The notes under the pieces are model-generated. The model was not told where the DNA came from, did not search any database, and saw only the letters and a list, made by a program, of their open reading frames with translations. The position numbers were made by a program, and so were the translations under genes. DNA of 23,315 nucleotides from a virus. Where the stretch lies: IMG/VR virus record IMGVR_UViG_3300023174_000653, positions 1-23,315 of that record; one strand, given 5' to 3'. Each line of letters starts with the position of its first letter. Position 1 is the first letter of the stretch. Positions 1 to 23,315 of the stretch are shown in pieces.

Positions 1-1
1 T

Positions 2-586
2 GATGTTGATCAAATGTCTTTTGCATTCCGTGTTATCCGTCAAAACTGGAGCAAAGACCGTACAGAAAGAACTCTTACTGAAGTAAGCCTTGCTGACGGT
101 GATGTATCAATCGTCACATATCCAGCCTACCCATCAACTTCAGTAGAAGCCAGGGAAGCAATTAAAAGAGCAGCACAAGCACTGAAAGAAGGAAGAGAAA
201 TGTCTCCAGAAACAACTGTTGCTTTATTATCAATCTTAGATAAAATAAGTGATGCAAGTGATGAACTTGAAGAAGGTAAAGATTTACTACAATTAATGCT
301 TGGCCTTCCAGATGATGATACAGATGAAGATTCACCTTTATTAATTCAGCCAACAATGATGCCAGAATCATGTGATTGCTGTGAAATGGGCTGCACATGC
401 GAAGACTGCATTATGTGTGGTGGAATGCAAGAGATGGCTGCAAATGTTATCAATGTAATAGATGTTCCTGGACAAGGTGCAAAGATTGTTGGAGATTTCC
501 CATCAGTACTAAACTTCTTGCCAGATAATATGCCAAGATCAATGTCTCTTCGTTTAGCAAAAGCAAAGAGAAACAATATAAAATAA
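2..586 (+). CDS. Prohead protease, 3' part (5' end outside window)
   Basis: Capsid maturation protease of the HK97/U35 type, which cleaves the capsid protein's N-terminal scaffold domain during head assembly. The reading frame is open to the left edge (DVDQ precedes the first ATG at 14), so that ATG is internal. Family signatures seen are MSFAFRV, a Trp soon after, and EVSLADGDVSIVTYPAYPSTS; the N-terminal part with the catalytic His is missing. It lies just upstream of the capsid gene, as expected. The C-terminal ~125 residues are unusual: an acidic stretch (PDDDTDEDS), a cluster of eight Cys in about 18 residues (starting ESCDCCEMGC), and a basic end. An internal ATG at 200 follows a good ribosome site (AAGGAAGAG) and could give a separate C-terminal product. 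Confidence 0.85.
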   Translation, partial: DVDQMSFAFRVIRQNWSKDRTERTLTEVSLADGDVSIVTYPAYPSTSVEAREAIKRAAQALKEGREMSPETTVALLSILDKISDASDELEEGKDLLQLMLGLPDDDTDEDSPLLIQPTMMPESCDCCEMGCTCEDCIMCGGMQEMAANVINVIDVPGQGAKIVGDFPSVLNFLPDNMPRSMSLRLAKAKRNNIK

Positions 587-697
587 TATTCCTATCCTAA
601 AAGATAGGACGAAGTCGGAGTTAGGTTCACACCCGTAAGCGTCGTGAAATCCATAACCACCACCTCAAACTAACAAACTCACAAAGGAGAACAATAA
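587..697 (+). promoter_or_regulatory. Structured leader of the capsid gene
   Basis: Non-coding 111-nt gap between protease and capsid genes. A perfect 6-bp hairpin CCTATC/GATAGG (591-608) directly follows the protease stop. A second, bulged stem pairs 620-630 (GTTAGGTTCAC) with 644-657 (GTGAA, CC and TAAC separated by small bulges). The capsid ribosome site AAAGGAG follows near 684. No convincing promoter is visible. This may be an mRNA stabiliser or processing site that raises capsid expression; function is inferred. Confidence 0.45.
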
Positions 698-2053
698 ATG
701 TCTTATTTAGACAAAGTAATTGAGGCTCGTGATGCAGTTAAGGTAGAAATGGATGCAATTCTTGAGGCAGTAGCCACAGAGAACCGTACAGACCTTACAG
801 AAGATGAAACAGCAAAGGTTGATGCCCTTGTTGAAGAGTCACGCTCACTAGATTCAAAGATTGAAAAGTTCAAAGCACAGGCAGATGCAGATGCTAAGGC
901 AACTGAAGCACGATCAGCAGTCGCTGGTATTGCAATGCCAAAGACAACTGCTTCAACAAAGATCACATCTGAAGCCCGTACATACTCACCAGAGAATGCA
1001 GATGTTTCATTCGTTAAGGATGCATTTACTGCTAAGTTCAGCAATGACTATGCAGCACAAGAGCGTCTTGCTCGTCACTCTCGTGAAGAGGAAGTTGAGC
1101 GTCGCTCAGTAGGAACTGGCAACTTTGCTGGTCTCGTAATTCCACAGTACCTTGTTGATCTAGCAGCACCTCTTGCTCGTGCAGGTCGCCCAACAGCAGA
1201 CTTTGCAACAAACAAGATGTCGCTTCCACCAGCAGGTATGACACTAAATATCTCACGCATGACTACTGGTACATCAACTGCAATTCAGGCTGCACAGAAT
1301 GATGCAATCTCAAATACAAATGCTGACGATACACTACTTACAGTAGATGTTCGTACAATTGCAGGACAGCAAGATATCTCAAAGCAGGCAATTGAGCGTG
1401 GTACAGGTATTGACACATTCATCATCCAGGATCTTATTCGTGGATGGCACACAACACTTGATGACCAGATCCTAAATGGTTCAGGTTCATCAGGTCAAAT
1501 GCTAGGTCTTTCAAATACTTCAGGTATTGGATCAGTAACATATACTGATGCATCACCAACAGTTGCTGAACTATATCCTAAGTTAGCAAATGCTTACCAA
1601 CTAGTTCAGACTGGTGCATACATGAACCCAACACATTGGGTAATGCATCCTCGTCGTCTAGCATTCTTGCTTGCAAGCGTTGATTCAGCAGGTCGTCCAC
1701 TAGTAGTTCCAACACTAAATGGCCCAATGAACGCATTTGCAACAGGTGCAGGACAGGCATACTACGGTAACTCAGGTTACTCACTAATGGGTCTACCAAT
1801 CGTTGCAGATGCAAATGTTACAACAGTAGCAGGTGCTGGAGACAACGAAGATGAAATCTATTGCGTAACAGCACCAGAATTCCATCTATGGGAGCAAGCA
1901 GGATCACCATTCGCATTGAACTTTGATGCAACAGGTGCAGGATCATTGACAATCAAGTCAGTTGTATACGGCTATGCTGCTGCAACTGCTGGTCGTTACC
2001 CTGCAGCGTTCTCAAAGATCTCAGGAACTGGTCTTGTAACACCTACATTCTAA
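698..2053 (+). CDS. Major capsid protein, HK97 fold
   Basis: Forms the icosahedral shell. At 451 aa it has an N-terminal, charged, helical delta/scaffold-like region (about residues 1-110, rich in Glu, Lys and Ala) followed by the capsid domain: GNFAGLVIPQYLVDL, then MSLPPAGMTLNISRM, THWVMHPRRL, and a C-terminal APEFHLWE segment. These match the phage_capsid family (PF05065) in order and length. The protease gene upstream is expected to remove the N-terminal part. The start is set by AAAGGAG 8 nt upstream of ATG. Codon use is visibly different from later genes (many CGT, GTC and CTT codons and few AGA), typical of a highly expressed gene. A terminator follows, isolating its message from the tail genes. 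Confidence 0.95.
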   Translation: MSYLDKVIEARDAVKVEMDAILEAVATENRTDLTEDETAKVDALVEESRSLDSKIEKFKAQADADAKATEARSAVAGIAMPKTTASTKITSEARTYSPENADVSFVKDAFTAKFSNDYAAQERLARHSREEEVERRSVGTGNFAGLVIPQYLVDLAAPLARAGRPTADFATNKMSLPPAGMTLNISRMTTGTSTAIQAAQNDAISNTNADDTLLTVDVRTIAGQQDISKQAIERGTGIDTFIIQDLIRGWHTTLDDQILNGSGSSGQMLGLSNTSGIGSVTYTDASPTVAELYPKLANAYQLVQTGAYMNPTHWVMHPRRLAFLLASVDSAGRPLVVPTLNGPMNAFATGAGQAYYGNSGYSLMGLPIVADANVTTVAGAGDNEDEIYCVTAPEFHLWEQAGSPFALNFDATGAGSLTIKSVVYGYAAATAGRYPAAFSKISGTGLVTPTF

Positions 2054-2054
2054 T

Positions 2055-2076
2055 TTATATAGTTAATTCTATATAA
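2055..2076 (+). repeat. AT-rich inverted repeat after capsid gene
   Basis: Perfect inverted repeat TTATATAG-(TTAATT)-CTATATAA starting 2 nt after the capsid stop codon. It could form an 8-bp RNA stem protecting the capsid mRNA 3' end, upstream of the GC-rich hairpin at 2099. It also contains a TATAAT, but no matching -35 was found, so a promoter is less likely. Confidence 0.6.
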
Positions 2077-2098
2077 TACTTAGAGCAATCTAAGGTGG

Positions 2099-2138
2099 AG
2101 GACAGGCCTAAAGACTGCCCCGTTTACGGGCCTGTCCT
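2099..2138 (+). terminator. Terminator-like hairpin after capsid gene
   Basis: Perfect 10-bp stem AGGACAGGCC (2099-2108) with GGCCTGTCCT (2129-2138). An alternative inner hairpin CCCG/CGGG lies at 2119-2130. The following tract (TCATTT then A-run) is only moderately U-rich, so termination may be partial and allow reduced tail-gene expression. Confidence 0.75.
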
Positions 2139-2158
2139 TCATTTAAAAAAAGGAAGTT

Positions 2159-2263
2159 ATGAAAAGAATTAAAAAGATTTTTAGAATTAAAAAAGAAACA
2201 GCAACTGCTACTCCTATAATGGAGAAGGCTATGTTGCCTAAGATGGAGAAGAGGAGCAAATGA
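2159..2263 (+). CDS. 34-aa basic small protein
   Basis: Short ORF starting MKRIKKIFRIKKE and ending MEKRSK. It has a ribosome site AAGGAAG 5 nt before ATG, and its TGA overlaps the ATG of the next gene (ATGA), a coupling seen elsewhere in this genome. The N-terminus is strongly basic (eight Lys/Arg in the first 12 residues); the rest is polar. It occupies all the space between the capsid terminator and the connector gene. Family unknown. Alternatively it may serve mainly as a translated leader coupling ribosomes to the connector gene. Confidence 0.5.
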   Translation: MKRIKKIFRIKKETATATPIMEKAMLPKMEKRSK

Positions 2264-2898
2264 GTAGACCTACGCTTGCACAGAGTTCACAACCTAATAA
2301 TGTCTATACGACACTAGCAGATGTGAGAAATGCACTGCAAATTGAAGATAGCCTGGATGATAATGATATCCAAGCAGCAATTCTTGCTGCAAGTCGTATG
2401 ATTGATGAGTATTGTCAAAGATACTTTTATCAAGAAGGCACACTAGCATCTCCAGTAACTAAATATTACACACCATTAAGTCCATGGTTCCTAGAAATAG
2501 ATGACCTTGTTGAGCCAACAGAAGTATTATCAAGAGCAAATTTTAATGGTGCATATACACAAAATTGGAATTTAGATACAGACATTATGTATGAGCCTGT
2601 AAATAGTCCAGAAATAGGTTGGCCAATAACAAGACTATTAGCAGTTCAAACATATGTTTTCCCATACTTTTTTCCACAAACAGTTAAAATAACTGGAGTT
2701 TGGGGATGGTCATCTGTTCCATATGAAGTAGAATTAGCCTGCAAAATTCAGGCATCAAGATTATTTGTTAGAAAGCAATCTCCATTTGGTATTGCAGGCT
2801 CTGTAGAATTAGGAACAGTTCGTTTAAGTTCTCGCCTAGATCCAGATGTTGAGATGTTGCTAAAGACATTCCGTAGAAACTTTGGTTTGGCTTTCTAA
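2260..2898 (+). CDS. Head-tail connector protein, gp6-like
   Basis: Adaptor that binds below the portal and links head to tail. The N-terminal third (YTTLADVRNALQIEDSLDDN, then ILAASRMIDEYCQRYFY) is the classic helical signature of the phage_connect/gp6-like family: residue ~17 start, aspartate-rich turn, long helix with IDxYC. At 212 aa it is longer than the ~100-aa HK97 gp6 but typical of actinophage versions, with a Trp/Tyr-rich middle. It sits directly after the capsid region. Its start overlaps the preceding small ORF stop; its TAA overlaps the next ATG. Confidence 0.8.
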   Translation: MSRPTLAQSSQPNNVYTTLADVRNALQIEDSLDDNDIQAAILAASRMIDEYCQRYFYQEGTLASPVTKYYTPLSPWFLEIDDLVEPTEVLSRANFNGAYTQNWNLDTDIMYEPVNSPEIGWPITRLLAVQTYVFPYFFPQTVKITGVWGWSSVPYEVELACKIQASRLFVRKQSPFGIAGSVELGTVRLSSRLDPDVEMLLKTFRRNFGLAF

Positions 2899-3305
2899 TG
2901 GCAATGACCAATATTAATGGCATAAGAGATGCCTTAAAGAGTAACCTACAAACAATCACAAATTTAAGAGTTTATGATACTATTCCAGATATAGTAACTC
3001 CTCCATGTGCTGTAGTAGGACAACTAGATTTCACATTTGATATTGACAATATGCGTGGTTTAGATCAAGCATCTGTTGATGTTTATGTGATTGTTCAAAG
3101 AATATCAGAAAGAACTGGACAAGACAAACTTGATAATTTTCTGGCTGGTAGTGGTAATGGATCAATCAAAACTGCTATAGAGTCAGACAGAACATTAGGT
3201 GACCTTGTTGATACACTCAGAGTTATTAGTGCAGAAAGTGGTACTTATACTTCTGGAGATCAGTCTTTCTTATCATATCGCTACAACCTCACAATATGGG
3301 GATAA
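2898..3305 (+). CDS. Tail terminator / tail completion-like protein
   Basis: 135 aa; starts in TAATG overlap with the connector gene. The pattern IRDALKSNLQTI, LRVYDTIPDIVTPPCAVVGQ, GLDQASVDVYVIVQRIS, LDNFLAGSGNGSIKTAIESD resembles the tail-terminator proteins of actinophages and the gpU-like family, which cap the tail tube and join it to the head. Position between connector and tail tube agrees. No enzymatic motif. The family call rests on residue pattern and gene order, so other neck roles are possible. Confidence 0.65.
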   Translation: MAMTNINGIRDALKSNLQTITNLRVYDTIPDIVTPPCAVVGQLDFTFDIDNMRGLDQASVDVYVIVQRISERTGQDKLDNFLAGSGNGSIKTAIESDRTLGDLVDTLRVISAESGTYTSGDQSFLSYRYNLTIWG

Positions 3306-3316
3306 GGAGAACAGCA

Positions 3317-3559
3317 ATGGAATACATCGTTACCTCAGACTCTAAGGTCTGTGGCAAAACAAAAGGTGAGAAACTCACTGAAACTGATATACTTAGCAAG
3401 AGAAGCAATGTTGAATTTCTTCTTGCTGCTGGTCATATCACAGAATCAGCAAAGGCACCAAAAGCAGTAAAGCAAGAAGAAGTACAGCAGGTTGTGGAAA
3501 CACCTCCTGTTTTTAATCTAGATAACGAACAAGGAGAAAACCAACCATGGCAAGAATAG
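3317..3559 (+). CDS. Small protein of the neck-tail region, unknown
   Basis: 80 aa. AAGGAGA 6 nt upstream supports the ATG at 3317 (MEYIV) rather than the in-frame ATG at 3296, which lies inside the previous gene. The N-terminal half has a Gly-Lys turn (VCGKTKGEKL) and a short helix ending in AAGHI; this layout is common in small phage proteins encoded before the tail tube. The C-terminal half is low complexity (Val, Gln, Glu, Pro). It overlaps the tail-tube gene by 13 nt. No function assigned. Confidence 0.7.
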   Translation: MEYIVTSDSKVCGKTKGEKLTETDILSKRSNVEFLLAAGHITESAKAPKAVKQEEVQQVVETPPVFNLDNEQGENQPWQE

Positions 3560-3972
3560 TATTAACAAATGTTGAGGTTACAATTGGAGCAGTAGATCTT
3601 TCAAATCATATTGCGTCAGTAACACTTGGCAGCACATATGATGTAGTGGAAACCACTGCATTCGCAGGCGGAAATGTTCCTGCTGCAGCAAAGACACGCC
3701 AAGCAGGACTTGTTGATAACTCAGTAACATTTGAGTTCCACCAGGACTTTGCAGCATCATCAGTAGAAGCAACAGTATATCCACTATTGGGTACAGTTGT
3801 TGCATGTACAGTAAAGCCTTTGGATGCTGCAATAGCAGCAGACAATCCTTCGTACCAATTTAACGCTTTGATTTCAGAGTGGACACCTCTAAACGGTGCT
3901 GTAGGCGAACTAGCCACTGCATCTGTGACATGGCCAATTACTGGTGCAATCACAAAGGATGTAACTCCTTAA
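3547..3972 (+). CDS. Major tail tube protein, copy A
   Basis: 141 aa beta-rich protein expected to polymerise into the tail tube. Motifs: IGAVDLSNHIASVTL, YDVVETTAF, VTFEFHQDF, VYPLLGT, LATASVTWPITG, all typical of siphovirus tail tube proteins. Ribosome site AAGGAG is about 10 nt upstream. The next gene is a close paralogue starting 3 nt after this stop. Copy A carries a short insertion (about 5 residues, GGNVPA region) relative to copy B in the loop after the TTxF motif. Either copy could be the main tube subunit. Confidence 0.8.
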   Translation: MARIVLTNVEVTIGAVDLSNHIASVTLGSTYDVVETTAFAGGNVPAAAKTRQAGLVDNSVTFEFHQDFAASSVEATVYPLLGTVVACTVKPLDAAIAADNPSYQFNALISEWTPLNGAVGELATASVTWPITGAITKDVTP

Positions 3973-3974
3973 TC

Positions 3975-4385
3975 ATGGCAAAATTAGTCTTAACAAACGC
4001 ATATATAAAAATTGGAGCAGTTGATCTGAGCGATCATATCAAATCAATTTCACTTGCAACAAATTATGATATTGTTGAGACCACACAATTTGGAGATACT
4101 TCAAAGCGTAGAATTGCTGGCCTTGCTGACAATACTGTGACTTTTGAATTTCACCAAGATTTCCAGGCAGGCTCAGTAGAGTCAACTATATATCCTCTAC
4201 TGGGCACTGCCATTGCATGTGAAGTAAAACCAATTGATGCAGCAACTAGTGCAAACAATCCAAAATATACATTTTCTGTGCTGATTTCTCAGTGGACACC
4301 ACTAAACGGAGCAGCAGGAGAACTAGCAACAGCAACTGTGACATGGCCAATATCTGGCGATATCACAAAAACAACAACACCTTAG
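3975..4385 (+). CDS. Major tail tube protein, copy B (tandem paralogue)
   Basis: 136 aa, starting at the ATG 3 nt after copy A's stop codon; the longer upstream frame lies inside copy A in another frame and is not real. By hand alignment about 89 of 136 positions match copy A, with the same FEFHQDF, YPLLGT, WTPLNGA and TVTWPI blocks. A clear ribosome site is lacking close to the start (AAAGGA lies ~15 nt upstream), so translation may depend on coupling to copy A. Tandem tube genes may give a tube of two subunits or a specialised end protein. Confidence 0.8.
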   Translation: MAKLVLTNAYIKIGAVDLSDHIKSISLATNYDIVETTQFGDTSKRRIAGLADNTVTFEFHQDFQAGSVESTIYPLLGTAIACEVKPIDAATSANNPKYTFSVLISQWTPLNGAAGELATATVTWPISGDITKTTTP

Positions 4386-4399
4386 AAAAGGGGCACAAA

Positions 4400-4678
4400 A
4401 TGGACGGACTACAAATAAAAGCAAAGACTACTGATGGAGTAGAAGCAATATACTCTCTACGACCAAGATCAATAGTTGCTTTTGAACAAAAATTCGGCAA
4501 AGGATTTGCTAAGTTACTTAGCGAAGACCAAAAACTAGAACACATCTATTTCTTGGCTTGGTCAGCAATGAAGGATAGTGGAAAAGTTGTAAAGCCTTGG
4601 GGCGACACATTCCTTGACACATTAGACAGTGTTGAGTTAGTTGTAGACCCAAATTTAGAATCCACAGAGACAGCCTAA
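4400..4678 (+). CDS. Tail assembly chaperone, upstream (G-like) frame
   Basis: 92 aa, from ATG 4400 behind AGAAAAGGGG; longer upstream extensions overlap copy B. Located between tail tube and tape measure genes, where siphophages encode chaperones that coat the tape measure protein. Sequence features: RPRSIVAFEQKFGKGFAKLL, LEHIYFLAWSAM, KPWGDTFLDTLDSVEL, typical of actinophage chaperones. Near its end are overlapping in-phase slippery heptamers; a -1 slip would produce a 135-residue fusion ending at 4806. Unshifted product ends at 4678. Confidence 0.85.
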   Translation: MDGLQIKAKTTDGVEAIYSLRPRSIVAFEQKFGKGFAKLLSEDQKLEHIYFLAWSAMKDSGKVVKPWGDTFLDTLDSVELVVDPNLESTETA

Positions 4679-4806
4679 CATATTCGTTAGCAATGATTTC
4701 TGTGGAAACTGGTTTATCTCCAGTTGATTTATTAGATGCCCCAGATGGCGTTCTTGAATCAATTGTTATTTATCTAAAAGAAAAACAAAAGAATGCGAGT
4801 AGGTAA
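4636..4806 (+). CDS. Tail assembly chaperone, frameshifted (T-like) extension
   Basis: The -1 frame relative to the gene at 4400 is open from 4636 to 4806 and overlaps its end by 43 nt. After the slip at 4657 the fusion adds 49 residues, including VETGLSPVDLLDAPDGVLES and IVIYLKEKQK, a good match in style to lambda gpGT-type extensions. The only internal ATG (4693) has no ribosome site, so frameshifting is a better explanation than separate initiation. The stop TAA overlaps the next gene's ATG at 4806. Confidence 0.75.
   Translation, partial: VSCRPKFRIHRDSLTYSLAMISVETGLSPVDLLDAPDGVLESIVIYLKEKQKNASR
4648..4657 (+). other. -1 ribosomal frameshift slippery site
   Basis: CCCAAATTTA contains two overlapping X XXY YYZ heptamers in the zero frame: C CCA AAT (4648-4654) and A AAT TTA (4651-4657). 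Both would move ribosomes to the frame that stays open to 4806. Programmed frameshifting between chaperone genes is conserved in long-tailed phages. Confidence 0.75.
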
Positions 4807-5348
4807 TGAGTAAAGATGTTATAGTGTTAACTGGAATAAAGGAAACACTAAAAGCATTAGAATCATTTGACAAGCAGGCTGTGCGTGACTTTACTAAGGT
4901 TATTAATAATGAACTTAGAACTGCTAAAAACGATGCACAAGGTCTTGTCAGTAGTACTCCACCGTTAAGTGGTTGGAGTACTAAGCCTGCTGCAAAGCCT
5001 CGTTCTCGTGGTGGTGCAGGATGGCCTGCATGGGATCAAAGCGTAATTAAAGCAGGAATTAGCACATCAAAGGCTGAACGCAAAGTTCGCAGGGATTATA
5101 CAACCTCTGCTGGAGCATTGATAAACCGTTCAGCAGCAGGTGTTATATATGAAATAGCAGGTAGAACAAATAAATCTGTTGGCGTGAATAAATTTCTTAG
5201 TAATTTAGAAAACAAGACATTTAGTGCTTCACGCTTAATTTGGAAAGTCGTTGATAAAGATCAAGAAAAAATACAACGAAATGTAGAACAAGCATTAAAC
5301 AATGCAAAAGCAGCATTGCAAAGAAACTTAGAAAAGGAAAGAGGCTAA
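4806..5348 (+). CDS. HK97 gp10-like / minor tail assembly protein
   Basis: 180 aa; starts in TAATG overlap with the chaperone extension, with AGTAGG just upstream. N-terminus VLTGIKETLKALESFDKQAV and the helical, Lys-rich C-terminus (IQRNVEQALNNAKAALQRNL) follow the pattern of gp10-like tail completion proteins, which open with a GxKexxKxLe motif. The middle contains a flexible Gly/Arg/Pro-rich segment (residues ~55-75) and WPAWDQ. In HK97 such genes precede the tail tube; here it lies between chaperones and tape measure. Assignment is by pattern only. Confidence 0.55.
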   Translation: MSKDVIVLTGIKETLKALESFDKQAVRDFTKVINNELRTAKNDAQGLVSSTPPLSGWSTKPAAKPRSRGGAGWPAWDQSVIKAGISTSKAERKVRRDYTTSAGALINRSAAGVIYEIAGRTNKSVGVNKFLSNLENKTFSASRLIWKVVDKDQEKIQRNVEQALNNAKAALQRNLEKERG

Positions 5349-5349
5349 T

Positions 5350-8070
5350 ATGGCAGGTGCAGGTGCAGTAGTAGCCAGAATTCTTACCCAATACTCTGAT
5401 AAAGGATCTAAGGCTGCTCAAAAAGATATTGCAAGACTTGAAAAGAAGATTAATGCTTTTGGTAAGAAAGCAGTTGCATCATTTGCAGTTGCCACAGCAG
5501 CCTCTGCTGCATTTGCAGTAAAGGTTGGCCTTGATGCAGTTAAAGCAGCAAGCGAAGACTTAAAATCACAAGAAGCATTAGCAGGTGTATTAAGAAGTAC
5601 AACTGGTGCTACAAATGAGTCTATTGCTGCAGTAGAAGAATATATAAGTAAGCAACAGATGTTGACTAATGTCAGCGACACAGAATTAAGAGCCAGTCTT
5701 GCTGCTCTAGTTACAGTAACAAAAGATGTGACTTCTGCAATGGATTTACAAAGTGTTGCAGTTGATGCTGCAGCAGGCTCTTCAAATGATTTAGATAGCG
5801 TAACAAAAGCAATTGCAAAAGCACAAGCAGGCAATTTTACTTCCTTAAAGAAGTTATTTCCAGCACTTGATGCTAGCATTGTAAAGAATAAACAACTAGG
5901 CAAAGCATTAACATATCTTAATCTTACATATAAAGATGCTGCTAAAAATCTAGCCAAGAAAGATCCAATTACTGGACTTAAGATTGCTTTTGGAGAATTA
6001 TCAGAAAAACTTGGAACAGCATTACTTCCAAGCGTAATATTGTTTGTAGAGTATGTAAAGTCAGATGTAATTCCTTTAATTGATGCATGGACTACAAAAA
6101 ACAAAGATGGATTAAATAAGGCTCTTCAAGATACAGTTGGAAAAATTGGAGAGGCTGTAAATGCTTTTAGAGACATGTATGGCATTCTTGGTGGTATTAA
6201 TGCAGTACTTCCATTTGGTATTGGTGGATGGCTTAAATTAGCAGTAGCAGTTTCTGGTGCATCTACAGCAATTTCAGCAGCAGTACTTGTTATTAATAAA
6301 TATAAAGCAGCCAAAGTTCTTGTAAACATTTCAAGAGACAAAGCAGCATTTGAGGCATTAAGAACAGAAATGGGATTCTTCCGTCGTTCAGCCACACAAG
6401 TTCTCATGGGACTTCGTGGTATTAGTGCATGGGCTGCAAGATCAACAGGAGTTATTGCATTCTTAGTTAGAGGATTTGTTGCTCTTAATAAAGCAATCTT
6501 TATGACTCCTTGGGGAAGACTTGCATTAGTTCTTGCTGCAGTTGGATATGGACTTTACAAACTTGGACAACATTTTGGTTGGCTAGATAAAGGCCAGGTT
6601 AAATTAAGCAAATCTGCACAAGCAGTAGAAGATAATATTAAAAAGACTGCTGGTTCTTATACAAGTATGGATCAAGCAGTAAATAAATATAATGCTTCAA
6701 AAGCAAAGACTATAAATTTAAGTAAAGAAGAAATAGCAAGAAATAAAAGATTAGCAGCAATGAATGCTTCAACTGCAGCAGCAGCAAAAGCAGACGCTGC
6801 TAAAACAGCAGCAATTGCTAAGGGCCAGGCTGCACTTGCTAAAATGGGTTACAAGACTGCAAATGATGATCCAATTCAATTAGAAGCAGCCCGTCTTAAT
6901 TTAGTTAAGCAAGGAAATCTTGCTGAAGCAGCACGAATTGCCATGATGGGTAAGAATCTTGAATTACAACTTGAAGCCAATAAAGCACTTGCTCGTTATA
7001 ATGACTTGCTTGCCGTATTAGCAGATAGCAAGATATCTTCTGAAGAAGTATTGCTTCTATCTAAAAAGTGGGGCATGACAATTGAGGCAACTCAGTCATA
7101 TATTCAAACACTATTAGCAGTAGCAGATCAAACAATCTCAGATGATGAAGTTACTGCTCTTGCTAAGGCTTGGGGTGTATCTAAAGAGCAGGCTGCTAGA
7201 TATCTTGATTTCTTCAATGCCCTTAATGATGGTAAATTATCTGATGCAGAAATTGCTAAACTACAGACTAAATGGGGATTAACTTCTAAAGAAGTATTAG
7301 TCTACGCAGATCTTATTACCAAGGCAAGTGATTATGTTCTTAGTGATGCTGAAATTACAGCATTGGGAACAAACTGGGGATTAACAACTAAAGAAGTTAT
7401 TGACTATATTACTAAACTTGGACAACCAGTAACATTCTCAGGTACATTAATTGATCCTGCTACACAGGCTACCCTTGGTTGGAAGAGTGCATTAGATGCC
7501 CTTCTTGCTTATCAAGCAGCACTTTCAGGTAAAGGATATACTGCAGCAACATCTTCAAGTAGTTCATCAAGCAGTTCAGCAGCAGCAGCCTCAGCAGATG
7601 CCACAAAAGAAGCAGCAGACGCTGCAGCAGCAGCAGCAGAAGCAGCAGCAGCCTTGGCTGCAGCAAATAGTGCAGCAACGGCAGCAGCCTTAGCAGCAGC
7701 AGATGCTATTCTAGGAACAAGTTCTGGAAACAACTATAGTGGTGATGACGGAATTGCAAGACGAGCAGCAGCAGCAGGATTAGCAACTAAGAATGCAGCA
7801 GAAACAGCAAGATTAGCAGCACTTCAAAAGCAAAATGATCAATATGCTGCAAAAGCAGCAGGTCTAGCAGCCAAGTATGGTGGTTTTGTAGGATCTTCTA
7901 CAATTGACAATGCAGCAGGAATAGGAAATACAACTTCTGATTCTGGAGTTGTAGTTAACTTAACAGTTCAAGGATCAGTAACTACTGAGCAAGATTTAGT
8001 TTCTGCAGTAAGAAATGGACTTTTGCGTGGGCAGTACAATGGTCAAGGCATAACCTTAGAGGCAGTATAA
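5350..8070 (+). CDS. Tail tape measure protein
   Basis: 906 aa, longest gene here, directly after chaperones. It should set tail length and pass through the tube to aid DNA entry. N-terminal helical region (ARILTQYSDKGSKAAQKDIARLEKKINAFG split over residues 8-40), then hydrophobic segments near residues 293-315 and 367-410 that could cross the membrane. Residues ~556-692 hold four tandem 34-residue repeats with consensus SDxEVxxLxxxWGLTxKEV; the Trp residues are at 574, 608, 642 and 676, exactly 34 apart. Residues ~734-785 are a Ser run followed by Ala-rich coiled coil. The long minus-strand frames here are shadows of Ala codons. Start ATG follows AAAGGAAAGAGG. Confidence 0.93.
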   Translation: MAGAGAVVARILTQYSDKGSKAAQKDIARLEKKINAFGKKAVASFAVATAASAAFAVKVGLDAVKAASEDLKSQEALAGVLRSTTGATNESIAAVEEYISKQQMLTNVSDTELRASLAALVTVTKDVTSAMDLQSVAVDAAAGSSNDLDSVTKAIAKAQAGNFTSLKKLFPALDASIVKNKQLGKALTYLNLTYKDAAKNLAKKDPITGLKIAFGELSEKLGTALLPSVILFVEYVKSDVIPLIDAWTTKNKDGLNKALQDTVGKIGEAVNAFRDMYGILGGINAVLPFGIGGWLKLAVAVSGASTAISAAVLVINKYKAAKVLVNISRDKAAFEALRTEMGFFRRSATQVLMGLRGISAWAARSTGVIAFLVRGFVALNKAIFMTPWGRLALVLAAVGYGLYKLGQHFGWLDKGQVKLSKSAQAVEDNIKKTAGSYTSMDQAVNKYNASKAKTINLSKEEIARNKRLAAMNASTAAAAKADAAKTAAIAKGQAALAKMGYKTANDDPIQLEAARLNLVKQGNLAEAARIAMMGKNLELQLEANKALARYNDLLAVLADSKISSEEVLLLSKKWGMTIEATQSYIQTLLAVADQTISDDEVTALAKAWGVSKEQAARYLDFFNALNDGKLSDAEIAKLQTKWGLTSKEVLVYADLITKASDYVLSDAEITALGTNWGLTTKEVIDYITKLGQPVTFSGTLIDPATQATLGWKSALDALLAYQAALSGKGYTAATSSSSSSSSSAAAASADATKEAADAAAAAAEAAAALAAANSAATAAALAAADAILGTSSGNNYSGDDGIARRAAAAGLATKNAAETARLAALQKQNDQYAAKAAGLAAKYGGFVGSSTIDNAAGIGNTTSDSGVVVNLTVQGSVTTEQDLVSAVRNGLLRGQYNGQGITLEAV
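7015..7428 (+). repeat. Four 102-bp coding repeats in tape measure gene
   Basis: Four in-frame units of 102 bp encode 34-residue modules with conserved (S/D)DxE(V/I), Leu and WG(L/M/V)(T/S) positions. The nucleotide sequences have diverged while the protein pattern and exact period are kept, so the duplications are old and under selection. Such period units could change tail length by whole modules. Confidence 0.8.
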
Positions 8071-8071
8071 A

Positions 8072-9361
8072 ATGACAGTTCCAGTAATAGGAATAGAAAT
8101 TGACTTTTCAAACGGAGCATCATTTGGCTATCCATTTATACTGGATGATATTAATTATGGAATTCTTGGGACTAACATCCTAGCAGATGTACCAGCAGAT
8201 ATTGCAAATATAACTGATCAATCAATGTCAGTATCTATTCGTAGAGGCCGTAACCGTATTCTTTCTAATTTTGAGGCTGGAAGTGCAACGGTAACATTAA
8301 ATGATCCTAATTCAGATTTCAACCCACAGAATACATCCTCACCATACTATGGTAAGTTACAGCCATTACGCAAAATAAGAATATATGCAGATACTGAAGT
8401 TGAAGGAGAAACATTTAGAGTTTCATTGTTTGCTGGATATATTAATTCCTTTGATACATCTTTTTATCAAGGAACAAATGAAACTTCTACAGTCACCTTG
8501 CAATGTGTTGATGGATTCCGTCTTTTAAATAATGTTAATACTGGTCCTGATCCAATACCAGGAGCAACTGCTGGTCAATTATCTAGCGAGAGAGTAAATA
8601 CAATCCTTGATTTTGCAGGATTCCCAAACTCCATGAGAAGCATATTTCCTGGAGACTCTACAATGCAGGTTGATCCTGGTGGAAATAGAGGAGTTTTGCA
8701 GGCCATTCAAACTATTGAACAATCAGAATTTGGTGCTTTCTTCATGTCAAGACAGGGCGAGGCTAAATTCTTATCTCGCAAAATTGTTTCAGAATTAGCA
8801 GATGCTACTGCAAGATTCTTTTCAGATGTTGGAGATCCTGGAGACTTAACATATACCAACCTTGACTTTGCATTTGATGATCAATTAATTTTAAATGATG
8901 TTACGGTTACAATGCTTGGTGGAGTTCCTCAAGAAGTATCAGATGCTGAAAGTATTGCTACTTATTTTACCAAATCAGGACAAAGAAGCGACATTTTAGT
9001 ACAAACAAATCAAGAGGCTAATGATCAGGCAAGGACACTTATTGCAGCCCGTAAAGATGCAAATTTAAGAATTGACTCAATGAGTTTAAACATTCTTTCA
9101 GATTCAACAGAGTTTGAGACTCTTGCTAATTTATCTATGGATATTTATACACTTATTAATATTGAAAAATCAATGCCTGGTGGGTCTACCGTTGTTCGTG
9201 AGTTGTTCGTCCAAGGCGTACAGCACGATGTAAGACCAGGTATTTGGAATATGAAGGTTCTTACAGCAGAACCAATTATTCAGGCTTTTATACTTGATTC
9301 GCCAAATCAAGGTATACTAGCATTAACAGATCCACCTAATACAAATGCACTATCATACTAA
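8072..9361 (+). CDS. Minor tail protein (tail tip)
   Basis: 429 aa, following the tape measure gene after a single base. N-terminal part has SVSIRRGRNRILSNFEAGSA, then TVTLNDPNSDFNPQN and PLRKIRIYADTE, a pattern common in actinophage minor tail proteins that build the tail tip around the tape measure end. The rest is beta-rich, with VTLQCVDGFRLLNN and a C-terminal QGVQHDVRPGIWNMKV block similar to distal-tail hub proteins. Likely binds tube end and anchors the fibres encoded next. Weak ribosome site (AGAGGCAG). Confidence 0.75.
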   Translation: MTVPVIGIEIDFSNGASFGYPFILDDINYGILGTNILADVPADIANITDQSMSVSIRRGRNRILSNFEAGSATVTLNDPNSDFNPQNTSSPYYGKLQPLRKIRIYADTEVEGETFRVSLFAGYINSFDTSFYQGTNETSTVTLQCVDGFRLLNNVNTGPDPIPGATAGQLSSERVNTILDFAGFPNSMRSIFPGDSTMQVDPGGNRGVLQAIQTIEQSEFGAFFMSRQGEAKFLSRKIVSELADATARFFSDVGDPGDLTYTNLDFAFDDQLILNDVTVTMLGGVPQEVSDAESIATYFTKSGQRSDILVQTNQEANDQARTLIAARKDANLRIDSMSLNILSDSTEFETLANLSMDIYTLINIEKSMPGGSTVVRELFVQGVQHDVRPGIWNMKVLTAEPIIQAFILDSPNQGILALTDPPNTNALSY

Positions 9362-9373
9362 AGGAGAAAAAAG

Positions 9374-10129
9374 ATGCCAACAGGTAGTCCAAACGCAGGA
9401 TATCGTCTATATACAACAGGCGATGTTCTAACTGCAGCCCAGGTTCAGTACAACCTGCAGAATCAAACAATTATGTACTTCGCTTCTGCTGCTGCAAGAG
9501 ACGCTGCATTGACAGTAGGTGTTGTACAAGAAGGAATGTTCGCATACCTTGCTGATACTAATACGACAGTTTATTATGATGGTGCTGCATGGCAGTCATT
9601 TGGTACTGGAGATGTTACTGGCTTAACTGCTGGTACTGGTATAACAATTACTAACCCATCTGGTCCTGTTCCAACAATTGCAGTAGATGCAACAACAACT
9701 GCTACATTAACTGGAACTCAGACTCTTACAAATAAGACTCTTACATCACCAAAAGAATTAGCAACTATTTCTGCTGTAGCAGCAACTGGAGCAATTAATA
9801 TTGATGTTGTTACTTCATCTGTAAATATTCGCACAGTCAATGCCACAGGAAACTGGACAATAAATGTTCGTGGAGATGGATCAACAACTCTTAATTCATT
9901 AATGGCAATTGGAGAACAAATTTCTGTTGTATTTGAATCGCCACAAGGTTCACCTGCATATTATCCAACAGCATTTAGTGTTGACGGATCATCAGTAACT
10001 CCTAAATGGTTAGGTGGAACAGCACCTTCTTCAGGAAATACATCAGCAACTGATATTTATGTTTATACAATTAGAAAAACTGCTGCAGCAACATTTACTT
10101 GTGTTGCATCACAAAATAAGTTTGCTTAA
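9374..10129 (+). CDS. Tail fibre / receptor-binding-like protein
   Basis: 251 aa behind a strong site AAAGGAGAAAA. The N-terminal part (residues 1-75) has VLTAAQVQYNLQNQTIMYF and a YYDGAAWQSF motif, usual in phage fibre attachment regions. Then GLTAGTGITITNPSG and residues 111-126 TLTGTQTLTNKTLTSP, a motif repeatedly found in phage tail fibres. The C-terminal part is beta-rich with aromatic residues and may be the receptor-binding head. Gene order (after the minor tail protein, before the repeat protein) agrees. Confidence 0.75.
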   Translation: MPTGSPNAGYRLYTTGDVLTAAQVQYNLQNQTIMYFASAAARDAALTVGVVQEGMFAYLADTNTTVYYDGAAWQSFGTGDVTGLTAGTGITITNPSGPVPTIAVDATTTATLTGTQTLTNKTLTSPKELATISAVAATGAINIDVVTSSVNIRTVNATGNWTINVRGDGSTTLNSLMAIGEQISVVFESPQGSPAYYPTAFSVDGSSVTPKWLGGTAPSSGNTSATDIYVYTIRKTAAATFTCVASQNKFA

Positions 10130-10148
10130 TAACCAATAAGGAGTAAAA

Positions 10149-10733
10149 GTGAGTCCATTACAGCGTTTTCCAAGTGGTATAGGAGTATTTGTTAGAGCAA
10201 CAACTACGCCTGCCCCTACAACAACAACAGTGGCTCCTACTACTACTACAGTAGCACCTACAACTACAACAGTTGCTCCTACAACAACAACTGTAGCACC
10301 AACTACTACAACAGTGGCACCTACCACAACTACTGTGGCACCTACTACTACTACCGTAGCACCTACTACTACTACCGTAGCACCTACTACTACTACTGTG
10401 GCTCCTACGACTACAACAGTAGCACCTACTACAACAACTCATGCACCAACAACTACGACTTCAGCACCTACTACTACAACAGCAGCCCCTACAACAACTA
10501 CGGCAGCCCCTACAACAACTACGGCAGCCCCTACAACAACTACGGCTGCTCCTACAACAACTACGGCTGCTCCATCAAGTGGTGTTACATGTAGTCCAGG
10601 AGATGTGGCAGTTGGTTGCTGTGCTTCAACTGGCTGTTCTTTGCCTACATATGGTGGTGGCTGTGGAACATATGGACCATGTTCACCTGCACCGTTTAAC
10701 CGTTGTGCTGCTGGATGGGAATTTACATGTTAA
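10149..10733 (+). CDS. Mucin-like PTTTT-repeat protein with Cys-rich C-terminus
   Basis: 194 aa, GTG start (AAGGAG 5 nt upstream). Residues 1-20 form a short lead (LQRFPSGIGVFVRA), with no clear signal peptide. Residues 21-139 are 17 copies of a 7-residue unit xAPTTTT, where x is P once, V ten times, H, S, then A four times. Residues 140-194 form a Gly-rich domain with eight Cys. The Thr/Pro-rich repeat resembles mucin-type O-glycosylation regions, and two glycosyltransferases plus an epimerase follow downstream. The position after fibre genes suggests a tail or virion surface protein. Function is inferred; it could simply be a flexible spacer carrying a disulfide-rich tip. Confidence 0.75.
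   Translation: MSPLQRFPSGIGVFVRATTTPAPTTTTVAPTTTTVAPTTTTVAPTTTTVAPTTTTVAPTTTTVAPTTTTVAPTTTTVAPTTTTVAPTTTTVAPTTTTHAPTTTTSAPTTTTAAPTTTTAAPTTTTAAPTTTTAAPTTTTAAPSSGVTCSPGDVAVGCCASTGCSLPTYGGGCGTYGPCSPAPFNRCAAGWEFTC
10209..10565 (+). repeat. 21-bp minisatellite coding xAPTTTT (17 units)
   Basis: Tandem in-frame array of 17 units of 21 bp. Early units use mixed Thr codons (ACA, ACT, ACC, ACG), so the protein is conserved better than DNA. Three units at 10482-10544 are identical, and the fourth (10545-10565) differs only in the first two Ala codons, pointing to recent expansion at the 3' end of the array. Confidence 0.95.
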
Positions 10734-10751
10734 TAGAAAACAAGGAGAAAA

Positions 10752-11180
10752 ATGCTAATAGATAATAACCTTCTATATACAAGAGGGAACGATGGAATAA
10801 ATGGCGTAGCAATTGCTTGGGTCATTGAAGGAGAAGTTCCTTACTGTATTCCAACATGGCAAGAATTTGCAGATATGTTTATGTATCATGATGAAGTCAT
10901 TGATATTTCTTTAGACTATCCAGATCATGATGGAATAACTGTAAGATTTATTAAAAACGGAGAAATCATAAATGAATTGCAAACTACTGAATACTTTGGT
11001 AGTATATTACTTAGTAATCCACTAGCAGTTAACGCATTAGATTACCCATATGGAAGATATGTTATGGGTGGTGATGCAACATTTGATGGTGAAAAGTTTA
11101 CTATTACCGACAGAGATTTGACTGGATATCTTCCATTTCATCCACATAGTGCAAGAGCATTAGAGAACGAAAACTACTAA
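10752..11180 (+). CDS. Unknown 142-aa protein
   Basis: Starts at ATG behind AAGGAGAAAA. The protein is acidic with many aromatic residues; segments include AIAWVIEGEVPYCIPTWQEF, DISLDYPDHDGITVRFI and LDYPYGRYVMGGD. No signal peptide, membrane segment or catalytic motif is recognisable. It separates the repeat protein from the radical-SAM and glycosyltransferase genes, so it may be a last virion protein or a fibre chaperone, but nothing in the sequence decides this. Confidence 0.75.
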   Translation: MLIDNNLLYTRGNDGINGVAIAWVIEGEVPYCIPTWQEFADMFMYHDEVIDISLDYPDHDGITVRFIKNGEIINELQTTEYFGSILLSNPLAVNALDYPYGRYVMGGDATFDGEKFTITDRDLTGYLPFHPHSARALENENY

Positions 11181-11205
11181 ATAAAGGAACAGGGGCAGAA
11201 AAACA

Positions 11206-11430
11206 ATGTCAAGATGGTCAGAGTATAAAGAAAAAAATGGAGTAACACCACTAGACTTATTAAATCCAATGACTAAGCATTCGTCAAAAGAATTAGAAGA
11301 ATCTAGAATTGAGATATGCAAAGCATGTCCAGAGTTAATTAAATTAACTACACAATGCAAAAAATGTGGCTGTGTTATGTCTGCTAAAGTTAAATTAGAG
11401 GCTGCTAAGTGCCCAATTGGTAAGTGGTAA
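11206..11430 (+). CDS. Small Cys-rich protein (DUF6171-like)
   Basis: 74 aa. The C-terminal half has the pattern CKACPELIKLTTQCKKCGC, then AKVKLEAAKCPIGKW. The spacing CxxC, CxxCxC and CP with terminal GKW is shared with small zinc-binding phage proteins (DUF6171 as I recall it). It likely binds one or two Zn ions. Directly upstream of the radical SAM gene (2 nt between stop and ATG), so the two are probably co-translated and may work together. It could be a partner or substrate of that enzyme; this is inference. Confidence 0.7.
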   Translation: MSRWSEYKEKNGVTPLDLLNPMTKHSSKELEESRIEICKACPELIKLTTQCKKCGCVMSAKVKLEAAKCPIGKW

Positions 11431-11431
11431 T

Positions 11432-12436
11432 ATGAAATATCCTTATAAGATTTCTATGGCACAGATTGATCCAAATGGTCTTTGCAATGTTGGTTGCTGG
11501 TTTTGCCCTGTAAGATATGCTGAGAACCCTTTGGCTCAAAGAACTAATATGCCAATTGAGACATTTGAAAGTATTATTAATCAACTTATGGCTGGCAGAG
11601 GAACATTTGTTGCTGATAACTTTGATTTTATTTATACAGCCCACTACAATGAAGTATTACTTTACAAGCATTTTCCAGAAATGTTAGAAATATTAAGAAA
11701 AAACAAGATTAGAACAATTGTTCTTACAAACGGCACACCACTAACAAAAGCAAGAACAGACATGATTAAAGAATATCAAGATGTTGTTTATGGCATTTGC
11801 TTTAATATTCCTGCTTCAGAGCCTGAAGAATGGGCAAAAGCAACTGGAAAGCCAGTTAAAATGTTTGATAAACTACTTGAACAAGTAACCTACGCTGTAG
11901 AACAATTGCCAGATATGGTTACAAGCAAGAGAATGTCTATTCAAGTAAATGGTATTAATAAGAATTCTTTAGTTGAATATGGTGGCTGGATTCAAACACT
12001 GGCAAATGCTCCAGAAATTGATACAGATGTTGAAACTGGAACCCTTGCAAGAATGACAAATGGATGGAAAGCAATATTTCCAGATGTTCAGGTATATGAA
12101 ATGCCTTATCTAGTTGATAGAAATGGACATTTAGACACTCATCAGATTATTACAAATAAGTCTGCTATTGAGAGCAAAGAGAAAAAGGGCAAAGAAAGAG
12201 TAATTGGCTGTGGTAATGGCATAGAAGTTGGTGGAAGACCAAACGGATGGCTACATATTGCTGCTAATGGAGATACTTTTATCTGTTGCAATGATTACGA
12301 TTTTGAAACGGTATTTGGAAATATCAATGATAAACCAATTAGTGATATATGGATGAGCATTGAGCATAAGATGATGACAGTAAAGTCATTTGAAAACTTT
12401 TGTAGAACTTGTGTCCATGCGATTTGGGGTGACTAA
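11432..12436 (+). CDS. Radical SAM enzyme with SPASM-like C-terminus
   Basis: 334 aa from ATG 11432; an in-frame TTG at 11417 is less likely. CNVGCWFC at residues 18-25 is the CX3CX2C motif that binds the [4Fe-4S] cluster and S-adenosylmethionine. The C-terminal 75 residues have Cys at 260, 285, 286, 324 and 327, with NGDTFICCNDY and VFGNINDKPISDIW, as in SPASM domains that hold extra Fe-S clusters. Such enzymes modify peptides, proteins or small molecules. Substrate unknown here; the neighbours are a small Cys-rich protein and sugar-transfer genes. Stop overlaps the next ATG (TAATG). Ribosome site is weak (GGTAAGTGG). Confidence 0.88.
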   Translation: MKYPYKISMAQIDPNGLCNVGCWFCPVRYAENPLAQRTNMPIETFESIINQLMAGRGTFVADNFDFIYTAHYNEVLLYKHFPEMLEILRKNKIRTIVLTNGTPLTKARTDMIKEYQDVVYGICFNIPASEPEEWAKATGKPVKMFDKLLEQVTYAVEQLPDMVTSKRMSIQVNGINKNSLVEYGGWIQTLANAPEIDTDVETGTLARMTNGWKAIFPDVQVYEMPYLVDRNGHLDTHQIITNKSAIESKEKKGKERVIGCGNGIEVGGRPNGWLHIAANGDTFICCNDYDFETVFGNINDKPISDIWMSIEHKMMTVKSFENFCRTCVHAIWGD

Positions 12437-13353
12437 TGGCCAGTATATTTGTACAGATAGCAGCATATAGAGATTTTGAGGTAACACCTACAATTCTAGA
12501 TGCAATCAAGCAGTCTTCTGGAAATCACACAATTAACTTTGGCGTTCACACTGTTTATGTAAAAGAGTCAGAGATTAATGTTCCTGACTTGCCTAATGTT
12601 AAACATGCTGAAAGTAAAGCACCTGAGAACATTGGTTTAGGAATAGGTAGAGCCTTGGCTCATCAATTCTATGAAGGAGAAGACTACTACCTACAATGTG
12701 ATTCTCATTCAAGATTTATAAAAGGCTGGGATGAAGTTGCAATACACTCAGTTTTAAACTATCAGATTCAAGGCATTCATAAGCCACTGTTAACTATGTA
12801 CCCAGCAAATTACTGGTATCCATCTCTGACTGCTAAGTTTGTAGAAAAAGATGTTCTTCCTGAAGGTCATTTATCTAACATTTCATTTCATGAGAATCCA
12901 GATCAATTTAGGTCTACAAGAATTCCTCTTCAAACAGCAATGCCTATTCTTGATGGAAACAAATTTGTCAAGTCAGTTTCAGGTGGATCAATATTTACAG
13001 TAGGTGGCTTCCTGCCATTCAATACAGACATAGCCTTTTATGGTGAAGAAATCTGGTTAGCAGCAAGAGCATATACTCACGGGTACGACATTGTTGTTCC
13101 TGATGAGCAATACATGTATCATCTTTATTACAATCATGATAAGCCTGCTGAAATAAATAAGCGTAAGATTCTTTGGACTGACTTCCCAGCAGAATTTGAG
13201 GCATTAGATTTAATTTCTAAGGCCTTAATATATAAAACATTGACAGAAGGAACTACTGGAGAAATGCTTCTTGGCACACAAAGAACAATTGCTGAGTATG
13301 GAACATTTGCTAGTCTTGACTTTCTAAATGGTGAAATACTTGAAAACTGTTAA
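12436..13353 (+). CDS. GT60-like GlcNAc-transferase (PF11397)
   Basis: 305 aa. Signatures of the GlcNAc family: N-terminal SIFVQIAAYRDFEVTPTILD, then GEDYYLQCDSHSRFIKGWDE with D89-S90-H91 replacing DxD as metal/nucleotide site, LTMYPANYWY, and FYGEEIWLAARAYTHGYD (residues 201-218) followed by VPDEQYMYH. This family includes eukaryotic enzymes that add GlcNAc to hydroxyproline of Skp1 or to Thr in mucin-like Dictyostelium proteins. Neighbours: radical SAM upstream (TAATG), second GT and epimerase downstream. It could glycosylate the nearby Thr-rich virion protein or a host surface glycan. Activity not proven by sequence; fold and family are well supported. Confidence 0.85.
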   Translation: MASIFVQIAAYRDFEVTPTILDAIKQSSGNHTINFGVHTVYVKESEINVPDLPNVKHAESKAPENIGLGIGRALAHQFYEGEDYYLQCDSHSRFIKGWDEVAIHSVLNYQIQGIHKPLLTMYPANYWYPSLTAKFVEKDVLPEGHLSNISFHENPDQFRSTRIPLQTAMPILDGNKFVKSVSGGSIFTVGGFLPFNTDIAFYGEEIWLAARAYTHGYDIVVPDEQYMYHLYYNHDKPAEINKRKILWTDFPAEFEALDLISKALIYKTLTEGTTGEMLLGTQRTIAEYGTFASLDFLNGEILENC

Positions 13354-14314
13354 AGTAGCCATTGCTGCCTATGTAGATAATAAAGCAAAGTTTGTACATG
13401 AAGCAAATCTTATGACATACAGTGGTCGTGGACTTGATGGAAGATTTACATTTGTTCTTTATGCTCATCCTGATATTGTTGATCAATTAGATAGACATAT
13501 GAATGTGAAAATCATTCCATATACTGTACCAGACACACAATTTTATAAAGACTATGGCTTTGCAAAATCAATGGTATTTCCATACGACACGCCTGAGCCA
13601 TTATTAGAATACGACTATGTTTGCAAGACTGATACAGATGTTTTTTTAACTCCAATGATGAATCATTTTCCATTTGAAACAAACAAAATATATGTTGGCT
13701 TAGGATATTACAGCATAAGTCCAAAATCAATAGATGCACTAAAAGATGCTGCAATTAAATTTGGATATCATCAATACAAAAGAATTGCTGATATGCACTC
13801 AACAATTATTGGTCCTACAAAAGATATAATAGACATTATGAGACTGTCTGACAAACTAGAAGAGACAATGTATTATGGACTTGAAGAAGATGGTGGTTGG
13901 GGAACAGATATTTTGTGGAGAGGATATATTGGAGGAAATTCTGGGATATGCTCAATGTATGCAATGGAAATAATATTATCAAGCATTTACCCTAAAGAAC
14001 AAGTAGTTGTAACACAAATGCTAGATGCTGGATCTGACTGGGAAAGACCTTGGACAGAAGTATCTCATATGCATCAATACCATCAACATGAAATATATTC
14101 AAAGTTTCAAGCAAATTGGGGTGCTTATTTAGATGCAAAACATACAATTGGCATGAGTTGTGCAGACTATGCACTAAACACTTATATATCTAAACTAAAT
14201 TACATAAAGGCTAAGTCTGAGTTTTTTGTTAATCATGAAATATTTTCTGTACCACTTCCAGAAAATCCTGATTTGGGCAAAGGCTTGATCTTTAAGTATA
14301 GGTGGAAAGAATGA
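13328..14314 (+). CDS. Glycosyltransferase-like protein with DxD motif
   Basis: 328 aa. N-terminus VKVAIAAYVDNKAKFVHE, a strand-rich region and EYDYVCKTDTDVFLTP with D102-T103-D104 point to a GT-A fold nucleotide-sugar transferase. Later AIKFGYHQYKRIADMHST and GLEEDGGWGTDILWRGYIGG may form the acceptor side. It overlaps the GT60-like gene by 26 nt and has no strong ribosome site, so it is probably coupled to it. It resembles phage proteins annotated as DUF7164 in my memory, which I cannot verify. Acceptor and sugar unknown. Confidence 0.7.
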   Translation: MVKYLKTVKVAIAAYVDNKAKFVHEANLMTYSGRGLDGRFTFVLYAHPDIVDQLDRHMNVKIIPYTVPDTQFYKDYGFAKSMVFPYDTPEPLLEYDYVCKTDTDVFLTPMMNHFPFETNKIYVGLGYYSISPKSIDALKDAAIKFGYHQYKRIADMHSTIIGPTKDIIDIMRLSDKLEETMYYGLEEDGGWGTDILWRGYIGGNSGICSMYAMEIILSSIYPKEQVVVTQMLDAGSDWERPWTEVSHMHQYHQHEIYSKFQANWGAYLDAKHTIGMSCADYALNTYISKLNYIKAKSEFFVNHEIFSVPLPENPDLGKGLIFKYRWKE

Positions 14315-15096
14315 AAGTAGTCTTAACTGGATCTCGTGGCTATGTAGGAACGGCAACCAGAGAACTCCTTGAAGACTCAGGGTATGAAGTAATTGAAGTA
14401 GATAAAAAAATAGGCAGAAACACTATCTATCTATTTAGTTATTTGTTTAATCAAGATCCAATAGCCATAATCCACCTATCAGCCTTAAAGTCTATTCCAG
14501 AATCTAAGAAGAAGCCTTGGCTTTATTACTTTAATAATATCCTTTCTACCTTATCTACTGCTATTGTGGCTAGAGTGTCATCTATACCAGTGGTATTTGC
14601 GTCCTCTGCAGCCGTTTACAGCCCTTTTAATGCCTATGCTAGGGGTAAGGTATGGGAAGAACGACTATTAGGCCTCATTTGCCCTGCAGTGGCCGTTTTG
14701 AGGTACTTCAACATAGTAGGCAAAACACCAACGGTAAATGATTATGGATCAACAAATCTATTTGAAATAATTAGACGGGATCCAAATATACAAATTAACA
14801 GTATTACCTCTACTAGAGATTATGTACATGTCCTAGATATAGCCAGAGCAAATGTTATGGCTATGGAGCATTTACAGAAGAACGGTTCATTCACAACAGA
14901 TATATTTACTGGAGAGCCTAGAACATTACTTGATGTTGTTCATGAATATGGACAAAATGGACATATAGTACATTACACAGTATTAGGTGCAGAAGATGCA
15001 TCTACAATTCCTACCTTAGATAACAGGGCTATCTTTGGCTGGGAACCAGCATATACATTCAAGCAAGCAATTCAATCAGAAATCAAGGAGAAATAA
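14311..15096 (+). CDS. NAD-dependent sugar epimerase (GalE-like, short)
   Basis: 261 aa from ATG 14311 (AGGTGG 5 nt upstream; ATGA overlap with previous stop), rather than GTG 14302. Rossmann motif TGSRGYVG (G7, G10, G13), then SALK, VVFASSAAVYS with S98/S99, and YARGK with Y109 and K113, the extended-SDR catalytic set. LRYFNIVG is typical of UDP-galactose 4-epimerases. It is shorter than GalE (~330 aa), so part of the substrate domain is reduced. Likely supplies an epimerised nucleotide sugar (for example UDP-GalNAc or UDP-Gal) to the two upstream glycosyltransferases. Substrate is inferred. Confidence 0.88.
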   Translation: MKVVLTGSRGYVGTATRELLEDSGYEVIEVDKKIGRNTIYLFSYLFNQDPIAIIHLSALKSIPESKKKPWLYYFNNILSTLSTAIVARVSSIPVVFASSAAVYSPFNAYARGKVWEERLLGLICPAVAVLRYFNIVGKTPTVNDYGSTNLFEIIRRDPNIQINSITSTRDYVHVLDIARANVMAMEHLQKNGSFTTDIFTGEPRTLLDVVHEYGQNGHIVHYTVLGAEDASTIPTLDNRAIFGWEPAYTFKQAIQSEIKEK

Positions 15097-15329
15097 TGTC
15101 ACCAGTAGAATGGGCAGGCTTAGCAGTAGCCGTAACAACAATAGTAACTGCCTATGTAGGATCAATTAGATGGCTAGTCAAGCACTATCTATCTGAACTG
15201 CATAAAAATGGAGGCACATCACTCAGAGATTCCGTTGATAGATTAGAGACACAGGTTGAACAAATAGTCTTAATCTTAATGGCGGAAGGTGTAAAACCTA
15301 AAAGAAAAGCACCATCAAAGGAGAAATAA
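15096..15329 (+). CDS. Small membrane protein, holin candidate 1
   Basis: 77 aa, TAATG overlap with the epimerase and AAGGAG just upstream. One hydrophobic segment at residues ~7-27 (AGLAVAVTTIVTAYVGSI), then HKNGGTSLRDSVDRLETQVE, a probable coiled coil, and a basic tail KPKRKAPSKEK. The GG-SLRD pattern is common in small membrane proteins in actinophage lysis cassettes (DUF2746-like). With one membrane span it may be a class III-like holin or a partner of the next gene. Call rests on topology and location. Confidence 0.65.
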   Translation: MSPVEWAGLAVAVTTIVTAYVGSIRWLVKHYLSELHKNGGTSLRDSVDRLETQVEQIVLILMAEGVKPKRKAPSKEK

Positions 15330-15330
15330 A

Positions 15331-15546
15331 ATGGCAACAAAGAAAGTAGCAGTAAAGACAGTTAAGGATCAATTACTAGCAGCAGGAGCCTCTTATCTTA
15401 GAGCATCTGCAGCAGCAGTACTTGCTATGTACATGGCAGGAATCACAGATCCAAAGGTATTAGCAAACGCATTTGCAGCAGGACTACTTGGTCCTCTCGT
15501 AAAGGCACTACAGCCTAATGAAAAAGAATTTGGCATTAAAAAGTAA
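15331..15546 (+). CDS. Small membrane protein, holin candidate 2
   Basis: 71 aa; AAGGAG lies 8 nt upstream and only one base separates it from holin candidate 1. Basic N-terminus (ATKKVAVKTVKDQ) and two hydrophobic stretches: YLRASAAAVLAMYMAGI and ALANAF-AAGLLGPLVKAL region. The DP-x-x-L-A-N-A-F motif with GLLGPL is reminiscent of small phage holins of actinophages. The pair suggests a holin plus antiholin or two-component system. The promoter of the next transcript (TTGGCA) lies inside its last codons. Confidence 0.65.
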   Translation: MATKKVAVKTVKDQLLAAGASYLRASAAAVLAMYMAGITDPKVLANAFAAGLLGPLVKALQPNEKEFGIKK

Positions 15547-15559
15547 ATAAGAGTACAAT
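15530..15559 (+). promoter_or_regulatory. Promoter TTGGCA-N18-TACAAT
   Basis: -35 TTGGCA (15530-15535) and -10 TACAAT (15554-15559), 18 nt apart. The -35 lies within the end of holin candidate 2. The predicted start (~15566) coincides with the 5' edge of a stem-loop that ends in a terminator 84 nt later. Confidence 0.6.
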
Positions 15560-15565
15560 AGGGCT

Positions 15566-15649
15566 ATGTAGATCAAATACAGATCCACCACTATTTGTCT
15601 GTTCATTAATCTACAAGGAAGGGCCTCAGAGTTAATCTGGGGCTCTTTT
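15566..15649 (+). ncRNA. Candidate small RNA 1 (~84 nt)
   Basis: Non-coding unit from promoter to terminator. The 5' domain pairs TGTAGAT (15567-15573) with ATCTACA (15609-15615), and inside it CAAATA (15574-15579) with TATTTG (15592-15597). The apical loop is CAGATCCACCAC, C-rich and unpaired. The 3' domain is the intrinsic terminator (15621-15649). The layout (5' hairpin at +1, accessible C-rich loop, terminator) is that of a trans-acting sRNA. Alternatively, it is the untranslated end of the holin mRNA. No ORF with a ribosome site is present. Confidence 0.5.
15621..15649 (+). terminator. Intrinsic terminator after holin genes / sRNA 1
   Basis: GGGCCTCAGA (15621-15630), loop GTTAA, TCTGGGGCTC (15636-15645): a 10-bp stem with two G-U pairs, then TTTT. 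It ends the late (structural and lysis) transcript. Confidence 0.9.
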
Positions 15650-15798
15650 CCTATTCTAGGCATTCCTACCTAGGGTAAGCCCTAAAAGTGTCTTAAAAGG
15701 GCCTTAGAAGGCTTCTAAAGGGCATCCTAGAGACTTGCATAGACTATAGACTTAAAGTAAAATAGTACAAAAGGTACAAAACGGACATTTAGGACATA
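15650..15798 (+). promoter_or_regulatory. Intergenic control region with inverted repeats and promoter
   Basis: Holds a small hairpin TAGGG/CCCTA (15671-15684), an inverted repeat TTAGAAG-G-CTTCTAA (15704-15718) that could be an operator, and a promoter: TTGCAT (15735-15740), 17 nt, TAAAAT (15758-15763). Transcription would start near 15770 and read into the zinc-ribbon gene at 15799. The spacing puts the inverted repeat just upstream of the -35, a reasonable activator or repressor site. Confidence 0.55.
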
Positions 15799-16089
15799 AT
15801 GAAATATTGTGCAATGTGTAACATTAAGAAGCCCTATGAGCAATTTAATAGGGCATCCAGGAAATACGGAGATGGCTATAATTCGTATTGTAGGTCCTGT
15901 GCTAGCCATTACTATTTTAGTCGTAAAGCCATAACCCAAAAAGGGCAGGTATTTATAGAACACAAAGAATGTAGATTTTGCGGGATAGATTACAATATAT
16001 CTGAGTTTGGCAAAATGAAAACTAATGATGATGGATATAACGACTATTGTAAAATATGCTGGAGAAAAACAATATTAAAGGCTTTATAA
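15799..16089 (+). CDS. Double zinc-ribbon protein
   Basis: 96 aa with two tandem copies of one module: CAMCNIKKPYEQF...DGYNSYCRSC (Cys 4, 7, 31, 34) and CRFCGIDYNISEF...DGYNDYCKIC (Cys 58, 61, 84, 87). The same CxxC-F-CxxC module heads the endonuclease VII and HNH proteins downstream, but no nuclease domain is present here. It probably binds nucleic acid or a nuclease partner through Zn. First gene after the promoter at 15735, suggesting early expression. Ribosome site AGGACA is weak. Confidence 0.8.
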   Translation: MKYCAMCNIKKPYEQFNRASRKYGDGYNSYCRSCASHYYFSRKAITQKGQVFIEHKECRFCGIDYNISEFGKMKTNDDGYNDYCKICWRKTILKAL

Positions 16090-16113
16090 GCCAAGATAGT
16101 GTAAACTAGAGTA

Positions 16114-16254
16114 ATGAACGAGTATCGTGAAGGTTTCACAGACGGATATATCTTTGCCAAGGAAGAACTGGTGGAGAGATTATTTGAGGTTGAAGGTCTA
16201 GATGACTGGACTGTTGATCAGATCTGTGATTTAATTGAGAAGAACAAACTATAA
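16114..16254 (+). CDS. Small acidic helical protein, 46 aa
   Basis: Begins MNEYREGFTDGYIFAKEEL and ends CDLIEKNKL. The EGF-DGYIFAKE-ELVERLF pattern, with a predicted helix and a second helix WTVDQICDLIE, is similar to small conserved phage proteins of unknown role. There is no Shine-Dalgarno; a TAAACT box lies at 16102-16107, 6 nt before the ATG, so a leaderless transcript is possible. The stop is followed at once by the near-perfect ribosome site of the mini-ORF at 16266. Confidence 0.6.
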   Translation: MNEYREGFTDGYIFAKEELVERLFEVEGLDDWTVDQICDLIEKNKL

Positions 16255-16265
16255 AGGAGGTAAAT

Positions 16266-16349
16266 ATGATCAATGGTAGGGGCAGTTCAACCAACCAAAG
16301 GAGATATTTATTAACGGAAAACATAATCTGTGGCAAAGAGTTGCAATAG
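16266..16349 (+). CDS. 27-aa mini-ORF overlapping endolysin start
   Basis: Starts MINGRGSS and ends GKELQ. It has the strongest ribosome site in the window, AAAGGAGGTAAAT before ATG, yet codes for only 27 hydrophilic residues and overlaps the presumed endolysin start (16310) in another frame. It may act as a regulatory leader ORF that controls endolysin translation by coupling, or mark a frameshift joining it to the endolysin frame. No family recognised. Confidence 0.4.
   Translation: MINGRGSSTNQRRYLLTENIICGKELQ
16297..16312 (+). promoter_or_regulatory. Ribosome site deciding AUU start of endolysin
   Basis: AAAGGAG, 6-nt spacer ATATTT, then ATT AAC GGA. The spacing is ideal for initiation at ATT. 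AUU is a rare but known bacterial start (infC, pcnB) that keeps expression low and IF3-sensitive. Confidence 0.5.
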
Positions 16350-16717
16350 TCTCTTTGTTAGCGATATTTATACAATTAAACATGGCACCACAAGCAGTAC
16401 CAATCGTATATACACCAAGACCACCTCTCATGAGCGTAAATGCCAAAGAGGTAGCAAGAGAATTACTTAATAAAGAGCAATTTCTCTGTTTGACCAAGTT
16501 AGTTGGCAAGGAGTCAAGTTGGAGGCCAAGTGCTCAAAACAAGAACTCTTCAGCCTCTGGACTTGGACAGTTATTAGATTCTACATACTCTAGACTGGGT
16601 ATGAAACAGTCTGATTCAGGAGTAGCACAATTAGTTGCAACATTGTCCTACATTCATAGACGCTGGGTAACTCCATGCAACGCATGGGCTAACTGGCAAA
16701 AGCATAAGTCATACTAA
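16310..16717 (+). CDS. Endolysin: transglycosylase/lysozyme-like, secreted, probable AUU start
   Basis: 135 residues if begun at ATT 16310, 6 nt after AAAGGAG (16297-16303). The frame has no ATG, GTG or TTG between a stop at 16277 and TTG 16355; starting at 16355 or ATG 16382 would cut away much of a signal-like sequence (basic start, hydrophobic residues 11-22, then MAPQAVP). The domain shows LTKLVGKESSW with likely catalytic Glu68, SASGLGQLLDSTYSRLG, and YIHRRWVTPCNAWANW, typical of soluble lytic transglycosylase-like phage lysins that cut peptidoglycan glycan strands. A signal or anchor N-terminus would fit export without large holin pores. Confidence 0.8.
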   Translation: MNGKHNLWQRVAIVSLLAIFIQLNMAPQAVPIVYTPRPPLMSVNAKEVARELLNKEQFLCLTKLVGKESSWRPSAQNKNSSASGLGQLLDSTYSRLGMKQSDSGVAQLVATLSYIHRRWVTPCNAWANWQKHKSY

Positions 16718-16727
16718 GGAGGATAAA

Positions 16728-16823
16728 ATGCCAGAACAAAATATTGAAGATTTAAATCTAGAATATACTGAAGTATGGAGCCGTGACAAAGACGGTAATC
16801 TTGTAAAAGTAAAGATGTATTAA
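16728..16823 (+). CDS. 31-aa small protein, tandem copy 1
   Basis: Starts MPEQNIEDLNLEY, with WSRDKDGNLVKVK near the end. Ribosome site AAGGAGG 6 nt upstream of ATG. It shares the leader AAGGAG(G/A)ATAAA-ATG-CCAGAA and the RDxDGNxVK motif with the next gene, so the two are tandem duplicates. The D-x-D-G-N motif resembles a short turn or metal-binding loop. Unknown function; it sits between endolysin and sRNA 2, so a role in lysis or early takeover is possible. Confidence 0.6.
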   Translation: MPEQNIEDLNLEYTEVWSRDKDGNLVKVKMY

Positions 16824-16833
16824 GGAGAATAAA

Positions 16834-16920
16834 ATGCCAGAAGAAATTACACAAGAAGAAATTAATAGAATTTATGACCGTGATGAAAACGGAAATAAAG
16901 TAAAAAATCAATTAGATTGA
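16834..16920 (+). CDS. 28-aa small protein, tandem copy 2
   Basis: Starts MPEEITQEEINRIY and contains DRDENGNKVK. AAGGAGA before the ATG, 10 nt after copy 1's stop. The TGA stop is part of the -35 box (TTGACA) of the downstream promoter. Highly charged, probably short helix plus turn. Conserved MPE start and RD-x-NGN-x-VK ending support real coding despite the length. Confidence 0.55.
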   Translation: MPEEITQEEINRIYDRDENGNKVKNQLD

Positions 16921-16946
16921 CACAACAAAGTAGCAGATGCTACAAT
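16917..16946 (+). promoter_or_regulatory. Strong promoter TTGACA-N18-TACAAT with extended -10
   Basis: -35 TTGACA (16917-16922, consensus) and -10 TACAAT (16941-16946) 18 nt apart, with TGC just before the -10. Predicted start about 16952-16953, at the foot of a 5' hairpin. The best vegetative promoter in the window. Confidence 0.75.
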
Positions 16947-16951
16947 AGAAC

Positions 16952-17041
16952 TCTATGTTGTTCACCTCCAAGTAACTCATAGAACCTGAAGGGCCTTACG
17001 CTGTTTCTTCCCAGTTTCTTGCGTAGGGTCCTTCTTTTTTT
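16952..17041 (+). ncRNA. Candidate small RNA 2 with anti-Shine-Dalgarno loop (~90 nt)
   Basis: Unit from strong promoter to strong terminator without a credible ORF. The 5' stem TCTATG (16952-16957) pairs with CATAGA (16978-16983), starting at the predicted +1. Its 20-nt loop holds CACCTCC (16963-16969), identical to the core of the 16S rRNA 3' end and complementary to GGAGGTG. It could pair with ribosome sites such as GGAGGT of the mini-ORF at 16266 or GGAGG at 16728. The 3' half is the terminator. Transcription and targets are predicted only. Confidence 0.55.
16988..17041 (+). terminator. Strong intrinsic terminator
   Basis: GAAGGGCCTTACGC (16988-17001) pairs with GCGTAGGGTCCTTC (17021-17034): 14 bp with two G-U pairs, followed by seven T. 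Ends sRNA 2 and upstream readthrough. Confidence 0.93.
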
Positions 17042-17047
17042 GTTTAT

Positions 17048-17077
17048 TTGACATTTGAAAAATAGTCATGGTACACT
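17048..17077 (+). promoter_or_regulatory. Promoter TTGACA-N18-TACACT with extended -10
   Basis: -35 TTGACA (17048-17053) and -10 TACACT (17072-17077), with TGG just before the -10, only a few bases after the preceding terminator. It would drive the downstream early genes, start near 17084. Confidence 0.7.
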
Positions 17078-17083
17078 GGTAAC

Positions 17084-17249
17084 ACTTCAGAGCGTTTAGA
17101 GATCGCATCAATGTTGGTTCTGGAGGGACTACGGGCAGATTGCTTGAGTCTCGTTGAATCCTCACCGCAAGTGCTGGACTACGATGCAGTACAAAGGGCG
17201 AAGCCCTGTCTTTAATTTAAAGATTTATTTCTATATGTTAAGGACAGCC
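17084..17249 (+). ncRNA. Structured leader or third small RNA
   Basis: Non-coding stretch of ~165 nt after the promoter. Possible stems: GCATC (17105-17109) with GATGC (17183-17187); GGGACT (17125-17130) with AGTCTC (17147-17152); and AGGGC-GAA-GCCCT (17195-17207), followed by TGTCTTT. The 8-mer GGACTACG occurs twice (17126 and 17176). It may be a long 5' leader or an RNA ending near 17213; the U-run is weak. I do not see a valid tRNA fold. Confidence 0.3.
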
Positions 17250-17501
17250 ATGGGCAGATTCAGAAAGGAAAAGAAAATGGGAAGTAATATAAATTGGATA
17301 GATGAAAGAAGTCCTTTCAAAAAAGAAAAGGATTATATAGATAGTAGAAATACTACTAATGGATGGAAGACTATTATTAATAGGGATAACTTTATTAATT
17401 GTAATGCTTGCACTAGAAGAATCAGAGTAAATCAAAAGATGCTTTGGCATGTAGAGTCAGATTTAAAAATGCATCAACCAAAAGATTGTAAGTTATGGTA
17501 A
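17250..17501 (+). CDS. Small zinc-finger-like protein
   Basis: 83 aa from ATG 17250 (AAGGA 5 nt upstream); ATG 17277 behind AAAGGA is an equal alternative (74 aa). After a basic, charged first half comes NCNACTRRIRVNQKMLWHVES with C51, C54 and later H75 and C80, a possible Zn site of the C2HC type. The pattern resembles small phage proteins with a CxxC knuckle and a following Trp. First gene after the structured leader. Function unknown, perhaps nucleic acid binding. Confidence 0.65.
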   Translation: MGRFRKEKKMGSNINWIDERSPFKKEKDYIDSRNTTNGWKTIINRDNFINCNACTRRIRVNQKMLWHVESDLKMHQPKDCKLW

Positions 17502-17503
17502 TT

Positions 17504-17635
17504 ATGGATAATATATTTAAAGCCATAATAACGGCAGGCGTTACTAATCTAGTAACAGATAATTTAATCTTAGCCATATGCCTTGGCTGGGCTGTATACC
17601 TATATGAAAGTAAAAAAGATGAAGAAAGCATATGA
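17504..17635 (+). CDS. Small membrane protein, 43 aa
   Basis: Starts MDNIFKAIITAGV; residues ~20-34 (NLILAICLGWAVYLY) form one likely membrane helix, followed by a charged tail ESKKDEESI. No good ribosome site, so translation is probably coupled to the previous gene, 2 nt upstream. Role unknown; possible superinfection exclusion or holin accessory on topology alone. Confidence 0.5.
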   Translation: MDNIFKAIITAGVTNLVTDNLILAICLGWAVYLYESKKDEESI

Positions 17636-17864
17636 GCCAGTGATAGTTAAAACCTTTTGGAACAAACACACTGCAAAAGAACTTAACGCTATGTCTGATG
17701 AACAGGTTATGCAGTTAATTGATTCTCATGTTGAAAGATTTATGGATTCCTGGCAAAAAAGGAATAAGGGCAAAGACTTTCCAGATCTAGCCAAAGGAAC
17801 AATTGCTGATGTAAGGAACAAAAGAACAAATGTCAGTAAAGCACCAAGAATAATTGAAAAGTGA
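17619..17864 (+). CDS. Basic helical protein, unknown
   Basis: 81 aa from ATG 17619; ATG 17604 is also possible. Contains KTFWNKHTAKELNAMSDEQ, then VMQLIDSHVERFMDSWQKRN and a basic C-terminal tail. Helical and Lys-rich, with no Cys. The start overlaps the preceding small membrane protein by 17 nt. No family recognised. The frame is clean and its composition agrees with its neighbours. Confidence 0.6.
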   Translation: MKKAYEPVIVKTFWNKHTAKELNAMSDEQVMQLIDSHVERFMDSWQKRNKGKDFPDLAKGTIADVRNKRTNVSKAPRIIEK

Positions 17865-17868
17865 TACA

Positions 17869-18099
17869 ATGGTAAAAAGATATTTCTTTAACTCAAGAAA
17901 TGAAAAACACTATAACAAGAAAAGGGGACCAAAAATGGGTGGTTACATAGGACTAGAAAGTGATAAGTCAGAATTTATTAGAGGACAAGTTACACCTCAA
18001 CATGCAGTACAAGAAGCAATAGATGGATTAAATGCAGCAACTAATCGCCTAGACAAATTGATCCGTGAGATGCAAGGCAATTGTGAATGTCAAAATTAA
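17869..18099 (+). CDS. Small protein, unknown (start uncertain)
   Basis: 76 aa from ATG 17869, or 54 aa from ATG 17935 (MGGYIGLES), which has the better site AAAAGGGG. An extended -10-like TGATACAAT (17862-17870) overlaps the first ATG and would favour the later start. The conserved-looking part is GGYIGLESDKSEF, then a helix with AVQEAIDGLNAATNRLDKLI and the end CECQN. It overlaps the endonuclease VII gene by 13 nt. Function unknown. Confidence 0.6.
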   Translation: MVKRYFFNSRNEKHYNKKRGPKMGGYIGLESDKSEFIRGQVTPQHAVQEAIDGLNAATNRLDKLIREMQGNCECQN

Positions 18100-18518
18100 A
18101 ATATTGTAAACATTGTAATCAAACTCTTCCTATTGATTTGTTTTGCAATAACAGCAAATCTAAAGATGGTAAACAATTTTATTGTAGAGATTGTGCCAAT
18201 AAGAAAACAAGAGAACACAGAGCAAAGCATATAGAAACATATAGACCTGTATGGAGAAAAGAATCATTACAAAGAGTTGGTTTTACTACAAAATTATTTG
18301 ATGAAATGCTTAAGGCTCAAGGAAATCTTTGTGCTTTGTGTGGATCAGATAATCCTGGTGGTAGATGGAACAGATTCTTTGCTGATCACAATCATGAGAC
18401 TGGAAAACCAAGAGGACTTTTATGTTTTCATTGCAATACAGCACTAGGAATTATTGAAGCAAGAGAGTATTCTTGGCTAGAAAAAGCAAGACAGTATTTA
18501 GATGAAAGAGGAATCTAA
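18087..18518 (+). CDS. Recombination endonuclease VII family protein
   Basis: 143 aa. N-terminal zinc module C7-C10 / C33-C36, then the endonuclease VII domain (PF02945): LCALCGS (C82, C85), FFADHNHETGKPRGLLCFHCN with D100, H101, H103 and C113, C116, and LG just after. This ββα-metal nuclease resolves branched DNA in T4; here it may act in recombination, packaging or homing. The histidine/aspartate set equals T4 D40, H41, H43. Overlaps upstream gene; stop overlaps the GT start (TAATG). Confidence 0.9.
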   Translation: MSKLKYCKHCNQTLPIDLFCNNSKSKDGKQFYCRDCANKKTREHRAKHIETYRPVWRKESLQRVGFTTKLFDEMLKAQGNLCALCGSDNPGGRWNRFFADHNHETGKPRGLLCFHCNTALGIIEAREYSWLEKARQYLDERGI

Positions 18519-19582
18519 TGCAAAAGATGCGTTTTCATGTAATTGCATTACCCCATACGCAGGTAACTGAAGAGTATTTTTCGTGTGCGTATTCTGCTAA
18601 GGTTCATGGCTTTGTAAGAATGATGACAAGCCTTGGTCATGAGGTTTTTCTTTATGCTGGGGAAGAAACAACATCTGAGCCAACAGAGTTAATTACCTGT
18701 TTAAATGAAGATGAGCGATTAAAGGCAGTAGGCAATAACCATTACACATCAGCATCTTTTGACATAAATCTACCTCATTGGCAAATCTTTAATGGTAATG
18801 CAATTAAAGAAGTAGCCAAGCGTATTAAGAAAAAAGACTTTATCTGCCTAATAGGTGGATTAGCCCAGAAGCCAATTGCTGATGCTTTCCCAGAACATAT
18901 GTCTGTTGAGTTTGGCATTGGATACTCAGGAACATTTGCTAAGTATAAAGTCTTTGAATCTAATACTTGGAGAGCAGCAGTATATTCACAATGGAAGAAC
19001 GCTGCCTCAGTTGATATTAACTTCTTTGACACAGTTATCAATGGTTATTTTGATACTGAGAACTTTCCAATGCAATTAGACAAAAAGGATTATTATGTCT
19101 ATTTAGGTAGAATGACTCAACGCAAAGGCGTAGACATAGCCAGCCAAGCCTGCGAAGCAGCAGGAGTTAAATTAATCATGGCAGGATCAGGAAACTATAT
19201 TCCTAAGTATGGTGAGTACATAGGAGAAGTCAATGCTCATGAGCGTAAGAAACTTCTTGGAGAAGCCATAGCAGCCTTTAGTCCTACCCTTTACCTTGAA
19301 CCCTTCTGTAACAGCCACATAGAGGCTCTGGCAGTAGGAACTCCTGTTATAACAACTAACCTAGGTATCTTTACAGAAACCGTCCAGAATGGCTTCAATG
19401 GCTTTAGATGCGATACTCTGGCTGAGTTCGTAAAAGCGACGGAAGATGTAAAGAAACTTGATCCAAGAATGATAGCAACAGATGCATATATAAACTATTC
19501 TATGGATGTAATCAGATATCAATACGATAGATATTTCAATAGATTATTAACCTTATGGGACAAGGGTTGGTATCAACTGTGA
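18518..19582 (+). CDS. GT4-family glycosyltransferase
   Basis: 354 aa, GT-B fold. The C-terminal half has YLGRMTQRKGVDIASQA, LIMAGSGN, and LEPFCNSHIEALAVGTPVI with E261-x7-E269, the donor-binding motif of retaining GT4 enzymes, then NGFNGFRC. The N-terminal half SAKVHGFVRMMTSLGHEVFLYAG fits the acceptor domain. It stands apart from the cassette at 11-15 kb, between an endonuclease and zinc-ribbon genes, so it may act on another target, for example DNA base sugars or host surface. Start ATG has GAGG upstream. Confidence 0.88.
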   Translation: MQKMRFHVIALPHTQVTEEYFSCAYSAKVHGFVRMMTSLGHEVFLYAGEETTSEPTELITCLNEDERLKAVGNNHYTSASFDINLPHWQIFNGNAIKEVAKRIKKKDFICLIGGLAQKPIADAFPEHMSVEFGIGYSGTFAKYKVFESNTWRAAVYSQWKNAASVDINFFDTVINGYFDTENFPMQLDKKDYYVYLGRMTQRKGVDIASQACEAAGVKLIMAGSGNYIPKYGEYIGEVNAHERKKLLGEAIAAFSPTLYLEPFCNSHIEALAVGTPVITTNLGIFTETVQNGFNGFRCDTLAEFVKATEDVKKLDPRMIATDAYINYSMDVIRYQYDRYFNRLLTLWDKGWYQL

Positions 19583-19734
19583 AGTGTTATTTTGACCAAT
19601 GTGAGCAAAAAGTAGAATGGCATATATTTGTTGATCCTGGTACATATTCTTGTGATGATCATGCTCCAGGAGATTATGTTCAACCTCTCACAGACAATTC
19701 TCAGGAAATCGTTACACAAAAGTTACCTAAATAG
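19579..19734 (+). CDS. 51-aa zinc-finger-like protein (GTG start)
   Basis: Starts GTG in GTGA overlap with the glycosyltransferase stop. Sequence MKCYFDQCEQKVEWHI and GTYSCDDHAPGDY: C3, C8, C25 and H28 make a plausible zinc site. Similar short proteins (C-x4-C...WH...C-x2-H) are seen in actinophage genomes. No further assignment. The gene explains an otherwise empty 150-nt gap. Confidence 0.65.
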   Translation: MKCYFDQCEQKVEWHIFVDPGTYSCDDHAPGDYVQPLTDNSQEIVTQKLPK

Positions 19735-19745
19735 GGTCATATTTG

Positions 19746-19774
19746 TTGCATTGTTATAATACATGTGCTACAAT
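19746..19774 (+). promoter_or_regulatory. Promoter TTGCAT-N17-TACAAT with extended -10
   Basis: -35 TTGCAT (19746-19751) and -10 TACAAT (19769-19774), TGC just before the -10. A second -10-like TATAAT lies at 19755. Would transcribe the zinc-ribbon/HNH group from ~19781. Confidence 0.6.
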
Positions 19775-19823
19775 TATTATATACAGCAGAGATGTTGTAA
19801 ATACTAATAGAAATGGGAACAAA

Positions 19824-19997
19824 ATGAATACAGAAAATATGAACGCAGTAATCTGCGTATTCTGCGAAACAATTATTGCAGATAAGATGGACTACAGCCA
19901 GACTATGGTCTGCTGGGACTGTAACGAATACAAGGGCATCACAACAGTTGGAGAATATTTGACGGAATACGGTCAAAGAACACTGGTGGTAGCATAA
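19824..19997 (+). CDS. 57-aa zinc-ribbon protein
   Basis: Starts at ATG 19824 (MNTENMNAVICVFCETII); upstream in-frame extension lies in the promoter. CVFC and MVCWDCNEY give a four-Cys zinc ribbon, followed by GITTVGEYLTEYGQRT. Weak ribosome site (GGGAAC). First gene after the promoter at 19746, about 43 nt downstream of the predicted start, so likely early. Stop overlaps the HNH gene (TAATG). Confidence 0.7.
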   Translation: MNTENMNAVICVFCETIIADKMDYSQTMVCWDCNEYKGITTVGEYLTEYGQRTLVVA

Positions 19998-20509
19998 TGA
20001 CTATGAAAAAAACATGTACAGATTGTAATAGAACATATCCTGCAACACTAGAATACTTTCATGCTAGTACAAAAGGAAAGTATGGATTACGCAGCCTTTG
20101 TAAAGTTTGTCTTCGTGAGGCTCAAATGAATTACATGAACAGCAAGACTGCAAAAGAAAGATATGAATTTAAAAGGGCTGAGCAACAAAGAAATAAACAT
20201 ACCTACAGACAAGCAAGAAGAAAAGCATCAGCATTACAAAAAGGAGTTTATCATGAGAAGTGGACAGAAAAACAATTAGATGAGACTTATGGAACAGATT
20301 GCTATATCTGCAATAAGCCTATAGACTTTAGTGCCCCAAGAACAGGAAAAGGATCAGAACTATCTTCTTGGCCAGACCATGTAATTCCTCTTTCAAGAGG
20401 TGGAGAAGATACAATTAGAAATGTTAGACCTTGCCATAGAAAGTGTAATCAGGCAAAGTACACAATGACATACGATGAGTTTATTAACTCTGACAGATAT
20501 GGACTATAA
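19997..20509 (+). CDS. HNH endonuclease with N-terminal zinc module
   Basis: 170 aa. N-terminal CTDCNRTY...LCKVC (C7, C10, C35, C38), a basic helical linker, then HNH domain: CYICNKPIDF (C102, C105), WPDHVIPLSRGG (D127, H128), NVRPCHRKCNQAK (N142, H147, C150). Complete ββα-metal site. May be a free-standing homing nuclease or take part in DNA processing. TAATG overlaps on both sides; zinc-ribbon genes flank it. Confidence 0.9.
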   Translation: MTMKKTCTDCNRTYPATLEYFHASTKGKYGLRSLCKVCLREAQMNYMNSKTAKERYEFKRAEQQRNKHTYRQARRKASALQKGVYHEKWTEKQLDETYGTDCYICNKPIDFSAPRTGKGSELSSWPDHVIPLSRGGEDTIRNVRPCHRKCNQAKYTMTYDEFINSDRYGL

Positions 20510-20760
20510 TGACTAAGACATGTGCTAGATGTAAAGAAACAAAAGATGTAAGCGTCTTCTATAAGCAGACTGCTTTGCGTCCTAACGATGATGGCCTTGA
20601 TTACTACTGTAAGACATGTCGCAATGCCTCAGCAAAGAAGACATGGACTACCAACAAGAAGAAGTGTTCAACAACACAATGTGATAAGCCAAACTATGCT
20701 CGTACATTATGCAAGTGCTGCTATCACAAACTAATTAGACGAGAGAAGAAAAACAAATGA
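20509..20760 (+). CDS. Zinc-ribbon protein related to HNH N-terminal module
   Basis: 83 aa. KTCARCKETKDVSVFYKQ...DDGLDYYCKTC matches the N-terminal module of neighbouring nucleases. It is followed by a second four-Cys set KKCSTTQCDKPNYARTLCKCC and a basic tail IRREKKNK. No nuclease site. Probably a nucleic-acid-binding protein, or the stand-alone Zn half of a nuclease. ATGA overlap with the next gene. Confidence 0.75.
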   Translation: MTKTCARCKETKDVSVFYKQTALRPNDDGLDYYCKTCRNASAKKTWTTNKKKCSTTQCDKPNYARTLCKCCYHKLIRREKKNK

Positions 20761-21005
20761 TACAACAAGAACAAGCAAATCCAAGCAGCATACTTCCAAG
20801 TGGAGTAATGCTTTATGAAGCACAGAAGATTGTTCAGTTCCTTGAGACAGGTATGATGCTTCTTCCAAGTACAAGCAGATCAGATTGGCCAAACTCAACT
20901 GATGAACAGTTTGAGTATATGCTTGCTATGCACAGCAGACTAAATGCTTTACATGCTTTGTACAATCCTACTGCATCAGTACCACAAGGGATAGACAACG
21001 CATAA
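20757..21005 (+). CDS. Unknown 82-aa helical protein
   Basis: Begins MIQQEQANPSSILPSGVM; contains a helix MLYEAQKIVQFLETG and SDWPNSTDEQFEYMLAMHSR then LNALHALYN. No Cys or catalytic motif. ATGA overlap upstream, and its stop abuts the next ATG. Likely co-translated with the zinc-ribbon genes. No family recognised. Confidence 0.65.
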   Translation: MIQQEQANPSSILPSGVMLYEAQKIVQFLETGMMLLPSTSRSDWPNSTDEQFEYMLAMHSRLNALHALYNPTASVPQGIDNA

Positions 21006-21329
21006 ATGGAATACAGAATTTGTTCTAAGTGCAAGATAGAAAAGCCTTTAATTCTTGAGTTTTACGGCATGGCACAGAAGAACAAGAATAGAATGCATAC
21101 TGAATGTAAAGAGTGCAAACTCAAATACATGAAGGAATGGCAACAGAACAAAAGATTAAGTAAAGATCCAGAAGCAAACAGAGAGAAACATATGTACACA
21201 ATAAAAGAATATACAGAAGAAGATAAGAAGCAAAGAATGCAAGAAGCCTATGCTTATATGTATTATCAAGCATTTGGCAGACCAATAACAAAGCAAGTAT
21301 TGAAGGAACTAGAAGGCATTGAAGAGTGA
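21006..21329 (+). CDS. Zinc-ribbon protein with helical tail
   Basis: 107 aa. RICSKCKIEKPLILEFYGM...HTECKECKLKYMKEWQ is again the CxxC-F-CxxC module, followed by a long charged helical region (KEYTEEDKKQRMQEAYAY) without HNH residues. It resembles the front half of phage HNH proteins that have lost or never had the nuclease part. Start directly follows the previous stop; end overlaps a GTG gene. Confidence 0.7.
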   Translation: MEYRICSKCKIEKPLILEFYGMAQKNKNRMHTECKECKLKYMKEWQQNKRLSKDPEANREKHMYTIKEYTEEDKKQRMQEAYAYMYYQAFGRPITKQVLKELEGIEE

Positions 21330-21457
21330 TCTACAAGATTTACTATTGTAAAGATTGTAAGACAGCAACAAAGGACGAGACAGAGTGTATCGTTTGTGGT
21401 AGGACTCAACAAGAAATAGGTTGGGTAGAAACAGAAGACTGGGGAAATAAGACATGA
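21326..21457 (+). CDS. 43-aa rubredoxin-like zinc ribbon (GTG start)
   Basis: GTG start in GTGA overlap with the previous stop. Sequence MIYKIYYCKDCKTATKDE, CIVCGRTQQEIGWVE: two CxxC pairs 10 residues apart, a compact Zn ribbon, then acidic-aromatic WVETEDWGN. ATGA overlap with next gene. Fills a gap of ~125 nt. Unknown function. Confidence 0.65.
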   Translation: MIYKIYYCKDCKTATKDETECIVCGRTQQEIGWVETEDWGNKT

Positions 21458-21717
21458 TGCAATATCTATGGATGTTATGTGCAGGAGTAATTGCCTTTGG
21501 TAAAGGTAGAGGAATGATTAGATGGATTATTGCTGCTTATGTATTAAGTTGGTTTGCTCCAGTAATATTATTGTTCTTGCCTATGAAGGCAGATAAGTTT
21601 ATGCAGAGACAAGCAAGGTTAATTGACTGGGCTGAAGGCTTAGTGCTAAAGAAAGAAGTAGAACAGATAAACACAGTTGATGATCTGTTCAACCAATTAG
21701 AAACACCAAGGGGTTAA
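21454..21717 (+). CDS. Small membrane protein, two helices
   Basis: 87 aa. Hydrophobic segments YLWMLCAGVIAFG (residues 4-16) and RWIIAAYVLSWFAPVILLFL (23-42), then cytosolic-looking helical tail with RQARLIDWAEGLVLKKEVEQ. Could be a membrane anchor or superinfection-exclusion protein. No family recognised. Start overlaps previous stop. Confidence 0.65.
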   Translation: MMQYLWMLCAGVIAFGKGRGMIRWIIAAYVLSWFAPVILLFLPMKADKFMQRQARLIDWAEGLVLKKEVEQINTVDDLFNQLETPRG

Positions 21718-21719
21718 CA

Positions 21720-22463
21720 ATGCAATGTGCAGTATGTAAGTTTAATGTAGAGTCAGGACAGATATGCAAGAAGTGTTACTCTTCTTTGAAGTCTGCATTG
21801 ACTGAACTACCTGAACTGCAACAAGGTGCTGCATCATTTGTCACACCAGGAAGATCAGGCTCAGGCTCACCAAGCACAGAGAGATCAATTGGATTTAATG
21901 TTAATGCACTAGATTATTCTATGGGTAAAGAATTGCTTGGGGTCTTACATAAGTATGAAGCAGTTATCCGTAGGGGCAGGTCCCTAACTCCTCCAGCCTT
22001 ACTGAAGAGAGAAGCCACAGTGGATTTAGAGGTTGCTGCAACAGTCTCATTCCATTTAGCCCATCTTGAATGGACAGTCCAACAGGATTGGGTGGAAGAG
22101 TTTGCGGGACTAATAAAGGAACTCCATAGTAAAGGTATGGCTACTAATAAGAAGTTCATAGAACAACCAAGAAGAATCCCATGTCCTACTGATGAGTGTA
22201 AGGCTAATATTGTAATAGATATAGAGAACCTATTGGCAGGAGTAAGATGCCATAAATGTCGTACCTCATGGACTCTATATAGATTATTAGGCTTGGCTAT
22301 GAATAATCCTAATAGAACCTTCTGGCTAGATATAGATGCTATTTGTCTATGGATGAACATAACAAAGATAGATATAAATAAGATAGTTAGAGAGCATCAA
22401 ATACCTATGAAGAATGGTTTATATGATATCTCTGCTATTGCCAAAGCAAGAAGTCTGGTTTGA
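21720..22463 (+). CDS. Two-zinc-ribbon helix-turn-helix protein
   Basis: 247 aa. Zn ribbon 1: C3-C6, C16-C19 at the N-terminus (CAVCKFNVESGQICKKC), followed by SSLKSALTELPEL, a layout common in actinophage HTH proteins. Helical middle to ~150, Zn ribbon 2: C155-C160, C177-C180 (PCPTDEC, VRCHKC). C-terminal ~204-245 FWLDIDAICLWMN, KIDINKIVREHQIP, GLYDISAIAKA may be a winged HTH reading DNA. Likely a phage transcriptional regulator. AAGGGG before ATG. Confidence 0.75.
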   Translation: MQCAVCKFNVESGQICKKCYSSLKSALTELPELQQGAASFVTPGRSGSGSPSTERSIGFNVNALDYSMGKELLGVLHKYEAVIRRGRSLTPPALLKREATVDLEVAATVSFHLAHLEWTVQQDWVEEFAGLIKELHSKGMATNKKFIEQPRRIPCPTDECKANIVIDIENLLAGVRCHKCRTSWTLYRLLGLAMNNPNRTFWLDIDAICLWMNITKIDINKIVREHQIPMKNGLYDISAIAKARSLV

Positions 22464-22488
22464 TTTATTTACAAATATCCTGTATAAT
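22460..22488 (+). promoter_or_regulatory. Promoter TTGATT-N17-TATAAT
   Basis: -35 TTGATT (22460-22465), containing the TGA stop of the HTH gene, and a consensus -10 TATAAT (22483-22488), 17 nt apart. Start near 22495; reads into the genes at 22540-23224. Confidence 0.7.
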
Positions 22489-22539
22489 GATAGCAACAGT
22501 ACTTGTGCACCCATAAAATTGAAGGGTACAAATAAAGCA

Positions 22540-22707
22540 ATGACTACTATAACCAAACAAGACCTAGATCAAATACAACTCATAGATGAGAAACTATCAA
22601 ACGCTATCCTACTAAGAGCAGATACAATAGACAGCAAGAAACATCTAATCAATGATATGATAGAAGAATTGCTAGATGAGAGATTAAAGGTGACTAAAGA
22701 TGTTTGA
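22540..22707 (+). CDS. Small helical protein, 55 aa
   Basis: ATG 22540 (MTTITKQDLDQIQLIDEKL) follows the promoter at 22460; the longer frame upstream covers the promoter and is rejected. Two amphipathic helices, KQDLDQIQLIDEKLSNAI and HLINDMIEELLDERLKV, suggest a coiled-coil dimer. Weak ribosome site (GAAGGG ~14 nt upstream). Overlaps next gene by 8 nt. Unknown function. Confidence 0.55.
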   Translation: MTTITKQDLDQIQLIDEKLSNAILLRADTIDSKKHLINDMIEELLDERLKVTKDV

Positions 22708-22915
22708 TATTAATATTACGCTTGGCCCAATAAATGTGGGGATTACAACAGATGAAAGAGTATCATTAGACTTAATGGATACAATGATAGGTAAGGCTGT
22801 AATACAAACAATGATCCTAGATGAGAGCCATATGGGTAACATGGTCAAGTATGACAATTATGATAATGATACAGACTGTGACGAGTGCAATAGCCTTAAC
22901 GAAGAATTAGATTAA
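22700..22915 (+). CDS. Acidic 71-aa protein
   Basis: ATG 22700 with AAAGGTGA upstream. MFDINITLGPINVGITTDER looks like a beta hairpin, then a helix (SLDLMDTMIGKAVIQTMI). The last ~25 residues are very acidic and contain DCDEC. Could be a DNA mimic or small regulatory protein; nothing decisive. Confidence 0.6.
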   Translation: MFDINITLGPINVGITTDERVSLDLMDTMIGKAVIQTMILDESHMGNMVKYDNYDNDTDCDECNSLNEELD

Positions 22916-22933
22916 TTAGTTATAAGGTTTAAT

Positions 22934-23224
22934 ATGAAATTTAATAGACCATGTAGTGGGTGTGGCATACTGGTCAGAGATTCAAGATGTTCAGCCTGTG
23001 CAAGATTACAGCAGGCCAGGAACCCTAGACGCAGACATAATAAATATGATTATGAATGGCAGAAAATGTCAAAGTTAGCAAGACAACTACAGCCATATTG
23101 CACAAGATGTTTTAGTACCCAGGACCTAACGGCAGATCATATCGTGTCCATAGCAAATGGTGGATTAAATACCTTGGATAATATATCCGTTTTATGTAGA
23201 AAATGTAACAGTTCTAAAGGCTAA
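22934..23224 (+). CDS. Small HNH endonuclease (packaging-linked type)
   Basis: 96 aa with AAGG before ATG. N-terminal PCSGCGILV...RCSAC (C7, C10, C19, C22), then DYEWQKMSKLAR and HNH core YCTRC (C56, C59), LTADHIVSIANGG (D68, H69), NISVLCRKCN (N83, C88, C91). The last HNH residue is Asn (CN rather than CH), a frequent variant. Size and position match HNH proteins encoded just before the terminase genes, where they help cut DNA at cos. Terminase itself would lie outside the window. Confidence 0.85.
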   Translation: MKFNRPCSGCGILVRDSRCSACARLQQARNPRRRHNKYDYEWQKMSKLARQLQPYCTRCFSTQDLTADHIVSIANGGLNTLDNISVLCRKCNSSKG

Positions 23225-23315
23225 ATAGGAAACCACCCTCGCACACCCTCCTGGCAACAACCCGTATGGGGTAAATTCTGAGCGTGTTTTTTATTGCTAT
23301 ACCCTGGCTGCCCCT
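23225..23315 (+). other. GC-rich non-coding end, possible packaging-site region
   Basis: After the HNH stop lie C-rich blocks (ACCACCCTCGCACACCCTCC), a hairpin ACCC-GTATG-GGGT near 23258-23270 and a T6 run near 23287. Much more GC-rich than the rest of the window. It may hold cos or an HNH/terminase binding site or a terminator; truncated by the window edge. Confidence 0.3.

Follow-up and report, generated by a model that had tools for sequence, protein, structure and literature searches.

The window analyzed here, the whole 23,315-nucleotide stretch of the virus record IMGVR_UViG_3300023174_000653, encodes a phage small RNA (sRNA) that very likely acts in trans to block translation of a distant message carrying a small CxxC protein gene and an HNH endonuclease gene (the CxxC-HNH mRNA). 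Computation revealed a conserved RNA structure, exposed loops, and a covarying complementarity localized to the Shine-Dalgarno (SD) sequence of that message. We infer that the sRNA is expressed and, because the duplex is positioned at the SD, that the regulation is repressive.

A preliminary description of this DNA had proposed a small RNA gene defined by a consensus promoter, a 5' hairpin presenting CACCUCC in its loop, and a terminator, and all three elements were present as described. The promoter had the top score in a 4-kb promoter scan, and the unit folded at -30.4 kcal/mol, with a z of -5.5 relative to shuffles. The unit consists of the following features:

16917..16946, + strand: sigma70-type sRNA promoter, TTGACA-18-TACAAT with an extended -10 (TGC), 11/12 positions, in the same place in all relatives.
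16952..17041, + strand: sRNA gene, about 90 nt, based on folding and on conservation without coding signals in 45/45 testable loci.
16952..16983, + strand: hairpin 1, stem UCUAUG (16952-16957)/CAUAGA (16978-16983) with a 20-nt loop (16958-16977).
16963-16969, + strand: CACCUCC in the loop of hairpin 1 (loop 1), identical to the 16S anti-SD core.
16988..17041, + strand: terminator hairpin plus T7, with a 14-bp stem (16988-17001/17021-17034).
17002-17020, + strand: terminator loop (loop 2), 19 nt, UGUUUCUUCCCAGUUUCUU, the main pairing element, which pairs with mRNA positions 19809-19819.

CACCTCC occurs twice in the window against 1.3 expected occurrences, which alone is not unusual, so conservation had to decide its significance. 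We used the lysozyme protein (window 16310-16714) as bait, so that loci were chosen independently of the RNA; 12 close relatives were fetched, and together with an alignment search this yielded 45 testable loci from one phage group. The promoter, CACCTCC hairpin, and terminator were kept in 12/12 of the loci fetched with the lysozyme protein, and a unit consisting of a promoter, a short CCUCC-exposing hairpin, and a terminator was found 3' of the lysozyme gene in 45/45 testable loci, in a few of which the contig stops within the terminator. Across these 45 loci, the invariant core of loop 1 was CCUCC, with a single variant (CUCCC in L168). The hairpin stems differed by group (UCUAUG/CAUAGA, UCUAUA/UAUAGA, GUUGA/UCAAC, AUUGC/GCAAU, or CUAUCGC/GCGAUAG), each pairing despite the sequence change, and loops and stems varied in a coordinated way among relatives. 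Loop lengths differed by 1-3 nt, indicating that the unit is not coding. Over 23 distinct variants, the folding z averaged -5.9 for the complete RNA and -2.5 for hairpin 1, and the CCUCC core was predicted to be ~80% unpaired in most variants versus ~40% on average. Both the sRNA gene and its exposed anti-SD-like loop, as originally proposed, were thus borne out in the relatives. RNAalifold found no structure in the MAFFT-aligned terminators because their arm lengths differ, and an arm-swap test used arms hand-picked to pair and is illustrative only. The sRNA was absent from the distant, higher-G+C relatives L188-L192; G016, an RNA-less relative of which a single partial genome was examined, is also without the target gene.

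An exposed CCUCC could instead serve as a decoy that titrates Era or another protein recognizing the 16S 3' end. Era binds the 3' end of 16S rRNA (sequence GAUCACCUCC), and three loci (L145, L167, and L172) read GAUCACCUCC. However, only CCUCC is conserved; GAUCA is replaced by GUUCA, GACA, GUCA, GAACA, or GAUUA, and a decoy function leaves loop 2 unexplained, which makes this explanation extremely improbable. We give equally little credence to the unit being an attenuator or leader of the downstream genes, or a plain terminator, rather than an sRNA. A strong intergenic terminator at the unit's end would fit such a role, but the unit has a consensus promoter of its own 35 nt upstream, and another promoter (17048-17077) follows directly downstream. 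Relatives also carry different genes downstream of the unit, and its loops show covariation with a gene far away (see below).

The downstream promoter (TTGACA-18-TACACT, extended -10) belongs to a second RNA unit at 17048-17257, whose ~170-nt leader is >90% identical in 10 relatives and precedes a gene for a small CxxC protein (17277). Helices in this leader show compensatory changes (columns 81-99, UA/CG; columns 119-129, GC/UA), and it had no match in Rfam; the remaining relatives have different, apparently analogous leaders in its place. Elsewhere in the window, 10149-10733 encodes a protein consisting largely of APTTTTV repeats, and the homologous region of the relatives yields antisense GGAGG-rich repeats.

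The preliminary description built its sRNA design on loop 1, which held up, and missed the conserved, pyrimidine-rich, 19-nt terminator loop. Among these phages, the sRNA terminator loops are mostly 16-23 nt and C/U-rich, versus mostly 4-6 nt in other terminators of the same phages, and their core is usually CUCCCGUUCUC- or CUCUCAUUCUC-like although the stems fall into several unrelated types. A long, conserved, pyrimidine-rich terminator loop pointed to a second functional loop.

The target originally named for the sRNA was the GGAGGU of a mini-ORF at 16266 in the lysozyme leader, where loop 1 would block the SD (16256-16266) and thereby act as a brake on lysis. This site is the only sense-strand GGAGGT in the window, it ranked first by loop 1 energy among the 21 SDs in the window and first also in G001-G004, and the synteny of the sRNA with the lysozyme gene is constant. 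Nevertheless, cognate pairs of loop 1 and lysozyme leader were no better than noncognate pairs (z +2.5, p 0.997), indicating no covariation. Furthermore, GGAGGU is found only in group I, while groups II and III keep the sRNA and have no GGAGG there, and the invariant C of CACCUCC would mismatch at GGAGGUAA. We consider a lysis brake acting at this site very unlikely. The broader idea of a translation brake survives as the most likely function, acting on a phage message, with the lysozyme leader replaced as target by the SD of the CxxC gene at 19824.

The lysozyme gene itself (SLT transglycosylase, 16300-16714) has no in-frame ATG; in the relatives read, AGGAG precedes an ATT at 16310, pointing to AUU as a conserved start codon. 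The mini-ORF overlapping this start varies among phages in both its frame and its length. Upstream of the lysozyme gene, groups II and III (L170-L187) carry a long conserved noncoding leader in which CCTGAAAGTGTC...AAGGCGTTTAAAGGGCATCTG...TCATGGGG is repeated; this leader is possibly another structured RNA.

When loop complementarity was first scored genome by genome at all phage starts, loop 2 repeatedly matched the same gene in different phages with differing sequences; looking for extended complementarity to loop 1 at these starts gave only noise. We then performed a covariation scan over 39 ortholog groups in 15 phages, which compared each phage's own loop against its own gene with the loops of the other phages. 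The CxxC gene (window 19824-19997) ranked first of the 39 groups, with a z of -4.5 (runner-up, -2.7) and a p of 2e-4 to 4e-4, which becomes about 0.02-0.05 once the 117 tests are corrected for. A dedicated test in 14 phages gave a z of about -6.1 to -6.2 (p 5e-6), and in 18 held-out contigs cognate pairs averaged -13.9 and noncognate pairs -10.8 kcal/mol (z -5.5, p 1e-5). The z was -8.7 for all 32 contigs together and -7.1 when each distinct loop 2 was represented once; the contigs are related rather than independent samples and are mostly incomplete, the loops were delimited by hand, and all results are computational. The covariation persisted in group I alone (p 2e-5) and in the remaining groups (p 2e-5), and it was also seen with the longest contiguous match as the measure instead of energy. 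In a sliding window, the signal was confined to -22..+3 of the CxxC start codon. The complementarity is conserved, covarying, and localized to the CxxC translation start, and the RNA that carries it has its own promoter and intrinsic terminator, as expected of a trans-acting, SD-occluding sRNA.

The invariant, exposed CCUCC core would also suit a general SD sponge or host-shutoff RNA, whose anti-SD loops would dampen many host (and phage) sites while phage genes using AAGGAGAA escape. Phage genes here do have mostly AAGGAG(A) and rarely GGAGGU, and 6C/B11 and alpha-r14 use such loops on mRNA ribosome-binding sites (PMC10470900, PMC10746234). On the other hand, phage SDs show no depletion of GGAG followed by G (22/209 versus 149/1561 in the coding background, p 0.62), and loop 2 is better accounted for by its sequence-specific covariation with one phage gene. 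We regard such a sponge, which had been raised in the preliminary description, as unlikely, and it is not needed to explain the data. Repression of the CxxC-HNH mRNA is the preferred reading, and its target in the window comprises the following:

19746..19774, + strand: target mRNA promoter, TTGCAT-17-TACAAT (TTGCAT at 19746, TACAAT at 19769-19774) with an extended -10, assigned from sequence.
19809..19819, + strand: target site AGAAAUGGGAA, covering the SD of the CxxC gene and pairing with loop 2.
19824..19997, + strand: target gene, encoding a 57-aa protein with two CxxC motifs (zinc-ribbon-like), with orthologs in 16/18 and 20/29 contigs.
19997..20509, + strand: HNH/endonuclease VII-like gene, the second cistron of the target mRNA (HNH, 9e-8; PHROG endonuclease VII, 1e-24).

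The leader of the target mRNA is short and has a 5' hairpin. Searches of the CxxC protein against Pfam and PHROGs gave weak matches only and no confident family. In the window, the HNH gene ATG overlaps the CxxC stop (TAATG), and a TAATG or ATGA overlap is nearly always found in relatives. The gene 3' of the CxxC cistron is HNH-type in the sequences read, and its kind differs between close relatives (endonuclease VII-like or a shorter HNH); the assignment has HMM support for the window copy, and the copies of other phages were judged from sequence. The endonucleases look as if they have been exchanged behind a fixed regulatory leader (19997-20509 and homologous loci). In G007 (L206 and L207), a contig of 34,446 bases carries the sRNA at one end and its target at the other; closure of the contig on itself would place them ~3.3 kb apart, which hints at permuted ends and a genome size near 34 kb.

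In the window, UUCCCA (17008-17013) and UUUCU (17015-17019) of loop 2 pair with AGAAAUGGGAA (19809-19819) across a one-nt bulge at -11.7 kcal/mol; this duplex is among the weaker pairs, the 4th best of 12 loop sets, and pairs were also weak in G017, G033, and G025. Elsewhere the pairing is UCUCAAUUUCC with GGAAAUUGAGA in G006 (11 bp), UCUCAUUCUC with GAGAAUGAGA in G010 (10 bp), UACCCGUUCCU with AGGAAUGGGUA in G015 (11 bp including one GU), UAUUGCUCCC with GGGAGCAGUA in G001 and G021, and UCCCAUUC with GAAUGGGA in G005. Loop 1 pairs instead in group II (G012, G013, G024, and G043), where CUCCUAAGU or CUCCUGAGU matches ACUUAGGAG, and in G007, where CUCCUGAU matches AUCAGGAG.

We propose that the sRNA would be transcribed from its own strong promoter, would end at its own terminator, and would present two C/U-rich loops. 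Its terminator loop, replaced in this role by the CCUCC loop of hairpin 1 in group II and G007, would pair with the SD region of the CxxC-HNH mRNA, 2.8 kb away, and the resulting duplex would keep 30S subunits off the first start codon. Coupling through the overlapping TAATG junction should lower HNH endonuclease as well. The HNH cistron has an SD of the GGUG/GAGGUG/GGAGGUG type, versus the usual AAGGAGAA in these phages, and loop 1 binds the HNH start region strongly (mean -12.5 versus -8.7, sd 1.2, over ortholog groups). It is plausible that CACCUCC of loop 1 contacts and holds this second SD (GGUG/GGAGGUG) of the same mRNA. Loop 1 did not covary with the HNH start (p 0.31), which leaves the invariance of CACCUCC in part unaccounted for.

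In this sRNA family of uncultured freshwater phages, the RNA has a promoter of its own and its target emerged from covariation across tens of genomes; evidence of this kind is seldom available for an sRNA ahead of experiment, and it provides a directly testable RNA-mRNA pair. It suggests that the endonuclease operon of these phages is restrained post-transcriptionally, and the varied pairing types prompt the question of whether specificity between competing phages could be RNA-based. Loop 2 and the CxxC SD (GGGAGCA, AGAAAUGGGAA, GAAUGGGA, GAGAAUGAG, GGAAAUUGAGA, and ACUUAGGAG, for example) might form coevolving specificity types that make the sRNA an allele-specific determinant of immunity or incompatibility. 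We offer this as a speculative and rather doubtful extension; if true, the CxxC-HNH message of same-type phages would be silenced, and that of other types would not, at an endonuclease-swapping locus.

Nucleotide searches against isolated phages gave weak, chance-like matches only, and neither the exact RNA pattern nor capsid alignment found anything in 84,980 species genomes; the capsid was nearest to those of Mycobacterium phages, at about 37%. Rfam, at gathering and relaxed thresholds, yielded nothing useful for the window. A published review of phage-derived sRNAs deals predominantly with prophages and cis-antisense RNAs and includes sar, OOP, PAK_P4as15, and CfrI (PMC12197685). Like the phage sRNA described here, the reviewed RNAs regulate phage genes, and CfrI adjoins a homing endonuclease gene (PMC12197685); the listed cis-antisense RNAs overlap their targets, whereas the present sRNA is encoded 2.8 kb from its target and pairs through short loop segments. 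We found no phage RNA of such a design in that review (PMC12197685) or in a wider literature search of incomplete coverage.

Among cellular RNAs, alpha-r14/NfeR1 of Rhizobiales has an ultraconserved anti-SD motif in several loops while its stems drift (PMC3927594, PMC10746234), and the phage sRNA likewise holds a conserved anti-SD loop on drifting stems. The rhizobial RNA differs in having CCUCCUCCC in three loops, in its alphaproteobacterial chromosomal location, and in its architecture, and we rejected membership in this family because CCUCCUCCC is absent from the sRNA variants read. Another likeness is to 6C/B11 of Actinobacteria (RF01066), a ~100-nt RNA with two C-rich-loop hairpins that act on ribosome-binding sites (PMC10470900, PMC4046766); the size, the two hairpins, and the C-rich loops directed at ribosome-binding sites are shared, and the host group here is likely actinobacterial. 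The phage sRNA loops are CACCUCC and UUCCCA/CUCCCGUUCU rather than runs of six C, and the RNA is phage-borne with one covarying target. The RF01066 covariance model had no match in the window even at a relaxed threshold, and the same search found Corynebacterium glutamicum among control genomes, below the family cut-off. Without an RF01066 match and without about six consecutive C in each loop, the phage sRNA was rejected as a 6C member.

RepG of Helicobacter pylori provides a further functional parallel, since its C/U-rich terminator loop is the pairing element and acts on the 5'UTR of the bicistronic tlpB-hp0102 mRNA (PMC8295292). RepG is a cellular RNA whose target is a phase-variable G-repeat, and what we claim is a likeness of function, not homology. 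The best reading is that the phage sRNA works like RepG and 6C/B11 but belongs to none of those families.
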